DNA from: Firmicutes bacterium HGW-Firmicutes-1
Lineage (GTDB): Bacteria > Bacillota > Clostridia > Lachnospirales > Vallitaleaceae
Reading direction: 5' to 3'
DNA: 64,000 nt
Assembly (NCBI GenBank): GCA_002841625.1
Contig: PHAG01000001.1
Coordinates: 186,001 to 250,000, forward strand
Below, in pieces: positions 1 to 64,000 of this stretch. The first letter of the stretch is position 1; every line of letters starts with the position of its first letter. A program made the position numbers and the translations under genes. The notes beneath the pieces were generated by a model. That model had not been told where the DNA came from, ran no database searches, and saw only the letters and a list, made by a program, of their open reading frames with translations.

Positions 1-543
1 TCTTTCTGCCTCTTTATTGTTTAAACTCGAGGTTGGTTCATCTAATACAATAATTTTATTCTCAAGACTAATTGCTCTCAATATCTCTACCATTTGTTGT
101 TCAGCTACTGTTAATGAATCCATTTTACTACTTGGATTCAAGTTTAATTTCAAGATATCCTGACACCTATTCGTCTCCATGTACAATCTCTTTTTATCTA
201 TTCCTCCAAATCTATTTCTAAAGTTACAATCAGGAAAGATATTTTCAGCTACAGACATATTTTCAAAAATTGCCAGTTCTTGATGAACCATAGATATACC
301 AAGTTTATGTGCATGTTTGGGAGAGAAAAACGCAATTTTTTCGCCCTCAAGGTATATATTCCCACTATCAGGTGCTTGTTCACCTGCAATAATCCTCATC
401 AAAGTACTTTTTCCAGCACCATTTTCTCCGAGTACGGTATGGATTTCACCTTTTCTAATATCAAAAGAAACACCTCTTAAAGCTTGAACAACCTCATAAT
501 TTTTACAAACATTTTCAATCACTAAAAAATTATTATTTGTCAT
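1..543 (-). CDS. Sugar ABC transporter ATP-binding protein (RbsA/MglA type), partial
   Basis: N-terminal 181 codons of a ribose/galactose-type import ATPase; the gene runs off the left edge of the window. The ATG is at 543. Visible motifs are Walker A GENGAGKST (about residues 39-47), a Q-loop in MVHQELAIFENMSVAENIF, a degenerate signature LTVAEQQMVEI and Walker B IIVLDEPTSSL. Family members carry two fused ATPase domains of about 500 residues, so roughly two thirds should lie outside. It follows a binding-protein gene (641-1726) on the same strand and probably energises uptake of that protein's ligand. The ligand is unknown. Confidence 0.93.
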   Translation of the reverse strand, partial: MTNNNFLVIENVCKNYEVVQALRGVSFDIRKGEIHTVLGENGAGKSTLMRIIAGEQAPDSGNIYLEGEKIAFFSPKHAHKLGISMVHQELAIFENMSVAENIFPDCNFRNRFGGIDKKRLYMETNRCQDILKLNLNPSSKMDSLTVAEQQMVEILRAISLENKIIVLDEPTSSLNNKEAER

Positions 544-598
544 TATTTATCCACCTATTATCCTTTTCATTGAATTAAAGATAAAAAGAAAATGAAAA

Positions 599-624
599 GA
601 AGGCTGAACACTCCTACAGCCTTC
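599..624 (-). terminator. Stem-loop between binding-protein and ATPase genes
   Basis: GAAGGCTG (599-606) pairs with CAGCCTTC (617-624) around a 10-nt loop, and on the minus strand it is followed by a T-rich tract. It lies after the binding-protein stop and before the ATPase start. It probably acts as a partial terminator or an mRNA 3'-end stabiliser that keeps the binding protein in excess. A similar arrangement occurs at 52802-52836 in the second sugar ABC operon. Confidence 0.6.
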
Positions 625-640
625 TTGATTTTATTACTCT

Positions 641-1726
641 CTAATTGTAAAGCTCTTTTCCTTTAGGAAATTCTGGAAGATTCTCATATAAAAACTCTTC
701 TACATTCTGTTGATTTATAACTACCGTATGTTCATATATCGTTTCTGGCACAATGTTAATTCCAGCCGCTTTATTGTCTCTTGAAACCGGTACATTTGAT
801 AATCCAATTGTTTGATCGTTATATGCTTCTAATAGTAAAATTGCCATATAAGAGTCAGTAGCTGTCTTGTTGATAATTGTTGATCTAATCAATCCTTTTT
901 GGATATATTCAATTGTTCCAACTTCTCTATCATGAACGACTACTGCTACATTTTTCGGATCTATCTTAAGTTCTTCCATTGCAATACCGATACCTGTTCC
1001 TGAACTTGAATCAAGTCCTACAATTGCTGTTAAATCTTCATAATTGTTAAATGCTGACTTTGCAGCTTCTATAGCAGTTTCTGTATTTGCTTTGTCATCT
1101 ACCTTACTTAATAATTCCCATTTAGTCCCTTTTAAGCCATCCATCAAACCTCTAAATTTATCATCCGTGTTTGACGCACCCCAATTTCCTAAAGCCACTA
1201 ACTTACCTGTATCACCTGCTTGATTAATGAGTTCCTTTGCAGTATCAATCCCACATTGATAATTATCTAATCCTATGTATGTCATTACACCTGAATCTGG
1301 TACATTTGACGTAGTTGCAATAACTGGAATTCCATCAGCCATAGCTCTTTGAATAGCTGGTACTTGAGCAGAATCCCACAGCATTGTTATAATTCCATCA
1401 GGTTTTTTAGCAATTGCTTGTTCCATTGCTTCAGAAGTAGCTTTGCTATCGAACCCATCAGGTCCCATTCTTACTATTTCCACATCAAACATTTCTGCAG
1501 CATATTCAAATCCCTTATGTGCATCAATTAAATAAGGATGACCTTGAAAACCAGCTACAAAGTAATAAACTCTTTTTTCTTTCACTGCTGTAGAATCCCC
1601 CGCCTTTGAATCCGATGAAGTCACTGCAGTTTCTTTGTCGTTTTTACACCCTGTAAAGGTTAGTGAAAAGAATACAACTAATAACGTAAATGCGATCATT
1701 TTTTGAAATAAATTTGATTTTTTCAT
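641..1726 (-). CDS. Sugar ABC transporter substrate-binding lipoprotein (periplasmic-binding-protein type 1)
   Basis: A 361-residue secreted lipoprotein. The N-terminus has a Lys-containing start, a hydrophobic stretch and the lipobox-like LTFTGC (Cys about residue 27), followed by a low-complexity Ser/Thr linker. The mature part matches the RbsB-like fold: YYFVAGFQGHPYL opening, KPDGIITMLWD, GIPVIATTSNVP and YIGLDNYQCGIDTAKEL. It should capture a sugar outside the membrane and deliver it to the transporter whose ATPase follows at 543. An AAGGAGG site precedes the ATG. No residue identifies the sugar; an SDR gene lies directly upstream in the same direction. Confidence 0.9.
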   Translation of the reverse strand: MKKSNLFQKMIAFTLLVVFFSLTFTGCKNDKETAVTSSDSKAGDSTAVKEKRVYYFVAGFQGHPYLIDAHKGFEYAAEMFDVEIVRMGPDGFDSKATSEAMEQAIAKKPDGIITMLWDSAQVPAIQRAMADGIPVIATTSNVPDSGVMTYIGLDNYQCGIDTAKELINQAGDTGKLVALGNWGASNTDDKFRGLMDGLKGTKWELLSKVDDKANTETAIEAAKSAFNNYEDLTAIVGLDSSSGTGIGIAMEELKIDPKNVAVVVHDREVGTIEYIQKGLIRSTIINKTATDSYMAILLLEAYNDQTIGLSNVPVSRDNKAAGINIVPETIYEHTVVINQQNVEEFLYENLPEFPKGKELYN

Positions 1727-1816
1727 TTCTTCCTCCTTAAATTTTTTAATCTATCAAAACATATAGTTTTATATGATTTGACTGGTTTCATTTTCCTTAC
1801 CTTATTCAATGATGCA

Positions 1817-2614
1817 CTAAATATGTTTAATAATACCTGCATCCATTAAGATATTACTTCCGTTGATTCCATCATTAGCAGCTGTAAAAATAACAGTCAT
1901 TGCAACTTCTTCCGGAGTTAAAAATCTTTGAAGTAATGATGGTGAATCAGTCCCATTCGCAAAATATTCTACTTTTGCTTCTTCTAAAGTCAAACCATCT
2001 CTTTTCGCAATTGTTTCAAGATAATCTTTTACCCCAGGCGTCATCGTTGCTGATGGTAAAATACTGTTTACAGTAACCTTGGTTCCCTTAGTCATTTCCG
2101 CTAATGACTTAGTTAATGATAAACCTGCCGCTTTAGAAGCTGAATAATGGGCCATATCCTTATTCGCTCTAATACCAGCTTCACTACCAATATTAATTAT
2201 TTTCCCAGAATTTCGTTTCAACATATTTGGTAGTAATAACCTTGCTAATCTTACGATACTAAGTACATTGACACTATATATATTCATCCAAATTTCATCT
2301 GTTAGCTCTGCGAAAGGAACAACCCCGTAGATTCCAACATTATTAACAAGAATATCAATATCACCGTCTTTGATAGATTCCATGTAAAGTAGCTCTGCTC
2401 CATCTAATGTTCCTACATCTGCTGCAATTCCTTTGACTACTGTTTGAGGATATTTTTTTTGCATTTCACTTACAGCTTTTTCTACCTTTTCTTTTGAACG
2501 ACTATTGATAATTACGTTTGATCCTTCTTTTAGAAAAGCCTCTACTATTGCAAGCCCAATACCATCTGTTGAACCAGTCACTACCACCTTTTTACCTTTT
2601 AGATCCGTTTCCAT
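1817..2614 (-). CDS. SDR family NAD(P)-dependent oxidoreductase
   Basis: A 265-residue classical short-chain dehydrogenase. The cofactor motif TGSTDGIG is at residues 13-20, NNVGIYG follows the fourth strand, and the catalytic YSASKAA (Tyr-x3-Lys) lies near residue 152 with an upstream Ser in INIGSEAG. It most likely interconverts an alcohol or polyol and its ketone. GGAGG precedes the ATG by 7 nt. It is the first gene after the promoter at 2719-2746 and runs toward the sugar ABC genes, so the two may share a substrate. The divergent neighbour is an HxlR regulator. Substrate unknown. Confidence 0.9.
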   Translation of the reverse strand: METDLKGKKVVVTGSTDGIGLAIVEAFLKEGSNVIINSRSKEKVEKAVSEMQKKYPQTVVKGIAADVGTLDGAELLYMESIKDGDIDILVNNVGIYGVVPFAELTDEIWMNIYSVNVLSIVRLARLLLPNMLKRNSGKIINIGSEAGIRANKDMAHYSASKAAGLSLTKSLAEMTKGTKVTVNSILPSATMTPGVKDYLETIAKRDGLTLEEAKVEYFANGTDSPSLLQRFLTPEEVAMTVIFTAANDGINGSNILMDAGIIKHI

Positions 2615-2718
2615 ATTACAACCTCCATTTGAATTCCAACTTATTTTTTTACTGAGTTGCTTTCTTGAAATTCTATTTTATATATGATACATAAAATAGT
2701 ATTTTATTCTATACCCTT

Positions 2719-2746
2719 ATTATATATTATACCTAACTTTAGTCAA
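2719..2746 (-). promoter_or_regulatory. Sigma-A-type promoter for the SDR/ABC operon
   Basis: On the minus strand TTGACT (2741-2746) is separated by 16 nt from TATAAT (2719-2724). It lies about 105 nt upstream of the SDR start and next to the inverted repeats at 2761-2785. Confidence 0.6.
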
Positions 2747-2760
2747 GTACTTACTTATTT

Positions 2761-2785
2761 GTTAGGTAACTAACCTTTAGGTTAG
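2761..2785. promoter_or_regulatory. Putative HxlR operator (overlapping inverted repeats)
   Basis: CTAACCT-TT-AGGTTAG (2770-2785) is a perfect 7-bp inverted repeat. It overlaps a second one, GTTAG (2761-2765) with CTAAC (2770-2774). A further CCTAAC half-site lies at 2732-2737 inside the SDR promoter. The position, between the divergent SDR and HxlR genes just upstream of the -35, suggests that the HxlR protein controls both. Confidence 0.55.
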
Positions 2786-2933
2786 AATTCTATTCAACAA
2801 TGTTTTTCAAAAACACCAAGTATTCTTTTATGTGAATCTTTAACATATTTATTTTCATCCTATTAATATTACGGTATACTGTGCTATAATTGCTATAACT
2901 GTAAACCATTGTCTCGTTAGGAAGGTGTAATAT

Positions 2934-3275
2934 ATGATTGAATATAATTCACATAAATATGTATGTCACTTAGATTTAGGTATTGATTTCATACGTGGCA
3001 AATGGAAAGCCGTCATTTTATGCCATTTAAATGATGGTCCAAAAAGATTTTTGGAACTTCAAAGAATAACTGTTGGTGTAAGTCAAAAGGTACTAAATGA
3101 GACATTAAAACAATTAGAGCAAGATGGGCTGATTAAAAAAATTATTTTCCCTGAAGTACCACCAAGAGTAGAATTTCAATTAACCAAAATGGGCAATGAC
3201 CTCTTCCCTATATTAGATTCACTTCAAAAATGGTCAGAAGCATATTTTTCACATATTAGCCATATTGCTAAATAA
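2934..3275 (+). CDS. HxlR family winged-helix transcriptional regulator
   Basis: A 113-residue protein of normal HxlR length. The hallmark is an early Cys (CHLDLGIDFIRGKWKAVILCHL), where FIRGKWK is the family signature, followed by the helix-turn-helix FLELQRITVGVSQKVLNETLKQLEQDGLI and the wing motif PPRVEFQLTKMG. Family members such as YodB and HypR use the N-terminal Cys as a redox or electrophile sensor; here Cys11 is in that position. It is divergent from the SDR gene with operator-like inverted repeats in between, so autoregulation and SDR control are likely. Confidence 0.93.
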   Translation: MIEYNSHKYVCHLDLGIDFIRGKWKAVILCHLNDGPKRFLELQRITVGVSQKVLNETLKQLEQDGLIKKIIFPEVPPRVEFQLTKMGNDLFPILDSLQKWSEAYFSHISHIAK

Positions 3276-3289
3276 TTTTTAATCAATAT

Positions 3290-3324
3290 AAAAGAGCCAT
3301 TTCAAATAATGATTTGGCTCTTTT
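3290..3324. terminator. Bidirectional rho-independent terminator
   Basis: AAAAGAGCCA (3290-3299) pairs with TGGCTCTTTT (3315-3324), with A/T tracts on both sides. It separates the convergent HxlR gene and the seven-gene operon that ends at 3344. Confidence 0.85.
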
Positions 3325-3343
3325 ACAATAATTGATTCTTAAT

Positions 3344-4300
3344 CTATCCTCTCATTTCATATGCAATCTTCTCACAATGTTTGAGAATATCTCCAGTAAT
3401 ATTAACATCAAACACTTCAGCAATTACTTGTGTCCATCCATGAATAAAGTAAATCCATCCATCTTCAACATACAATTGCTTTTGCGCATTCTGTTTCTGA
3501 GCTTGATACATAAAAATTAAATCACCACGATAATTTAACTCCCAAACTAAACTATGATGAGGAAAAACAACTTGATCACTTAGAGGTGATCCCGGTCTAT
3601 CTTTGCCCAATCCTGTGGCATTAATAACCAATGAATAAGGTTTGATTCGACTTAGTAATCTATCATTGTCTTCCGGAGTAACCCCTTGTACAAATTCAAA
3701 AACCACTTTATCATGAATACCTTTAAGCTTTTCTTCTGCCTCTTTTAGTCTTGGAAGGCTTCTGTTTGCAATAACTATTTTCGTTGGAACATCATCCCCA
3801 AATTTTGCTTGAGTTAAATGTGAACTTATAGCCAAAGCACTACCACCAGCACCCATTATGAAAACCTCTCCATTATTTTTAGACCAAAATCCTTTGGGTA
3901 TAAATGCTTCCAATGCTAATCCACTGGAAATTGGATCTTTTGCATGTCCACGTAGTTGGTCACCTCTTTTAGAAATACAAGACAACTCTCTAAACCTTAT
4001 TGCATGAGAATCGAGATAATCAAACATATCTTCACATGCTTCAAATAAATCCAGTTTATGCGTTGTTACCAAAGCTCCTAATGATAACTCATCATTTTTA
4101 ATGAAACTTACTACATGACGGTAGTCTTCTTTCTCTGCATGAATATCAATATCTATGCCTTTAATGATTGCATTATTTAATCCTAAGGCTTCTTTTGCCC
4201 ATCTTGGAAAAACTGTCATAATCGAAGACTTCAATGTTGTTACACCAATAAAATAAAACGTTGGTTGTGTTGCTTTTGCTGGTAAAATTACACTCATCAT
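3344..4300 (-). CDS. Shikimate-dehydrogenase-like NAD(P)-dependent protein (AroE fold)
   Basis: A 318-residue protein, longer than typical AroE (about 270-285). The substrate-domain motif GVTTLKSS (19-26) sits where AroE has GxPxxHS. The catalytic Lys is in LVTTHKLD (Lys82) and the catalytic Asp in GHAKD (Asp122). The NAD(P)-binding VFIMGAGGSALAIS follows. Both catalytic residues are kept, but the substrate loop differs from true AroE. As the last gene of a sugar-acid operon it probably oxidises or reduces another polyhydroxy acid rather than shikimate. The start overlaps the upstream stop as TAATG, and the ribosome site lies in the upstream gene's final codons. Confidence 0.75.
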   Translation of the reverse strand: MMSVILPAKATQPTFYFIGVTTLKSSIMTVFPRWAKEALGLNNAIIKGIDIDIHAEKEDYRHVVSFIKNDELSLGALVTTHKLDLFEACEDMFDYLDSHAIRFRELSCISKRGDQLRGHAKDPISSGLALEAFIPKGFWSKNNGEVFIMGAGGSALAISSHLTQAKFGDDVPTKIVIANRSLPRLKEAEEKLKGIHDKVVFEFVQGVTPEDNDRLLSRIKPYSLVINATGLGKDRPGSPLSDQVVFPHHSLVWELNYRGDLIFMYQAQKQNAQKQLYVEDGWIYFIHGWTQVIAEVFDVNITGDILKHCEKIAYEMRG

Positions 4301-5262
4301 TATTCTCCTTCTGATTTAATACTTAGTGCATTTTGTGGATTGTATCTTACAAATTGTTTTATTGTTTCTTCATTTATCCCATTCTCTTTTAAAATATCAC
4401 TGAATTCTAACAGTATAAAGCTTAGTCCAACCTTGCCACCATACGACTTCATTCTAGCTCTGGTAGTATCAAGCCCTAGCAATATCTGTTTGTCATAGCC
4501 TAATTCACATAAATCTCCCAACCATTTAGCTTCTGCTTCATTGCTGTGATACTTATAGCGTGCAATTGTATCACATTGTAGATAAACACCTTGCTTTAAG
4601 GCATTGATTGCATATTGCTTATGATCAATACAGCGATCCATATGTGCTAATATGATATGATTTGCTTTTACACCACAGTCTTTTAAATAGGAAATCAATT
4701 CATCTGCTGTTTCTGCGTTTTCAATATGACATTGGATTGGGGTACCTGTTTTAATGGAAACTTCTGCTGCCGCAGATAATAGTTTCTCATACCTGCTATC
4801 TATTCCCTTTTCATCAATAGCCGTCTTAATCATTCCTGCTCTACTTGTAGTTTGAAGTGATGAAAACTCAACTTCAGAATTTTCATACATACCCGTATTG
4901 ATTTCACTTAACATTAACTCAGCAAAACCGCTTTTTGATATATTATGTATCCAATGATTCTTTCCATAGAAAATCAATTTATGAAAGCCTGTTGATGCAA
5001 TGATATGAACACCTGTCGCTTGAGAAAGCCTTTCCAGTTTCTTACTATCTCTACCACATCCTACCGGTTGTGCATCAACAATCCAGTTTCCTCCATTATT
5101 ATGATAATCTCTTACTTCTTCATAGGTTTTATCATAACTATCAATACATAATAGAGGGTTAATCAACTTAGATTGTCTACTAAGGATAAATAAATGTTCA
5201 TGGCATTGGCAATAATCAAGGCAATTAGCTTCCAGATCACCTAATACAGTTCGTATAATCAT
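4300..5262 (-). CDS. Phosphotriesterase-family metal-dependent hydrolase (probable sugar lactonase)
   Basis: A 320-residue TIM-barrel amidohydrolase. Metal ligands are visible in order: His21/His23 in CHEHL, a candidate bridging Lys in GMIKTAID, His in IQCHIEN, His in ILAHMDR and Asp in LLGLDTTR. Characterised relatives in Firmicutes hydrolyse (phosphorylated) sugar lactones rather than phosphotriesters, which fits the neighbours: dehydrogenases that could make a lactone and an aldolase that could cleave the resulting acid. The start overlaps the aldolase stop by 4 nt (ATGA) and the stop overlaps the next start, so translation is probably coupled. Exact substrate unknown. Confidence 0.82.
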   Translation of the reverse strand: MIIRTVLGDLEANCLDYCQCHEHLFILSRQSKLINPLLCIDSYDKTYEEVRDYHNNGGNWIVDAQPVGCGRDSKKLERLSQATGVHIIASTGFHKLIFYGKNHWIHNISKSGFAELMLSEINTGMYENSEVEFSSLQTTSRAGMIKTAIDEKGIDSRYEKLLSAAAEVSIKTGTPIQCHIENAETADELISYLKDCGVKANHIILAHMDRCIDHKQYAINALKQGVYLQCDTIARYKYHSNEAEAKWLGDLCELGYDKQILLGLDTTRARMKSYGGKVGLSFILLEFSDILKENGINEETIKQFVRYNPQNALSIKSEGE

Positions 5263-5915
5263 TTCAACTTTAAAGCTCCTCTTGCTTCTTTTATCCTTTC
5301 AATAAATAGCTTAGCCGTCTTAGTAATCTCTTCATAATTTCCTGTTTTTGCTCCAGCTGTTAAACTACTTCCTGCACCACATGCTACTACGCCTGCTTCT
5401 ATCCAATCTTTAATATTATCTACTTCAACACCACCCGTTGGCATCATTTTAACCTGCGGCATTGGTCCTTTTACGGATTTTATAAATTGCACACCAAGAA
5501 TATCCCCAGGAAATGCTTTAATAATATCTGCTCCATATTCCATCGCTTCAACAATTTCTTTCATCGTCATACATCCTGGCATATATGGAACTCTATATCT
5601 ATTACATAATTTGGCAGTCTCTTTATTAAAACTTGAGCTAACGATATATTGGGCACCACTTAAAATAGCAATTCTTGCAGTTTCAGGATCCAATACTGTG
5701 CCAGCACCTAAAATAATTTCATCTTCCGTATAGGTTTTAGAAAGTTCAGCAATAATTTCACTAGCTCCTGGAACTGTGTAAGTGATTTCTATTGCAGCCA
5801 CACCACCATCTATACAAGCTTTTGTAATTTTTTTAGCTTGATCTGCGGAGTCCGCTCTTACTACCGCTACCAATCCTACTTCTGAAATTCTTTGAATAAC
5901 TCTTTCCTTATCCAT
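5259..5915 (-). CDS. KHG/KDPG-type 2-keto-3-deoxy-acid aldolase
   Basis: A 218-residue class I aldolase of the Eda family. The general-acid Glu is in AIEITY (Glu43) and the Schiff-base Lys in DIIKAFPGD (Lys133). GAGTVLDP and MPTGGV phosphate-binding motifs are also present. The family cleaves 2-keto-3-deoxy-6-phosphogluconate or 4-hydroxy-2-oxoglutarate to pyruvate plus an aldehyde. In this operon it probably cleaves a 2-keto-3-deoxy (phospho) sugar acid. No sugar-acid dehydratase of a known family is obvious in the operon, so the step that forms the 2-keto-3-deoxy acid is unassigned. Confidence 0.93.
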   Translation of the reverse strand: MDKERVIQRISEVGLVAVVRADSADQAKKITKACIDGGVAAIEITYTVPGASEIIAELSKTYTEDEIILGAGTVLDPETARIAILSGAQYIVSSSFNKETAKLCNRYRVPYMPGCMTMKEIVEAMEYGADIIKAFPGDILGVQFIKSVKGPMPQVKMMPTGGVEVDNIKDWIEAGVVACGAGSSLTAGAKTGNYEEITKTAKLFIERIKEARGALKLK

Positions 5916-5924
5916 TTTCTCTCC

Positions 5925-6851
5925 TTAAGCTAATGCTTTAATCAAGTTTTGCGCAGCCATCAAGCTCATATTATCAATAGCTTCATTTGAAGAAGCTGCA
6001 CAATGTGCTCCAACTATCAAATTATCAAGTTCCATTAACATTAGATTCTTTGGTGGTTCCGTTTCAAATACATCCACACCTGCTGCCATGATTTTATGAT
6101 TTTTCAAAGCATCGTAAAGCGCATCTTCATTTACAATACCTCCACGTGCAGTATTAACAAGGATAGTTGTTTTTTTCATCATTTCAAATTCTTTATAATC
6201 AATCATATGATGTGTATCCTCATTAAGCGGTAAATGTATGGATATAAAATCTGCAGTTTTATATATAGTCTCTAAATCTGTATACTTCACATGATTCGCT
6301 TTCGCATAATCATCATCTTTAAATAAATCAAAAGCCAAGACATTCATATCAAAACCCAACGCTCTTTTTGCAACACCTTTACCAATTGCACCAAGTCCTA
6401 TGATTCCAATGATTTTATTGTTCATCTCAGAGGTCTTTATTTTTTTCCAATTACCCTTTCTGCACTCTTTATCAATAAAGGTAATCTTTCTTGTCAAATC
6501 TAGCATTAAACCAAATGCATAATCTGCAACTGCATCAGAGTTTGCTCCAACAGTCCTTAAAACTGGTATATCCAGCTGCTTGGCATAATCAATATCAATG
6601 TTATCTAATCCCACACCATATCTTGATATGACTTTCAGCTTTTCTGCAGCTTGAATAATCTCTTTGTCAAATGGGTCAACACCAAGAATAACACCATCTA
6701 CATCTTTGATTAATTCTTTCATTTCTTCTTTTGACATAATTCTATCATAAGGATTATTTAACAATTCATAGCCCTTATCAAGAAGCATTTGCCTTGCTAC
6801 TTCACTGCTCTGGCTAAAAGAGCGAGGTGTTATCAGTATTTTATACGCCAT
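5925..6851 (-). CDS. D-2-hydroxyacid dehydrogenase (SerA-like, catalytic domain only)
   Basis: A 308-residue NAD-dependent dehydrogenase. The Rossmann motif is IIGLGAIGKG, the catalytic Arg lies in VNTARGG (with SRYGVGLDNID also conserved), Glu in VFETEPP and His in GAHCAASS. There is no C-terminal ACT domain, so it is shorter than biosynthetic SerA. It probably reduces a 2-keto sugar acid or oxidises the hydroxy acid. AAGGAG lies 8 nt before the ATG. It sits in the middle of the seven-gene operon between cupin isomerase and aldolase. Confidence 0.88.
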   Translation of the reverse strand: MAYKILITPRSFSQSSEVARQMLLDKGYELLNNPYDRIMSKEEMKELIKDVDGVILGVDPFDKEIIQAAEKLKVISRYGVGLDNIDIDYAKQLDIPVLRTVGANSDAVADYAFGLMLDLTRKITFIDKECRKGNWKKIKTSEMNNKIIGIIGLGAIGKGVAKRALGFDMNVLAFDLFKDDDYAKANHVKYTDLETIYKTADFISIHLPLNEDTHHMIDYKEFEMMKKTTILVNTARGGIVNEDALYDALKNHKIMAAGVDVFETEPPKNLMLMELDNLIVGAHCAASSNEAIDNMSLMAAQNLIKALA

Positions 6852-6866
6852 AATAACGCTCCTTTA

Positions 6867-7433
6867 CTATGCTTTCCACTTAGGATTATCTATGATTTCA
6901 GGTTTACCATCTTTTTCAACAATGAGCTTTCTAAAGCCTTTTGACTCAATTGTTCCATAATCATGACCCGCATCAGCTCTAAAACAAAAAAATGTAACCA
7001 ATGGTGTTTTTCCTGAATTAATGCTTCTATGTGCCCATCTTGCTGGAACATACACTGCTTTACCAGCTTCTAATTTGTCTGCCTGCCATTCACCCTCAGG
7101 TGTTTCCATAAGCATATATCCTTCACCACTAATACAGTAATATACCTCTGCAGTTTCTAGAATTGTGTGAAAGTGACCTTTGGTCATAAAGTATTCATTG
7201 CCTACTTTACCCGGATATGTAATACTTGTTCCATATAATAGATCTTCTTTTACTTCCTCAAAGCCCATTTCGGTAAAGTCATAAATCTTCGGATCTTTAT
7301 CTTTCAAAATATTCTCAAAGGCCTTTTCATCCGCAAACATACCCTTCATGTTTGATAAGTACCTTTCTGTTACCTTTTCATTCGTACCTCCTGTCTTTAA
7401 ATCAAAACTTGAAACAAATGGTTTTTTAATCAT
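6867..7433 (-). CDS. Cupin-type glucose-6-phosphate isomerase (archaeal type)
   Basis: A single-domain cupin of 188 residues from the ATG at 7433, chosen because AGGAGG ends immediately before an in-frame ATG at 7442 but sits 9 nt before this one. The metal site shows in TKGHFHT and AEVYYCISGEG (HxH...E) and in PARWAHRSIN (final His), as in the cupin PGI family. It interconverts aldose and ketose phosphates, canonically glucose-6-P and fructose-6-P. Inside a catabolic operon it may isomerise another sugar phosphate. It is unrelated in fold to bacterial Pgi. Confidence 0.88.
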   Translation of the reverse strand: MIKKPFVSSFDLKTGGTNEKVTERYLSNMKGMFADEKAFENILKDKDPKIYDFTEMGFEEVKEDLLYGTSITYPGKVGNEYFMTKGHFHTILETAEVYYCISGEGYMLMETPEGEWQADKLEAGKAVYVPARWAHRSINSGKTPLVTFFCFRADAGHDYGTIESKGFRKLIVEKDGKPEIIDNPKWKA

Positions 7434-7458
7434 TGCTTTCATCCTCCTATAAAATAAT

Positions 7459-8514
7459 TTAATTGTTCACGAAAATAATCTTATTAAATTCTATTGCCCT
7501 CTCGCCGAGTTTTTCAAATACCTTTGGGGCCTCTGATAAGTTGAATTTATGAGTTATTAGTTGACTAACCTTTAGTTTTCCTGCAGAAATATAATCTAAT
7601 GTAGCTCTCCATTCAACTCCTGGAAAAGGCGCTGAATAGCTATTCCAGGATCCGAACACTTGAACTTCACCTCTTACAATTCTTTCAAAGGTTTTAGGAG
7701 GTAGTACAATATCTTTATGTGCTGTTCCAAGAAATAAAATACGACCTAAATCCCTAGTAGTTCTAAAAGCCTGCTCTTGCGTAATATTCGACCCTGCTGT
7801 TTCAATCGTTACATTTGCACCTTTTCCAGTAGTAATTTCTTTAATAGCTTCTACTGGATCACCTAAGAGTGAATTGATACAAATGTCTGCACCAATCGCA
7901 ATCGCTTCCTCGAGCTTTTTATCTAAGATATCCACGGCAATAACCTTTGTCGCTCCCATTATTTTAGAGAATTGAATCGCAAGTTGACCTATTGGCCCGC
8001 AACCTAATACAACAACCGTATCACCTGGGTTTATTTTTACATTAATCATGCCGTGAAGCGTTACTGCTGCGGGCTCTACCAATGCGCCTTCTTCCGTTGA
8101 TACATTGTAAGGCAATTTAAGAATATTCTTCTCTGGAGCAACAACATATTCTGCAAACGCTCCATCTCTCCTAGAGCCGATAAAATCATAGCTTTCGCAT
8201 TGACCATAATGCCCTTTCACACAAGCTTCACAAACCATACAAGGTAGCATTGGAGCTACAACTACTTTATCACCAAGTTTAATCTCTTTTACACCTTCTC
8301 CTACTGATTCAACCGTTCCACTGAACTCATGACCCGGTATGGTTGGAAAAGTATATGTACCTGTATGAAGTACTCTGCTAATATCTGATCCACATATACC
8401 TACTTCGTGGACTTTAATAAGCACATCATCACTGTTTTTCACTTCTGGTTTTTCTACTTCTTCATATCTCAAGTCACCTGGTGCATAGAGCACTGCTGCT
8501 TTCATTTTGGACAT
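7459..8514 (-). CDS. Zinc-dependent alcohol dehydrogenase (sorbitol/galactitol-phosphate dehydrogenase type)
   Basis: A 351-residue medium-chain dehydrogenase. Catalytic-zinc ligands are GICGSD, GHEFSG and the following Glu. The structural-zinc Cys cluster CMVCEACVKGHYGQC and the NAD site VVLGCGPIGQLA are present. The layout resembles galactitol-1-phosphate 5-dehydrogenase. An in-frame GTG at 8523 exists, but GAGGTG (the ribosome site) overlaps it, so the ATG at 8514 is preferred. The second of two paralogous dehydrogenases in the operon; together they could oxidise two positions of one polyol or sugar. Confidence 0.9.
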   Translation of the reverse strand: MSKMKAAVLYAPGDLRYEEVEKPEVKNSDDVLIKVHEVGICGSDISRVLHTGTYTFPTIPGHEFSGTVESVGEGVKEIKLGDKVVVAPMLPCMVCEACVKGHYGQCESYDFIGSRRDGAFAEYVVAPEKNILKLPYNVSTEEGALVEPAAVTLHGMINVKINPGDTVVVLGCGPIGQLAIQFSKIMGATKVIAVDILDKKLEEAIAIGADICINSLLGDPVEAIKEITTGKGANVTIETAGSNITQEQAFRTTRDLGRILFLGTAHKDIVLPPKTFERIVRGEVQVFGSWNSYSAPFPGVEWRATLDYISAGKLKVSQLITHKFNLSEAPKVFEKLGERAIEFNKIIFVNN

Positions 8515-8540
8515 ATTTTTCACCTCAAATATCTTTATGA

Positions 8541-9590
8541 TTATTCATTCACTATCAACGCTTTTAACCCTTCACCACTGGCCGCATATTCAAATGCAGC
8601 ATTGCATTCATCTATTGTAAATTTCTTGGTCACTATTGGTTTTAAATCCATTCTGTCAGATGCAGCAATATAAATGGAATGAACTACATCTTGCAAACTT
8701 GATCCAGTTGTACCTAAAACAATTAGCTCCTTATAGTGAATCAAATTGGTATTTAAAGTCACTTCTTCTTTTCCTTTAGGCATACCACCAAAGAAGCTAA
8801 TTCTTCCATGGACTGCTGCAATTTCTAATGCTAATTGTTGTATCGCTGGTACGCTATTGGCTGTAATAACAACATCTGCGCCTAAGCCCTTCGTTTCTTT
8901 GTTCATTACTTCTTTTAAGTCTGTTTTCATTGAATTAACTAAGAGATCTGCTACACCCATCGCTTCAACCTCTGCAAGTCTGCTATCAATAATATCAACC
9001 ATTATAATCTTTGTTGCTCCAGCAATTTTATTGATCATAGCGTGAAGAACACCAATTGGTCCTGCACCAATAATAACTACTGTATCCCCTGGTTTTGTGT
9101 TCAGTGCTTTATAACTGTTATAGCAACATGATAAAGGTTCACATAAAGCTGCTTCATCATATGATAAATTTTCCGGGATAAGCATCACATTTCCAACCTT
9201 TATAGCATGTCCAGGCACTTTCATATACTCTGCGAATCCACCATCCCAACTAATTCCAAAAGCCTCATAGTTTGCACAAAGCTGATTAAATCCTTGTTTA
9301 CACATTTCACATTTACCACATCCAACATTTGGTGGAATAACAACCCTTTGTCCAATTGTGTAGTCTTTGACATCAGATCCTACTTCAACTATTTCACCTG
9401 AAATTTCATGACCAAGAATCCTTTTTACTCCCTTTGGAATTTTAAAATGCCCAAATTTATAAATTCGAATATCTGTACCGCATATCGCACAGGCTTTCAC
9501 TTTAATCAAAATTTCATCTTTGCTAATTTTAGGTTTTTCAATTTCCTCAGGACGTATATCACCTATTCCATAATAAACAGCTGCTTTCAT
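8541..9590 (-). CDS. Zinc-dependent alcohol dehydrogenase (threonine/sorbitol dehydrogenase type)
   Basis: A 349-residue medium-chain dehydrogenase and the first gene of the operon. Motifs: catalytic zinc AICGTDIR and LGHEISGE, structural zinc CGKCEMCKQGFNQLC, NAD site VVIIGAGPIGVLHA. It is only moderately similar to the next gene, so the pair is not a recent duplication. It should oxidise a secondary alcohol of a polyol or sugar with NAD. GAGGAG lies 7 nt before the ATG, and a consensus promoter lies about 96 nt upstream. Confidence 0.9.
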   Translation of the reverse strand: MKAAVYYGIGDIRPEEIEKPKISKDEILIKVKACAICGTDIRIYKFGHFKIPKGVKRILGHEISGEIVEVGSDVKDYTIGQRVVIPPNVGCGKCEMCKQGFNQLCANYEAFGISWDGGFAEYMKVPGHAIKVGNVMLIPENLSYDEAALCEPLSCCYNSYKALNTKPGDTVVIIGAGPIGVLHAMINKIAGATKIIMVDIIDSRLAEVEAMGVADLLVNSMKTDLKEVMNKETKGLGADVVITANSVPAIQQLALEIAAVHGRISFFGGMPKGKEEVTLNTNLIHYKELIVLGTTGSSLQDVVHSIYIAASDRMDLKPIVTKKFTIDECNAAFEYAASGEGLKALIVNE

Positions 9591-9664
9591 AATAATTCTC
9601 CTCTGTAAATCAATTTACATGTTGCTTAACTTTCAACAGCAGTATCAAGTTGTTGATTGTTAAG

Positions 9665-9710
9665 CGTTTACTGTCATTTGTTTTCATTATATATCGTTGA
9701 CTGTTATTTG
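9665..9710. promoter_or_regulatory. Direct-repeat operator, probable DeoR target
   Basis: CGTTTACTGTCATTTG (9665-9680) and CGTTGACTGTTATTTG (9695-9710) match at 14 of 16 positions with a 30-bp period. One copy lies in the -35/-10 spacer and one just downstream of the -10. A weaker CTGTCACTT copy lies at 9753. DeoR-type repressors often bind such spaced direct repeats; the adjacent DeoR gene (10083-10862) is the obvious candidate. Confidence 0.6.
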
Positions 9711-9714
9711 TCAA
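9686..9714 (-). promoter_or_regulatory. Consensus sigma-A promoter of the seven-gene sugar-acid operon
   Basis: The minus strand reads TTGACA (9709-9714), a 17-nt spacer, then TATAAT (9686-9691): a perfect vegetative promoter about 96 nt upstream of the first ATG. Such a strong core must be tightly repressed if the pathway is inducible, and repeat copies overlap it. Confidence 0.85.
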
Positions 9715-9773
9715 GCGTTTGTAATCGTTTAACATCGTATTGTTGTTGTTTTCTGTCACTTCGCTTCTTATAA

Positions 9774-9798
9774 ACAAAAAAGGACATCTCTCGATGTC
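9774..9798 (-). terminator. Rho-independent terminator of the RpiR-DeoR transcript
   Basis: Read on the minus strand, GACATC-GAGA-GATGTC (9783-9798) is followed by CTTTTTTG. It is a compact intrinsic terminator downstream of the DeoR gene and just before the operon promoter, insulating the two. Confidence 0.8.
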
Positions 9799-9838
9799 TC
9801 AGGTTGTTGATAATTTATTTATCAATGAACGAAACAGA

Positions 9839-9978
9839 GATAAAAGCATTTTTTCTTCTAGATAAATACGAAAGGCAGTAAGTGTTCATTTTTCGCCTGA
9901 CCGGCCGAAGGGTAAGGCCAGAAAAATGAACACTTACTGCCAATAATGAAAACACCTATCAGAAAAAATGCTTTTATC
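9839..9978. repeat. 140-nt long inverted repeat / extended hairpin
   Basis: An 18-bp perfect outer arm (9839-9856 with 9961-9978) and a 21-bp perfect inner arm (9874-9894 with 9921-9941) are stacked, plus a 4-bp GCCT/AGGC tip (9895-9898 with 9915-9918). The tip contains the only GC-rich stretch (CCGGCC) nearby. It encodes no protein on either strand and lies between the DeoR stop and the terminator at 9774. It could be a MITE-like remnant, a structured 3' UTR or a small RNA; the sequence does not decide. Confidence 0.7.
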
Positions 9979-10082
9979 GACAGTCTCAAACAGCTATCAA
10001 TATCTCTAAACTTTCACATAGTAAAAAAAATCGCAACCTTACAGGCTACGACTTATTCTATATTTCAATTTGATGACTCATT

Positions 10083-10862
10083 CTATTTGCTTACTTCTAA
10101 ATCAACACCAGCATCGGCAAATTTCGAAATACTTTCATTACCAAGCATTTCGTCAGTAATAATCAAATCACATTCTAAAACCTCAGAAAACTTAGCAAAG
10201 GATGATTTACCGAACTTCGTGCTATCACACAATACAATAACCTCATCACTAATACGAATTATTTCTTTTTTTATCGTAGCTAACTCCAAGTTAGGTGTCG
10301 ACAATCCCTTTGATACACTAATTCCATTTGCGCCAAGGAAAGCTCTATCTGCATTCAGATCTTTTATTGAGCTAATCGCTAATGGGCCGATAACACAGTG
10401 AAAATGTCTTCTCAACTGCCCGCCTAAAAAAATTACTATAGCATCCGAATTTTCATCTAGATAATTTGCAATCTTAAAATCATACGTTATGACAGTTAAG
10501 TTTTTTTTGGTTGGTAAGAGTTTAGCTAGCTCATAGGTTGTACTACCCGTATCTAAAATAATAACATCATCATCTTGAACATAATCGATTGCTTTCGAAG
10601 CAATTTGCTTCTTCATGTCAATATTTTCAATCTCTTTTTCATATGAGTTTGGTTCATAGATCATTTTTTTATTACTAATTGCTCCTCCATGCGTTCTTTT
10701 CAAAAGCCCGATTGTCTCTAATTCCCGAAGATCACTACGCATCGTTGCTGGAGAGACTGAAAAATGATCACAGAGGTCTGCAACGGTTTTTTTCATTTCT
10801 TTATTCAATAGCTCAACTATAAGTTGCTTTCGTTCATCCACGAATATTTTTTCATTTGCCAT
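10083..10862 (-). CDS. DeoR family transcriptional repressor
   Basis: A 259-residue protein. The N-terminal DeoR helix-turn-helix is KTVADLCDHFSVSPATMRSDLRELETIGLLKRTHGGA. The C-terminal sugar-phosphate-sensing domain shows VIILDTGSTTYELAKLL, VIFLGGQLRR, DRAFLGANGIS and VIVLCDSTKFGKSSF. It probably represses the seven-gene operon downstream through the direct repeats at 9665-9710 and releases it when a phosphorylated intermediate accumulates. It is transcribed with the RpiR gene just upstream (32-nt gap). Confidence 0.93.
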   Translation of the reverse strand: MANEKIFVDERKQLIVELLNKEMKKTVADLCDHFSVSPATMRSDLRELETIGLLKRTHGGAISNKKMIYEPNSYEKEIENIDMKKQIASKAIDYVQDDDVIILDTGSTTYELAKLLPTKKNLTVITYDFKIANYLDENSDAIVIFLGGQLRRHFHCVIGPLAISSIKDLNADRAFLGANGISVSKGLSTPNLELATIKKEIIRISDEVIVLCDSTKFGKSSFAKFSEVLECDLIITDEMLGNESISKFADAGVDLEVSK

Positions 10863-10894
10863 ATCATTTAATCCTTTCGCATTTTATAGCAATT

Positions 10895-11809
10895 CTATCT
10901 TGTATCCTTTAAGGCCTTATAGGTTTTATCTAAATACTCTAATGTACTTTCAAATTTTTCACTGGCATAACAAGCATACAATAAATCAACTATTAAGATT
11001 TGTGCTGTTTTGGATGTAGTTGCTTCCCAATATAGTGCTGAGCCTTCATCTGATGTCTTCGTAGATGTAAATAAAGAAACATCTGCATAATTAGTAATAG
11101 GTGACTCTTCGAAAGATGTGATTGCAATAGTTGGCGTATTGTTGAATTTAGCAACTTTAAGCGAATTAACAACGGATTTGGTTCTACCAGAATTACTAAT
11201 TCCTATAACAACATCCCTTTCAGTACTAATCGCTGAACACATCAATTGTATACTCTCATCACTAATTAAAATGCACTTTTTACCTGCTCTAGTAAATCTC
11301 ATAACACCCTCCATTGCAGCAATGGATGATGAACCCATACAAGTAAAAATAATCGTATCCGCATTTTTTATTAAAGAAACCGCCTTGTCAATTTCTGATA
11401 AATTCACTCTTTCTTTTGTTTCTTTAAGGGTTTGAATATTTCGTTGAATAACCTTCTCAAATATAATTTCACTTGTATCAGTTTTCATAATATCTTCATA
11501 AATATAGCTTTGCTCTGAACTATCATTTTTATTGTTTTTATCACTTGATGTAAGTATTTCAACAAGCGCAAATTTGAAATCTCGATAACTTTTGTAATTT
11601 AACTCCTTAACAAAACGTGTTATTGTCGATTCAGCGACTTGACATTCAGTTGAAAGCTCCTTAGTAGTTAATAGTTTGCTCTCATTGGGATGTTTAAGAA
11701 CATATTCTCCGATTCTTTTTAGCGCTGGATTAAAATATGGCATTTGCCTATATATTCGTACTAATACGCTATCTTCCTCTACGTTTTTAACGTTATTAAC
11801 CTTCTTCAT
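10895..11809 (-). CDS. RpiR/MurR family transcriptional regulator (HTH plus SIS domain)
   Basis: A 304-residue protein from the ATG at 11809, preferred to an in-frame GTG two codons earlier because GAGG lies 7 nt before the ATG. The N-terminal RpiR HTH includes LTTKELSTECQVAESTITRFVKELNYKSYRDFK. The C-terminal SIS (phosphosugar-binding) domain shows IIFTCMGSSSIAA and VVIGISNSGRTKSV. Family members sense sugar phosphates. Its pairing with DeoR suggests double control of the neighbouring sugar operons. Confidence 0.92.
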   Translation of the reverse strand: MKKVNNVKNVEEDSVLVRIYRQMPYFNPALKRIGEYVLKHPNESKLLTTKELSTECQVAESTITRFVKELNYKSYRDFKFALVEILTSSDKNNKNDSSEQSYIYEDIMKTDTSEIIFEKVIQRNIQTLKETKERVNLSEIDKAVSLIKNADTIIFTCMGSSSIAAMEGVMRFTRAGKKCILISDESIQLMCSAISTERDVVIGISNSGRTKSVVNSLKVAKFNNTPTIAITSFEESPITNYADVSLFTSTKTSDEGSALYWEATTSKTAQILIVDLLYACYASEKFESTLEYLDKTYKALKDTR

Positions 11810-11978
11810 GCCCACACCTCAATTTATTTGTAGTATATATATTGTATTATTGCATAATTATATTGTTATTTCAATACTTCATATGGAATAAACGCATCGT
11901 TATTGTCGTATTTATTAGAATCTTTAAACAAAAAACCAACTGCTATAAAATACGGGGAATAAATATGTAATCATAAGA

Positions 11979-12021
11979 AAGATAACGCTTCCTTAGATTA
12001 AACTAAAGTAAGCGTTATCTT
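11979..12021 (-). terminator. Stem-loop downstream of glpK
   Basis: AAGATAACGCTT (11979-11990) is perfectly complementary to AAGCGTTATCTT (12010-12021). On the minus strand the stem is followed by TCTTATGATT, a weak T-tract. It is the likely end of the SDR-glpK transcript. Confidence 0.65.
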
Positions 12022-12059
12022 AAGTTACCTATCACAATAAACTACATACAATTCATAAA

Positions 12060-13556
12060 CTAATGTTCAATCCAATTAGTCGTTCTATCAACTGCTCTTT
12101 TCCAACCAGCATATAACACTTCTCTGCCTTCTTCATCAAGATTTGGTTCGAACTTTTTGTCAAGCTCGAAAGAACATATCAAATCATTTTTATCTTTCCA
12201 AAAACCAGTTGCTAGTCCAGCTAAGAAAGCAGCACCTCTTGCAGTCGATTCAATAATTTTAGGCCTTATCACTGTTACGTTCAATATATCTGCTTGAAAC
12301 TCCATCAAAAAGTCGTTAACACATGCTCCTCCATCAACTTTTAATTCAACTGTTGGGATTCCTGAATCCTTTTCCATCGAATCGATAACGTCACGAATCT
12401 GATATGCAATTGATTCAAGTGTAGCTCTAATAATGTGGTTTTTGTTCGCTCCTCTTGTCAATCCTAAGATTGCTCCTCTTGCATATTGATCCCAATAAGG
12501 TGCTGAGAGACCTGTAAAAGCTGGAACTACATAAACACCATTCGTGTCTTTCACTTTTCTAGCACAAATTTCCGAATCTTTTGCATTATCAATTAGTTGC
12601 ATTTCATCTCGTAGCCATTGAACTGATGATCCTACCGTATACAACAAACCTTCTAAAGCATAATCTATTTTTTTGTCAATTCCCCATGCTATCGTAGTTA
12701 ATAAACCTGATTTTGACTCGATTGGCTCACTTCCAGTATTCATTACCAATGAGCCCCCAGTGCCATATGTTGCTTTTGTCATACCTGCTTCGAAACAGGT
12801 TTGACCAAATAATGCACTTTGCTGATCACCAATTAAAGCAGCAACAGGTATAGAAGCATTAAAAAACGACTCTTTATTGGTCATGCTATAGACTTCACTC
12901 GATGACTTCACCTGTGGTAACATGGATTTCGGGATATCTAATGCACTAAGCATTTTTTCATCCCATTCAAGTGTGTTTATGTTAAAGAGTAATGTTCGTG
13001 AAGCATTAGAATAATCCGTAACATGTGTACTTCCACCTGTTAACTTCCAAGTAATCCAAGTATCGATTGTACCAAAAATCACATCACCTAATTCTGCTTT
13101 TTCTCTGACACCTTCAACATGATCAAGTATCCACTTGATCTTTGTACCAGAGAAATAAGCATCAATGAGTAGACCCGTGTTTTTCTTAACATACTCATCC
13201 AATTTCATTTCTTTTAGTTCTTCACAAATTCCTGTCGTTCTTCTATCTTGCCAAACGATAGCATTCATCACTGGCTTGCCAGTTTTTTTATTCCAAACTA
13301 CTGTAGTTTCTCTTTGATTGGTTATCCCTATTGCTTCAACATCATTTATAGATGCTCCTATATTCTTAAGCGCATTTTCAACAGTAGATAATTGTGCATT
13401 CCATATTTCTATTGGATCATGCTCAACCCAACCTGGTTTAGGGTATATTTGCTCGAAATCTTCATATGCCATTGATGAAATATTCCCACTTTTATCAAAG
13501 AGTATGGTTCTCACTCCAGTTGTACCACAATCAAAAGCCATAATATATTTTCCCAA
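12060..13556 (-). CDS. glpK: Glycerol kinase (FGGY family)
   Basis: A 498-residue FGGY kinase of normal GlpK length. It phosphorylates glycerol to sn-glycerol-3-phosphate. Glycerol contacts known from GlpK are kept: Arg-Glu in TNQRETT, Trp in IVWQDRRT, Tyr in IDAYFSGTK, Asp in IGDQQSALFGQ. PAFTGLSAPYWDQYARG is also typical. Deviations are DCGTTGVR for the usual DQGTTSxR and GTGGSLVMNTG for GTGCFMLMNTG, so a different polyol is possible. The start is TTG (13556) with GGAGG 7 nt upstream. No glycerol facilitator or GlpD gene is near; an SDR gene precedes it. Confidence 0.82.
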   Translation of the reverse strand: MGKYIMAFDCGTTGVRTILFDKSGNISSMAYEDFEQIYPKPGWVEHDPIEIWNAQLSTVENALKNIGASINDVEAIGITNQRETTVVWNKKTGKPVMNAIVWQDRRTTGICEELKEMKLDEYVKKNTGLLIDAYFSGTKIKWILDHVEGVREKAELGDVIFGTIDTWITWKLTGGSTHVTDYSNASRTLLFNINTLEWDEKMLSALDIPKSMLPQVKSSSEVYSMTNKESFFNASIPVAALIGDQQSALFGQTCFEAGMTKATYGTGGSLVMNTGSEPIESKSGLLTTIAWGIDKKIDYALEGLLYTVGSSVQWLRDEMQLIDNAKDSEICARKVKDTNGVYVVPAFTGLSAPYWDQYARGAILGLTRGANKNHIIRATLESIAYQIRDVIDSMEKDSGIPTVELKVDGGACVNDFLMEFQADILNVTVIRPKIIESTARGAAFLAGLATGFWKDKNDLICSFELDKKFEPNLDEEGREVLYAGWKRAVDRTTNWIEH

Positions 13557-13603
13557 AACCTTACCTCCAATACAAATTAGTGATTAAATTATACAGAATT
13601 TAT

Positions 13604-14416
13604 TTATACTTCCATACCGTATCTATGTATTTTGTGAGTAGGATATAATGAAACTGTTGGAATTGTAACATCCGGTGTTCTTGTTGCTACATAAAGTGTA
13701 ATTTCTGCAACGTTCTCAACGTCTATACAACTTGAATGAATACCTTCTTTAAGCTCTTTTTCATCTAACCAACCTTCAACATAGGCGGGAAGATCTCCAT
13801 CATATATTCCTGAATCAATTACTTGTGTCATTGGCGTTTTTACATGAGAAGGATTAATAACAGTAACTCCTATGTTTTTATCTTTTCCTTCAAGTAATAT
13901 ATTCTTACTTAATCCTAACATCCCATGCTTAGAAGCTCGATATGGACTATGTCCTGGGCAAGATGCTACTTTTGTTGAAGATGAACCCATATTTATTAAT
14001 CTTCCACCTGTTTTTTGCTTTTCCATAATTCTGAATGCTTCTCTACAACATAAGAATACACCTGTTAAATTTGGACCAAGCGTCTTGTTCCACTCTTCTA
14101 AAGTTGTTAAACTGATAGGTGGTGATAACGAATCTCTTCCAGCACTATTTACTAACAAGTCAAGTTTACCCCATTTATCCATTGCCAACTTGAAAAAATT
14201 AATAACTTGTTGCTCATCTGATACATCTGCATTTGCATAAAAGCAGGTTCCGTTATCTGCTATAATTTCTGCTGCAACTCTTTCTAGATTCACTTGATCA
14301 ATATCGACTAATAGCACTTTAGCTCCATTCTTTGCAAATATTTTTGCTACTGCTTCACCAATACCTGAAGCCCCTCCAGTTACAATTGCTACTTTATCAT
14401 TTAATCTTTTTTCCAT
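13604..14416 (-). CDS. SDR family NAD(P)-dependent oxidoreductase
   Basis: A 270-residue classical short-chain dehydrogenase. The cofactor site is VTGGASGIGEAVA (about 12-24), the acidic end of the second strand (VDID) suggests NAD preference, NSAGRD replaces NNAG, and the catalytic Ser/Tyr/Lys are in GSSST and YRASKHG. It probably oxidises a polyol to its keto form. It lies 47 nt before glpK on the same strand behind its own promoter, so kinase and dehydrogenase may act on the same small polyol (glycerol/dihydroxyacetone type). Substrate inferred only. Confidence 0.88.
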   Translation of the reverse strand: MEKRLNDKVAIVTGGASGIGEAVAKIFAKNGAKVLLVDIDQVNLERVAAEIIADNGTCFYANADVSDEQQVINFFKLAMDKWGKLDLLVNSAGRDSLSPPISLTTLEEWNKTLGPNLTGVFLCCREAFRIMEKQKTGGRLINMGSSSTKVASCPGHSPYRASKHGMLGLSKNILLEGKDKNIGVTVINPSHVKTPMTQVIDSGIYDGDLPAYVEGWLDEKELKEGIHSSCIDVENVAEITLYVATRTPDVTIPTVSLYPTHKIHRYGMEV

Positions 14417-14468
14417 TATACATATTCCTTCCTTTTAAGTTATTGATGTAAGGTTATCACATACATAA

Positions 14469-14496
14469 AGTATAACATTTCATTTTATTTTGTCAA
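14469..14496 (-). promoter_or_regulatory. Sigma-A promoter of the SDR-glpK operon
   Basis: The minus strand shows TTGACA (14491-14496), a 16-nt spacer and TATACT (14469-14474), 53 nt before the SDR start. Confidence 0.7.
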
Positions 14497-14586
14497 TATA
14501 AAATCGTATTTAATTTTATTATGTTTGAATCTATACCTATTGGATTATTTAATCAAGAACAAGGGAAAGTGAAAAGGAAGGGAAAA

Positions 14587-14603
14587 GGGGACAGGCACTT
14601 TCC
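14587..14603. repeat. Short REP-like sequence
   Basis: The string GGGGACAGGCACTTTCC lies in a purine-rich intergenic tract. It resembles one arm of GGGGACAGGCACC-type REP elements scattered in some Firmicutes and other bacteria. The mirrored arm is missing, so at most this is a remnant. Confidence 0.3.
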
Positions 14604-14636
14604 TCTTATGAAAACAACAAAATGAAATAAACTACC

Positions 14637-15272
14637 TTAACGTATAAAGTTTGTAAACGACTTTTTCTCTCTTCCTGGCTCTTTCACAGAGCTCTTTCCA
14701 TGCTCGATTAGTTGCATAGCCCATACCATATTTTTACCAAGCACGCGAAGGGTTTGAATCCCCTCTTCATCTTGTAATATATCTTCAGATTTTGTTCCGA
14801 AGAAAATATTCCAATAGTTTGATGTAGGTATCAACATCTCAGAATAGCTAATATAATTGTTAAGCTGATGAAACGTTGGAACTCCACCCGCTCGTCGTGC
14901 AACAACAACCGCAACTCCTACTTTATGTCTTAACATTCCATTATTAACACTAGTAACGTAAAACGCTCTATCCAAAAAGGCTTTCATAGTTGCACCAATT
15001 GAGGAATAATGTACTGGTGAACCTAAAATTACTCCATCTGATTTTTTCATTTTTTGAATCCATTCATTCACATCATCATCAGATTGAATACATCTTTCAT
15101 TGTTGTTTTTCGCACATTGACCACATGCAACACATCCTCTGATTACTTTATTCCCTACATGGATGATTTCCATTTCAATGCCTTCTTTCTCTAACTCTTG
15201 ACCTAATATACGAATAGCTTGATAAGTATTACCTTCTTTATTCGGACTTCCATTAAATGCGATAACTTTCAT
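14637..15272 (-). CDS. Flavodoxin-fold iron-sulfur flavoprotein (NADPH-dependent FMN reductase family)
   Basis: A 211-residue protein. The FMN phosphate loop is FNGSPNKEGNTYQ near the N-terminus, followed by a compact Cys motif CVACGQCAKNNNERC that matches the 4Fe-4S site of the iron-sulfur flavoprotein (Isf) group, then LGSPVHYSSIGATMKAFLDRAFY, the second FMN contact. Such proteins move electrons from ferredoxin or NAD(P)H in anaerobes, often for oxygen or quinone detoxification. It stands alone with its own ribosome site and no shared operon. Confidence 0.88.
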   Translation of the reverse strand: MKVIAFNGSPNKEGNTYQAIRILGQELEKEGIEMEIIHVGNKVIRGCVACGQCAKNNNERCIQSDDDVNEWIQKMKKSDGVILGSPVHYSSIGATMKAFLDRAFYVTSVNNGMLRHKVGVAVVVARRAGGVPTFHQLNNYISYSEMLIPTSNYWNIFFGTKSEDILQDEEGIQTLRVLGKNMVWAMQLIEHGKSSVKEPGREKKSFTNFIR

Positions 15273-15358
15273 TTCTTTTCCTCCACATGATATTAATTGA
15301 ATTCAAACTTAACCTTTATATTTACAAGCAAAGTTGATTCAATAAACAGCATAAAGCA

Positions 15359-15402
15359 AAGATGACCAACAAACAAGTATGCACTTTTTTGTTAGTCATC
15401 TT
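15359..15402 (-). terminator. Stem-loop downstream of the alpha-amylase gene
   Basis: AAGATGAC (15359-15366) pairs with GTCATCTT (15395-15402), with further AACAAA/TTTGTT pairing inside. It is the probable terminator of the tetR-amylase unit. Confidence 0.65.
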
Positions 15403-15438
15403 ACTTTTTAGTATTGATACCTTTAATCTAAAAGGTTA

Positions 15439-16809
15439 TCACTTCACAACCTTCAAAATTCTTGCCCAACTTGGATAAACTGCATCAATATGGCACTTCC
15501 CATTTTGAATAGGAAACACTTCTCCATCGTTTAAAATATCAACTACCTTTGTCCCACTAACAGGTATATCCAAACATAGTTCAACTGCTGCCTTATTGGC
15601 ATTTACAATTACTATAATACATTCCTCATCTGTCATTCTAGCAAAACCAAACTGCTCATGTTCAACTAAAATTTGTTTATACCTGCCATATTTCAAGGCA
15701 TTTGACTCTTTTCTAATTGTTGCAAATTTTCTAATAGCTTTTACCAAATCTTTATTTGAACTATGATTCGAAACGTCCAACAAATCAAGTTTGGGTCGTA
15801 AACACTCATCAGAATCATTTGACTTGACTCCAGAAATCCCCCACTCACTTCCGTAGTAAATGGAAGGTATCCCCGGCATAGTAAATAACAACGCATAGAG
15901 AGTGTATAAATGTGATGCACAATTTAGTGTACTAGCTATCCTATTTACATCATGATTGTCTGCAAAGGAATATAGAGCCTTTCCCTTATACAACCCATTT
16001 GTCTCATTAAATTGTCTGTTTAATGAGTATGCAATTTCGAAAAAATTCAAATCATTATGGCTGGAATATAAGCCTTTATAACATTCATAGTTTGTAACTG
16101 AATCCAGTACATCTTCCGTTATCCACTTTCTGTAATCACCATCCCCGTTCACTACTTCTCCCATAAGCCAAAAATCAGGTTTAAGACGATTACAAAATGT
16201 ATTTAATTCTTTTAGAAATTCAAGATCTAAGCAATCAGCACAGTCAAGCCTTATTCCATCAATATCAAATTCTTCTACCCAAGTTTTTACTACATCGAAT
16301 AAATAGCCTTTTACTTCATTGCTTTCTAGATTAAGTCTTACTAAGTTATGGCATCCATTCCACGAATCATAACAAAAATGATCACCATAAGGGCTTATTC
16401 CACTAAAATTAAGATTCTTAAACCAGTTGCAATACTTAGAACTCGAACCATTCTCAATTACATCCTTAAAAGCCCAGAATTCTCTTCCAACGTGATTGAA
16501 TACACCGTCGAGTACCACTCTTATGTCATTATTATGAAGTAGCTTACATAAGTCTGAAAAATCTTTATTTGTCCCTATTCTTCTATCAATTAACTTATAA
16601 TCAACAGTATCATATCCATGAGATAAGGATTCAAAAACAGGACCAAAATAAATTGCATTTACACTAAGAGATTTCATATGCTCAACCCAAGCCTTTGTCA
16701 TCTCCAGTAATGAAGTCGTTTCCGACATATTATTATTCATGCTAGGTGCTCCACAAAATCCTAAGGGATAAATATGATAAAATATTGCCTCTTCTGCCCA
16801 TGTAAACAT
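15439..16809 (-). CDS. Alpha-amylase family (GH13) glycosidase, cytoplasmic
   Basis: A 456-residue GH13 enzyme without a signal peptide. The four conserved regions are DGVFNHVG, GIRLDCADCLD (nucleophile Asp), MGEVV (acid Glu) and FADNHDVNR (transition-state Asp). HxxYPLGFCGAP at the start resembles the cyclomaltodextrinase/maltogenic-amylase branch, though there is no N-terminal extra domain. It should hydrolyse short alpha-glucans inside the cell. AAGGAGG precedes the ATG by 8 nt. A TetR operator copy lies in the short gap before it, so its expression is probably tied to the adjacent regulator. Confidence 0.9.
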   Translation of the reverse strand: MFTWAEEAIFYHIYPLGFCGAPSMNNNMSETTSLLEMTKAWVEHMKSLSVNAIYFGPVFESLSHGYDTVDYKLIDRRIGTNKDFSDLCKLLHNNDIRVVLDGVFNHVGREFWAFKDVIENGSSSKYCNWFKNLNFSGISPYGDHFCYDSWNGCHNLVRLNLESNEVKGYLFDVVKTWVEEFDIDGIRLDCADCLDLEFLKELNTFCNRLKPDFWLMGEVVNGDGDYRKWITEDVLDSVTNYECYKGLYSSHNDLNFFEIAYSLNRQFNETNGLYKGKALYSFADNHDVNRIASTLNCASHLYTLYALLFTMPGIPSIYYGSEWGISGVKSNDSDECLRPKLDLLDVSNHSSNKDLVKAIRKFATIRKESNALKYGRYKQILVEHEQFGFARMTDEECIIVIVNANKAAVELCLDIPVSGTKVVDILNDGEVFPIQNGKCHIDAVYPSWARILKVVK

Positions 16810-16826
16810 AAATTGCCTCCTTGTAC

Positions 16827-16840
16827 ATACCGTTAGGTAT
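16827..16840. promoter_or_regulatory. Second TetR operator copy, upstream of amylase
   Basis: ATACCGTTAGGTAT matches the core of the tetR operator (ATACCGTACGGTAT at 17459-17472) at 12 of 14 positions and keeps ATACC/GGTAT symmetry. It lies between the tetR stop and the amylase ribosome site. Confidence 0.65.
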
Positions 16841-16860
16841 AGTAGCGATCAAAAAAAATA

Positions 16861-17427
16861 TTAGGAATAAATTCCATGCATAAATTGATGAACCAATTTA
16901 AATACAACTTCATTATTCAGTTCCGTATCTCCAGAAAAACACATTTGAATATAAGTATTAATCAACCCGAGTAGACTTAATGCATACGGCTTATGTCTAC
17001 CTCTCATATTGCCGTGATCATTAACAGCTAATATGAAAAGTTGTTCTATAATATCAAGTTGCGTTTGAACAAATGGATATACCGCCTTAAATGCTTCATT
17101 TTCTACTGGAGAGTACATCATTGTTATATTCATACAATAAAACTTCTTATTCATATTGGAAAATGAAATATAGGAAGTTACAAGCTTGTGTAATGTAAGT
17201 GGTAAATCCCCTTCATACTTTGCGGCCTCTTTTATTGATAGTTCAAGCTTATTATAGTTTTCTTTGAGTATTGTTTGCAAAAGACCTCCTTTACTTCCAA
17301 AATAATGGTAAAGGGTAGGCTTAGTAATGCCTGCTTTAGTAGCAATTTCCTGTACTCCTATTGCATCAAACCCATGTCTAGCAAACAAATCAAGAGCGAC
17401 TTCCATTATATGCATTCTATTATCCAT
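16861..17427 (-). CDS. TetR/AcrR family transcriptional repressor
   Basis: 188 residues from the ATG at 17427, which AGGAGG precedes by 6 nt; the longer in-frame ATG at 17457 would lie inside the promoter. The N-terminal HTH is ALDLFARHGFDAIGVQEIATKAGITKPTLYHYFGSKGGLL, textbook TetR. The C-terminal ligand domain is unassigned. Perfect palindrome TATACCGTACGGTATA in its own promoter and a near copy before amylase argue for autoregulation and amylase control. The ligand may be an oligosaccharide or an unrelated metabolite. Confidence 0.94.
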   Translation of the reverse strand: MDNRMHIMEVALDLFARHGFDAIGVQEIATKAGITKPTLYHYFGSKGGLLQTILKENYNKLELSIKEAAKYEGDLPLTLHKLVTSYISFSNMNKKFYCMNITMMYSPVENEAFKAVYPFVQTQLDIIEQLFILAVNDHGNMRGRHKPYALSLLGLINTYIQMCFSGDTELNNEVVFKLVHQFMHGIYS

Positions 17428-17455
17428 AAAAACCTCCTTACTAGTAAGTGTCTTC

Positions 17456-17485
17456 ATTATACCGTACGGTATAGATGTTTGTCAA
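17456..17485 (-). promoter_or_regulatory. tetR promoter with embedded palindromic operator
   Basis: The minus strand has TTGACA (17480-17485), an 18-nt spacer and TATAAT (17456-17461). The perfect 16-bp palindrome TATACCGTACGGTATA (17458-17473) covers the -10 and half the spacer, so bound repressor would block RNA polymerase. Confidence 0.85.
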
Positions 17486-17496
17486 GACGAAAAAAT

Positions 17497-17530
17497 ATTT
17501 TGATCAATTAGATTTTCTAATCATCAAAAT
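17497..17530 (-). terminator. Rho-independent terminator after the 131-residue gene
   Basis: ATTTTGAT (17497-17504) pairs with ATCAAAAT (17523-17530), extended inward by AATTAGA/TCTAAT-type pairing. On the minus strand it runs into a T-rich tract. It insulates the tetR promoter. Confidence 0.75.
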
Positions 17531-17552
17531 ACTTTATAACTTCTATATATTT

Positions 17553-17948
17553 TTATCTATCTGCTATGAGTATTTCATTCCATTTGTCACGCTCTAATTT
17601 ATCCTGACTAACGTTTTTTATGAGAACGCTATCTCCTAATTTCTTTATTTTTGATCTAGAAATACCCGCCATCTTTATTACTTCACGATTCTTTGTAGTT
17701 GATGTTCCTCTTATTTGCTCATTAAGTGCTTCATCATTAATTACAATCGTAATCTCCTGATCTTTATATTTTTCCAGCTCCTTCAAAACTTTAATCAAAG
17801 CTATTTGGCTAACAACCAAAGGCTTTCTATATTTTTCAAATACACACGCTTTGTTTATCAACTTGTCATCTTCAAAAATTGCATAGCGAATTTCGATATC
17901 TTCATCTTCATGAAACATAGTAATACCTACTAAATATGCTGTAATCAT
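17553..17948 (-). CDS. Hypothetical protein, possible RNase H-like fold
   Basis: 131 residues, not recognised by family. The pattern is a beta-strand start (MITAYLVGITMF), an acidic turn, YAIFEDDKLINKACV, a helix SQIALIKVLKELEKYK, then ITIVINDEALNEQIRGT and a basic C-terminal half rich in Lys. That order (strands, helix with ALxxxLxxL, strand IVINDE) is reminiscent of RNase H-like domains, but the expected catalytic Asp in the first strand is missing. It has a good AGGAGG site and its own terminator, so it is probably a real single-gene unit. Confidence 0.6.
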   Translation of the reverse strand: MITAYLVGITMFHEDEDIEIRYAIFEDDKLINKACVFEKYRKPLVVSQIALIKVLKELEKYKDQEITIVINDEALNEQIRGTSTTKNREVIKMAGISRSKIKKLGDSVLIKNVSQDKLERDKWNEILIADR

Positions 17949-18097
17949 TATTGACCTCCTGAATTATATTTATGATTAGAATTCATCCGAACTCTATATT
18001 ATTATTAGAATTTACCCTTTGGTCTATTATATCCTAATATGTATTAGAAAGAAAGCATATATGACTCACTGACCTTACCCTTAAGTTTATTCAAGAA

Positions 18098-18137
18098 AAA
18101 CCCACCAACTTCGACTTTAATCGAAATTGATGGGTTT
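18098..18137 (-). terminator. Rho-independent terminator after the NTF2-like gene
   Basis: A 17-bp stem with two G-T-type mismatches (AAACCCA... at 18098 against ...TGGGTTT at 18131-18137) is followed on the minus strand by TTTTTC. Confidence 0.8.
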
Positions 18138-18165
18138 GAACATTTTATTAAGCTTCGTTTACTTA

Positions 18166-18543
18166 TTAATTACCCATATCCACTTCAATTTTATAAGAAT
18201 GATCTGCTTGCTTACGCCAAATGGTCATGTACCTGCCCGTTTCTTTTACCTTGGCACCAGCTTCGTCACGAAAGTGTCGAATATATTGCCCATAGGTATA
18301 GCCTAAATCTCCAGCATCAGAAATACCACCACTCTCTGGTGACCAGAGGAGCGTAGACCCTTTCTGCATGAAAAAGGCTTTCATGGTCGCATAAACGCTT
18401 GGTTCACCCACAATATTTTCACCTAGCTTCACTAACATGGCACCATTCATAGCAAAATGTTTGCCCCATGCTGCTGCACCTAGTTTACTTACTTCTTCAC
18501 AAAAGGCACGATCAAGTTCTATCAATTCATCTACAGTCATCAT
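18166..18543 (-). CDS. NTF2-like / SnoaL-type (DUF4440-like) protein
   Basis: A 125-residue cone-fold protein. Three consecutive ATGs follow AGGAGG; the second (18543) has the best 5-nt spacing and is used here, while an upstream in-frame extension to 18582 lacks a ribosome site. Recognisable features are ELDRAFCEEVSKLGAAAWGKHFA, the pocket-lining DLGYTYGQY and a final YMTIWRKQADHSYKIEVDMG strand typical of this fold. Such proteins bind small molecules or act as ketosteroid-isomerase-like enzymes; nothing points to a particular ligand. Confidence 0.78.
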   Translation of the reverse strand: MMTVDELIELDRAFCEEVSKLGAAAWGKHFAMNGAMLVKLGENIVGEPSVYATMKAFFMQKGSTLLWSPESGGISDAGDLGYTYGQYIRHFRDEAGAKVKETGRYMTIWRKQADHSYKIEVDMGN

Positions 18544-18603
18544 CATAACCTCCTTTATAAAGAGTATATCATTTTTAGGCATTTGTCAATGTTACAAAAC
18601 CTT

Positions 18604-18728
18604 CGCATTCGCTACGGTTTCGTAACCGAATGCAAGCTTCGCTTGCACATCGGTGGGGGCTTGAATCCCCTCCGATGTTGGAATTAGTTCACCCACTTCT
18701 GAAGTGGGGGAACTAATTCCATTCGGTT
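18604..18728. repeat. Cruciform/cloverleaf structured repeat, copy A
   Basis: A conserved leader CATTCGCTACGGTTTCGTAA (18606-18625) runs into a closing stem AACCGAAT (18624-18631) with ATTCGGTT (18721-18728). This encloses three hairpins: GCAAGC-TTC-GCTTGC (18632-18646), ACATCGG/CCGATGT (18647-18653 with 18672-18678, inner GGGG/CCCC) and GGAATTAGTTC/GAACTAATTCC (18680-18690 with 18710-18720, inner CCCACTTC/GAAGTGGG). The leader CATTCG could instead pair with CGAATG (18627-18632). It lies in the gap between the acetate transporter stop and the NTF2-like gene. Copy B is at 27102-27293. Confidence 0.8.
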
Positions 18729-18768
18729 AAACAAGCCTTCTTCATTTTAGTAGTGCATAGGAATTGAT

Positions 18769-19371
18769 CTATTTATTGAAAATATTAAATGGTTTTCCTA
18801 CTGGTAAGAACTTTTTATTGAAATGTGCATTCAGTACTGCCGCTGCAGAGCCATAAAATGCGATCAAAGAAATGATAAGTTCTGAATATGCTGCTAATTT
18901 ATGTCCAAAAGCTGGTGCAATATCTAAAGTACTAAGTGATAATCCTACAAATAGTAGATCAATGAATACGAAGATAAAGAATAGAACTTTATGAACCTCC
19001 ATAGCTCCTATTGTCATAAAAATACTAAAGATCAAATAACCTACAAAAGCAAATCCCAATTGTTTGATATCAGCTTGTTTGGCTAGTTTTTCTCCTAGCA
19101 CTCCTGCTTGAATAAGCCAAGTAAGTGCCACTGCAAACCAAAAAAATGCATATGCACCAAATGCAGTTGCTCCAAATACATTGTTTTTCTTAGCATCTTG
19201 AATTGATGCATAGAGCTGAGCAAAAGCTCCTAAAAATATTGCCCAAGGAATAATGAGTGCTGTTCCATCAGTTAACCCAAGTTTTTGTGAAGAAGCTACC
19301 AAAGTAACCATAGCTAGTCCAAACAATCCTAAAGCTGTTGGATCAGCAACAACAATTTTACGTTCATTCAT
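18769..19371 (-). CDS. GPR1/FUN34/YaaH family acetate/succinate transporter
   Basis: A 200-residue inner-membrane protein with six predicted hydrophobic segments. ADPTALGLFGLA near the N-terminus is the family NPAPLGL-type signature in variant form. SatP/YaaH homologues exchange acetate (and succinate) with protons. In a fermenting cell this would release or recover acetate. GGAGG lies 8 nt before the ATG. It is a single gene; the structured repeat copy A begins about 40 nt after its stop. Confidence 0.9.
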   Translation of the reverse strand: MNERKIVVADPTALGLFGLAMVTLVASSQKLGLTDGTALIIPWAIFLGAFAQLYASIQDAKKNNVFGATAFGAYAFFWFAVALTWLIQAGVLGEKLAKQADIKQLGFAFVGYLIFSIFMTIGAMEVHKVLFFIFVFIDLLFVGLSLSTLDIAPAFGHKLAAYSELIISLIAFYGSAAAVLNAHFNKKFLPVGKPFNIFNK

Positions 19372-19540
19372 TCATAATGCCTCCGTGTTGTGTATTGTGC
19401 ACTACTATTCTAAGTCAACGCTTTGCTATAAATCAACTTCATTGAATAAAGAATTTAAAAATGCAACCTGAGTATCTTAACACATGTAATATATTCTTAG
19501 CAACTATTTTCAGCAAATCAGTATAAATAAATTGATATAG

Positions 19541-19581
19541 TATAAGGTGAAACCCATTACTAAAAAGGGGTCCACCTTATA
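19541..19581. terminator. Stem-loop with T-tract downstream of the feo genes
   Basis: TATAAGGTG (19541-19549) pairs with CACCTTATA (19573-19581), with an ACCC/GGGT inner stem. The plus strand runs into TTTTTT. It lies in the gap between the Cys-rich FeoB partner and the acetate transporter. Its direction of action is unclear. Confidence 0.5.
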
Positions 19582-19717
19582 ATTTTTTATATCTACTTAT
19601 CTACATACTCATGTTCTTCTTTTATTGTATCATATCAATTACATATATTCCCAGTTGGCAATCAACACTGCCACCTTCTTTGACTCTCGTTACAATTGTA
19701 AGTTTAATTCATTTGAC

Positions 19718-19855
19718 TTATTTGTGGCAGCTGTCTTTAACACCACAACCACTACATCCTCCACATTTACCTTCTTTTAAATCTTTCTTTGTATTTTTAA
19801 ATGCCCACAATAAAATAATTCCAAATACTAACCCAACTATAATTGTAGCTTCCAT
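19718..19855 (-). CDS. FeoB-associated Cys-rich membrane protein
   Basis: A 45-residue gene. One membrane helix (MEATIIVGLVFGIILLWAF) is followed by a Lys-rich linker and a Cys cluster CGGCSGCGVKDSC. This matches small proteins that follow feoB in many Firmicutes and are thought to replace FeoC. The ATG overlaps the feoB stop as TAATG, so it is translationally coupled. Cys positions suggest iron or Fe-S binding at the cytoplasmic face. Confidence 0.88.
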   Translation of the reverse strand: MEATIIVGLVFGIILLWAFKNTKKDLKEGKCGGCSGCGVKDSCHK

Positions 19856-21828
19856 TAAAATTCAACTCCTAATTCTATTATTTCATTTGTTAGATTTCTT
19901 TTTTTATCTGCACGATTGATCGTAAATACAACCAATCCAATTAATCCCGCTAAAACAAATATTGCTGGCACAAATCCTGGTGCAGTAGTACCATATACGA
20001 TCAACGTTCCAACTTGAGTAATAATAAGTGCCAGTGAATACCCTACCCCTAGCTGGAATGCTAAGCATCTAAACAACCATTTTTTTGATCCTAATTCCGA
20101 ATTCATCGCACCAATCGCCGCAAAGCAAGGAGGTGTAAATAAATTAAACGCTAAGAATGCATAAGCAGTAACCGGATTAAACAATGATGTTAATGCACCA
20201 CCTGGCATATGTAAAGCTTCTTCTGAGGTAACCGCAAGTATAACTGCAAAGGTAGCTACAACATTTTCTTTTGCAATAAATCCGGTTATTGTTGCTGCAG
20301 CAAGTTGCCATCCTAAAAATCCTAGGGGAATTAACAACGGAGCAATTAGTGAACCAACAGAGGCTAAAATACTTGAATTTTGATTTTCAACTGGTTTTAA
20401 ATTCCACCCGTAGGCTTGCATAAACCATACTAATGTATTCATAACTAAGATAATCGTTGTTGCTTTGTAAATAAATCTTTTTGCCTTATCCAGCATTTGA
20501 ATGAATGCATGTTTAAGACTAGGTATTTTATATTCAGGAAGTTCCATAATAAATTGGGAGGCACTTTCCCAAACATATAAGCGTTTCAGCAATAACCCTC
20601 CAATAATAATCATCAAAATTGCAATTGCATACATACTAGGCCCAACCCAGCTCGTATTTGGGAAAAATACTACAGAAAATAGTGCAATTATTGGAAGTTT
20701 AGCTCCACATGGTACGAAAGGAGCAAGCATAGTAGTCGTTCTTCTTTCATTCATATCTTCAATTGTTCTTGTTGCCATAACTCCTGGAATTGAACACCCT
20801 GATCCAATAATCATAGGAATGATTGATTTCCCTGACAAACCGATTTTCTTAAAATATCTATCCATTATAACTGCTACTCTTGACATATATCCACTATCTT
20901 CAAGTAAGGCTAAGCAAAAGAATAAAACCATGATCAGTGGCAAAAACCCAATAACTGCGCCAACTCCTCCTAATGCTCCATCTACAATTAAAGCTTGTAA
21001 CAGCGGATTAACACCAATGCTTTCGAAAAAGCCATTTGCAGCACTCGGAATTACCTCACCAAATAGTGTATCATTAAAGTATCCTGATAAAAATCCTCCA
21101 AGTCCTTCAATCGAGAACGAATATACTGCCCACATAATGAGCAAGAAAATTGGCAATCCTAAAAATTTATGAGCTACTATCCTATCCAGCTTATCCGAAA
21201 AATTAACCTTACTTCCATCTCTTGTCTTAATGATACACTCGTTAAATATTTTATTTACAAATAGTTGTCTTGCTTTGTCATTATCTTCAACTTCCTGCCC
21301 TTGAAATTTAGGAGCAATTTGTTTTTGCTTTTCACTTCCTAACTTCACAGCCTTGTTGATCAGTTCTTCAAAGCCTTTGTTCGTAGTTGCAATGGTTGTA
21401 ACTACCGGACATCCAAGAAGACGACTTAGGGCAACTTCATCAACACGATCGCCTCTTTTAGTTGAAATATCACCCTTGTTTAGTGCTATTACAACTGGTA
21501 TTCCAAGCTCCAATAATTGTGTTGTAAAAAATAGACTTCGACTAATATTTGCACCATCTACAATGTTAATAATAACATCTGGTTTTTCCTCAACAACAAA
21601 ATCTCTTGTAATTACTTCTTCTCCCGTGAAAGGAGAAATAGAATATGCTCCTGGAAGATCTACTACTCTTATATCCAATCCCTTTACAATATACTTACTC
21701 TTAAGACTTGCTTCCTTTTTTTCTACTGTAACTCCTGGCCAGTTTCCTACATACTCAGTTTTTCCTGTAATCCCATTAAAAAGAGTTGTCTTACCAGAAT
21801 TAGGATTACCTGCTAATGCTATTTTCAT
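19855..21828 (-). CDS. feoB: Ferrous iron transport protein B
   Basis: A 657-residue GTPase-permease that imports Fe(II). Start is the ATG at 21828 with GGAGG 6 nt upstream; a longer in-frame opening to 21861 has no ribosome site. The G domain shows G1 GNPNSGKTT (about 7-15), G3 VDLPGAYS and G4 LNKGD. The C-terminal two thirds carry multiple membrane segments with the family motifs GSGCSIPG and PCGAKLPI (gating Cys) and FTPPCFAA. It follows feoA across a gap holding a Fur-like site, and the Cys-rich partner follows it. Confidence 0.97.
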   Translation of the reverse strand: MKIALAGNPNSGKTTLFNGITGKTEYVGNWPGVTVEKKEASLKSKYIVKGLDIRVVDLPGAYSISPFTGEEVITRDFVVEEKPDVIINIVDGANISRSLFFTTQLLELGIPVVIALNKGDISTKRGDRVDEVALSRLLGCPVVTTIATTNKGFEELINKAVKLGSEKQKQIAPKFQGQEVEDNDKARQLFVNKIFNECIIKTRDGSKVNFSDKLDRIVAHKFLGLPIFLLIMWAVYSFSIEGLGGFLSGYFNDTLFGEVIPSAANGFFESIGVNPLLQALIVDGALGGVGAVIGFLPLIMVLFFCLALLEDSGYMSRVAVIMDRYFKKIGLSGKSIIPMIIGSGCSIPGVMATRTIEDMNERRTTTMLAPFVPCGAKLPIIALFSVVFFPNTSWVGPSMYAIAILMIIIGGLLLKRLYVWESASQFIMELPEYKIPSLKHAFIQMLDKAKRFIYKATTIILVMNTLVWFMQAYGWNLKPVENQNSSILASVGSLIAPLLIPLGFLGWQLAAATITGFIAKENVVATFAVILAVTSEEALHMPGGALTSLFNPVTAYAFLAFNLFTPPCFAAIGAMNSELGSKKWLFRCLAFQLGVGYSLALIITQVGTLIVYGTTAPGFVPAIFVLAGLIGLVVFTINRADKKRNLTNEIIELGVEF

Positions 21829-21850
21829 GAATTCCTCCTTGTATATCAAT

Positions 21851-21869
21851 AATATTGACATTCATTCTC
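21851..21869. promoter_or_regulatory. Fur-box-like site upstream of feoB
   Basis: AATATTGACATTCATTCTC agrees with the canonical 19-bp Fur box at 14 positions. It lies just upstream of the feoB ribosome site. Confidence 0.5.
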
Positions 21870-22001
21870 AATTATAGTTTATAAGAAAAGCGCTTATTCA
21901 ACGCGTTTCGAGTAGAAATGGAATGCTTAATCTATAAAAGATTAGTTTCCTAATATATAAATTTCTGGTTTTCACTAGCTTAATAACATAATTTATCGTC
22001 G

Positions 22002-22217
22002 TTAATCTTCTAATACGATGGACTTAGCCATTCCTTCATCAATTGCGTAACGGCTATCTTTAATATTCACGATATAATTACCTGCAAGAATAGAAATCAA
22101 TGTGATTTCTTCTCCTTCACAACATCCTAAGCTAAAAAGAAATTTTATCATCTTCTCTTTTCCTTCTACTCTTTTAATGTAAAAGGTTTTACCAATCTTA
22201 GCTTTTGTTAACAACAT
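22002..22217 (-). CDS. feoA: Ferrous iron transport protein A
   Basis: A 71-residue SH3-like protein that assists FeoB. The pattern MIKFLFSLGCCEGEEITLISILAGNYIVNIKDSRYAIDEGMAKSI matches the FeoA fold: LxxLGCxxGExI followed by a beta-strand with RYAI...A. AGGTGA precedes the ATG. It is the first gene after a Fur-controlled promoter, and feoB follows in the same direction. Confidence 0.95.
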   Translation of the reverse strand: MLLTKAKIGKTFYIKRVEGKEKMIKFLFSLGCCEGEEITLISILAGNYIVNIKDSRYAIDEGMAKSIVLED

Positions 22218-22253
22218 ATATTCACCTGTCTTTTATATGGATTAAGCTCGTCT

Positions 22254-22311
22254 TAATGATATCGATTATCATTACCATATATAAAGTACCATATAAGTCT
22301 ATCTCTGTCAA
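22254..22311 (-). promoter_or_regulatory. feoA promoter with Fur box
   Basis: The minus strand has TTGACA (22306-22311), a 17-nt spacer and TACTTT (22283-22288). Immediately downstream lies the near-palindrome TAATGATATCGATTATCATTA (22254-22274; 21 bp, one mismatched pair), which fits the TGATAAT-n-ATTATCA Fur consensus at 13 of 15 positions. Iron-loaded Fur bound here would cover the transcription start. Confidence 0.85.
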
Positions 22312-22447
22312 TATTATTGTTCTAATTTGTCAAATTGTTAACAATTCATTTCCATTTAGACACATTAAATATCTCATCAACTTAAAAACAACATAACTCT
22401 TATATCCATCCCTCCTCAATACTTTAGACCTAATCATTACTTTTTGC

Positions 22448-22496
22448 GATATTGATATTCATTTTCATTTACATTTGTTGTTTATTATACTATAAT
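22448..22496 (+). promoter_or_regulatory. Promoter with Fur-box-like site for the Crp-family gene
   Basis: GATATTGATATTCATTTTC (22448-22466) agrees with the canonical Fur 19-mer at 16 positions. It abuts TTTACA (22468-22473), a 17-nt spacer and TATAAT (22491-22496). The Crp-family gene thus appears iron-regulated. Confidence 0.65.
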
Positions 22497-22553
22497 ACAA
22501 GTATAAAGTCGTTAACATAGGTTAATTTTCGAATCATTAGGAGGCTTTTTTTT

Positions 22554-23228
22554 ATGGATATTTTTAGACAACTGCAAAAATCTCCTCTGCTATTGGGGAA
22601 ATCTTATGAGGAAATGAAAACTCTTTTTTCTTCTTTTACTTATTCAATTAATACTTATAAACAAACTGAAATAATTTTTAATCCGTCGATGCCTTTAGAT
22701 AAACTTGGAATTATTCTTCAAGGCTCTATCTCACTTCATAAAATTCTAAGTTCTGGTGAATCTATCTTTATCTCCAAAAAAACTGTTGGAGAGGCCTTAG
22801 GCATAGAATGTATATATGCTACTACTGAATTTTATCCTTATACTTTTATCTCAAACGAAAAAACCATTATTATTTTGATGCATCGAAATGATTTTTCAAA
22901 CTTATTAGCAAAAGATACTCAGCTTATGATAAATTTCATGAAGTCGATGTACTGTGAAAATTGTTCTTTGAACAAAAAAATCGACATCTTATGTCAACCA
23001 ACAATTAAAAGTAAAATTGTTCATTACCTGCTTACTGAATATGCGGATTCTGGTAAAGAAGAAATATTACTACCCTTTTCTAAAAAAACATGGGCTGAAT
23101 GTTTAAATGTTCAACCACCTTCCTTATCAAGAACTTTAACGGAACTACAAACAGAAGGGCTCATTTCAACAAACAAAAGAATCGTATACCTAAAAGATAT
23201 AGATTCTTTATACCAGCTTTTATATTAG
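22554..23228 (+). CDS. Crp/Fnr family transcriptional regulator
   Basis: A 224-residue protein with an N-terminal cyclic-nucleotide-binding-like beta-roll (IIFNPSMPLDKLGIILQGSISLHKILSSGESIFISKKTVGEALGIEC) and a C-terminal winged helix (FSKKTWAECLNVQPPSLSRTLTELQTEGLI). The helix-turn-helix PPSLSRTLTELQ is typical. An FNR-type four-Cys N-terminal cluster is absent, so oxygen sensing through Fe-S is not supported. It sits between feoAB and a DUF2325 gene behind a Fur-like site, suggesting a role in iron or redox response. AGGAGG precedes the ATG. Confidence 0.92.
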   Translation: MDIFRQLQKSPLLLGKSYEEMKTLFSSFTYSINTYKQTEIIFNPSMPLDKLGIILQGSISLHKILSSGESIFISKKTVGEALGIECIYATTEFYPYTFISNEKTIIILMHRNDFSNLLAKDTQLMINFMKSMYCENCSLNKKIDILCQPTIKSKIVHYLLTEYADSGKEEILLPFSKKTWAECLNVQPPSLSRTLTELQTEGLISTNKRIVYLKDIDSLYQLLY

Positions 23229-23272
23229 TGATTTTTTGATATTTTATTGAACGTCACAAGCTTTAATGATTG

Positions 23273-23566
23273 CTAACAAGTTGCTAAGTTTCCTAGCTCC
23301 ATTACTGATTCGCTAACAGCAGCAATGCTACTGTTGTGATTTTTAACCACTGGTATGTTTCTCTTCTTCGCTTCCTTCAGAGCAGTCAATACCATTTTAT
23401 GGGCGACTGTATTAGTCAAAAGCAATATTCCATCAGCACTTCCAAGTCGTTTAGAAAACTCGCTAGGCATATGCGTATAAACCTTTGCTTTAAAACCATT
23501 GTTATTACATATATCTATGTATTCTCTATGCATTCTGTCATGTCCACCAACAATAACCATCGTCAT
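23273..23566 (-). CDS. DUF2325 family protein
   Basis: A 97-residue protein with the family pattern VIVGGHDRMHREYIDICNNNGFKAKVYTHM...ADGILLLTNTVAHKMVLTALKEAKKRNIPVVKNHNSSI. DUF2325 proteins are small Rossmann-like proteins of unknown function, seen near metal and redox genes. The upstream Fur box (23605-23619) makes it a member of the local iron regulon. AGGAGG lies 8 nt before the ATG. Confidence 0.87.
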   Translation of the reverse strand: MTMVIVGGHDRMHREYIDICNNNGFKAKVYTHMPSEFSKRLGSADGILLLTNTVAHKMVLTALKEAKKRNIPVVKNHNSSIAAVSESVMELGNLATC

Positions 23567-23604
23567 TAGTAAAACCTCCTATATATTAAAAATAATGTTT
23601 ATTT

Positions 23605-23619
23605 TGAGAATCATTCTCA
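23605..23619. promoter_or_regulatory. Fur box upstream of the DUF2325 gene
   Basis: TGAGAATCATTCTCA is a perfect 7-1-7 inverted repeat of the Fur type (GAGAAT replacing GATAAT). It lies 39 nt before the start codon. Confidence 0.75.
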
Positions 23620-23793
23620 TATTTATTGTATTATATACATTCCTCAACTAGAATGCATTAACATTTGTTAATTAATCGAATTTATTTAAACAAAAATCTG
23701 TTATATAATAAGTAAAGTCACTATCTTATTGAATATTTATCTAATCCAAAGTAAATACTAGGATTGGTTAAATTAGATAAGGAGATTACAACT

Positions 23794-23976
23794 ATGGATA
23801 AAAAAAGAGCAAAGGAAATTGCTTCTTCATTAGATATGGCTAATGTAACTTATAATGATACACAGATCTATATTGAAACTGTAAACGAAAACAAAGGAAC
23901 TGCCAGTATCCATTTTCTTACTCAACCCGAGAAATCACAAGAAGTATCACTATCCAGCTTAGAAGAGCATCGTTAG
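23794..23976 (+). CDS. sspH: Small acid-soluble spore protein, H type
   Basis: A 60-residue protein. MDKKRAKEIASS opening, NVTYNDTQIYIETVNENKGTASIHFL and the closing VSLSSLEEH match the SspH family along the whole length. These proteins are made in the forespore. This is the main direct evidence that the organism sporulates. The ATG at 23794 has AAGGAG 9 nt upstream; the longer in-frame opening at 23764 lacks a ribosome site. Confidence 0.92.
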   Translation: MDKKRAKEIASSLDMANVTYNDTQIYIETVNENKGTASIHFLTQPEKSQEVSLSSLEEHR

Positions 23977-24002
23977 TATGAATTAAGTAAAATTTACTGC
24001 AA

Positions 24003-24038
24003 TAAAATACCTCAGTTCATATGAACTGAGGTATTTTA
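24003..24038. terminator. Perfect 36-bp palindrome, bidirectional terminator
   Basis: TAAAATACCTCAGTTCAT is followed directly by its reverse complement with no spacer. It lies exactly between the convergent sspH and DUF3795 genes and ends one base before the latter's stop. Confidence 0.88.
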
Positions 24039-24476
24039 TCAATTTTTACTACCGCCTTCACCAATAACAATCTTTTTAGTAAAATAAGTCTTTCTAATGT
24101 CTTTAACACTTTCTTCCCAAGCATCGATACCGATACGTTTCATCATACAAAGGTTATAGAGTTTTATGTTCTGTGGAAAACGATCTGCACCATCGGCTAA
24201 TGGCATTAAGTATTCGCAGGGAAAAGTATCACATTGGAAACAATAGTCTACCCCTTTGGCTTTAACACAGTCCAATGTTTTGCAGTTTTTTCCTTCAATT
24301 TTAAGAAGTAAACAGATGTTATCATCTTTACAACCTAAACATTTGATTTCTTCTTTTGGTGTTTTTGTAACTGCTGACAATCGAGTTTGTATTGCGTCTG
24401 TAACATTTTCTTCGTAAATCTCGCAATTATGGCAATCAATACCACATGGTGCTATAATTTTTTTGTTTGACATCAT
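24039..24476 (-). CDS. DUF3795 family Cys-rich protein
   Basis: 145 residues with at least thirteen Cys. Motifs include CGIDCHNCEIYE at the N-terminus, IKCLGCKDDNIC, CKTLDCVKAKG and YCFQCDTFPCEYL, the DUF3795 signature. These probably bind one or more metals or Fe-S clusters; function is unknown. It lies 56 nt after an ECF sigma gene on the same strand and may be co-transcribed, as a target or accessory of that sigma factor. Confidence 0.85.
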   Translation of the reverse strand: MMSNKKIIAPCGIDCHNCEIYEENVTDAIQTRLSAVTKTPKEEIKCLGCKDDNICLLLKIEGKNCKTLDCVKAKGVDYCFQCDTFPCEYLMPLADGADRFPQNIKLYNLCMMKRIGIDAWEESVKDIRKTYFTKKIVIGEGGSKN

Positions 24477-24532
24477 TAAATTCCTCCTCTTTTATGATCT
24501 ACATATCTTAGACCCACAGATCAATAAAAAGG

Positions 24533-25288
24533 TTACAAAACTTCTGTTAATTTTTTTAAATTTTTGATAAAGTCATCTCTATCACATTTTGCTTCTACCG
24601 TATATAGATAATCAATTTTTTTTAATAATGATAAGTTCTTGAAGTACTCTTGCTTAAGTAACTCCGTTTTGGGTTGCATATAGCCGGATGGTATAGGCAG
24701 ATGATTGTCTTTCATAAATTTAATCCAAAGATGACATTTACACGGTTTTTCTGGATCTATTAAACTACAACGCATCTCAAATAATGATTTAAGATGTTTA
24801 CGAGCTCTAAATAATGTGACTTTAACATTGTCTGCAGAAATGTCCATTATTTCTCCAATTTCTTGATTCTTCAAATCTAGACAGGTTTTTAACAGAAAAC
24901 AAATACGTTGATTTTTAGGCATGCATTTTAGAAAGGCTTGTAAACACTTCTCTCTCATTTCATCCATGATTAAGGCATCATCAAATTCTGGTATATAATG
25001 AATGTCCTCAAAAAATGTGCGCTCACTCATACCTAGGTCTTCAGTTATTCGAATTAATGGTAGTTTATCTATTTTTTCAAAGAAACGATAGCATTCATTT
25101 GTAATGATGCGATATAACCAAGTCAATAATTTTGAGTTTTCTTGAAATTGATCAATTTTTGTACATGCACGTAAAATTGCATTTTGCAATACATCTTCAG
25201 TATCGTGATGATTGCCAATCATGCGAAATGCGTATGCATATAGTTTATTATAAGATTGATTAACTATGTCCTCTAATTGATTAATCAT
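24533..25288 (-). CDS. ECF-type RNA polymerase sigma factor with Cys-containing C-terminal extension
   Basis: A 251-residue protein. Sigma region 2 (YAFRMIGNHHDTEDVLQNAILRACTKIDQF, LLTWLYRIITNECYRFF) and region 4 (CFLLKTCLDLKNQEIGEIMDISADNVKVTLFRARKHLK) are clear. After region 4 comes RCSLIDPEKPCKCHLWIKFM, a Cys-x9-Cys-x-Cys-His set seen in one group of clostridial ECF factors, and about 60 further residues. The extension may bind zinc and act as a built-in anti-sigma or sensor. No separate anti-sigma gene is adjacent. Confidence 0.88.
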   Translation of the reverse strand: MINQLEDIVNQSYNKLYAYAFRMIGNHHDTEDVLQNAILRACTKIDQFQENSKLLTWLYRIITNECYRFFEKIDKLPLIRITEDLGMSERTFFEDIHYIPEFDDALIMDEMREKCLQAFLKCMPKNQRICFLLKTCLDLKNQEIGEIMDISADNVKVTLFRARKHLKSLFEMRCSLIDPEKPCKCHLWIKFMKDNHLPIPSGYMQPKTELLKQEYFKNLSLLKKIDYLYTVEAKCDRDDFIKNLKKLTEVL

Positions 25289-25440
25289 ATTTAAATCACC
25301 ACCTATTAATTAATAAACATCTTTCTGGAGGCACAATATTTCTACGCCTCATTGAACACCTCTGCTCAACATTTTATTTTATCTAGATTTATTATACACC
25401 TCTAACAATTGGATTTCTAGAGATAATTCATATTGCTTTT

Positions 25441-25503
25441 CAAATATATTCGAATATAAACATAATGCATTTAAATAATTATGTTTACATTCGAATATGT
25501 TTG
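25441..25503. repeat. 26-bp imperfect inverted repeat
   Basis: The left arm (25441-25466) and right arm (25478-25503) match at 24 of 26 positions around an 11-nt spacer. Each arm contains ATATTCGAAT followed by a TAAACATAAT block. It lies 150-215 nt upstream of the sigma-factor gene and may be an operator or a small mobile remnant. Nothing else is recognisable between it and the sigma start. Confidence 0.6.
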
Positions 25504-25521
25504 TTATCATCTCATAACACA

Positions 25522-25560
25522 AAAACCCACACACGGCCATTTCTAGTTGTAGTGGATTTT
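25522..25560 (-). terminator. Rho-independent terminator
   Basis: AAAATCCAC (minus strand, 25552-25560) pairs with GTGGGTTTT (25522-25530), followed by a T. It lies downstream of the oxidoreductase gene and the decayed ORF. Confidence 0.65.
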
Positions 25561-25602
25561 CTTACTTCTCGAATTATAACAAGTCCATCAGATTGATCAG
25601 GT

Positions 25603-25854
25603 CTAACGTCTTAACAATTTTCTTATCATATATTGATACAACGAATATGCCCAAAAAACAAATATGATGAAACAATTTGCGATAGCAAATTTAGTATCCA
25701 TAACCAGTTTATCTGAGTATTAGAATACTGGAATTAGAAAGAGTAGTATTGAAGCTGTAATAAACTTACTAAGATCTTTACTAAACTTGTTGCGAAACAA
25801 AGTAATTTTAACAAGTAAACCTATTACTATAACCTACAAAAATATATCACTCAT
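25603..25854 (-). pseudogene. Decayed small membrane-protein gene
   Basis: An 84-codon frame from ATG 25854 to TAG 25603 reads as a hydrophobic protein but is broken by two in-frame stops, after codon 6 and near codon 46. Fragments read VIVIGLLVKITLFRNKF, FITASILLFLIPVF and FAIANCFIIFVFWAYSLYQYMI, i.e. three membrane segments. The frame has no indels, so nonsense mutations alone would account for the loss. Family not recognised. Confidence 0.5.
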
Positions 25855-25881
25855 TTGATTTCACTCTTTCGAATTTTATTC

Positions 25882-26910
25882 TTATTTGAGTTTACTGATT
25901 ACTTCTTGACATTTTAATCCATCCGTAAAATCAGCGCCAATCGTATCCTTCATTCCATTCAATTTATTTGCAAAGTCTATAATTGCAGCAGTATGACAAT
26001 TTTGAAAGAAGCCTAGTGAATTTCTTTCCTTAGGATAAAAACGCATTGATGGATGCTTCTCTGGCACTGCTTTATAAAGTGTTGAACCCGTATTAAAGTC
26101 GTGGATTTGGATAATATATGGATTTGTCAAATCCAACTTCATGCTTCCCGTAGTTCCAAATAGGATCATTTGGTCTGTTTGTATTTCCTCTGCAAATACT
26201 CTAGATGCTTCAACACTTCCCAGTGTACCATTATCAAGCAGGATTTCTCCTCGAGTTATTTCATCTACCTCACTTCTATCTTTGAAATGAATTCTAGATT
26301 GATACTGTATTTCTTTGATGTTTCCTAATGTATAATGAATGAGATCTATTAAATGAGAACCTAAATCTAATAAAGCGCCTCCTCCAGAGGTCTTTAACGT
26401 TCTCCAAGTTCCTTGTTTTTCTTTGTTTAAATAACTATTGTGATATGTCTTTATTTTAAAATCAATGATTGATCCAATCGTCTTTTTTTCTAATTCTTCT
26501 TTTAACAATGCTATTGCAGGTAAAAATCGATATATAAAAGCTACTCCATTTATTACATTGTTTTCATGAACCAATTTGTTCATTTTTTCAGCATCTAATA
26601 AGGTTGATGCCAAAGGTTTTTCACAATAGATTGGCTTCCCATAAGCTATCGCTTGCTCAACAATATCTACGTGAGATTCATTCGGTGTACAAATACTGAT
26701 AAAATCAAGGTTTGGATCTTCTAATACTGTTTGAAGATTCGTTACATTTGTAATACCAGGCACACTTATTTCTATTGGCTTTCTTGTTACAATATAGGAA
26801 AGATTTAACGAATAGGGGAGATTATGCCTAAGGTTTGCGTCATATGCAGCAAGCGCATGATTTCGCGCTATACCTCCAAAACCAATGATTGCATAATTAA
26901 TTGAATTCAT
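25882..26910 (-). CDS. Gfo/Idh/MocA family oxidoreductase
   Basis: 342 residues from the ATG at 26910 (GAGGAG 8 nt upstream; an in-frame TTG at 26925 overlaps that site). The Rossmann N-terminus is YAIIGFGGIARNHA. EKPLAST carries the family Glu-Lys-Pro motif. The GGGALLDLGSHLIDL segment supplies the catalytic Asp and His. The family oxidises or reduces sugars, inositols and amino-sugar nucleotides with NAD(P). No neighbour pins the substrate. The gene stands alone, separated from the DeoR gene by the structured repeats. Confidence 0.9.
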   Translation of the reverse strand: MNSINYAIIGFGGIARNHALAAYDANLRHNLPYSLNLSYIVTRKPIEISVPGITNVTNLQTVLEDPNLDFISICTPNESHVDIVEQAIAYGKPIYCEKPLASTLLDAEKMNKLVHENNVINGVAFIYRFLPAIALLKEELEKKTIGSIIDFKIKTYHNSYLNKEKQGTWRTLKTSGGGALLDLGSHLIDLIHYTLGNIKEIQYQSRIHFKDRSEVDEITRGEILLDNGTLGSVEASRVFAEEIQTDQMILFGTTGSMKLDLTNPYIIQIHDFNTGSTLYKAVPEKHPSMRFYPKERNSLGFFQNCHTAAIIDFANKLNGMKDTIGADFTDGLKCQEVISKLK

Positions 26911-26970
26911 AATAGCTCCTCTCAAAATAAGTCATAGTATATTATATCGCATTTTAATTATTTTTTAAAG

Positions 26971-27000
26971 AATCATCAACCCCAAATGGGATTGATGATT
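26971..27000 (-). terminator. Stem-loop between the repeat block and the oxidoreductase gene
   Basis: AATCATCAA (26971-26979) with CCC/GGG inside pairs with TTGATGATT (26992-27000). On the minus strand CTTTAAAAAATAATT follows. It is the likely end of transcripts reading through the structured repeats from the DeoR gene. Confidence 0.65.
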
Positions 27001-27101
27001 CTGTATATAGATCAAAGTTTAGTTTTATTGCCACATCAATGTGGAAATTTTAATTTTAAAACATGAAAAGGATGCTTCCATATGGAATCACCCCCTTAAT
27101 T

Positions 27102-27293
27102 CATTCGCTACGGTTTCGTAACCAGCTGCAAGCTTTGCTTGCACATCAGTAGTGGCTTAGCCACCACTGATTTACGGATACTCAACCTCCGCATTCGCTA
27201 CGGTTTCGTAACCAGCTGCAAGCTTTGCTTGCACATCAGTAGTGGCTTAGCCACCACTGATGCTGAAATAAGCTTCGCTTATTTCAGCTGGTT
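27102..27293. repeat. Cruciform/cloverleaf structured repeat, copy B, with a 70-bp tandem duplication
   Basis: 27102-27171 and 27192-27261 are identical over 70 bp (90-bp period). Only the second unit is complete: closing stem AACCAGC (27210-27216) with GCTGGTT (27287-27293), hairpin 1 TGCAAGC-TTT-GCTTGCA (27217-27233), hairpin 2 ATCAGT...ACTGAT (27235-27261, inner GTGGC/GCCAC) and hairpin 3 CTGAAATAAGC-TTC-GCTTATTTCAG (27263-27287). The leader is the same as in copy A (18604-18728), but the closing stem and hairpins 2 and 3 have different sequences that still pair. The right end overlaps the DeoR stop codon. Confidence 0.82.
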
Positions 27294-28053
27294 ATACCAA
27301 CTTTACATCAAATTGTTCTAATAAATATACTACCTTTGGATCTGGCATTTCATCTACGACAATGGTATCAAAATCATAGATCTCAGCAAATTTATACACA
27401 CCATCCGAATAAAATTTCTTTGATCCTATGACTAAGTAAGTCTTCTTACTAGCATTCATAATGGCACGCTTGGTGTTTCCATCCTCCACCAAAAAAGTTG
27501 TAATACTATGGTCTGCAACATCAACACCACAGCTTCCAATAAACGCTCTGTCAACTTTATATTTTGAGATATACTCGATTGTAGATGACCCAATAAATCC
27601 ACTCAACTCTTTATGTAGAACACCCCCTATACCAATCACATCAACATGAGGGCATTGGGATAAAATTTGAATTACATCGATCATATTAGATATAACCGTC
27701 ATTCTCTTTCTACCTTGAGCAATATATTCTGCTACAATTATATTTGTAGTAGCTATGTCTAAAAATATAGTCTCTCTTTCCTCTATAATATCATACACCT
27801 TTTCAGCTATTCGCTGTTTTGATTCAACATCCAAATTTTTCCTACTAACTATAGTCCTATTCAAACTAGCTTCTCTTGATAAAACAGCCCCACCATAAGT
27901 TCGTTTTATTAACCCATTTTTCTCTAGTGTTTTCAAATCCTTACGAATACAATCTTCCGTTACATCAAATTTTATACTAAGGTCTTTTACGATAATTTTT
28001 CCGTTTATATTTAATAGACTTATAATTTCTTGCAATCTTTCTTCAACAAACAA
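27292..28053 (-). CDS. DeoR family transcriptional repressor
   Basis: A 253-residue protein. HTH: KIIVKDLSIKFDVTEDCIRKDLKTLEKNGLIKRTYGGAV. Effector domain: TIFLDIATTNIIVAEYI, VIGIGGVLHKELSGFIG, DRAFIGSCGVD and YLVIGSKKFYSDGVYKFAEI. It probably controls the flanking HAD and glycyl-radical genes. Its promoter carries five tandem 10-bp repeats (28069-28118). The stop codon lies inside the closing stem of structured repeat copy B, so an insertion may have replaced the original end of the gene. Confidence 0.92.
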   Translation of the reverse strand: MFVEERLQEIISLLNINGKIIVKDLSIKFDVTEDCIRKDLKTLEKNGLIKRTYGGAVLSREASLNRTIVSRKNLDVESKQRIAEKVYDIIEERETIFLDIATTNIIVAEYIAQGRKRMTVISNMIDVIQILSQCPHVDVIGIGGVLHKELSGFIGSSTIEYISKYKVDRAFIGSCGVDVADHSITTFLVEDGNTKRAIMNASKKTYLVIGSKKFYSDGVYKFAEIYDFDTIVVDEMPDPKVVYLLEQFDVKLV

Positions 28054-28068
28054 GATTAACCCTCCATT

Positions 28069-28134
28069 TATACTTATTATTTCTTATTTTTTCTTATTTT
28101 TTCTCATTATATCTCATTTAGCATCTTTTTTCAA
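28069..28134 (-). promoter_or_regulatory. deoR promoter with five tandem 10-bp operator-like repeats
   Basis: The minus strand has TTGAAA (28129-28134), 17 nt, TATAAT (28106-28111). From the -10 downstream, five contiguous 10-mers fit AATRAGAAAA (28069-28118: AATGAGATAT, AATGAGAAAA, AATAAGAAAA, AATAAGAAAT, AATAAGTATA). A 10-bp period puts all copies on one face of the helix, as expected for cooperative repressor binding. Confidence 0.7.
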
Positions 28135-28180
28135 GCAACCATCAATTGAAAACAATAAAGTTGGTGCAATCTATTATATC

Positions 28181-29062
28181 TTAAAGATATTTATTTATAG
28201 CATAAGCTACACCGTCTTCTAAATTGCTCAAAGTGATATCGTCCGCAATTTCCTTTACCTTCTCATATGCATTACCCATAGCGATACCGAGACCTGCATA
28301 CTCGATCATATGTAAGTCATTTCCTGAATCTCCTATGCAGATAATTTCTTCTCTCGGGATATTATATAGCTTTGCAACTTCTTTTACACCGACCGCTTTA
28401 TTACACTTTTTATTTAGAATTTCTAAGCAAAACGATAATGGTCTCACAACCGTATGATTATTCATTATTTCCTCTGGAAAACGCCATAATTCACCCAATA
28501 AGTCTTTATTAAAATTATCTTTTGACCTAATATGCATTTCCTCAAGATGAATAGTAGGAAAGTATTCCCGCATCTGATCCATAATCTCTACAGATTCATT
28601 GATTAGATTCACTTTATACACCTCCCTATCCGGGTTCAGTTGATGAAAATCAACCTTTTCTAAAGGAACAAAATTAGCAACAGCATCATACCTACTAAAT
28701 AAATTGTCTCTATGAATTAGAATGCTTTCTTTTGTATATGCACTCATATCAAGATTGAAATCTTCACACATTGTATGTATTTTAATTAAGTCTTCATGTT
28801 TAATTCGTATTCCATGAAGAACTTGACGTGTCAGGTTATCTAGTGCAAGGGCTCCACTACAAGCGATTGAATAATTCTTCTCTTTAATCAAATCAAGTTC
28901 TGAAAGATAAGGAAGGATTCCTTCAAAAGAACGACCAGTAGCAAGTACCACTTTTATTCCTTTCTTAATCGCTTTTTTAACAGCTTTTAGATTCTCTTTG
29001 GAAATCTCTTGCCTCTCATTTAACAATGTTCCATCCATATCCAATACTAGCATTCGGTACAT
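28181..29062 (-). CDS. Cof-type HAD-IIB sugar phosphatase
   Basis: A 293-residue HAD phosphatase. Motif I DMDGTLLN near residue 7, motif II LATGRS, Lys of motif III in NKAVGVKEV and motif IV ICIGDSGNDLHMI with a C2B cap between. The family removes phosphate from sugar phosphates, nucleotides or flavin precursors. Divergent from glycyl-radical cluster 1, it may drain a phosphorylated intermediate of that pathway. AAGGAG precedes the ATG. Confidence 0.92.
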   Translation of the reverse strand: MYRMLVLDMDGTLLNERQEISKENLKAVKKAIKKGIKVVLATGRSFEGILPYLSELDLIKEKNYSIACSGALALDNLTRQVLHGIRIKHEDLIKIHTMCEDFNLDMSAYTKESILIHRDNLFSRYDAVANFVPLEKVDFHQLNPDREVYKVNLINESVEIMDQMREYFPTIHLEEMHIRSKDNFNKDLLGELWRFPEEIMNNHTVVRPLSFCLEILNKKCNKAVGVKEVAKLYNIPREEIICIGDSGNDLHMIEYAGLGIAMGNAYEKVKEIADDITLSNLEDGVAYAINKYL

Positions 29063-29246
29063 TCTTATTCTCCTTTAATGTTGATCTATTCATGTTTAGT
29101 CATCAACTATAGTCTGCTTTTTCTAAACCCAGCTCAAAACCATACTGTTACTTTACAATTAAAATCATGAAACCGCAACTATTATTCCTAATATTTGTTG
29201 ATTTTTCCATTATAAAAGCATTCCTATCTAAAATTAAAAATTGTTG

Positions 29247-29327
29247 TTGCAATCTTGTCAATATCATCATATAATAATACCAAGTAATAATCAACAATAA
29301 TAATCAATACGAATCAATAATTTTCAA
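29247..29327 (+). promoter_or_regulatory. Promoter and repeat operator of glycyl-radical cluster 1
   Basis: TTGCAA (29247-29252), 17 nt, TATAAT (29270-29275). Downstream are AATCAA at 29289, 29302 and 29312 and TTTCAA at 29322, i.e. spacings of 13, 10 and 10 bp over the expected transcript start. The 10-bp period recalls the array before the DeoR gene at 28069-28118. The remaining intergenic sequence from 29063 holds nothing else recognised. Confidence 0.6.
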
Positions 29328-29374
29328 TCTTGTTATCGTATTGAAATAAAATATCTAAAAAGGAGGAAGATTGC

Positions 29375-31675
29375 GTGAGTATTTCAAGAATTGAAGCTTT
29401 GAAAAAACAACTTTTTGAAAGCCCTAGAGAAGTATCTTTAGAAAGAGCACTACTTTATACGCAGAGCCATAAACAAACAGAGAATGAGCCAATTATCATA
29501 AGACGTGCTAAGGCTACAGCTCATATATTGGATCATGTTAATATCTCAATACGTGAAGGTGAACTTATCGCAGGTAACAGAACTATCAAACCAAGAAGCG
29601 GCATCATTTCTCCAGAAATGTCCCCTTACTGGATCTATAAGGAAATAGACTCCATTGCCACTAGACCCCAAGATAATTTCATTTTTAGGGATGAAGATAA
29701 GAAAACATTTTCCGAATTATTGTATCCATATTGGAAAGGACGCTCCTTAAAAGATTATATTAGTGATAAGCTAACCTATGAAGTAAAAGCATCTACCAGT
29801 TTAAAGATTGTTACACTGAATCAAACCGACAAAGGACAAGGCCACATTATTCCTGATTTCGAAAATATATTAAAAAAAGGATTAGGAACAATTGTTGAAG
29901 AGATAAAAGGATGCCTAGAAAAAGAACAAAGTAATCATTTTTATCAAGCTGCTATCATAGTTCACGAGGCTACACAGCGTCACATTTCAAGATATGCTAC
30001 CTTAGCTAGGTTAGAAGCATCTAATGCTATTGATGAGGAAAGAAAAGCCGAATTACTTACCCTCGCTGAAATATCAGAAAAAATCACTACCAAGTCTCCT
30101 GATACTTTTTATGAAGCCTGTCAATTAGTTTGGTATGTCTGCATAGCTCTACAATATGAATCCAATGCCAGCTCTATTTCCTTAGGACAATTTGACAAAT
30201 ATATGTATCCTTATTTTAAAAACGATCTACTCCGCAATGTTCCATTGGATGAACTAAAAGAGATTCTTAAGTGCCTTTGGATTAAGACAAATGATGTAGT
30301 TCTTATTCGAAGTGAAAATAGCGCAAAATATTTTGCAGGTTTTCCAACTGGTTATACCATAACTCTCGGTGGGCTAACTGTAAATGGACGCTGCGCAGTG
30401 AATGACTTATCCTACCTTGCATTGGAAACATACCAAGATATCCGTCTACCTCAACCCAATCTCGGTGTTAGACTAAACGAATTGATCCCAAGAGACTTTT
30501 TGCTTAAGACAGCAGAAACGATTCGATTAGGTACTGGTATTCCTCAAATATTCAATGACGAGGTTGTTGTACCTGCCTTTTTAAACAGAGGTGTAAGTCT
30601 TGAAGATGCAAGAGATTATTCCGTTGTGGGTTGTGTTGAATTAACGATTCCCGGAAAAACTTATGGATTACACGATATCGCTCTATTCAATCTCTTAAAA
30701 GTTATGGAAGTGAGCTTAAAAGAATTAGAAGATGTTCCAAACATAGATTTTGATCAAATTATTGAATTCATGAAGAAAAAAATCGAGTATCACGTGCAAT
30801 TGATGGTGAAAGGAAGTAACCTAGTTGATGTCGGACAAAGAGAATATGCCCCTGTACCTCTACTATCTAGTATCATTGACAACTGCTTAGAAAAAGGCTT
30901 AGACATTACAGAAGGCGGCGCCAAATACAACTTCTCTGGTGTTCAAGGTATTGGCATTGCAAATCTAAGCGATTCTCTCCATGCACTAAAAAAGATTGTT
31001 TTCGAAGAAAAAAGACTTACCTTCAAGGAATTAATTGTAGCCTTAGATAGTAATTTTGAGGGAGAAGAAAATCGTTTATTACAAGCAAGGCTCATTAACA
31101 AATACGACAAATATGGAAATGATATTGATGAAGTTGATTATATCAGCTCAGATTTATTACGCCATTATTCAAAGGTTGTAGAAAAATATAGTACCCCGAG
31201 AGGAGGCCACTTCACTCCTGGCTCTTATACTGTTTCTGCACATATCCCTCTTGGCGAAGCTGTAGGCGCTACACCGGATGGTCGAAATGCAGCTGAACAA
31301 TTAGCAGATGGTGGACTTTCACCAATGGTAGGAAGAGATTCTCATGGCCCTACTGCTGCCCTAAAAAGTGTAAGTAAATTAGATGGTTATTTATTAAGCA
31401 ACGGAAGCTTGCTTAACGTGAAGTTCAGCCCTAGTACCCTAGCAAAGGATGACGGTTTACATAAACTAGCTGATTTCTTACTTGCTTTTATGAAGCTTAA
31501 AATACTCCATGTTCAGTTTAATGTGGTTAACGCAAAAACCTTAAAGGAAGCTCAGGAAAACCCAATAAAATATAGTGGTCTAGTCGTTAGAGTTGCTGGG
31601 TATAGTGCTTTTTTCAGTGATTTAAGCATACAGATTCAAAATGATATCATCGAAAGAACCGAACATGAGTTATAG
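29375..31675 (+). CDS. Glycyl-radical enzyme, PflD/dehydratase class (cluster 1)
   Basis: A 766-residue glycyl-radical enzyme. The radical Gly is in VVRVAGYSAFF (Gly742) and the catalytic Cys in VVGCVELTIPGK (Cys420), followed by Glu422. One Cys plus Glu two residues on (Cys-x-Glu) marks dehydratases and C-X lyases (glycerol dehydratase, choline lyase) rather than pyruvate formate-lyase, which has two adjacent Cys. Start is GTG with AGGAGG 8 nt upstream. The activase follows 13 nt later, then a sugar reductase, an FSA aldolase and a PTS enzyme I stump, as in the E. coli pflD/pflC/talC/ptsA neighbourhood. The substrate is unknown; a polyol or sugar derivative is likely. Confidence 0.9.
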   Translation: MSISRIEALKKQLFESPREVSLERALLYTQSHKQTENEPIIIRRAKATAHILDHVNISIREGELIAGNRTIKPRSGIISPEMSPYWIYKEIDSIATRPQDNFIFRDEDKKTFSELLYPYWKGRSLKDYISDKLTYEVKASTSLKIVTLNQTDKGQGHIIPDFENILKKGLGTIVEEIKGCLEKEQSNHFYQAAIIVHEATQRHISRYATLARLEASNAIDEERKAELLTLAEISEKITTKSPDTFYEACQLVWYVCIALQYESNASSISLGQFDKYMYPYFKNDLLRNVPLDELKEILKCLWIKTNDVVLIRSENSAKYFAGFPTGYTITLGGLTVNGRCAVNDLSYLALETYQDIRLPQPNLGVRLNELIPRDFLLKTAETIRLGTGIPQIFNDEVVVPAFLNRGVSLEDARDYSVVGCVELTIPGKTYGLHDIALFNLLKVMEVSLKELEDVPNIDFDQIIEFMKKKIEYHVQLMVKGSNLVDVGQREYAPVPLLSSIIDNCLEKGLDITEGGAKYNFSGVQGIGIANLSDSLHALKKIVFEEKRLTFKELIVALDSNFEGEENRLLQARLINKYDKYGNDIDEVDYISSDLLRHYSKVVEKYSTPRGGHFTPGSYTVSAHIPLGEAVGATPDGRNAAEQLADGGLSPMVGRDSHGPTAALKSVSKLDGYLLSNGSLLNVKFSPSTLAKDDGLHKLADFLLAFMKLKILHVQFNVVNAKTLKEAQENPIKYSGLVVRVAGYSAFFSDLSIQIQNDIIERTEHEL

Positions 31676-31688
31676 GGAGGTGCATACT

Positions 31689-32510
31689 ATGAAAGGACTA
31701 ATCTTCAATATTCAAAGATATTCTCTACATGATGGAAGTGGCGTGAGAACAATCATTTTCTTTAAAGGTTGTCCCTTATGTTGTCCCTGGTGTTCAAATC
31801 CAGAATCACAAAGCTTTGAAATAGAAGAAGTTCGTATGCCTGCAAAGTGTTTACATTGCAAGACTTGTTCCTTCAACGTGGAAGAGTGCCCTTCCGGAGC
31901 TATGGTACGTTTCGGTACTTTTATGACAATAAAGGAAGTTATTGATGTCGTACTTAAAGACATGGTTTTTTATCGAACAACTGGTGGTGGTGTCACTCTA
32001 TCTGGTGGTGAAGTTCTTTCTCAATCTGAATTTGCGATTGAATTATTAAAAGAACTAAAAAAACTTGGAATCCATACGGCACTTGAAACCTCTGGTCAAG
32101 GCAGCACCAATGCATTGCTATCAATGGCAAACTATTTGGACGTTGTCCTATATGATTTGAAAATTATGGATAATAAGTTCGCTAAAGATATCCTAAATTC
32201 CGATACTTCTCTTATAGAAGCTAACCTAAGGGCATTGATAAAAGCAGGTAAAAAAGTCATTCCAAGAATACCTTTGGTTCCAGGTTTTACTATGACGAAA
32301 GCTAATATTAATTCTATAACAGACCTTGTTCTACTCTTAGATCTTAAAGAAGTACACTTACTACCCCTCCACCATTATGGTTCCAATAAATATGAAGCTT
32401 TAAATATACCTTATCAAGCAAAAGATATTGAAGTTCCTACAGAACAAAACATCCTTAATATTAAAGCTTATCTTGAGCTCAAGAAATTAAAGGTTACTAT
32501 CGGTGGTTAA
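31689..32510 (+). CDS. Glycyl-radical enzyme activase (radical SAM), cluster 1
   Basis: 273 residues from the ATG at 31689 (GGGAGG 8 nt upstream; a longer in-frame opening overlaps the previous gene). The radical-SAM site FKGCPLCCPWCSNPES holds C-x3-C-x2-C. A short auxiliary segment CLHCKTCSFNVEECP has four Cys, enough for one 4Fe-4S cluster, where most activases of dehydratase-type enzymes have eight Cys for two. GGGVTLSGGEVL and the SAM contacts follow. It should put the glycyl radical on the preceding enzyme. Confidence 0.93.
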   Translation: MKGLIFNIQRYSLHDGSGVRTIIFFKGCPLCCPWCSNPESQSFEIEEVRMPAKCLHCKTCSFNVEECPSGAMVRFGTFMTIKEVIDVVLKDMVFYRTTGGGVTLSGGEVLSQSEFAIELLKELKKLGIHTALETSGQGSTNALLSMANYLDVVLYDLKIMDNKFAKDILNSDTSLIEANLRALIKAGKKVIPRIPLVPGFTMTKANINSITDLVLLLDLKEVHLLPLHHYGSNKYEALNIPYQAKDIEVPTEQNILNIKAYLELKKLKVTIGG

Positions 32511-32542
32511 TCATCTAAATTAAAGTAAAAGGAGTTTAAAAA

Positions 32543-33409
32543 ATGAAAAAAATATTATTAACAGGTGGATTAGGTTTCTTTTGTACTCGTTTTACAGAAA
32601 AATATCATCATACCTTTCAAATTTTATCAACCGATAAGGATGATTTAGATATTATTAACGAACAAAGTGTATTAGAAGCTTTTAAAGTGTTTAAACCAGA
32701 CTACGTTATACATGCTGCCGCAATTGCAGATACTGATTTTTGTAACAAACACTCCGAACTTGCTTACAAAATCAATGTAACTGGTGCAATCAATGTAGCA
32801 AAAGCTTGTAAAGCAACCGGCGCTAAAATGGTTTTCATCAGTTCCGAGCAAATCTTCAATGGTAATGAAGAATCTGGGCCATATAGTGAAGATGACACCC
32901 CAGTACCAAATACCGTTTACGGAGAAAACAAATTGGAAGCAGAGGGTCTATTAAAAAATATATTAGATGATTTATGGATACTACGCTTCACTTGGTTATT
33001 TGGATTTCCAGAAAGAAACTGTGGTATTAACCCTAATATTTTATGGAATACTTTAACATTGGCTTTGCAAGGAGAAAAAACAAAGATTACTACAAACGAA
33101 TATCGTGGTTTAACCTATGTACATGAGTTAATCGATCAATTTGAAAAAGTTTTCGAATTACCTTTTGATACATACCACGTTGGCAGTCATAACAATTTAA
33201 GTCGCTATGATATAACTGCTCATATCTTGAAGGAACTTGGATTAGAGAACCGTATAGATGCACTTATTGAAAAAGATACGGATAAGTACAGTGATCATCC
33301 TAGAGATGCAAGACTTTGTACTGATAAAATTAGACAATTTGGTTTCCATTTTTCAGATACTACTGACTCAATAACACAATGTTTGAAGGAATTTCGTTTT
33401 AATATATAA
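32543..33409 (+). CDS. RmlD-like extended SDR (NAD(P)-dependent sugar reductase/epimerase)
   Basis: A 288-residue protein with an N-terminal Rossmann motif TGGLGFFCTRF, in which the third Gly of GxxGxxG is Cys. YxxxK is in TVYGENKLEAEG, and a DYVIHAAAIAD strand follows the RmlD/GalE pattern. Relatives reduce nucleotide-linked keto-sugars or act as sugar epimerases. Between a glycyl-radical activase and an FSA aldolase, no nucleotide-sugar pathway is visible, so it may reduce a free or phosphorylated sugar aldehyde. Confidence 0.83.
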   Translation: MKKILLTGGLGFFCTRFTEKYHHTFQILSTDKDDLDIINEQSVLEAFKVFKPDYVIHAAAIADTDFCNKHSELAYKINVTGAINVAKACKATGAKMVFISSEQIFNGNEESGPYSEDDTPVPNTVYGENKLEAEGLLKNILDDLWILRFTWLFGFPERNCGINPNILWNTLTLALQGEKTKITTNEYRGLTYVHELIDQFEKVFELPFDTYHVGSHNNLSRYDITAHILKELGLENRIDALIEKDTDKYSDHPRDARLCTDKIRQFGFHFSDTTDSITQCLKEFRFNI

Positions 33410-33444
33410 ACCAAATTCTGGATGTGATAAAAAGGAGAATACCT

Positions 33445-34125
33445 ATGTTATATTTATTAGATACTGCTAATCTATCTGAAATAAGAAAGGCTTATGATTT
33501 ATACCCTATGGATGGTGTTACTACCAATCCTACAATCATTGCAAAAGAACAAGTAAAATTTATTGATCATTTAAAAGAAATTCGTTCTATTATTGGGACA
33601 GAATCTATGCTACATGTTCAAGTCTTAGGTAGTACAGCTGAAACAATGATTGAAGAAGCTCTATACCTTCAAGAACAATTGGGAGGAAATTTATATATAA
33701 AAATTCCTGCTACTACACAAGGTATTAAAGCTATGAAAACTCTAAATAAAAAAGGTTTTAAACTAACAGCTACTGCTATTTTCACGGCTCAACAAGCATT
33801 GATGGCAGCTAAAGCTGGTGCTGATTTCGTTGCTCCATATGTAAATCGAATTGATAACATAAGCGGAAGTGGTGTTTCTGTTGTAGAAGATATCGTTCAT
33901 CTATTCAATACCTTTGGCATTGATACAAAAGTATTGGCTGCTTCCTTTAAAAATGTCCAACTAGTGCATAATTCTTTATTGGTTGGTGCACATTCCATTA
34001 CAGTAAATATGGAAACCTTTGATATGTTAATCGAACACCCTTTAACTGATTGGAGCGTTGATCAATTCGTTAAAGATTGGGAGCAAGTATACGGCCGCGG
34101 AAAAACTGTTTTAGATATTATTTAG
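33445..34125 (+). CDS. Fructose-6-phosphate aldolase (FSA/TalC, transaldolase family)
   Basis: 226 residues from the ATG at 33445 (AAGGAG 8 nt upstream). Length and motifs fit the small transaldolase-like FSA group: LLDTANLSEIRKA, GVTTNPTIIAKE and the Schiff-base Lys in YIKIPATTQG, then TATAIFTAQQALMAAKAGADFVAPYVNRI. Such enzymes join or split dihydroxyacetone and glyceraldehyde-3-phosphate type units. In the cluster it could cleave a sugar phosphate derived from the glycyl-radical product. In E. coli talC is also next to ptsA. Confidence 0.92.
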   Translation: MLYLLDTANLSEIRKAYDLYPMDGVTTNPTIIAKEQVKFIDHLKEIRSIIGTESMLHVQVLGSTAETMIEEALYLQEQLGGNLYIKIPATTQGIKAMKTLNKKGFKLTATAIFTAQQALMAAKAGADFVAPYVNRIDNISGSGVSVVEDIVHLFNTFGIDTKVLAASFKNVQLVHNSLLVGAHSITVNMETFDMLIEHPLTDWSVDQFVKDWEQVYGRGKTVLDII

Positions 34126-34143
34126 CACAATACAGGAGGATAA

Positions 34144-34239
34144 ATGATGAAAGGTATTGGTGCATCACTTGGAATAGTCATAGGTAAAATTCTTCTGATC
34201 GAAAATGAAAAAATGGTGATTGAAAAACAAATCGTTTAA
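34144..34239 (+). pseudogene. N-terminal stump of PTS enzyme I (ptsI/ptsA-like), 31 codons
   Basis: A strong AGGAGG site and ATGATG are followed by MMKGIGASLGIVIGKIL, which is the conserved opening of PTS enzyme I (K-G-I-x-A-S-x-G-I-x-I-G-K). After 31 codons a TAA ends the frame, and a terminator follows 6 nt later; the other approx. 540 codons are absent. It is therefore a truncation remnant in the position where E. coli has ptsA near talC. A functional tiny protein cannot be ruled out. Confidence 0.75.
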
Positions 34240-34245
34240 CTACGC

Positions 34246-34280
34246 AAAAAAGTCCACATTAACAATATGTAGACTTTTTT
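34246..34280. terminator. Bidirectional rho-independent terminator
   Basis: AAAAAAGTCCACAT (34246-34259) pairs with ATGTAGACTTTTTT (34267-34280) with one mismatch. It ends cluster 1 and also the opposing DUF2278 gene. Confidence 0.88.
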
Positions 34281-34288
34281 GGTGATAT

Positions 34289-34957
34289 TTAGTTGTTTTT
34301 AATTTTTGATATTTTAGCATGTCCTGTACAATCATCCGTATTCCATGATTGTGATTGGAACGCAAAGAAAATACTTACCCAATGATCTTTAGATGGAAAG
34401 TGAAGTAAAATGCAACCATCCTGCCATACACCATCATCATCTTTCCAATTCCTAGTATTTCCTTGGTTCATATGAACATCATGCATACCTATTGATGGCT
34501 GAAAACCAAAGATGCGATCTGGTTTGCAATAGTCATTTGACTTCCATTTCGAGCCAAATACGTACATATCAGAATCCTCACTTATAATTGCTTGATTCAT
34601 ATAGTACGATAACTTTTCATTTAAATCATTATCAGGTCCTGGTCGATCACTAACAATCTTTTTCATATTCTCTCTAGAAAATCCAAGCTCTCCTCTTATG
34701 TAATCTATTGAAATTCCTTGACTAGCGAAAAACCCATAGGGTAAGTCACTCATTTTTGATATTATACGGTGTTGAAAGTCTTCATTGGTATAAAATAGCA
34801 ATTCTGATGGCGGAATTTCTGATTTAATATTTATGGATATTCTATATTGCTCATTTCCTGATTTAACATGAATATTGTAATGTGGTCGATCAGGACCCCT
34901 CTCTTCTTTTATATTGATTACCTTGCATTTTAAAAGTCCGTACGATTGTAAACTCAT
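34289..34957 (-). CDS. DUF2278 (YukJ-like) family protein
   Basis: A 222-residue protein. YGLLKCKVINIKEERGPDRPHYNIHV at the N-terminus, FGSKWKSNDYCKPDRIFGFQPSIGMHDVHMNQGN in the middle and WQDGCILLHFPSKDHWVSIFFAFQSQSW near the end are the landmarks of DUF2278/YukJ. Function is unknown; related proteins are near peptidases and secretion genes in some bacilli. AGGAGG precedes the ATG. It has no operon partner here. Confidence 0.85.
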   Translation of the reverse strand: MSLQSYGLLKCKVINIKEERGPDRPHYNIHVKSGNEQYRISINIKSEIPPSELLFYTNEDFQHRIISKMSDLPYGFFASQGISIDYIRGELGFSRENMKKIVSDRPGPDNDLNEKLSYYMNQAIISEDSDMYVFGSKWKSNDYCKPDRIFGFQPSIGMHDVHMNQGNTRNWKDDDGVWQDGCILLHFPSKDHWVSIFFAFQSQSWNTDDCTGHAKISKIKNN

Positions 34958-35133
34958 GTCATCTTACCTCCTAGTAAGGTTTTCTTACCAATGCATTTAC
35001 GTCTATATCTACAGTTTAAATTATTTTACGACAAATTTCAATCTAATATATAAGGTAATCATTAAAAGAGGTATTGAAACGGCTTAATCATTACATTAGT
35101 AACTTCAATTTAAACTCTGAATGCTGTGTAAAA

Positions 35134-35209
35134 TTTGTTGTTGAATAGGTGAACTTTCTTATTCAACAACAAAAGTAGGAAGTGAGCAAATTAATTACTC
35201 ACTTCCTAC
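35134..35209 (-). terminator. Tandem stem-loops terminating the lip-pdh-tkt block
   Basis: GTAGGAAGTGAG (35175-35186) with CTCACTTCCTAC (35198-35209) forms a 12-bp stem followed on the minus strand by TTTTGTT. Directly next to it TTTGTTGTTGAATA (35134-35147) pairs with TATTCAACAACAAA (35160-35173), a 14-bp stem. The two stems share the junction, giving a double barrier downstream of transketolase. Confidence 0.82.
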
Positions 35210-35275
35210 TATATATAAAAGGTGGTCTTCTTAATTAATAAAACCAAAAGTCTCTTTAACTGGTTATTCATATTT

Positions 35276-37270
35276 CTACAAATTCATCAATTCTTCTGCT
35301 TCTTTGATAATATTTTCTACCGTTAAACCCACGTACTCATAAACCTTTTCAGCCGGACCTGATGCTCCAAAGGTATCAATTCCAACAGCTTTGTCAACAT
35401 ATCTATGCCAGCCATGAGTCGAACCTGCTTCTACAGACATTTTCTTAATTGAAGAAGGCAATATTTCTTTTTTATAAGCCAAATCTTGGTCTTCAAATAA
35501 CTTCCAGGAAGGCATACTAACAACCCTAGTTGGAATACCTTTTTCTTCAAGACTTGTCGCAGCTTTATATATTAGTTCAACTTCTGAACCTGTCCCAACT
35601 AATATAAGCTTTGGTGCACTACTTGCTTCCTTCACAATATAAGCACCTTTATACAAGCCTTCACCACTGTTGTCATATTGCATCAAATTTTGTCTTGATA
35701 AAATAAGCGCTGTAGGAGTCGTTTTGCTCGTCTGTGCGATATGCCATGCAGCAGCTGTTTCTTTATAATCAGCTGGTCTTATTACATTGAAATTAGGTAT
35801 TGAGCGAAGTGTGATTAAATGCTCAATTGGTTGATGGGTTGGGCCATCTTCACCAACCCCTATGCTATCATGTGTCATAATATAAGTTACTGGCAGGTTC
35901 ATGATTGCCGCCATTCGCATTGCTGGTTTCATATAGTCACAAAACACAAAGAATCCAGCCACATACGGCTTCAATGCACCATGTAAGGCAATACCGTTCG
36001 CGATAGCCGTCATAGCATGCTCTCTAACACCAAAATGTAGATTGGAACCAGAGTGATCTTCTGCTGTAAAATGTCCTCTTCCATCCATAATTGTTTTTGT
36101 AGATGGTGATAAGTCTGCGGATCCACCTATTAAATTAGGCATTACTCCTGCGATTTTATTTAATACTTCTTGTGATGAAATCCTAGTAGCTTTTGCTCCT
36201 TCATAGTTCCAATAATCTTCAATATTTAAGATGTCTTTCGCATAGTCATTATCAATCCATTTCATTAATTCAAAGGATAACTCAGGAAACTGTTTAGAAT
36301 ATTCTTTGAAAGTCTTATTCCATAAGTGTTCTTCATACGACAACTTAGCTACAATTGACCTCATGTTATCTTGTACTTCTTCTGGCACGCAAAATTCTTC
36401 TTCTATATAGTTTAAAAATTTCTTAGTCTCTTCAAGGTTCGCTTTTCCTAAAGGTTCACCATGGGCACCCGACGTCCCTTGCTTCGCTATGCAACCATAC
36501 CCAATCGTAGTTGTCACCTTAATAAGTGTCGGTTTGTTTTTTTCTTCTTTAGCCTTTATAATTGCTTCTTCAATTGCTAGTATGTCATTTCCATCAGTAA
36601 TTTCAATCACTTGCCAGCCATAGGCTTCATATCTCTTTGAAACATTCTCTCTAAAAGCAATATCTGTACTTCCTTCTATTGAAATAGAATTTGAATCATA
36701 CAAAACAATAAGTTTACCTAGTCTAAGCGTTCCAGCTAAGGATGCTGCTTCTGCAGAGATACCTTCCATTAAGCATCCATCACCGCATAAAGAAAACGTA
36801 TAGTGATCAATTACCTTAAACTCTGTTTTATTAAACTTCTCTGCCAAATAAGCCTCTGAAAGTGCCATCCCTACCGCTGATGAAATACCCTGACCAAGAG
36901 GACCTGTTGTCATTTCAACCCCTACAGTATGACCAAACTCTGGATGTCCTGGCGTTTTGCTTCCTAATTGTCTAAACTCTTTTATATCCTCCATTGTTAA
37001 ACCATAGTCAAATAAATGCAATAGCGAATATAGTAGCATTGATCCATGTCCGGCTGATAAAATAAAGCGATCTCTATCAAACCAATTTGGATTCTTTGGA
37101 TTGTGTTTCATTTGTTTAGACCATAAGGTATAGGCCATTGGAGCCGCTCCCATGGGCAATCCAGGATGCCCTGAATTTGCCTTTTGAATAGCCTCCGCTG
37201 AAATGATTCTAATCGTATTAATTGTATTGGTTTCAACATCGAACTTATTGATTATTTCTTCGGTTTTCAT
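35276..37270 (-). CDS. tkt: Transketolase
   Basis: 664 residues from the ATG at 37270 (GGAGG 5 nt upstream; the longer in-frame opening reads through that site). The full-length thiamine-diphosphate enzyme shows SGHPGLPMGAAPMAY, the ThDP motif GDGCLMEGISAEAASLAG and the pyrimidine domain with FGVREHAMTAIANG. It exchanges two-carbon units between sugar phosphates. Placed last after the dehydrogenase complex genes, it shares ThDP as a cofactor with E1 and links the two glycyl-radical/FSA sugar routes to glycolysis. Confidence 0.97.
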   Translation of the reverse strand: MKTEEIINKFDVETNTINTIRIISAEAIQKANSGHPGLPMGAAPMAYTLWSKQMKHNPKNPNWFDRDRFILSAGHGSMLLYSLLHLFDYGLTMEDIKEFRQLGSKTPGHPEFGHTVGVEMTTGPLGQGISSAVGMALSEAYLAEKFNKTEFKVIDHYTFSLCGDGCLMEGISAEAASLAGTLRLGKLIVLYDSNSISIEGSTDIAFRENVSKRYEAYGWQVIEITDGNDILAIEEAIIKAKEEKNKPTLIKVTTTIGYGCIAKQGTSGAHGEPLGKANLEETKKFLNYIEEEFCVPEEVQDNMRSIVAKLSYEEHLWNKTFKEYSKQFPELSFELMKWIDNDYAKDILNIEDYWNYEGAKATRISSQEVLNKIAGVMPNLIGGSADLSPSTKTIMDGRGHFTAEDHSGSNLHFGVREHAMTAIANGIALHGALKPYVAGFFVFCDYMKPAMRMAAIMNLPVTYIMTHDSIGVGEDGPTHQPIEHLITLRSIPNFNVIRPADYKETAAAWHIAQTSKTTPTALILSRQNLMQYDNSGEGLYKGAYIVKEASSAPKLILVGTGSEVELIYKAATSLEEKGIPTRVVSMPSWKLFEDQDLAYKKEILPSSIKKMSVEAGSTHGWHRYVDKAVGIDTFGASGPAEKVYEYVGLTVENIIKEAEELMNL

Positions 37271-37309
37271 AAAATCCTCCATAAGCTTATGTAAGCTAAT
37301 CCTTCAAAT

Positions 37310-39778
37310 TTAGATTCCCAGTTTATTTCTTCTAATCATTTCTTGATCGGTAAAATTATTTTGCCCTACATAGCCCTTAAGTGGAAGAATCTTTTCATGA
37401 ATAGCATCCATAATCCAATCAACTTGAGGGAAGAAGCTTCTTTCTAATTCATAAGCTGGTGTAATCCAGTTCTTAGCACCAACTACCACAGGAGGTGCAT
37501 CTAAATAGTCAAAGGTAAGTTCGTTGATGGTTTGAGCCATTTCTTTTAGAATAGAACCTCTATCACATGCATCACTTACCAATACTACTCTACCTGTTTT
37601 CTTAACTGATTCCACCACTTTTTCATAATTAAATGGAACAATACTTCTAGCATCAATAATTTCTACTGATAAACCAAATTCTTTTTCTAATTTTTCTGCC
37701 GCTTCAATGGCAGTATATAAAGTAGCACCAATTGTAAGAATTGTAATATCTTTGCCTGTTCTCTTAATATCTGGTTCACCTAATGGTATTTCATAATAAC
37801 CTGTTGGAACTCCATCTTCGTTAAAAATCTCACCAATATCATATAGTCTTTGGCTTTCAAGGAAAATCACTGGGTCTGTTCCAGCTAAAGCCGCATTCAT
37901 CAAACCTTTTGCATCATAAGGGGTTACTGGAAATACAACCTTCAAGCCTGGGATATGACTAACCAATGCTGACCAATCTTGTGAATGCTGCGCACCGTAC
38001 TTTGATCCAACGGATACTCTTACAACAACGGGCATCTTAACTAGACCAGCACTCATTGCTTGCCATTTTGCAATCTGATTAAAGATTTCATCCCCTGCTC
38101 TACCAAGGAAATCACAGTACATCAATTCAATAAGAACACGTCCCCCACACATACCATACCCTGCGGCTGAACCTGCAATCGCACCTTCTGAAATAGAAGA
38201 GTTGAATAAACGATGGTAAGGCAATGCTTCTGTAAGCCCTCTATAAACTGCGAAAGCGCCTCCCCAATCACGATTTTCTTCACCATAGGCTATAAAGGTA
38301 GGATCTTCATAGAATTTATGAATCACTGCTTCGAAAATAGCATCTCTATAGGCAAATATCTTATTTTTTGGAACTGGCTTTCCATTTTGAAAAGCAGTTC
38401 TAATTTTTTTACTATTACGGATAATTTGTTCATTTTCTTCTATTGGCGTCAAAACATCACAAGCTCTATCTTCCATTTTTGGCATGTTCGTGTTTGAGAA
38501 CATATATTTTGAGATAGAATCAGGTTCTTTCTTCATATCCATGATTGGAGATACCTTATCATCAATAGCAAGCTTAAAAGCACTCGTAACCAGTTCTTTT
38601 ACATTTGCAAGGATTTCATCAAATTGAACGTCCTTACATATATTTGCTTTGACCAGGTTCAATCTGTATTCAATTAAGGAATCGTTTCTCATCCACTCTT
38701 CAACTTCTTCTTTTGAACGATAACTTGATGCATCTGATGGGGAATGCCCAGTGAATCGATATGTCACGATATCAAGTAATACTGGACCGTTCTTTTCTTC
38801 AAGTATTTGTTTCTTTCTTTTAATCGCATCAATGACTGCCAATGGATTGTACCCATCGATTCTTTCAGAATGCATTTGTTCAGGATTAACGCCTGCTCCA
38901 AGACGAGCCAAGAATTCATAACCCATCGTTTCACCATTCGTTTGACCACCCATACCATACTGGTTGTTAAAGATGTTAACAATGAGCTTAAGTCCACCCT
39001 GCATTTCACCTTCCCATAATTTCTTATATTGATCCATAGTAGCAAGGCAAATACCTTCCCAAACTGGACCACAGCCTATCGACGCATCACCGATATTGGC
39101 AATAACAATTCCTTTTTTCCTATTCACTTTCTTAAATAAAGCCGCTCCAACTGATATATCAACTGAACCACCCACGATAGCATTATTCGGATAAATACCA
39201 AATGGCAAGAAAAAGGCATGCATAGAACCACCAAGGCCTTTTTGAAAGCCTGTTCTTCTTGCGAAAATTTCTGCAAGTGTTCCATAAATAAGAAAATCTA
39301 TAGCCATTTCCTTTACGGTATCATACTTTTTATTTTGCGTGATAATTTTTACAATTTCACCTTCAAAGAAGTTTTCCATAACTTCTAATAACTCTTGGTC
39401 CTCAAGTTTTTGAATCGCAGATAACCCTTTTGCTAAGATCTCACCATGACTTCTGTGAGAACCAAAAATGAAATCATCTCTGTCTAATAAATATGCTTGA
39501 CCTACACTTGATGCTTCTTGTCCAATGGATAAATGAGCAGGTCCAGGATGATTATACGCAATTTCATTGTATTCCCCCGTTGTCTTAACCAAATTTAGCA
39601 TGTTTTCAAATTCACGAATAATAGCCATATCTCTAAAAATTCTTACAAAATCGTCATTTGAAAAATTCTCTTTTTCTTGATCAATTGTTTTGTCATATTG
39701 ATTCACTGGAATATCCTTAAATTGAATAAATGATTTAGCCCTTATAACCGCAGGGTCAACGTATTGTGATTTTGGCAT
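37310..39778 (-). CDS. 2-oxoacid/acetoin dehydrogenase E1, fused alpha and beta subunits
   Basis: An 822-residue fusion. The alpha half (about 45-410) shows GSHRSHGEILAKG, GLGGSMHAF and the ThDP motif GDASIGCGPVWE...NNQYGMGG. The beta half (about 470-800) starts at YRDAIFEAVIHKFYEDPTFIAYGE with GRAGDEIFNQIAKW and SQDWSA. Usually these are two genes (PdhA/PdhB or AcoA/AcoB). It decarboxylates pyruvate or cleaves acetoin and transfers the two-carbon unit to the lipoyl domain of E2. It lies with E2, E3, LipA and LipB, so the complex is probably complete. Pyruvate versus acetoin cannot be decided. Confidence 0.92.
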   Translation of the reverse strand: MPKSQYVDPAVIRAKSFIQFKDIPVNQYDKTIDQEKENFSNDDFVRIFRDMAIIREFENMLNLVKTTGEYNEIAYNHPGPAHLSIGQEASSVGQAYLLDRDDFIFGSHRSHGEILAKGLSAIQKLEDQELLEVMENFFEGEIVKIITQNKKYDTVKEMAIDFLIYGTLAEIFARRTGFQKGLGGSMHAFFLPFGIYPNNAIVGGSVDISVGAALFKKVNRKKGIVIANIGDASIGCGPVWEGICLATMDQYKKLWEGEMQGGLKLIVNIFNNQYGMGGQTNGETMGYEFLARLGAGVNPEQMHSERIDGYNPLAVIDAIKRKKQILEEKNGPVLLDIVTYRFTGHSPSDASSYRSKEEVEEWMRNDSLIEYRLNLVKANICKDVQFDEILANVKELVTSAFKLAIDDKVSPIMDMKKEPDSISKYMFSNTNMPKMEDRACDVLTPIEENEQIIRNSKKIRTAFQNGKPVPKNKIFAYRDAIFEAVIHKFYEDPTFIAYGEENRDWGGAFAVYRGLTEALPYHRLFNSSISEGAIAGSAAGYGMCGGRVLIELMYCDFLGRAGDEIFNQIAKWQAMSAGLVKMPVVVRVSVGSKYGAQHSQDWSALVSHIPGLKVVFPVTPYDAKGLMNAALAGTDPVIFLESQRLYDIGEIFNEDGVPTGYYEIPLGEPDIKRTGKDITILTIGATLYTAIEAAEKLEKEFGLSVEIIDARSIVPFNYEKVVESVKKTGRVVLVSDACDRGSILKEMAQTINELTFDYLDAPPVVVGAKNWITPAYELERSFFPQVDWIMDAIHEKILPLKGYVGQNNFTDQEMIRRNKLGI

Positions 39779-39885
39779 GATTCTTTATTATCCTTTCAAA
39801 ATTAAATTTAATATAGTTTCAAATTGGGTTATATAAGTTGTTCTTTCTTATAGAAAATATAGCGTCTGCATGCTTTCACTATCCA

Positions 39886-41247
39886 CTAAATTTCAAATAG
39901 TGCTTCTCTTATAACTTCGCATACCGTTGGATGAGGAAAAACCAGTTCCTTAATGTCCTCAACTCTAAGTTCTGTTTCAACCATTAAGCCTGCTCCGTAA
40001 ATCATTTCAGAAACATAGCTGCCAATCATATGTACACCTACAATACGATTGTATTTTTGATCAACAATGACCTTAATCAACCCATCGCCTTTTTCATTCT
40101 CAGCAACATACCTACCACTATAAATCATTGGAAGCTTAATTGTTTTCACCTCAATGCCTTTTTCCTTAGCAGTTTCTTCAGTTTCTCCAACGGAAGCCAC
40201 TTCTGGATAGGTGTATATCACTGCTGGAATAGCTGTATATCGCATTCTATCTTTTTTACCTAAAATATGATTGATACAAACTTCTGCTTCTCTATAGGCT
40301 GTATGTGCTAACATCGACTTTCCATTCACATCTCCCACTGCATAGACACCAGATATATTTGTTCTTCCTACTTCATCCGTTGGTATTGCACTTCTAATGG
40401 TTTCAACTCCAATTTTTTCAAGTCCAATTCCATCCGTGAAAGCTCTTCTACCAATACTTAATAACACTTTATCTGCAACCAATTGATTTACTTTTCCTTG
40501 TTTTTCATAAGAGACTGTTGCATGATCTATAGCCGTTACTTTAGCTTCTAATTCAAATAGAATGCCTTTTTTCTCTAAAGATTTTTTCAGTACCCCAGAA
40601 ATTTCTTGATCTGTTGGTCCTGCTATATGATCAAGCATTTCAATGACTGTTACCTTACTACCTGCACAACTATAGTAATAAGCCATTTCTAGACCAATAA
40701 CACCACCACCAACGATGGCTAATTTTTCAGGAACTTCTGTTAAATCGAGAATTTCTCTATTTGTTAGTGTATACCCATTTTCTATCGATTGTTTTAAGCC
40801 AGGAATGCCTGGAACAACAGGAATGGATCCAGTTGCAATCAGTAGTTGTTTCCCAACATATTTTTGTGAAGCGGCCTCTATAACAATTCCTTCGCTATTT
40901 CGCTCTAAAATGGTTGCTTCTGCCTGAATGACTGTCACTTTATTCTTTTTCATCTTTGCTTTTATACCACTAACGAGATTTTCTACAACTTTTGCTTTTC
41001 TTTCAATTACTTTTTTGTGGTCAAGTCGAACTCCCTCTATAAAAACTCCGTAATCACTCCCATGCATAGCATAGTCATATATTTTGGCAGAATTAAGCAA
41101 TGCTTTAGATGGAATACATCCTTCATTTAAACAAACACCACCAAGATTTCTTTTTTCAATTAGTAAGGTTTTCAAACCTGCATGACCTGCTCTTTCAGCA
41201 GCTATATACCCTGCTGGTCCACCGCCAATAACAATTAAATCAAACAT
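39886..41247 (-). CDS. lpdA: Dihydrolipoyl dehydrogenase (E3)
   Basis: A 453-residue flavoprotein. The FAD site is VIGGGPAGYIAAERA, the redox disulfide is in GGVCLNEGCIPSK, and the NAD site is IVGGGVIGLEMAYYY. The C-terminal His-Glu pair is in FPHPTVCEVIREA. It reoxidises the dihydrolipoyl arm of E2 with NAD. There is no lipoyl domain at its N-terminus, unlike some acetoin-complex E3s. It lies 16 nt after the E2 gene. Confidence 0.96.
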   Translation of the reverse strand: MFDLIVIGGGPAGYIAAERAGHAGLKTLLIEKRNLGGVCLNEGCIPSKALLNSAKIYDYAMHGSDYGVFIEGVRLDHKKVIERKAKVVENLVSGIKAKMKKNKVTVIQAEATILERNSEGIVIEAASQKYVGKQLLIATGSIPVVPGIPGLKQSIENGYTLTNREILDLTEVPEKLAIVGGGVIGLEMAYYYSCAGSKVTVIEMLDHIAGPTDQEISGVLKKSLEKKGILFELEAKVTAIDHATVSYEKQGKVNQLVADKVLLSIGRRAFTDGIGLEKIGVETIRSAIPTDEVGRTNISGVYAVGDVNGKSMLAHTAYREAEVCINHILGKKDRMRYTAIPAVIYTYPEVASVGETEETAKEKGIEVKTIKLPMIYSGRYVAENEKGDGLIKVIVDQKYNRIVGVHMIGSYVSEMIYGAGLMVETELRVEDIKELVFPHPTVCEVIREALFEI

Positions 41248-41263
41248 TGAATTTTCACCTCTC

Positions 41264-42598
41264 TTATTTCATTAATAACATCGTAAAACTCTCAAGTGCA
41301 TTTGTTAGGGCTTTTAAGAATCTTGCAGCTGGTGCTCCATCGATTGCTCTATGATCAAAAGTTAAGGATAAGCCCATGGCTGGATAAGTTGATATCACAC
41401 CATTTTCTTCTCTAACTCTCGTAATGATTGTATTAACACCTAAGATACCTGTTTGTGGCGGATTAATGACTGGTGTGAAAGACTCAACACCTAATGTACC
41501 AAGATTAGTGATTGTAAAGCTTGCTCCGGTCAAATAATCAGGACTAATAGACCCTTGCTTACTCTTTTCTGCCAAATCTTTCACTTCTACAGACATTTGA
41601 ACAAGTGATTTTTGATCTGCATTGAATAATGTAGGCACTAATAATCCTCTATCTGTATCCACTGCGATACCAAGATGTACATTTTCAAAATATTTCATTG
41701 TATCATCAACAAAATGTGCATTTAACAGCTCATAGTCTTTTAATACTCTTGATACAGCAAATAAAATCATGTCATTGAGTGTTATATTATACTCAAATTT
41801 ATCTTTCTTAAGTTTCTTTCTAATTTCCATAAGCTCAGTTGCATCAAAAGATGTATTTAGTGTCAACTGTGCTGTTGTCGCTAAGGATGCATGCATTGCT
41901 TTCGCGATGAATTTGCGTACATTAGAGATTTTTTCTTCTCTATACCCAGTGGTCTTTGGTACTGGTGCATTGGACCTAGAGGTATTGATTGTTTCATTGA
42001 TTACTTGACTTCCAAGGTCTCCAACTGTTGTTCTTCCACCTATACCACTTCCCGTAGCAGGTAGTACTTGTCCACTCGCTAATGCTGCAGAAGTAGCAAA
42101 TACACCTTGTTCCTTCAACTTGAGAATATCTCTTTCAATCACTCTATCATTTGGCCCAGTAGCTTGCGCTCTTTGGTAATCGATGCTAAGCTTACTCGCT
42201 AGATTCTTAGCTCTAGGTGAAATTTTATTTGTATAAGAAGTCTTTATTTCCTCTTGATCTAGGAAAACTTCTTTGGTTTCACTCGCTACAACTTCAGGGT
42301 GTACAATCTCTTCTTTCGTATCTTCTATATTTGTTGATACAAATGCTGAAATATCTTCTCCTTGGTTTCCAATCAAACAAACATTTTTTAAACAAGGTAC
42401 ATCATCGTCTTCTTGAAACAAAAGTACTAAAACAGTGCCCCCTACAGATGACTCTTCTTCAAAAGAAGCCTTATCTGTTTCATAAGTGAATAGAACATCT
42501 CCTTCTTTCACTTGATCACCTACTGCTTTGTGCCACTTTGTTATAATACAGCTTTCAACGGATTGACCTTGTCTTGGCATAATAATTGCTGTTGCCAT
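41264..42598 (-). CDS. Dihydrolipoamide acyltransferase (E2)
   Basis: 444 residues in standard E2 order: one lipoyl domain (lipoyl Lys in YETDKASFEEE, about residue 43), an E3-binding domain (SPRAKNLASKLSIDYQRAQATGPNDRVIERDIL), a linker and the catalytic domain ending in DHRAIDGAPAARFL (HxxxDG). One lipoyl domain is the lower end of the usual one to three. It passes the acyl group from E1 to CoA. Lipoylation would come from the adjacent LipA and LipB. Confidence 0.95.
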   Translation of the reverse strand: MATAIIMPRQGQSVESCIITKWHKAVGDQVKEGDVLFTYETDKASFEEESSVGGTVLVLLFQEDDDVPCLKNVCLIGNQGEDISAFVSTNIEDTKEEIVHPEVVASETKEVFLDQEEIKTSYTNKISPRAKNLASKLSIDYQRAQATGPNDRVIERDILKLKEQGVFATSAALASGQVLPATGSGIGGRTTVGDLGSQVINETINTSRSNAPVPKTTGYREEKISNVRKFIAKAMHASLATTAQLTLNTSFDATELMEIRKKLKKDKFEYNITLNDMILFAVSRVLKDYELLNAHFVDDTMKYFENVHLGIAVDTDRGLLVPTLFNADQKSLVQMSVEVKDLAEKSKQGSISPDYLTGASFTITNLGTLGVESFTPVINPPQTGILGVNTIITRVREENGVISTYPAMGLSLTFDHRAIDGAPAARFLKALTNALESFTMLLMK

Positions 42599-42633
42599 AG
42601 TATCCTCCTTTAAATAATTGATAATTTTCTATT

Positions 42634-43521
42634 TCAAACAATTTCATCAGTTAAATTTGAAATCGTCTTACTTATATTGGTACTTTTCATCGCATCATCC
42701 GCATGATATGAACTTCTTACTAATGGACCTGAGGCTACGTGTAAAAACCCCATTTTAAGTGCATGTTTTTTGATTTCTTCAAATTCATTCGGATGTACGT
42801 AGCGTTCAATTGGATAATGCTGTTTCGTCGGTGCAAGATACTGACCCACTGTCAACAAATCACATTCCACACTTCTCAAATCCCTTAAGACTTGTATAAT
42901 TTGATCAAAACTCTCGCCAAGACCTAACATCATTCCTGATTTTGTATAAATGTTATCTCCTCTTTTTTTGACAAAAGACAGGACTTCTAAGGATCTTTTA
43001 TAATTGGCTTGTGGTCTAACTCTACTGTAAAGACTTTCCACTGTTTCTATATTATGAGCTATTATAGCAGGCATGGCATTCATCACAGTTTCCAGTGCAG
43101 AAGGTTTCCCCTTTAAATCAGGAATCAAAACTTCGATACTAGTTTCCTGATTTAATTCCTTGATTGCTTTAATTGTATTTGCAAAATGACCTGCTCCACC
43201 ATCCTCCAAATCGTCTCTTGTTACTGAAGTAACCACTACATGACTTAGATTCAATTTCTTCACTGCAACAGCAACGGATAAGACTTCATTTTCATCAATA
43301 CTGCTAGGTATGCCCTCTGCTACATTACAAAAAGTACATCCCCTTGTACAGGTAGCACCAAGAATCATAAAAGTCGCTGTTCTTCTGCCAAAACATTCAA
43401 CCATATTTGGACAAGCAGCTTCTTGACACACTGTATTCAGTTTTAAATCAGCAAGCATTTGCATGACTTCGTCTCTTTCCTTAAGTGAACTTCCCCTAAT
43501 CTTAAGCCATTCCGGTTTCAT
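42634..43521 (-). CDS. lipA: Lipoyl synthase
   Basis: A 295-residue radical-SAM enzyme. The auxiliary-cluster Cys set is CQEAACPNMVECF, the SAM-cluster motif CTRGCTFCNV, and the C-terminal RSSYHAD contains the RSSY serine that ligates the auxiliary cluster. It inserts two sulfurs in octanoyl groups on E2. The start overlaps lipB by 4 nt (ATGA), so the two are translationally coupled. Its place in the dehydrogenase operon shows that lipoate is made for this complex. Confidence 0.97.
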   Translation of the reverse strand: MKPEWLKIRGSSLKERDEVMQMLADLKLNTVCQEAACPNMVECFGRRTATFMILGATCTRGCTFCNVAEGIPSSIDENEVLSVAVAVKKLNLSHVVVTSVTRDDLEDGGAGHFANTIKAIKELNQETSIEVLIPDLKGKPSALETVMNAMPAIIAHNIETVESLYSRVRPQANYKRSLEVLSFVKKRGDNIYTKSGMMLGLGESFDQIIQVLRDLRSVECDLLTVGQYLAPTKQHYPIERYVHPNEFEEIKKHALKMGFLHVASGPLVRSSYHADDAMKSTNISKTISNLTDEIV

Positions 43522-44213
43522 ACGCTTTCCTTTCCTAATGAGATTAACAAGGTTTTTAAATCTTCCTCATAAGACGTAACATGAAATACAGTTTCAAATT
43601 GTTGAACGATTAAATTCATTAAATATTCTATATCATTGGGCTTGCCCGTTAATTTTTCAATTGAAGTAACACCTTTGTCTTGAAGTCCGCAGGGTACAAT
43701 CCACTTAAAGTGGTCCAAGCAGGTATTCACATTAAAAGCGAATCCATGCATAGTCACCCATTTATTCACCGCTATCCCAATGGCTGTGATCTTGTCTTGT
43801 TCAACAAATACACCCGTGTACTTTCCATCCTCAGTATGCGCAATCATATTAAAATTCAGGTCTATGATATGAAGGAAAATGCTTTGAATTTTTTGGATGA
43901 AGCTTCTAATATCTTTATCATAGTTTTTCAAATTCATAATTAGATAGCCTACTATCTGACCTGGTCCATGATATGTTACATCTCCACCTCTATTACATTC
44001 AACGATTTTCACTCCCTGTTCCATTAACAATTGTTGATCTAGTAAAATGTTAGAAACATCTCCTCGAGTGCCAAGCGTAATAACAGGTTTGTGCTCTAAC
44101 AATAAAAGTGTATCCTCACATTTGCCTTCAATTCTTTGTTGTTGGAGTTCGTATTGAATTTCTAAAGCTTCCTCATAGTCAATCAATCCCATTTTCACAA
44201 TTCTTAGCTTCAT
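43518..44213 (-). CDS. lipB: Octanoyl-[acyl carrier protein]:protein octanoyltransferase
   Basis: A 231-residue LipB. RGGDVTYHGPGQIVGY is the signature; the catalytic Lys and Cys are in VNKWVTMHGFAFNVN...CGLQDKGVTSI. It moves octanoate from acyl carrier protein to the lipoyl domain for LipA. First gene of the six-gene lipB-lipA-E2-E3-E1-tkt block. The octanoyltransferase plus synthase pair is the complete de novo pathway. Confidence 0.95.
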   Translation of the reverse strand: MKLRIVKMGLIDYEEALEIQYELQQQRIEGKCEDTLLLLEHKPVITLGTRGDVSNILLDQQLLMEQGVKIVECNRGGDVTYHGPGQIVGYLIMNLKNYDKDIRSFIQKIQSIFLHIIDLNFNMIAHTEDGKYTGVFVEQDKITAIGIAVNKWVTMHGFAFNVNTCLDHFKWIVPCGLQDKGVTSIEKLTGKPNDIEYLMNLIVQQFETVFHVTSYEEDLKTLLISLGKESV

Positions 44214-44282
44214 AATTTCATTTCCTCCTCAATCAAGGGCCTTGGATAGCTTTTCAATTCAGATGGAACACCCTTTGGTTAT

Positions 44283-44322
44283 ATAATATCACATTAATGT
44301 TAATTTGTCACACTTAATGTTA
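44283..44322 (-). promoter_or_regulatory. Promoter of the lip-pdh block with paired repeats
   Basis: The minus strand shows GTGACA (44306-44311), 17 nt, TATTAT (44283-44288). Two direct repeats on the plus strand, TCACATTAATGTTA (44289-44302) and TCACACTTAATGTTA (44308-44322), fill the spacer and the region above the -35. A related AAATGTTAT sequence lies at about 44507 before the DeoR gene. The rest of 44214-44560 holds nothing else recognised. Confidence 0.6.
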
Positions 44323-44563
44323 TATATTTTCAAAACTTTTTATGATAACAATGAATCAATTTTTTTCAAGGAATTCCAGATGATTTTTTCAATGTTTATA
44401 GTTACTTATACTAAAGATAAAAAGCTTGATTAACCTATAATTCATTTCAACAAATCGGATCTTTATAACACAAATAACTACTCTACCCAACAATTATGTT
44501 CGGAATAAATGTTATATGTTATCATTGAAGTGTTATTTTTAGGTCATAGCTAACAGAAAGCAT

Positions 44564-44593
44564 TTGCAATTAGCAACTAAATCATGCTATACT
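44564..44593 (+). promoter_or_regulatory. Promoter of the deoR-PFK operon (extended -10)
   Basis: TTGCAA (44564-44569), 18 nt, TATACT (44588-44593) preceded by TGC, an extended -10. It lies 94 nt before the DeoR start. Confidence 0.6.
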
Positions 44594-44686
44594 ATAGCCA
44601 TCTGATCGCTTACACGATTAAAATGTCTGAAAATGTGAAAATAGAATGTTTAGCACTAAAAGTATTTCTTTCAAGGAGGTTTTCCT

Positions 44687-45451
44687 ATGTCAGGTAATAG
44701 AATAAAAATCATTACTGATCTTTTAGATGAAACAGGTTCTGTTTCGCTCAACGAATTAAGTAAAGTTTTCCCCGATGTATCCGTTATGACTCTCCGACGT
44801 GATTTAATCCAACTCGAAAACGATGGCTTTGTTATAAGGACTCATGGCGGAGCTGTTAAAACCAATAAATCACCTGAGTTTCTCGGAGAAGAAAGCGCTT
44901 ATCAAGCTAGAGAAAACGAACACAAAGAAGCAAAAAGAGCAATCGCCAAGAAAGCTCTACCTTATGTAGAAACTGGAAGATCGATATTTTTCGATTCAGG
45001 TTCGACCATTATGAACTTAACGAATCTTTTGCCCGATGAAACCTTTTCCATTATTACAAGCGGTGTTAACATTGCAGAAGCCCTATTAAAAAAGCAAAAC
45101 CCATCCGTTATTGTATTAGGTGGTTTTGCTAATAAACATACATTTTCCATGTCCGGACCATTGTCAGCAACAATACTTGATACGCTCAATATTGATATTG
45201 CTTTTATGTCAGCATCTGGTTTTTCATTCGATAATAATTTTACAGTATCAAATATATATGAAGCTGATCTAAAGAAAAAAGTAATAACAAAAGCAAAAAA
45301 AGTCGTTATCCTTATGGATACAAGTAAAATCAATAAGGTTTTACCCTATACCTTTGCAGCTCTTAATGAAGTAGATATTTTAATTACTGAAGGTAATATT
45401 CCTTTAGAAATAAAAAATTCCATTCAAGCAGCCGGGGTAACATTAATATAA
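44687..45451 (+). CDS. DeoR family transcriptional repressor
   Basis: A 254-residue protein. HTH: SVSLNELSKVFPDVSVMTLRRDLIQLENDGFVIRTHGGAVK. Effector domain: SIFFDSGSTIMNLTNLL, VIVLGGFANKHTFSMSG, DIAFMSASGFSFD and VILMDTSKINKV. It is followed 27 nt later by PPi-phosphofructokinase, so it probably responds to fructose-phosphate-type metabolites and regulates this pair and perhaps the divergent lip-pdh block. AAGGAGG precedes the ATG. Confidence 0.93.
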   Translation: MSGNRIKIITDLLDETGSVSLNELSKVFPDVSVMTLRRDLIQLENDGFVIRTHGGAVKTNKSPEFLGEESAYQARENEHKEAKRAIAKKALPYVETGRSIFFDSGSTIMNLTNLLPDETFSIITSGVNIAEALLKKQNPSVIVLGGFANKHTFSMSGPLSATILDTLNIDIAFMSASGFSFDNNFTVSNIYEADLKKKVITKAKKVVILMDTSKINKVLPYTFAALNEVDILITEGNIPLEIKNSIQAAGVTLI

Positions 45452-45478
45452 TCATTATTTATTTTAAAGGAGATTTCT

Positions 45479-46723
45479 ATGTCTAACTGTATTATTGCTC
45501 AATCTGGAGGACCTACTTCTGTAATCAACGCATCTTTAGCTGGTGTTATCGAAGCAGCCATCAAGTCCTCAAAAATAGAAAAAGTTTTTGGTTCAATTAA
45601 TGGTATTGAAGGCATTTTCAAAAATCAAATCATTGATTTAGGGAGCTTGTTTTCTGATTGTCCCAACGACTTAGATACTCTCAGAAAAACACCTGCTATG
45701 TATCTTGGTTCATGTCGTTTCAAATTACCCGAATATGATAAAGCTCCCGAAATATATGACAATCTATTTCAAGCTTTCAATAAGCTTAACATTACTTATT
45801 TTTTCTATATCGGTGGAAACGATTCTATGGATACTGTACTAAAGCTATCTCAACACGCTACGAGAATCGAATCACCCATACGTTTTATTGGGATTCCAAA
45901 AACAATTGATAACGATTTACCTGGTACTGATCACACGCCTGGCTATGGGTCAGCAGCAAAATTCATTGCAACAACGATTTTAGAAATTGCTCATGATACC
46001 TATATTTATGATTTGCAAAGTGTTACAATCGTTGAAATAATGGGTAGAAATGCCGGATGGTTAACCGCTGCTTCCGCGCTAGCTCGCACCGCTTATAGCA
46101 ATGCTCCTGACTTAATCTATTTACCTGAAGTTTCATTTTCAAAGGATTTGTTCATACAAGATATTAAGCAACTTCAAAAAACAAAAAATCATATTATTAT
46201 TGCTGTATCAGAAGGTATTAAGGATAGCAAAGGTCAATATATCGCTGCTTCTGAGGCTAGTAGTAAAACAGATCAATTTGGTCACGCTCAATTAAGTGGC
46301 GTTGCCAAAACACTAGAAGCCATTGTTTCAAATGAAATTGGATGCAAGGTTCGCTCTATAGAAATCAGCACACTTCAGAGAAGTGCTATGCATCTTGCAT
46401 CGTCAACTGATTTGGATGAGGCTGTATTAGTTGGTAGAACTGCCGTTAAAAAAGCAGAAGAAAATCAGACAGGTATTATGATGACAATTGTACGAACTAG
46501 CGATTCACCTTATACAGTTGAAATCAACTCTGACTTAATTGAAAATGTTGCCAATAAAGAAAAATGTGTTCCCCTTGAATGGATTACAGAATCAAAAAAT
46601 GATGTGAGTTCTGAATTAATTGATTATGTCTTTCCCCTAATTTTAGGTGAACCTTCACTCTCTTACAAAAATGGTATACCGAATTTCTTAAGCATTAAAA
46701 ATTCACCTAAGTATATGATTTAA
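45479..46723 (+). CDS. pfp: Pyrophosphate-dependent 6-phosphofructokinase
   Basis: 414 residues. The phosphate site is AQSGGPTSVINASLAG. YIGGNDSMDT carries the Asp and PKTIDNDLPGTDHTPGYGS the Lys that distinguish PPi-dependent enzymes from ATP-dependent ones (which have two Gly there). MGRNAGWLTAA binds fructose-6-phosphate. It interconverts fructose-6-P and fructose-1,6-P2 using pyrophosphate, is reversible and saves ATP, which is common in fermentative clostridia. It is the second gene of an operon with a DeoR regulator. Confidence 0.93.
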   Translation: MSNCIIAQSGGPTSVINASLAGVIEAAIKSSKIEKVFGSINGIEGIFKNQIIDLGSLFSDCPNDLDTLRKTPAMYLGSCRFKLPEYDKAPEIYDNLFQAFNKLNITYFFYIGGNDSMDTVLKLSQHATRIESPIRFIGIPKTIDNDLPGTDHTPGYGSAAKFIATTILEIAHDTYIYDLQSVTIVEIMGRNAGWLTAASALARTAYSNAPDLIYLPEVSFSKDLFIQDIKQLQKTKNHIIIAVSEGIKDSKGQYIAASEASSKTDQFGHAQLSGVAKTLEAIVSNEIGCKVRSIEISTLQRSAMHLASSTDLDEAVLVGRTAVKKAEENQTGIMMTIVRTSDSPYTVEINSDLIENVANKEKCVPLEWITESKNDVSSELIDYVFPLILGEPSLSYKNGIPNFLSIKNSPKYMI

Positions 46724-46775
46724 CCCCGAATAAATACATCTTAATAACCATTATAAATTAAACAATAAGACACGG

Positions 46776-46807
46776 AAAATCCACTCAAGACAATTGAGTG
46801 GATTTTT
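46776..46807 (+). terminator. Rho-independent terminator of the deoR-PFK operon
   Basis: AAAATCCACTCAA (46776-46788) pairs with TTGAGTGGATTTT (46794-46806), with a T run. Confidence 0.9.
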
Positions 46808-46854
46808 GATAATTATATTTACTTATACATATTCCTACATCGTTTTTTTCAAAA

Positions 46855-47193
46855 TTATATTCTCTTATTTTTTGGTATAAATGGAGAGTATGGTACTCGG
46901 TTCATAAAAGAAGACTCGATTTTTTCAACAATAGGTCCATCTAACTCCGAAAGATCTCTAACTTCAATCCACTCAGGATCGTTTACAAATGTGTCAAAAT
47001 TCTTATTCCTAGATTCCATATCCTTATGTTCTATTACATAATAAATTTTATCCTTACCTTCAGCATCCTCCCAGAAATCAATAATTTTTAGTTCATGCTT
47101 TAAAAATAAGTCTACTGTATGATTACTAAATCTCTTATGGATTGCATCTAATCTATTAGGGTACATATAGTATATCCTTAATTCGTATATCAT
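46855..47193 (-). CDS. NIPSNAP family protein
   Basis: A 112-residue ferredoxin-like-fold protein. MIYELRIYYMYPNRLDAIHKRFSNHTVDLFLKHELKIIDFWED matches the NIPSNAP opening (YELRIY...), and the central YVIEHKDMESRNKNFDTF and closing strand fit. The biochemical role is unknown in bacteria. It lies 24 nt after the chemoreceptor gene on the same strand, perhaps co-transcribed without functional link. Confidence 0.85.
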   Translation of the reverse strand: MIYELRIYYMYPNRLDAIHKRFSNHTVDLFLKHELKIIDFWEDAEGKDKIYYVIEHKDMESRNKNFDTFVNDPEWIEVRDLSELDGPIVEKIESSFMNRVPYSPFIPKNKRI

Positions 47194-47216
47194 TTATTTT
47201 CCATCCTTTCTCTGAT

Positions 47217-48944
47217 TTAAATGTTAATCTTAAATTGTCCAACCATCATTTGTAAGTCGACTGCCATTTCCGAAAGTATACTTACAGAGGCTGAAATCTC
47301 CTCAAGTCCCGCTGACTGCTCTTGAACTGATGCAGCAACATGCTCGCTTTCTTCTGAGGATTCCCTTGCTACTTCAGTGATTAAATAACTCATTTCTTCC
47401 ACTTCTTTTATTCTTTCAACCATTTTTTCAATTTCCATAGAAATTTCTTTTACATGTATATCAACTTCTTTGCTTGTATTCACAATCTCACTGAAAGTAT
47501 CTCTGGCGTCATTGGCCATTTGCGTACCCTCTTTCACTTCTTTCACTCCTACTAGCATGCTGCCTGCGAGTTCTTCGGAACTATTTTGAATATCTCTTAA
47601 CATTTCGGTGATTTCCTTTGTGGCATTCGAAGATCCTTCCGCCAATTTTCTAATCTCATCTGCAACTACTGCAAAGCCTTTTCCATGCGTTCCTGCTCTA
47701 GCGGCTTCAATTGCAGCGTTCAAAGCAAGTAAATTTGTCTGAGATGCCATATTAGAAATCGTATCAAGCACCTTCTTAATTTCAGAAGATTTTTCTTTAA
47801 GATCCTCGGATACCGATTGTGTAGCCACTATTTTTTCTTCAATCACTTCTATTTGATTCAGTAACGCTACCATTTTATCATTTCCAACATTGGCAGCATT
47901 TGTTGCCTTCTCCGAGGATAACAACACCTTATTCGTATCTTCATAAACCTTTTTGTTTCCTTCATATAAATTAGTAGCTATTTTAAAGGTTTTTTCTGAC
48001 TGTTCCCTCTGGTTTACCGCTCCTTCACTAATATGTATGATTGATACGGCAATTTGTTCGACAGCTTTGGAGTTTTCCTCTGCATTAGACTTTAAAAATT
48101 CAGCGGAATTGGCTACATTATTACTATTTTCACTAATTTTCCCAATAATAGTTCGTAAATTTTGTCCCATCTTATTAAAAGCATTCGCTAGGATGGATAA
48201 GTCATCCTTTGAATGAACTTGTATTTCTTCAACTTGCAAATTTCCATCGGCTATTTCCTGTGCATATCGAGCAAGTTTTGTAATCATTCCTGTTATTCTA
48301 TTCGTTAGTAGAACAGCTCCAAAAATACTTAGTCCTCCAACTAATAGAATTAACCCGAAAATTATTTTTCCTGTCATCTCAGCAGCCTTATTCAGCCTCA
48401 TTTTTTCTATAGAATTGTAGTCCAATTCATTTCGAATCAATTCTTGAAGATTACTTTGCATATATCCAAAAATTTGTGTAGCATTTTTCTTACTTATCAA
48501 AAGCTCAGTTGAATTCTTATTATCGATATGTTCAAGGGACTTCTCAACATTTTCACGATATGAAATGAATAGTTTTTCAGTTGCCTCGAAGAAAGATATA
48601 CCATTCTTATTATTGATATACTTTTTGAGTTCAAGCATTTTATCTTCGTTCATTTTCAATAAGTCCATGACAGCTTTTTTATCCTCAGGCGTTTTGCTTA
48701 TTGTATAAGTAGCAATTCCTTTTCCTCCTTGAAGGACTTGATCGCCATCCTTAATTATGCTATTTGCAATTATAGCAGATTCTACCATACCATCCATTTG
48801 TTGTAAGCTAGATTGTTGTTTAGAATAAGTTATAAGACTAATCGAGCCCATAACAATGACGATCACAGTAAATCCCATAATTAATTTAGCCTTTAGCGAA
48901 ATACTAATCCTCATTAAATTATTAAAAGAATTTTCCTTTTTCAT
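47217..48944 (-). CDS. Methyl-accepting chemotaxis protein
   Basis: A 575-residue transmembrane receptor. The first membrane segment is [20 protein letters not shown] (about 19-38), a roughly 150-residue extracytoplasmic four-helix-bundle sensor follows, then a second segment [20 protein letters not shown], a HAMP region and the signalling tip [16 protein letters not shown] with the hairpin core [27 protein letters not shown]. It signals attractants or repellents to CheA. The ligand is unknown. The ATG overlaps the previous ORF's stop (ATGA). Confidence 0.95.
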
Positions 48945-49255
48945 GATCTAGAACCTCCTAATAATAGATTTTCTTGTTCCTTATCTTCGGATTTACTAGG
49001 TTGTACACCCCTGAGGTAGTATTCATTTATAATGTATTGCAGTTGTTTATCTGCGCCTCGATAATCTAAAACAAGATTTTTTAGAATGGAAATGCAAATT
49101 ACTATTAACTTATATTTATTGTAAGGGAGGCGAGTAATCCTTTCACTCACTTCCCTTACAATTTTCCACATCTTTATCTTGCTTTGCTTTTTGCTTTTTG
49201 CTTTTTGCTTTTTGCTTTTTGCTATGGTTATACCTTCCAAGAAATCGTTTGTCAT
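48941..49255 (-). CDS. Hypothetical protein upstream of the chemoreceptor, with repeat-encoded Lys-rich start
   Basis: 104 codons ending in an ATGA overlap with the chemoreceptor gene, whose AGGAGG site lies inside this frame. Residues 13-28 are a Lys/Ser/Gln tract encoded by the 7-bp repeats at 49186-49220. The remainder ([21 protein letters not shown]...[23 protein letters not shown]) is predicted helical and not recognised. The start has a poor ribosome site. It may be a leader that couples chemoreceptor translation, a real small protein, or a decayed gene. Confidence 0.4.
49186..49220. repeat. Five tandem copies of a 7-bp repeat (GCTTTTT)
   Basis: Five perfect GCTTTTT units run from 49186 to 49220, with partial units on each side. 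They lie inside the ORF at 48941-49255. Because 7 is not a multiple of 3, gain or loss of one unit shifts the frame. Confidence 0.9.
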
Positions 49256-49309
49256 CTATTTCAGTTTCATTTTAGCCTTTATTAGATACGTTTCATTCAA
49301 AGTATACTG

Positions 49310-50278
49310 TTATACAGCCTCACGTCTACGTTTTCTGCCAAAACAATCAAGACAGATGATGCCAGCAATCACGATTCCTTGACATATGATTTGAATATAG
49401 GAATCGATGCCCAACATGTTCATGCCGTTTTGCAGTACACCGAATACAAGTAAACCAATCGCGGACTGCGGTACACTACCAATGCCGCCTGCGAACGAGG
49501 TTCCACCTACCACAACACCACAGTTAACCACAAGTGCAGTGGTATCACCGTATGTTGATGATCCAGAGTTTAGCATAGATGAAAGCATAACGCCACCCAG
49601 TGCTGCAACAACACTACAAAGCACAAAAGTAGCCATTTTAATACGAAGTACATTGATACCGGAATACTTCGCTACCTCATAATCCCCACCGATTGCATAG
49701 CAATTCCTACCAAATGAAGTATAACGCAAAATCCAGTGAATAATTAAGAACACAATAATCATCACGATAACAAGATGAGGGATTGTATTAAATAATTTGC
49801 CGTTTGCGATCTTCAAAAAATCAGGGTTTGTACAAGGGATTGGATGCGCATCAGTTATCATCTGTGCAGTTCCCGTGAGTAGCATGCCCATACCCAAGGT
49901 AATGATAAAGGGCTCAGTCTTCTGATATACAGTTAAATATCCGTTTATAGTTCCTACAACAGCACCGACAAGCAATGCACACAATATGGCAATCCAAATA
50001 GGCGCATTATTATTCATCAGCTTAATTGCCACTATCCCCGAAACTACCATAACTCCACCGATGGACAAATCTACCCCTCCGGCGACAAGAACTACAGTAA
50101 CGCCGAACGCAAGGATCATAAGTATAGACGACGAATTCATTAGATCGAATAAATTGTAGGATGTATAAAAGTTTGTTTTATTAAAAAGCATAATCACTAG
50201 CATCGCAATAAGAGCAAAAAAAGCTTTCTGCTTTGTTGCGATTTTAAGAAGCTTTTTGCCAGTATTAAAATTATTCAT
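49310..50278 (-). CDS. Sugar ABC transporter permease (RbsC type), second
   Basis: A 322-residue membrane protein with about eight to ten hydrophobic segments. The family landmarks are AFGVTVVLVAGGVDLSIGG (AxG...GGIDLSVG) and the loop YAIGGDYEVAKYSGINV (AxGGNxxAARLSGI). It forms half of the membrane channel for the sugar imported with the preceding permease and the ATPase. It is last in the four-gene operon. Its GC content looks higher than the surrounding genome. Confidence 0.93.
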   Translation of the reverse strand: MNNFNTGKKLLKIATKQKAFFALIAMLVIMLFNKTNFYTSYNLFDLMNSSSILMILAFGVTVVLVAGGVDLSIGGVMVVSGIVAIKLMNNNAPIWIAILCALLVGAVVGTINGYLTVYQKTEPFIITLGMGMLLTGTAQMITDAHPIPCTNPDFLKIANGKLFNTIPHLVIVMIIVFLIIHWILRYTSFGRNCYAIGGDYEVAKYSGINVLRIKMATFVLCSVVAALGGVMLSSMLNSGSSTYGDTTALVVNCGVVVGGTSFAGGIGSVPQSAIGLLVFGVLQNGMNMLGIDSYIQIICQGIVIAGIICLDCFGRKRRREAV

Positions 50279-50290
50279 TCAGGTTTCCTC

Positions 50291-51265
50291 CTAAAGTTGC
50301 TTGCGGTTATCAAGCCAGATGGCAAGAATTAAAATCGCGCCTTTCGCTATGTATTGCATATAAACTGAAACACCCAGCAGATTCAAGCAGTTGGACATGA
50401 GTATTACCAACAAAGTACCCAACACAGTACGCAATACGCTTCCTTTTCCACCTACCAGAGTTGTACCGCCGACAACTACCGCAAGTATAGCGTTTGTCTC
50501 ATAACCTTTACCGATGACCGGCGATGCCGTAGTCACGCGTGAAAAAAGTACAATTGCACCAAGAGCAGTCATGAAACCGGAAATCGTATAAATAAATGAG
50601 ATGCTACGATTGATAGGTATACCAGCCAGTCTCGCAGCAGTTTTATTTCCACCAGTCAAACAAATGGCACGCCCCATATATGTCTTGTTTTGAAATATGT
50701 AGAGCACTAAAAGAATACCAAGAAATATAATGAAGGAGACGGATACGAATCCAACATTTCCTGAGCCAATTGCTTTAAAAATAGATGTATCTGCCTCGAG
50801 CCAGCTCATATGCATCGTTGATCCTCCACTTAAAATCAGTGCCAAACCACCGTATACAACACTCATTCCGAAGGTAATAAAAAGCGCCTCAGCCTGGGTC
50901 ATTGCACCACTAATCAGTACCAATAAACTGTTAAAATATCCACAAAAGGCACCAAAACACAAGCCTATAATAAGTGCAGGTATCTGTCCAAGTGGTTCGA
51001 TCAAGGAAATGGTCACCACAGCTATAAGAGAAAGCATGCCCGCCACCGACAAGTCGATAAAACCTCCAATGATTACGAACGTCATACCGAGAGCAACCAT
51101 AATCAACGGTCCAAACTGGCGCATGACATTGGTCATATTTTGAATTGAAAGAAATTTTGGCTCTAAGATTGCAGTAATCAATATCAGTATCCCAATCGCA
51201 ACCAATACCAGATAATCTTTGAATATAGTCTGAATAATTGTTTTTAAGTTCATTTGCTCACTCAT
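50291..51265 (-). CDS. Sugar ABC transporter permease (RbsC type), first
   Basis: 324 residues from the ATG at 51265, with GGGAGG 9 nt upstream; a longer in-frame opening to 51283 would precede the ribosome site. MVALGMTFVIIGGFIDLSVAG and CLTGGNKTAARLAGIPINR are the RbsC/MglC landmarks. The start overlaps the ATPase stop by 8 nt, indicating coupling. Two different permease genes mean a heterodimeric channel, unlike RbsC homodimers. Confidence 0.93.
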   Translation of the reverse strand: MSEQMNLKTIIQTIFKDYLVLVAIGILILITAILEPKFLSIQNMTNVMRQFGPLIMVALGMTFVIIGGFIDLSVAGMLSLIAVVTISLIEPLGQIPALIIGLCFGAFCGYFNSLLVLISGAMTQAEALFITFGMSVVYGGLALILSGGSTMHMSWLEADTSIFKAIGSGNVGFVSVSFIIFLGILLVLYIFQNKTYMGRAICLTGGNKTAARLAGIPINRSISFIYTISGFMTALGAIVLFSRVTTASPVIGKGYETNAILAVVVGGTTLVGGKGSVLRTVLGTLLVILMSNCLNLLGVSVYMQYIAKGAILILAIWLDNRKQL

Positions 51266-52766
51266 GATTAAGTACCTCCCCACTTAGTCCAAGAGCCTTC
51301 TCCATGATCTGGTCTGGTGTATAATTTTGGGGTTCAAATTCACCCGTTATATGCCCGTCGTAGATGGTCAGTACTCGGTTACTCATATTCAGTACCTCTG
51401 GAAGCTCAGAAGATATCAATATAACGGATCCTCCGCTTTCTGCAATCTGCTTCATCAAAAGATAAATCTCATATTTGGCGCCAACATCTATACCCCTTGT
51501 AGGCTCATCCATAATAAGGATACGCGGATTAATTTCTAGCCATCGTCCCACGATGCATTTCTGCTGGTTTCCACCCGAAAGACTTCTGACCTTAGTCTTG
51601 ATAGATGGAGTCTTAATTCCAAGGGATTTCACATGCCGTTCGGCTATGCCCTTTTCGATCGATTTTTTCAAAAAGCCAAACTTAGTCATCTTGTCAAAAC
51701 TTGCCATGGAGATGTTGGCTTCAACTGAGAAAGGAAGCACAAGACCTTGCAGCTTTCGATCCTCTGGAACCAGCGCTATACCGGCCTTCTTTGCGTCTTT
51801 GGGCTTTTTGATTTTAACAAGCTTTCCGTCAATTAGGATTTCGTGGCCCTTTACCTTGTCCGCACCGAATATTGCCCTAACAATCTCGGTTCTTCCAGCG
51901 CCTACGAGTCCAACAAATCCTAAAATCTCACCTTTTTTTAGTTCAAAGGATATATCGTGCAATTTATGAGTATTGAGTGATCGAACCTCCAATAGTGTTT
52001 CGCCTACGCAATTCGGACGCTCGGGATATTCGTTTTCAATTGTACGGCCAACCATCTTCGCAATCATTTCGCTTCGTGTGAACTGCGCAGTAGCCTTAGT
52101 ATCTATCACATTCCCGTCACGCATAATAGTCACTACGTCACAGAAATCAAATATTTCGTCAAGTTTATGACTGATATAGATAATGGTAATACCTTGAGCC
52201 TTAAGATGGTGTATGATCTCAACCAATTCCTTCATTTCGTCAGCAGTCAAACTACTACTTGGCTCATCCATGATAATGAGCTTGGATTCAAATGACAATG
52301 CTTTGGTGATCTCTACCATTTGCTTTTCCGAAACACTCAGTTCATTTACCAACTTGTGAGTGTCGATGTTGCATCCGATACTTGTGAGCAGTTCCTTCGC
52401 CTTTGCATGAGTGCCCTTCATACCATGCATCTCACGAAATCGACCAAGAAAAATGTTTTCGCCGACGCTCATCGTATTTACAAGATTTAATTCTTGATAT
52501 ATAATACTCAGTCCACTTTTCATTGACTGAATGGGAGTTGCATTTTTAATGGTCTCACCGTCGAAAGTGATAGTGCCCGATTCCTTTTGATGTACTCCGG
52601 ACAATATTTTCATAAGCGTCGATTTACCAGCGCCGTTTTCTCCAACGATACCATGTACAATCCCACGCCCGAAGTCAATGGAGACCTGATCCAGTGCCTT
52701 GACTCCCGGAAAGGATTTACTCACATCTTTGATGCTAAGAATAACTTCCTGTTTCATATTTTCCAT
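51258..52766 (-). CDS. Sugar ABC transporter ATP-binding protein (RbsA/MglA type)
   Basis: A 502-residue tandem ATPase. The first domain has Walker A GENGAGKST, signature LSVSEKQMVEI and Walker B LIIMDEPSSSL. The second has a degenerate Walker A (GLVGAGRTEI), signature LSGGNQQK and LIMDEPTRGIDVGAKYEIY, as normal for this family. It powers import of the ligand of the binding protein encoded upstream. AGAGG lies 9 nt before the ATG. Confidence 0.96.
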   Translation of the reverse strand: MENMKQEVILSIKDVSKSFPGVKALDQVSIDFGRGIVHGIVGENGAGKSTLMKILSGVHQKESGTITFDGETIKNATPIQSMKSGLSIIYQELNLVNTMSVGENIFLGRFREMHGMKGTHAKAKELLTSIGCNIDTHKLVNELSVSEKQMVEITKALSFESKLIIMDEPSSSLTADEMKELVEIIHHLKAQGITIIYISHKLDEIFDFCDVVTIMRDGNVIDTKATAQFTRSEMIAKMVGRTIENEYPERPNCVGETLLEVRSLNTHKLHDISFELKKGEILGFVGLVGAGRTEIVRAIFGADKVKGHEILIDGKLVKIKKPKDAKKAGIALVPEDRKLQGLVLPFSVEANISMASFDKMTKFGFLKKSIEKGIAERHVKSLGIKTPSIKTKVRSLSGGNQQKCIVGRWLEINPRILIMDEPTRGIDVGAKYEIYLLMKQIAESGGSVILISSELPEVLNMSNRVLTIYDGHITGEFEPQNYTPDQIMEKALGLSGEVLNHE

Positions 52767-52801
52767 TTGAGTTAACCTCTTTCAAATATAATTTTATTAG
52801 C

Positions 52802-52836
52802 AAAGCTCGTTTCGGCTCAGCACCGAAACGAGCTTT
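52802..52836 (-). terminator. Stable stem-loop between binding-protein and ATPase genes
   Basis: AAAGCTCGTTTCGG (52802-52815) is perfectly complementary to CCGAAACGAGCTTT (52823-52836), a 14-bp stem with a 7-nt loop. No T run follows on the minus strand, so an mRNA-stabilising or partial-terminator role is more likely than full termination. Confidence 0.7.
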
Positions 52837-52861
52837 ATTACAAAATTTTATATTACCACTT

Positions 52862-53854
52862 TTACCACTCAGGAGCTGTAAATGTATCGATATTGCTTAA
52901 GTCAACGATATCTAGTGGAATGAAGTTTTGTGGCTCAACTGTTTCGCCATCAATAACTTTTCTAGCCAACTCGAGTGATTTTTGGCTCATAGTTGTGAAG
53001 TTTTGCATGATAGTAACACTTTGATCGCCTGCTTTTACTTGATCAAAACCAGCTCTACATCCGTCAACTCCTACTATGAATACATTTTCCATACCTGCAG
53101 CTTTTATAGCCTCGATGATACCAGTAGCACCGTTATCCCAATGACAGAATACGCCTTGAATATCATCACCGTTCTTAACGATCATATCTTCCATAATAGC
53201 CATTGCTTCGGAAGTGGACCATGTATTCGTTGCTTTGTAGTCAATAACTTCAATATTGGAGCCTTTAATCGCATTGTTAAAACCGTCATGACGTTTGATT
53301 TGAGCGTCATGGCCTGATTGTCCACCGATCTCAACAATTTTTGCGCCGTCTGGGAACTTATTTAAGAATGCTTGTGCTGATGCTTCACCTGCCATGTTGT
53401 CATTTACGCCTACGAAGAAATCACGCGCGTCTGTTTTACCTTCTGGTAAGTCAGAAGAAAACATTCCTACGACTATGCCCGCTTCCTTTGCTTCTGTTAA
53501 AGCTGGAATGATAGCATTGATATCGTTAGGGTTAACAAAGATCGCTTTTACACCTTGTGCTATGGCGTTTTTAACTGCTTGGGTCTCAGCCTGAGCATCG
53601 CCCTTGGCGTCAAGAATAACCACATCGAAGTTGTAATCTTTTGCATATTGTTGAAACTGTTTTGACGCAAAAGCTTGTGACTCGTTAGCCATGTCGGCAA
53701 CGATAAAGGCAATTTTTTGTAATTCTGAGGTTGACTCTACATTGTCTGTAGCATCAGTTTCAGTAGCAGATTCTTTTGGTGCGGTTTTACCACATCCTAC
53801 CAAACCTACAACTAGGAAAGCTGTCAAAAACATAGCGATAATTTTTTTGTTCAT
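52862..53854 (-). CDS. Sugar ABC transporter substrate-binding lipoprotein (RbsB type)
   Basis: 330 residues from the ATG at 53854 (GGAGG 8 nt upstream). The signal is KKIIAMFLTAFLVVGLVGC, with the lipobox Cys near residue 20. The mature part shows KIAFIVADMANESQAFASKQFQQYAKDY, AIAQGVKAIFVNPND and VFCHWDNGATGIIEAIKAAG, which fit the ribose/galactose group. As the first gene after the promoter at 54086-54114 it would be the most highly expressed. The divergent glycyl-radical genes and ROK kinase are probable users of the imported sugar. Confidence 0.94.
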   Translation of the reverse strand: MNKKIIAMFLTAFLVVGLVGCGKTAPKESATETDATDNVESTSELQKIAFIVADMANESQAFASKQFQQYAKDYNFDVVILDAKGDAQAETQAVKNAIAQGVKAIFVNPNDINAIIPALTEAKEAGIVVGMFSSDLPEGKTDARDFFVGVNDNMAGEASAQAFLNKFPDGAKIVEIGGQSGHDAQIKRHDGFNNAIKGSNIEVIDYKATNTWSTSEAMAIMEDMIVKNGDDIQGVFCHWDNGATGIIEAIKAAGMENVFIVGVDGCRAGFDQVKAGDQSVTIMQNFTTMSQKSLELARKVIDGETVEPQNFIPLDIVDLSNIDTFTAPEW

Positions 53855-54085
53855 TTCTAAATCCTCCACTTTTTTTAAGATTTTGAATTCACAGATTTAT
53901 CTTCAGGCTAAAGTTTGATGTAGTTTAGCCATAGATACAAATTATTAACTGATCAAAGAACAAAAGCCTTGAAAATATGTTGTTAGAAACTATTCTTGTT
54001 ATGTATATTGATTGTTTCTTTTATATGAAGCTATTTATCGTTTCGTATTCCAGCTCATTTACTTCTGAATTACTTGTCTGGACTA

Positions 54086-54114
54086 ATTATATATCACATA
54101 TTTGCAAATTGCAA
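54086..54114 (-). promoter_or_regulatory. Promoter of the sugar ABC operon
   Basis: The minus strand has TTGCAA (54109-54114), 17 nt, TATAAT (54086-54091). The spacer contains TTTGCAAATAT, related to the ATTTGAA motifs at the two plus-strand promoters of this cluster. A 230-nt leader separates it from the first gene; nothing else is recognised in the leader. Confidence 0.65.
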
Positions 54115-54284
54115 TACTAAAATGCGTTATTTGTAAATATTTATCTTTCATATGAAAGTTATAAACATTGCTTTGTAACTAGGTAAAAAAATTTAAATAG
54201 CACTTAAACCTTTTAGAAATAGCATTATTCAGCCTTTTATCTAGGATCACCAAGCAAAAATACATGTTTTTCTACGTAAGTGTA

Positions 54285-54313
54285 TTGCGTTTTATTTGAA
54301 ACTATAATATAAT
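54285..54313 (+). promoter_or_regulatory. Promoter of the cluster 2 deoR gene with operator-like motif
   Basis: TTGCGT (54285-54290), 17 nt, TATAAT (54308-54313). The spacer and -10 carry TTTTATTTGAAACTAT followed by AATATA (54290-54311), which recurs with few changes in the activase promoter (55275-55296). Confidence 0.55.
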
Positions 54314-54393
54314 TATGTGAATATCTTTCAATAATTCGAATGTATTTTTAATTAGCCTTGGTCTATTTATCAGACATTTTGATTAAATCTTAT

Positions 54394-55155
54394 ATGGTTG
54401 GGGATGATTTTTTGAACGAAAGACAACTCGCAATATTAAATATGGTTTCTAATGCTCCCAAAATCAACGTATCTAGCTTATCCAAAGAACTCGGTGTATC
54501 TCAGGTAACCATCAGACAAGACCTCAGAACCCTTGAGAACAACGGGATGTTAAAGCGGTTTCACGGAGGGGCAATGCCTGTTTCTGATGATGACATGATG
54601 AAAAGGCTATCATTTAATTTCGAAGTAAAAACCGCAATCGCACAGGAAGCTGCTTCACTTGTAAGTAACGGTGAAACTGTTTTAATTGAATCAGGCTCAA
54701 CAAATGTACTTTTGGCGGTTGAACTAGCAAAGAAGAATAACATTACAATAATAACCAACTCGGCCTTTATTAGTAGGTATATCAGCGGCATAAACAACAT
54801 CAAGATCATATTGCTTGGTGGCGACTACCAACACGAGTCAGAAGTATTGGTCGGCCCCCTTACTAGGAAATGCTTAAAGGAATTTCATGTCGATAAGGTT
54901 TTTATTGGAGTTGACGGTTTCAGCCCAAGTACAGGTTTCACTTGCGTTAACCTTATGAGAGCAGAAGTTGCCCATGCGATGGCCGAACAAGCCGACAAGG
55001 TAATCGTAGTTACTGATTCATCCAAGTTTAACATGCTTGGTGTCGCTAGCCAGCTTCAAGCCGAAGATGTGGACATAGTAATAACTGATACCAATATTTC
55101 TGCGAAGGATTTAGAAATATTAAAGAGTTTCGATATCGAAGTTAGATCTGTTTAA
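54394..55155 (+). CDS. DeoR family transcriptional repressor, cluster 2
   Basis: About 253 residues. HTH: INVSSLSKELGVSQVTIRQDLRTLENNGMLKRFHGGAM. Effector domain: TVLIESGSTNVLLAVEL, IILLGGDYQHESEVLVG, DKVFIGVDGFSPSTGF and VIVVTDSSKFNMLG. The start is uncertain: ATG 54394 lacks a clear ribosome site, TTG 54412 has GGGG 8 nt upstream and would give LNERQLAIL, a common DeoR opening, and a TTG at 54358 is also in frame. It is divergent from the ABC operon and upstream of activase and glycyl-radical enzyme, so it probably regulates the whole cluster. Confidence 0.9.
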   Translation: MVGDDFLNERQLAILNMVSNAPKINVSSLSKELGVSQVTIRQDLRTLENNGMLKRFHGGAMPVSDDDMMKRLSFNFEVKTAIAQEAASLVSNGETVLIESGSTNVLLAVELAKKNNITIITNSAFISRYISGINNIKIILLGGDYQHESEVLVGPLTRKCLKEFHVDKVFIGVDGFSPSTGFTCVNLMRAEVAHAMAEQADKVIVVTDSSKFNMLGVASQLQAEDVDIVITDTNISAKDLEILKSFDIEVRSV

Positions 55156-55159
55156 TTTT

Positions 55160-55219
55160 AAAAGAAACAAAAGAGAAAACGGAAGCCCCATAGGCATCCG
55201 TTTTTCTTTTGTTTCTTTT
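55160..55219 (+). terminator. Long rho-independent terminator after deoR
   Basis: A stem of over 20 bp (AAAAGAAACAAAAG from 55160, ACGGA...TCCGT at the tip, CTTTTGTTTCTTTT to 55219) followed by T's separates deoR from the activase operon. Confidence 0.85.
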
Positions 55220-55268
55220 TACTTGCAAACACGAGTTCGAAGACCTTCTATTTTCACTTGAAGTTTGG

Positions 55269-55297
55269 TTGACTTTCATTTGAATCTATGATAAATT
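55269..55297 (+). promoter_or_regulatory. Promoter of the activase-GRE-ROK operon
   Basis: TTGACT (55269-55274), 17 nt, TAAATT (55292-55297). The spacer TTCATTTGAATCTATGA repeats the motif found at the deoR promoter (54290-54311). Confidence 0.6.
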
Positions 55298-55350
55298 ATT
55301 ATTATATCAAATATATTTTCTATCATAAATCGAACACGGGGAATAAAAAA

Positions 55351-56241
55351 ATGATTTTTAACATCCAAAGGTTTTCAACACACGATGGTAAAGGAATAAG
55401 AACAAACATTTTTTTCAAGGGTTGTCCACTAAGATGCAAATGGTGTAATAATCCAGAAAGCCAGAATTTACAAACAGAGATTTTTTTCACTCCAAGCAAG
55501 TGCATCCTTTGTCTTGAGTGTGTCAAACTTTCGAAGAACAATGAATTTTCCTTGGAAAACGAGAAAATCACAATCAACAGGGATTCAATAAATTCCCCGG
55601 TGATTTTCAAGGATATTTGTCCATCAAAGGCAATTGAAATTATTGGAAACGAAACTGCCCTCGAAAAAATATTAGAAGAAGTTTTAAAAGACCTTCCTTT
55701 TTACAATAACAGTGACGGCGGTGTAACAGTAACAGGAGGAGAAGCTTTCCTTCAGCCCGATCTTCTTGAAGATATCACAAAAGCACTAAAGAAACTCAAT
55801 ATAAATATTTCCGCTGAAACCTGTCTTGATGTACCTTGGAATAACATCAAAAGATCTGCCGGAAATATAGATGTTTTTTTGGCTGACTTAAAGCACATCG
55901 ATCCTTTAAAGTTTAAGGAATTTACAGACGGAGATTTGGACCAAGTATTGTCAAACTTCAGAGAACTGGAACGATTAGGATCAGTTGTAATCGTTAGAAT
56001 TCCAGTAATTAATGGATTTAATGCTACCGAAGACGAAATGCATTCCATCCTAGATTTTGCAGCAGGATTAACAAATGTATCTGAAGTTCATCTTCTTCCC
56101 TATCACAGTCTTGGCACCGGTAAGTACACTTTATTAGGAAGGAATTATGATCTACATAATGCTTCAGTTGATGAAGGTTTCATGAACAATTTTATTGATT
56201 ATGCAAAAAAATTAGGACTTAACGCAAATATAGGAGGTTAA
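55351..56241 (+). CDS. Glycyl-radical enzyme activase (radical SAM), cluster 2
   Basis: 296 residues from the ATG at 55351 (GGGG 9 nt upstream; the longer in-frame opening lies in the promoter). The SAM-cluster site is FKGCPLRCKWCNNPES. The auxiliary segment has CILCLEC and, about 40 residues later, ICPSKAIE: four Cys, hence one auxiliary 4Fe-4S cluster instead of the usual two. GGVTVTGGEAFLQ and LLPYHSLGTGKY follow. It activates the enzyme encoded 2 nt downstream; the order activase then enzyme is the reverse of cluster 1. Confidence 0.93.
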   Translation: MIFNIQRFSTHDGKGIRTNIFFKGCPLRCKWCNNPESQNLQTEIFFTPSKCILCLECVKLSKNNEFSLENEKITINRDSINSPVIFKDICPSKAIEIIGNETALEKILEEVLKDLPFYNNSDGGVTVTGGEAFLQPDLLEDITKALKKLNINISAETCLDVPWNNIKRSAGNIDVFLADLKHIDPLKFKEFTDGDLDQVLSNFRELERLGSVVIVRIPVINGFNATEDEMHSILDFAAGLTNVSEVHLLPYHSLGTGKYTLLGRNYDLHNASVDEGFMNNFIDYAKKLGLNANIGG

Positions 56242-56243
56242 TC

Positions 56244-58658
56244 ATGATAAATACAGAAAACAATCCAGTTTATTCTGACAGAATAAAAAAATTGAGGGAC
56301 CGGGTCCTCGATACCAAACCTTCAGTTTGCACAGAAAGAGCCCACTTTTATACTAAAATGTATAAAAAATATGAGGCAATGCCAGTTCCCGTAAAACGTG
56401 CTCTTGCACTTGAAGAAACGTTAAAAAATATGAGCATTTATATTGATGAAGGAGAACTCATAGTAGGAAATCACTCCTCGATGCTAAACGGGGCACCCTT
56501 CTTTCCTGAATATGCTGTCGAATGGATGCTCAAAGAGCTTGATGAGTTTAATAAAAGACCAGGTGATGCCTTCTATCTTACAGAAAAAACAAAAGAAGAA
56601 ATAAGAAACATTTGTCCTTTTTGGGAAGGTAGAACAACTTTAGATAAGGGATATGCATTGATGCCTGAGGAATATAAAGAAGTCCACAGCACAGGAATTA
56701 TCCGCGCTGAAGGTAATTTAACTTCAGGAGATGCACATATAGCCGTTAATAACGAAAAAATACTAGCCCTTGGATTAAATGGATATCTTGACAAAGTATC
56801 TCTTTACAGAAATAACCTTGAATTAACTGACTACACTGATCTAAAGAAGGAACAGTTTTATAAATCTTTAACAATAGCTTTACAAGCGCTTCAAGCGTTC
56901 ATTAAACGATTCGAAAACCTTTCATTTGAGCTCAGTAAAACAGAATCGGATTCAAAAAGAAAACTGGAGTTACTTAAAATCAGCGAAAACTGCAGTTACA
57001 TATCCGAAAAGCCACCAAAAGACTTTTATCAGGCTCTTCAACTCGTTTATTTTGTACAACTAGTACTTCAGATTGAAAGCAACGGCCATTCTGTTTCATT
57101 CGGCAGAATGGATCAATACTTATATAAATTCTACAAAAAAGATATAGATGCTAGTTCAATCACGAAAGCATTTGCAACGGAACTTTTAGAAAGTACCTGG
57201 GTTAAACTAATGTCTATTAAAAAAATTCGCTCCTGGTCTCATACAAAATTTTCCGCAGGAGGACCGTTATATCAAAATGTAACAATCGGCGGTCAAACTA
57301 CAAGTGGAGAGGATGCAGTAAATGAATTGAGTATTATTATTTTAAGATCTGTTGGAAATACAAAGTTAACTCAGCCTAACCTCTCAGTCAGATTTCACAA
57401 AAATTTAAGCCAAGACTTCATGCTTGAATGTATGAAGATCATCGAAAAAGGTTTTGGAATGCCAGCATTCAATAATGACGAAATAGTAATACCCCAATTA
57501 ATAAAGCTTGGTGTTGAAAAAGATGATGCTTATAATTATTCAGCTATTGGCTGCATAGAGGTAGCCGTTCCTGGAAAATGGGGTTACCGATGTACCGGAA
57601 TGAGCTTCCTCAACTTTATGAGAGTTTTCATGGCTTCAATTAATGACGGTGTTGATAATATGTCCGGAAAAGTTTTTCGCAAAGGCAAAGGAAAACTGAA
57701 TGATTTTAAATCCTTTGAAGAATTAATGGATGCCTGGAAGTATCAAATAGAATATTATGCCAAAGCAACCGTTGCCATCGATACTGCTGTTGATACTGTT
57801 CTCGAGGAAAATGTACCAGATATACTCTGCTCCACCTTCGTAGACGACTGCATTAGCACAGGTAAATTCATTAAAGAAGGCGGCAGTAAATATGATTTCA
57901 TTTCAGGATTACAGGTTGGAATAGCCAACCTTGGCAATTCACTTGCCGCAATCAAAAAACTTGTTTTTGAAGAAAAAAGAATATCAAGCTCCGAGTTAAC
58001 AGATGCCCTTGAAAATAACTTCGAAGGCATACAAGGCGAAAAAATAAGGCAAATACTGCTTAATTACGCACCTAAATTTGGTAATGACGATAACTACGTG
58101 GATTTGCTAATAAAAGATGCGTACATGGACTTCATCAACGAATTAGAAAAATACCATACGACAAGATATAGAAGAGGACCGATTGGATGTAAGTATTATG
58201 CCGGAACCTCAAGCATTTCCTCAAATGTTCCTTCGGGTGCAGTGGTCAAAGCAACTCCTGATGGTAGAAAGGCATTTACACCTCTAGCTGAGGGTAGCTC
58301 TCCTTCATCTGGAACAGATGTTTTAGGTCCAACAGCAGTGTTTAATTCTATCTCAAAATTACCAGTAGAAAAGATTCTTGGTGGTATTTTGTTAAATCAA
58401 AAACTGAATCCACAGTCATTAAAAAGCGAAAGTGATAAAAATAAGCTGATTTCAATGTTGAGAACATTTTTTACAGATTTAAAAGGTTGGCATGTCCAGT
58501 ACAATATCGTTTCAAGAGAGACCCTTTTAGATGCTCAAAAAAATCCCGAACAATACAGGGATCTCATTATCAGGGTAGCTGGTTATTCTGCCTTTTTCAA
58601 TACACTGTCTCCCGATACTCAGGATGACATAATAGCAAGAACCGAACATTCATTATAA
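56244..58658 (+). CDS. Glycyl-radical enzyme, PflD/dehydratase class (cluster 2)
   Basis: An 804-residue enzyme. The radical Gly is in IIRVAGYSAFF (Gly780) and the active Cys in AIGCIEVAVPGKWGYR (Cys437) with Glu439: the Cys-x-Glu arrangement of dehydratases and lyases. Like cluster 1 it has the GELIVGNHSS entry motif. The family ranges from glycerol dehydratase to hydroxyproline dehydratase and sulfite lyases; key substrate residues cannot be assigned by eye. The context (sugar ABC importer, ROK kinase, DeoR) points to a sugar or polyol. AGGAGG at the end of the activase gene serves this start. Confidence 0.92.
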   Translation: MINTENNPVYSDRIKKLRDRVLDTKPSVCTERAHFYTKMYKKYEAMPVPVKRALALEETLKNMSIYIDEGELIVGNHSSMLNGAPFFPEYAVEWMLKELDEFNKRPGDAFYLTEKTKEEIRNICPFWEGRTTLDKGYALMPEEYKEVHSTGIIRAEGNLTSGDAHIAVNNEKILALGLNGYLDKVSLYRNNLELTDYTDLKKEQFYKSLTIALQALQAFIKRFENLSFELSKTESDSKRKLELLKISENCSYISEKPPKDFYQALQLVYFVQLVLQIESNGHSVSFGRMDQYLYKFYKKDIDASSITKAFATELLESTWVKLMSIKKIRSWSHTKFSAGGPLYQNVTIGGQTTSGEDAVNELSIIILRSVGNTKLTQPNLSVRFHKNLSQDFMLECMKIIEKGFGMPAFNNDEIVIPQLIKLGVEKDDAYNYSAIGCIEVAVPGKWGYRCTGMSFLNFMRVFMASINDGVDNMSGKVFRKGKGKLNDFKSFEELMDAWKYQIEYYAKATVAIDTAVDTVLEENVPDILCSTFVDDCISTGKFIKEGGSKYDFISGLQVGIANLGNSLAAIKKLVFEEKRISSSELTDALENNFEGIQGEKIRQILLNYAPKFGNDDNYVDLLIKDAYMDFINELEKYHTTRYRRGPIGCKYYAGTSSISSNVPSGAVVKATPDGRKAFTPLAEGSSPSSGTDVLGPTAVFNSISKLPVEKILGGILLNQKLNPQSLKSESDKNKLISMLRTFFTDLKGWHVQYNIVSRETLLDAQKNPEQYRDLIIRVAGYSAFFNTLSPDTQDDIIARTEHSL

Positions 58659-58671
58659 AAGGAGATTATTT

Positions 58672-59640
58672 ATGGAAAAGCTTCTCTGTGGAGTAGATTT
58701 AGGTGGTACCAAGCTTTCAGCAGGATTAGTTACTTTAGACGGAACAATTGTCGACGAGATATGCACCTATGACCATACTCAAAAAGATAGTGATGGTATT
58801 GTAATGGATATTGTGGCATTGGTAAATTCTCTTTTGGAAAAGAACTCACTTACAGAAGACAACCTACTTGGATTGGGCGTTGGCTTCGCTGGACACGTCA
58901 GATATAAGGATGGAACTACCATTACCACAAGCAATCTGACTGCTGGCTTCAAAAACTATCCTTTCAAAGCAAATATTCAAAAACACTTTAATACTATAAA
59001 AGTTTTTGTTGATAATGATGCCAACGCACAAACCTTCGCGGAATACAAGTATGGAGCTGGCAAAGGATATGAAGATATGATCTTTATGACCATAAGCACA
59101 GGGATTGGCGCTGGAATCATAAGTAACGGAAAACTCCTTCGCGGAATCACAGGTACTGCAGGAGAGGTTGGGCATACAATTATAAGACCAGAATCTGATC
59201 GAAAATGCGGCTGTGGCAATTATGGTTGCCTAATGACTCAAGCTTGTGGACTTTTTCTAGCTGACATCGCAATTGATAAAATCAATGTAGGAATAAAAAG
59301 CAGCCTTGGAATAACCATAGAAAATGCCCACGAAAAAATAAATGGCGTTACCGTAAAAACGGGCCTCGATGAAGGAGATGAACTCTCCAAAGCGATCGTA
59401 TTTGAAAGTGCTGATTCCATTGCCATAGCGTTGTATAACCTTTTTCAATTATACAATCCACCGATCATAGTATTAGGCGGAGGACTTGTTAACTGGGGCT
59501 CCCTCTATATTGACCGGATTCGCGAAAAATTTCACTTACTCGCAAAAGATATGCTTATTGATGAGATTAAAATTGAGTATACAGCAATTGGAAAAAACGC
59601 TGGTATCATTGGCGCAGCTTCCCTTCCATTGGAGGCTTAA
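58672..59640 (+). CDS. ROK family sugar kinase
   Basis: 322 residues. ATP site GVDLGGTKLSAGL at the N-terminus, catalytic Asp in FVDNDANAQTFAE, the ROK GAGIISNGKLLRG and GEVGHT motifs, and the zinc-binding CGCGNYGCL. The family phosphorylates glucose, fructose, allose, N-acetylmannosamine and similar sugars. It is third in the operon, 13 nt after the glycyl-radical gene, and probably phosphorylates the imported sugar or the radical enzyme's product. Confidence 0.94.
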   Translation: MEKLLCGVDLGGTKLSAGLVTLDGTIVDEICTYDHTQKDSDGIVMDIVALVNSLLEKNSLTEDNLLGLGVGFAGHVRYKDGTTITTSNLTAGFKNYPFKANIQKHFNTIKVFVDNDANAQTFAEYKYGAGKGYEDMIFMTISTGIGAGIISNGKLLRGITGTAGEVGHTIIRPESDRKCGCGNYGCLMTQACGLFLADIAIDKINVGIKSSLGITIENAHEKINGVTVKTGLDEGDELSKAIVFESADSIAIALYNLFQLYNPPIIVLGGGLVNWGSLYIDRIREKFHLLAKDMLIDEIKIEYTAIGKNAGIIGAASLPLEA

Positions 59641-59736
59641 GGACTTTAAAACGATTTTTGCTCACCTATAGCTTAATACCACCATTTTCTTCTATCTAAC
59701 CCTCCCTGTTGGATATATTTATATACGCTACAACTT

Positions 59737-59775
59737 AAAAGACTGAATTCAGCTTTTCACCGAACTCAGTCTTTT
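59737..59775 (+). terminator. Rho-independent terminator of cluster 2
   Basis: AAAAGACTGA (59737-59746) pairs with TCAGTCTTTT (59766-59775), extended by TTC/GAA, with a T run. Confidence 0.9.
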
Positions 59776-59834
59776 TTGTTTATTTATCATCCGTTACCAA
59801 TAACTATGCATTCTTTTCAAAATAACCTTTACGC

Positions 59835-60761
59835 TTACTTAGATAGACCTTGTTCAACTAAGAATGCTTTCGCAACATCATAAGGCTTTAAACCTTCTGC
59901 ATCTACGGCATAGTTCATTTCAATCATAGTTTCATTATCAACTACCCCTTCTAAACTCACTAATAATTCTTTAAGGTTTGGAGCTGTATCTGCAAATTCA
60001 TCAAACAATGTAGTTCTGGTTAAAAACGAACCATAGTATTGAGGAAAGAAGGAAAGATCATCTTTCAAGATAAGTAAATTGGATTTTTTGTTTAAGCCAT
60101 CTGTTGAGTAAACCATAGTTACATCGATATTACCACTGTCCATTGCTGCATATTTTAGCCCAATATCAATAGAACTACTGTCTTTCCATTCAATTCCATA
60201 GTGCTTATTAAATGGATTGAATCTCATTGTACCCTCTTCATCAAAAAATTCATGCTCTGCACCAAATATCAAATTTTCAGTAAATGGTTTTAGTTCACTT
60301 ATTGTGCTTATATTCTTTTCTTTAGCAAATCCTTTGTCAAGGGCTAAAGCATATGTATTTTCGAAGCCAAATTTACTAATTAATATAAGTCCCTTTTCTT
60401 CAATACCTTTTACATTTGTCCACTCAAATAAATCTTCACCTTCTGGTACATCACTTGGATCATGTCCTAAAATAGTGGTTAAAAGCGTTCCGTCATAACT
60501 TACATAAAGATCAACCTCTTCAGATGTTAGCGCATTTGCTGCTGCTACAGTATTCATGGAGTCATGAAATGTTACGGTTAAATCAGTATTTTCTTCGATC
60601 AAGATTCCTGCCATCTGCATTAAAATATCAATCTCAGAAAATTGTCCTTCTAATAAAACAATTTCTGTGTTTTTCTTTCCACCTCCACTACAACCCGAAA
60701 GTGCTCCAATCAATATTGCTGAAATGAATAGTAAAGAAAGTTTGTTTTTAAATTTAAACAT
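59835..60761 (-). CDS. Glycine betaine/osmoprotectant ABC transporter substrate-binding lipoprotein (OpuCC/OsmF type)
   Basis: 308 residues. The signal ends in LIGALSGCSGGG (lipobox Cys about 23). The mature part opens with EIVLLEGQFSEIDILMQMAGILIEENTDLTV, then VDLYVSYDGTLLTTILGHDPSD, the quaternary-amine-binding-protein pattern, and ends in VDAEGLKPYDVAKAFL. It is the last gene of the four-gene operon ATPase-permease-permease-binding protein. It binds compatible solutes such as betaine, carnitine or choline; which one is not decidable. Confidence 0.92.
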   Translation of the reverse strand: MFKFKNKLSLLFISAILIGALSGCSGGGKKNTEIVLLEGQFSEIDILMQMAGILIEENTDLTVTFHDSMNTVAAANALTSEEVDLYVSYDGTLLTTILGHDPSDVPEGEDLFEWTNVKGIEEKGLILISKFGFENTYALALDKGFAKEKNISTISELKPFTENLIFGAEHEFFDEEGTMRFNPFNKHYGIEWKDSSSIDIGLKYAAMDSGNIDVTMVYSTDGLNKKSNLLILKDDLSFFPQYYGSFLTRTTLFDEFADTAPNLKELLVSLEGVVDNETMIEMNYAVDAEGLKPYDVAKAFLVEQGLSK

Positions 60762-60786
60762 TTTATTCTCCTTTTTTATTTAAATT

Positions 60787-61374
60787 TTATCTTGCTTTTA
60801 AACCTTTTTCTATGTGCCCCAAACCAAAATCAAAGACTACCGCCATTACCATAAGTGTTAATGTAGCCTGAATTAATGTCGTCATATCTTGTATTAATAT
60901 AGCTCTGCTAATTGTTGATCCTAGTCCTCCTCCTCCCACTACTGCTCCAAATACTGCTGTACCTATGGAAGTTACTACTGCAATCCGAACCCCCGTAAAG
61001 ACGATAGGAAAGGATAAGGGAAACTCAACTTTAAAAAGTCGCTGTAACTTAGTCATACCCATACCTTTTGCTGCTTCTTTAATACCTTCGTCGATATTAT
61101 TCAATCCACTATAGGTATTCCTCACAATTGGAAGCAAAGAATACAACACAATTCCAATAATAACTGTGGTACTTGTGGCCCCAAAGAAAAGCATTATTAA
61201 GCCGAGTAAGGCAAGAACTGGTATTGTCTGCATGATGTCAACGCTCCATAAAATAACTGATCGGGTAGGTTTGAACATATAAGCGATCGCCCCAAGTATG
61301 AGACCTAATATAGTCGTAAATATGCACGCTACGCCTACTAAATATAAGTGTTGCAATACAAATCTCATTTCCAT
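60787..61374 (-). CDS. Osmoprotectant ABC transporter permease (OpuCD type)
   Basis: A 195-residue membrane protein with about five to six segments. The EAA loop is IDEGIKEAAKGMGMTKLQRLFKVEFPLSFPIVFTGVR. FGAVVGGGGLG is the usual C-terminal pattern. It pairs with the other permease. GGAGG overlaps the end of the preceding gene and the genes are 1 nt apart. Confidence 0.92.
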   Translation of the reverse strand: MEMRFVLQHLYLVGVACIFTTILGLILGAIAYMFKPTRSVILWSVDIMQTIPVLALLGLIMLFFGATSTTVIIGIVLYSLLPIVRNTYSGLNNIDEGIKEAAKGMGMTKLQRLFKVEFPLSFPIVFTGVRIAVVTSIGTAVFGAVVGGGGLGSTISRAILIQDMTTLIQATLTLMVMAVVFDFGLGHIEKGLKAR

Positions 61375-61375
61375 G

Positions 61376-62017
61376 TTATGTCCTCCCTTTCAGACCTCTT
61401 GGCGTAATTTTACTTTGAATGAAGTCAATAAGCAAACCTAAAATAATAGCAATCACAGCTGCTGGAAGCGCCCCACCAATGATTAAAACATTGTTATTTG
61501 TATCAATTCCTCTATAGATGAATTCTCCCAAACCACCAAGACCTATCATCGCAGCCAATACTGCCCAGCTTACTGTATATATCGTAGACATCCTAAGGCC
61601 ACTGATGATGGCACTCATAGCAAGTGGAATTTCAACTTTGAATAGAATTTGCATATTGCTCATACCACATCCACGTGCAGCCTCCTTTAAGCTTTCATCC
61701 ACGCTAAGTATGCCCGTGTAGGTATTTTTTAAAATCGGAAAAATCGCATAAATGGATAGTGCAATGATAACAGTTATTGGCTTCATCCCTATAAATATAA
61801 AAAGCACACCAATAAAAACCAAACCCGGAATCGTCTGAAAAACTCCAATTATAGGAATGACTATCTTTGATATCTTAGGAAATCTGGATAGTACTATTCC
61901 AAGTATTAATGCTATTATAAATCCAATGGCCACTGAAACAAAAACATATTGAAGATGTACTATGATAGCATGAACTAATTTATCTCCATATTTTTCTAAA
62001 AAGCTTATAATGCTCAA
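61376..62017 (-). CDS. Osmoprotectant ABC transporter permease (OpuCB type)
   Basis: 213 residues from a TTG at 62017 that overlaps the ATPase stop as TTGA. The ribosome site is the run of eight G (minus strand of 62023-62030), 5 nt upstream; an in-frame TTG at 62032 would precede it. The EAA loop is VDESLKEAARGCGMSNMQILFKVEIPLAMSAIISGLR, followed by AAMIGLGGLGEFIYRG. Translation depends on the homopolymer G tract that also codes for the end of the ATPase. Confidence 0.9.
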   Translation of the reverse strand: MSIISFLEKYGDKLVHAIIVHLQYVFVSVAIGFIIALILGIVLSRFPKISKIVIPIIGVFQTIPGLVFIGVLFIFIGMKPITVIIALSIYAIFPILKNTYTGILSVDESLKEAARGCGMSNMQILFKVEIPLAMSAIISGLRMSTIYTVSWAVLAAMIGLGGLGEFIYRGIDTNNNVLIIGGALPAAVIAIILGLLIDFIQSKITPRGLKGRT

Positions 62018-63135
62018 ATTATCCCCCCCCAAACTACACTTGCTAAGGCTTTCGTTATGCTACTTCCAGTTATTATACCCGCAACTGAGTCATTTTCATC
62101 TAATACGACGAGATAATCGGACTTGGTTTCAATCAATCTATCAAAAGCATGTTTCGCATTGGTGGTAATCATAACAGTTTCAATATTGCTATCCACAATC
62201 GTAGATACCATCTCACCAGGCTTACCATGTGCCCTTATATTTTCAATAGTCACTACACCTTTGAATCTATCGTTGGAATCCACAACAACTGCTGAATTCA
62301 ACTCTCTCTGCTTCATGAGGGAAATACATTCAAGCGTTTTTTTGGTCTCTAGTACAATTAATACTTTTTTCTTCATAACATCAGCACAAGTCAAATCATT
62401 ATCATTTGAAGAAGAAGTGATTTTCCCTAAAAAGTTACTAATGATTGGATCTGCTGGATTGTTAAGCATCTCTTCTGGTGCAGCTACTTGCAATATTTTA
62501 CCTTTGGACATAAATACAATCTTATCAGCCATATTAACCGCTTCATCCATATCATGTGTCACAAATATAATGGTTTTATGTAATTTCTTTTGTAGTAACT
62601 TCAGTTCATCTTGTAGGTTTTCTCTTGTAATGGGATCAAGCGCACCAAAAGGTTCATCCATTAATATAATAGGTGGTTCCCCTGCAAGTGCTCTTAGAAC
62701 ACCAACACGCTGTTGTTGCCCCCCACTTAATTCATTTGGATATTTATGCGCATTTTCTTCATATGGCATATTCACAAGTTCTAACAGTTCACGTACCCTT
62801 TGATTACATCTCTCTTTGCTCCACTTTAACAATTTAGGCACAACAGATATGTTCTCTTCAATGGTCATGTTAGGGAAAAGACCTATTTGTTGAATAACAT
62901 AACCAATTTCTCTACGAAGCTCAACTGCATCGATATTCATAATGTTTTTATCATCAATGAAAATAGTACCTTCATCCATTTTGATTAATTTATTTATTAA
63001 TTTTAGCGTTGTAGTTTTACCACAACCAGAAGGTCCAATGAGTACAACAAACTCTCCATCGTTAATTGTTAAGTTTAGGTTATCAATAACTTTTACATTA
63101 TTGTACTTTTTACTAACATTCTCGTAAACAATCAT
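62014..63135 (-). CDS. opuCA: Osmoprotectant ABC transporter ATPase with C-terminal CBS domains (OpuCA type)
   Basis: 373 residues from the ATG at 63135 (GGAG 6 nt upstream; a longer in-frame opening has none). Walker A GPSGCGKTT, signature LSGGQQQRVGVLRAL, Walker B IILMDEPFGALD, followed by two CBS domains (from about residue 250: CISLMKQRELNSAVVVDSNDRFKGVV and DRLIETKSDYLVVLDENDSVAGIITG). In OpuA the CBS pair senses ionic strength and gates transport. It is the first gene of the operon. Confidence 0.95.
   Translation of the reverse strand: MIVYENVSKKYNNVKVIDNLNLTINDGEFVVLIGPSGCGKTTTLKLINKLIKMDEGTIFIDDKNIMNIDAVELRREIGYVIQQIGLFPNMTIEENISVVPKLLKWSKERCNQRVRELLELVNMPYEENAHKYPNELSGGQQQRVGVLRALAGEPPIILMDEPFGALDPITRENLQDELKLLQKKLHKTIIFVTHDMDEAVNMADKIVFMSKGKILQVAAPEEMLNNPADPIISNFLGKITSSSNDNDLTCADVMKKKVLIVLETKKTLECISLMKQRELNSAVVVDSNDRFKGVVTIENIRAHGKPGEMVSTIVDSNIETVMITTNAKHAFDRLIETKSDYLVVLDENDSVAGIITGSSITKALASVVWGGII
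62023..62030. repeat. Homopolymer tract of eight C (G on the coding strand)
   Basis: A run of eight identical G:C pairs in an otherwise AT-rich region. It encodes WGG at the end of OpuCA and serves as the ribosome site of the next permease. It is a potential slippage site. Confidence 0.9.
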
Positions 63136-63237
63136 GTATTTCTCCTCTCTATGTATGAAATCATTTGGTAATCTTGAATCAGAAAATTTATTTGTCAAGG
63201 TTCCCAAAAATCAATTTTTATGTTTTTCAAAAATAAC

Positions 63238-63267
63238 TGACAACTTAATTTTAACATCAAGTTGTCA
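63238..63267. promoter_or_regulatory. Inverted repeat upstream of opu, putative GntR operator
   Basis: TGACAACTT (63238-63246) and AAGTTGTCA (63259-63267) form a perfect 9-bp inverted repeat with a 12-bp spacer, about 100-130 nt upstream of opuCA. Candidate binding site of the regulator at 63476. Confidence 0.55.
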
Positions 63268-63340
63268 CATTGTAAACCACAACATTAAAATTACCAACTA
63301 AAAAACCAATTAATTGTACTTCATTTTTTTCCATTCTTCG

Positions 63341-63370
63341 TATCATAATCAAGCATGCTTGCTTATGATA
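63341..63370. repeat. 30-bp near-perfect palindrome
   Basis: TATCATAATCAAGCA is followed directly by its reverse complement with one mismatch. It lies between the opu operator region and the GntR terminator. It could be an additional operator or an intrinsic barrier to transcription. Confidence 0.6.
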
Positions 63371-63389
63371 ACTTTTCTTGCAAACAAAA

Positions 63390-63414
63390 AAAGCACCTGC
63401 AATTGAGATGCTTT
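63390..63414 (-). terminator. Rho-independent terminator of the GntR/TrkA-C gene
   Basis: AAAGCATCT pairs with AGGTGCTTT on the minus strand (63390-63414), running into seven T's. Confidence 0.85.
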
Positions 63415-63475
63415 ACAAATAAGCCATAAATTTTGTTATTTTCCGTCTTGTTATTATACCTGCCATTTTGCATTA

Positions 63476-64000
63476 TTAATTATTGAGGTACCCAATAATA
63501 CGTTCGTATGCATTCTCATCTCCAATAAATATAAAAATATCTCCTTCTGTAAATAGCGCATATGGACCGGGAGAAAGTATAATCTGCCCCTCTCTTCTAA
63601 TGGCTATAATCGTAGCTCCCGTATTCTGCCAAAAATTTACTTCTGCAATAGTCTTTTCTAAGAGCTTACACGAATTACCAATGCCAATTTCAATTGGTGA
63701 AAAGGGATTCGTATTCTTAAATCTTTCAGAAAAATCTATTAGTTTGTTGATTTTTAATTCTAAATCTTCATTCATTTTTCTTTTATTTTGAATTATGGTT
63801 AAAATATCCTTCTTGATATAATTCAAGGAATCTATGTTTTTAAATTTTTCTATAAATTTATATGCATCGTTTCTTGATTTCACAACTATTCCGCTTCCTT
63901 GATATACCTCAACGATAAATACATCCTCTAACAATATAATTGCTCTGCGTATAGTTTCTGGCGAAACATTATATTGACTTGCTAACGTTGATCTCCCATG
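63476..64000 (-). CDS. GntR-type regulator with C-terminal TrkA-C (RCK_C) domain, partial
   Basis: The frame is open through the right edge of the window, so the N-terminus is missing. The first visible residues GRSTLASQYNVSPETIRRAI form the GntR helix-turn-helix, then LLEDVFIVEVYQGSGIVVKS is the wing. After a helical linker comes a TrkA-C domain (VNFWQNTGATIIAIRREGQIILSPGPYALFTEGDIFIFIGDENAYERIIGYL). TrkA-C domains bind cyclic di-AMP or other nucleotides in osmotic control, and this regulator lies beside an osmoprotectant operon. It is therefore the probable opu regulator. Confidence 0.88.
   Translation of the reverse strand, partial: HGRSTLASQYNVSPETIRRAIILLEDVFIVEVYQGSGIVVKSRNDAYKFIEKFKNIDSLNYIKKDILTIIQNKRKMNEDLELKINKLIDFSERFKNTNPFSPIEIGIGNSCKLLEKTIAEVNFWQNTGATIIAIRREGQIILSPGPYALFTEGDIFIFIGDENAYERIIGYLNN

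Follow-up and report, generated by a model that had tools for sequence, protein, structure and literature searches.

IS200/IS605 insertion sequences, among them IS608, ISDra2 and the IS605 elements that target TTTAA, insert 3' of a fixed short target without duplicating it, have no inverted repeats, carry subterminal hairpins, keep a fixed orientation and end in special right-end bases. HEARO RNA/IscB is a structured element of the IS200/IS605 type, copies of which may lack an ORF. Insertion into the lagging-strand template has been reported for IS608 and ISDra2 (PMC6006769), and an archaeal IS605 is described as inserting at TTTAA and ending in TTCAC on the right (PMC11043419). REP sequences with their RAYT enzymes and the IS605 hairpins of Borrelia are dispersed intergenic hairpins presumed to be moved in trans by Y1 enzymes, and the free-standing hairpins of Borrelia are described as sitting at the 3' ends of genes (PMC2775950).

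We analyzed a window of 64,000 nucleotides from Firmicutes bacterium HGW-Firmicutes-1 (contig PHAG01000001.1, positions 186,001 to 250,000), in which the original prediction had pointed out a cloverleaf-like repeat. The repeat belongs to a new element family that has no transposase, is strand-specific and works in the IS200/IS605 fashion, its way of moving being our inference. In our reading, it is probably a small non-autonomous mobile-element family that encodes no transposase and moves like IS200/IS605 sequences, in the form of a single folded DNA strand. It has the target use, lack of duplications and of inverted repeats, subterminal hairpins, fixed orientation and special right-end bases of IS200/IS605, and differs from them in containing no transposase or TnpB gene, in spanning 67-173 nt with TTTAA counted and in having no same-ended partner among the loci searched; with no same-ended Y1 transposase found, the element is at most a non-autonomous relative of that group. 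It resembles REP/RAYT sequences and the Borrelia hairpins as a dispersed intergenic hairpin repeat, but is longer, comprises several hairpins and has both a defined target and a defined right end, and the resident Y1 gene has other repeats. Unlike HEARO RNA, it has no Rfam sequence match at the gathering threshold. This account offers a testable explanation for a hairpin repeat that annotation would skip as terminators or RNA.

The leader sequence, CATTCGCTACGGTTTCGTAA, occurs at 18606, 27102 and 27192 of the window, with 0.00 chance matches expected. Two of these positions belong to the copies originally reported (hereafter copies A and B), and the remaining one marks a third, truncated copy (27102..27173, minus strand), recognized by sequence, leader match and copy alignment, which lies 90 bp from copy B and reproduces its start. 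A 90-bp direct duplication covering hairpin 1, hairpin 2 and the leader of copy B was observed at 27102-27281. The full unit is larger than first described because a leader-side hairpin is included, so that copy A spans 18585-18731 and copy B 27171-27296, both on the minus strand. From the alignment of copies and the covariance model R1, the element body of copy A (CCG...TTGAC) lies at 18585..18726, with the TTTAA target to its left at 18727..18731 and the right-end TTGAC at 18585..18589. Its 3' hairpin domain (18585..18630), which contains the leader, was delimited by a second model, R2, and by cross-genus covariation, and scores 71.3 bits with R2, the alignment of which contains copy A itself. 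The closing stem, formed by AACCGAAT (18624-18631) and ATTCGGTT (18721-18728), encloses three hairpins (18624..18728) as had been described, on the basis of sequence, folding and covariation. Hairpin 3, at the TTTAA end, was placed at 18680..18720 from the sequence, its likeness to an IS605 right-end hairpin having been scored on the long copies of the family.

Copy B (27171..27296), recognized by sequence and R1, lacks a clear TTTAA or TTGAC; it is an old copy, and the sister genome, G001, has a counterpart of it at the corresponding place. By inspection, the closing stem of copy B differs from that of the counterpart by compensating changes (AACCAGC/GCTGGTT versus AACGAGA/TCTCGTT), and its retention would be compatible with a kept role at that place. 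With R1, whose alignment includes copy A (as L003) and excludes copy B, the two copies scored 161 and 113 bits, respectively, and the sole further match in the window was the complement of copy A at 33.5 bits. Either strand of both copies folds into a closing stem enclosing three hairpins, and across both strands the folding energies were 6.4 to 9.2 SD below dinucleotide shuffles with RNA parameters and 7.5 to 9.9 SD below shuffles with DNA parameters. The placement of the copies just past the stops of minus-strand genes was also borne out: copy A starts 37 nt past the stop of the ORF at 18769-19371, and copy B touches the end of the ORF at 27292-28053. The copies in the window encode no transposase. 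A search of the whole window with Rfam at the gathering threshold gave no match, and a search of 18560-18780 at a relaxed threshold gave 21 matches, all under their gathering scores and mostly to eukaryotic microRNAs. A tRNA-like cloverleaf was ruled out, as ARAGORN detected neither tRNA nor tmRNA across the window.

Across the 3.95-Mb genome of the window (G000), the leader has 50 matches at up to 2 mismatches, compared with 1 for the reversed control, and these roughly 50 copies adjoin different genes. Lined up on the strand opposite to that originally used, the copies share common outer ends, TTTAA^CC(G)...TTGAC^. A long copy consists of TTTAA, CCGAATGG, hairpin 3, hairpin 2, hairpin 1 and the closing-stem return CATTCGGTT, followed by a hairpin of the form GGTTACGAAACC-GTAGC-GAAT-GCGGA-GGTTTTGTAAC and the end ATTGAC. 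There are no terminal inverted repeats; long forms have subterminal hairpins at both ends, hairpin 3 is absent in short forms, and the TAA of TTTAA is able to pair with a TTA beside the closing stem, which may correspond to the pairing of guide tetranucleotides with cleavage sites in IS200/IS605. Of the 50 leader copies, a script delimited 40 as full copies; copy B, the truncated ones and some others overlooked by the script are not among them. Among these 40, TTTAA is exact in 36 and TTGAC in 24, and 22 are short forms (<100 nt) that lack most of hairpins 2 and 3; many copies of the family are degraded. Several variants were also seen. An extra hairpin, ATAGTAGC...GCTACTAT, occupies the same position in both species (L037 432-604 in the window's genome, L084 1423-1600 in the sister genome, and L073), and two copies (L210 246-412 and L174) are split within a hairpin by additional sequence. 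At L010, a decayed element-like stretch of the other subfamily (...GGTCACGAGCTCGTTGC...GCGAGTATCAATTAA) lies immediately 3' of a better-preserved copy.

Sites with and without the element point to how it is inserted. The one clean empty site between the species is at L008, where the copy follows a gene ending in CATTTTTAA and the sister genome, which is 75-83% identical to the window over its longer matches, reads CATTTTTGAGAGAAATAATT; the filled and empty sites have the same length after removal of CCG...TTAAC. The sister genome appears to be the MAG HGW-Firmicutes-7, as its loci and those retrieved from a named genome collection share their flanks. At the loci of copy A and of L020, the sister genome has decayed copies instead of empty sites, the comparison was ambiguous at L011, L047 and L049, and in other pairs one flank alone aligned. 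Filled and empty forms were also found within a second dispersed repeat, which has at least 41 strong matches in the window's genome. Its empty form (L134, L136) reads GACAATTTAATTAATTATCAATTAAC, and its filled form (L045) reads GACAATTTAA[element]TTAATTGTCAATTAAC; L039 is broken at that very point, and L027, now without its left part, has an identical right junction. These filled sites may descend from a single insertion. From the empty and filled sites together, it follows that TTTAA is a pre-existing target, that nothing is duplicated and that the orientation of the element is fixed relative to TTTAA. A partly self-complementary copy of the second repeat, which has the motif GAAACAGAGATAAAAGCATTTTTTCTTC, is present in the window itself at 9799-9916; elsewhere this repeat is a landing site of the TTTAA element.

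The original prediction had expected target duplications if the repeat were a mobile element, and this expectation was not borne out: among 40 copies in which both end sequences, TTTAA and TTGAC, are exact (29 from the window's genome and the sister genome, and 11 from G032), a direct repeat of at least 6 nt around the ends was present in only 1. Its proposal of a MITE-like element or a 3' UTR RNA was supported in part: mobility is supported by the many copies, precise ends and empty sites, whereas an ordinary MITE is not, for lack of target duplications and of inverted-repeat ends. A conventional MITE, mobilized by a DDE transposase, would likewise be short, repeated and geneless, and distantly related Clostridiales-1 elements in another genome (G122) are MITEs of this kind; we nevertheless regard this identity as extremely improbable, given the near absence of target duplications, the missing terminal inverted repeats and the single constant target TTTAA (36 of the 40 full copies).

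In the mechanism that we favor, a Y1 (HUH) transposase supplied in trans would recognize the subterminal hairpins once lagging-strand synthesis has exposed them on a single strand, would cut after TTTAA and after TTGAC, and would join the excised strand behind another TTTAA. Copies would gather just past stop codons, since the stop TAA is part of TTTAA and insertions inside genes would be lost; in 7 of the 40 full copies, TTTAA in fact supplies the TAA that serves as stop codon, and the position of the element behind genes follows from this overlap. The 5' neighboring ORF is co-directional in 33 full copies, opposite in 5 and absent in 2 (33 of 38 called neighbors), and the 3' neighboring ORF is co-directional in 29, opposite in 10 and absent in 1. 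A TTTAA target combined with a strand preference can explain such co-directional placement without an RNA function. The TTTAA strand is G-rich in the flanks of 33 of the 40 full copies, a skew that is not separable from gene direction, and the plus strand of the window is C-rich in all eight 8-kb pieces, the TTTAA strand of the window copies being the minus strand. The flank skew would be in keeping with the lagging-strand template as the insertion substrate, as in IS608 and ISDra2, but is confounded with gene direction. In 38 of 40 copies, the fold of the TTTAA strand is more stable than that of the complementary strand, and the same holds in 87% of shuffles, which makes this weak evidence.

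We further analyzed covariation, which the original prediction had proposed from two copies. In 24 long copies from two species (16 from the window's genome and 8 from the sister genome), 92.2% of cells pair compared with 87.5% in shuffles, and pairing falls to 42-45% when the structure is slid by one column. Pairs changed on both sides number 15 of 51 against a shuffled mean of 10.1, double-change cells number 64 against 23.9, and for each of five covariation measures none of 500 shuffles was as high; these values are to be read with the caveat that the structure came from these same sequences and that many double changes represent one event per subfamily. The set comprises 24 of 26 delimited long copies, excluding the two with the extra hairpin (L037, L084); L074, which had been wrongly delimited, was removed earlier. 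For the 3' domain, 47 sequences from several genera, taken from 64 distinct domains after removal of near-duplicates, pair in 82.2% of cells compared with 71.1% in shuffles, with 74 double-change cells against 25.0 and none of 500 shuffles as high. Columns 10/47 show CG 24, UA 11 and AU 8 times, and columns 14/43 show AU 30, UA 10 and CG 6 times. Two of the five measures in this set were not above shuffles, namely double-change pairs (8 versus 7.3) and further pair types (21 versus 21.0).

Stem covariation in the long copies and in the 3' domain, the co-directional gene preceding 33 of 38 copies and the holding of copy B at one place in two species would also be expected of a structured RNA of 3' UTRs or operon gaps, such as an mRNA stabilizer, terminator or processing site, that is retained for its RNA function, and the IS605 hairpins at the 3' ends of Borrelia lipoprotein genes have been reported as conserved as RNA (PMC2775950). 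We consider this explanation unlikely for the family, because its members are shown to be mobile by their precise placement in TTTAA sites that existed beforehand, their number of about 50 and their presence within another repeat, and because Rfam gave no match in the window at the gathering threshold.

A search for a transposase that could move the element covered the window's genome, the sister genome and other Y1 loci that were read, and found no Y1 transposase with the ends of the element. With PF01797, the window's genome has one single-copy Y1 gene (L050, 252 aa), which was rejected as a partner because different repeats flank it. These repeats, GGGGACAGGCACTTTTGCC and AAGTGCCTGTCCCC (L050 299-2260), are the REP-like pair of this only Y1 gene, and letters similar to them adjoin locus L015. 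The two complete Y1 genes of the sister genome have no element at their flanks, the IS200-type genes of G001, G013, G032 and G081 were rejected as partners because their ends differ, and G072 and G091 carry elements and have zero PF01797 matches. The single-copy Y1 gene raises the question of whether a domesticated RAYT (TnpA-REP) transposase has spread the repeat as a sequence of REP type, and the conserved core does contain GTAG, reported as the tetranucleotide of many REPs (PMC8266576, PMC3733652). However, GTAG lies within a longer hairpin instead of at the foot of the element, and the different repeats at the resident gene, the lack of elements beside the Y1 genes of the sister genome and the genomes with elements and no PF01797 match make a RAYT origin unlikely, slightly more so than the RNA explanation.

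In G004, a genome of the same family as that of the window, an IS605 element with tnpA and tnpB (L101) starts with TTTAACC and ends with AGAAGCCCCACTTCTTAAGTGGTGGGAGTATGTCAC, both ends having been placed by eye. Its right end and hairpin 3 of the long copies align with a score of 40, compared with a best score of 26 in 630 control windows and 30 for reversed elements, and its left end scored 25 against the elements, not above control. Partial matches to the right end of L101 occurred in two plasmid records, and a likeness of the core to a codon run of the TnpB zinc finger in L101 was judged to be chance. The shared right-end layout and hairpin, together with reports that TTTAA is a TnpB target motif and that the guide in Sulfolobus follows the right-end TTCAC (PMC11043419), could suggest a solitary TnpB omega-RNA, a right-end RNA retained without tnpB. 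This is very unlikely, as PF07282 (TnpB) has no match in the window's genome, the likeness to L101 concerns a single hairpin at the opposite end of the element and no Rfam family is matched in the window at the gathering threshold.

The original prediction had proposed a covariance-model search for further copies, and besides those in its own genome, R1 detected the family of transposase-less elements in at least 8 of 96 relatives (G000, G001, G024, G027, G032, G072, G081 and G091), with per-genome counts being lower bounds. The related sets extend to other genera, and most copies in relatives start with TTTAA and end with TTGAC or a near form. G032 has at least 18 R1 matches, including 11 near-identical copies with the same ends (mean identity 93%, lowest pair 74%), and genomes with such near-identical copies make the mover of transposase-less single-strand elements testable. 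Among 391 genomes drawn from the class, a draw that may omit other known carriers, R2 with strict filters gave matches in at least 3 (G000, G032 and G122), and the two matches in G122 also have the form TTTAACC...CTTGAC. The leader at up to 2 mismatches was present in 3 of the 96 relatives, that in G048 being a lone copy with no element around it, and the exact leader occurred in a collection of genome contigs in two stretches of one MAG. Carriage by viruses was rejected, since 4 viral contigs with the exact 17-base core had no surrounding element (R1 12-15 bits) and 16 contigs with the right-end pattern of the G032 form had zero R1 matches at E up to 1. A search of plasmids and phages with the G032 form (L187) at E 1e-3 found none.

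Finally, we compared the family with Clostridiales-1 (RF01699), a curated Rfam family of unexplained function that 24 of 146 genomes from the order carry, several of them in many copies. The RF01699 model matched L163 (G091) at 30.9 bits (E 0.0007) and L187 (G032) at 21.5 bits (E 0.24, not significant alone), both below the gathering score of 48; a whole-genome search also matched G091 and G145, and the window copies gave no match to the model. A core taken from the 3' hairpin of the family, ATGAG-NNN-GTAGC-loop-GCGGA-NNN'-CGAAT with complementary NNN, was found in 13 of 27 RF01699 loci compared with 0.05 in shuffles. It is free of mismatches in 8 of the 13, two of which (L229 and L248) resemble one locus in two genomes, and also in L163 and L240; in L069 of the sister genome it has two changes, and copy A was not found at that tolerance. 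Conversely, R2 searched against 23 RF01699 loci matched L240 alone, which is itself a TTTAA element, and the link to Clostridiales-1 therefore rests on the weak RF01699 matches and the motif test. The two families share the hairpin core and, in some forms, the TGCTTGCA loop preceding it, and differ in their ends, with inverted repeats and target duplications on the Clostridiales-1 side in G122.

In that genome (L296-L310), 11 of 15 fetched Clostridiales-1 copies lie between 17-bp inverted repeats resembling GATGCCAGGGTCAAAAG and CTTTTGACCCCAACATC, one right repeat among the 11 being weak, and 4 have no recognizable right repeat. Target duplications are exact in 8 of the 11 (seven of 7 bp and one of 12), one matches in 6 of 7 positions and two copies have none. 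In G122, the Rfam 'sRNA' is thus the body of a MITE, with a chemistry other than that of the element in the window. Its source paper names the family once, in a table, in the text available (PMC2864571), and the literature searched held no account of Clostridiales-1 as a mobile element; our data indicate that this curated family has members carried on mobile DNA. One hairpin core may be carried on two mechanistically different mobile elements, the TTTAA element and a Clostridiales-1 MITE with mostly 7-bp duplications, a proposal that we regard as possible but somewhat doubtful. If it holds, the core would be a functional module rather than a stand-alone RNA gene, acting either as a tag that lets insertions be tolerated in RNA or protein, or as the handle of some mobilizing enzyme, and its presence on two types of vehicle would be the more interesting point. 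Clostridiales-1 copies of G122 and G152 show no preference in direction (5 of 18 co-directional). Single copies in other genomes, which may be retained old copies, some of them orthologous, are co-directional in 16 of 19 cases, and about half touch a stop codon.
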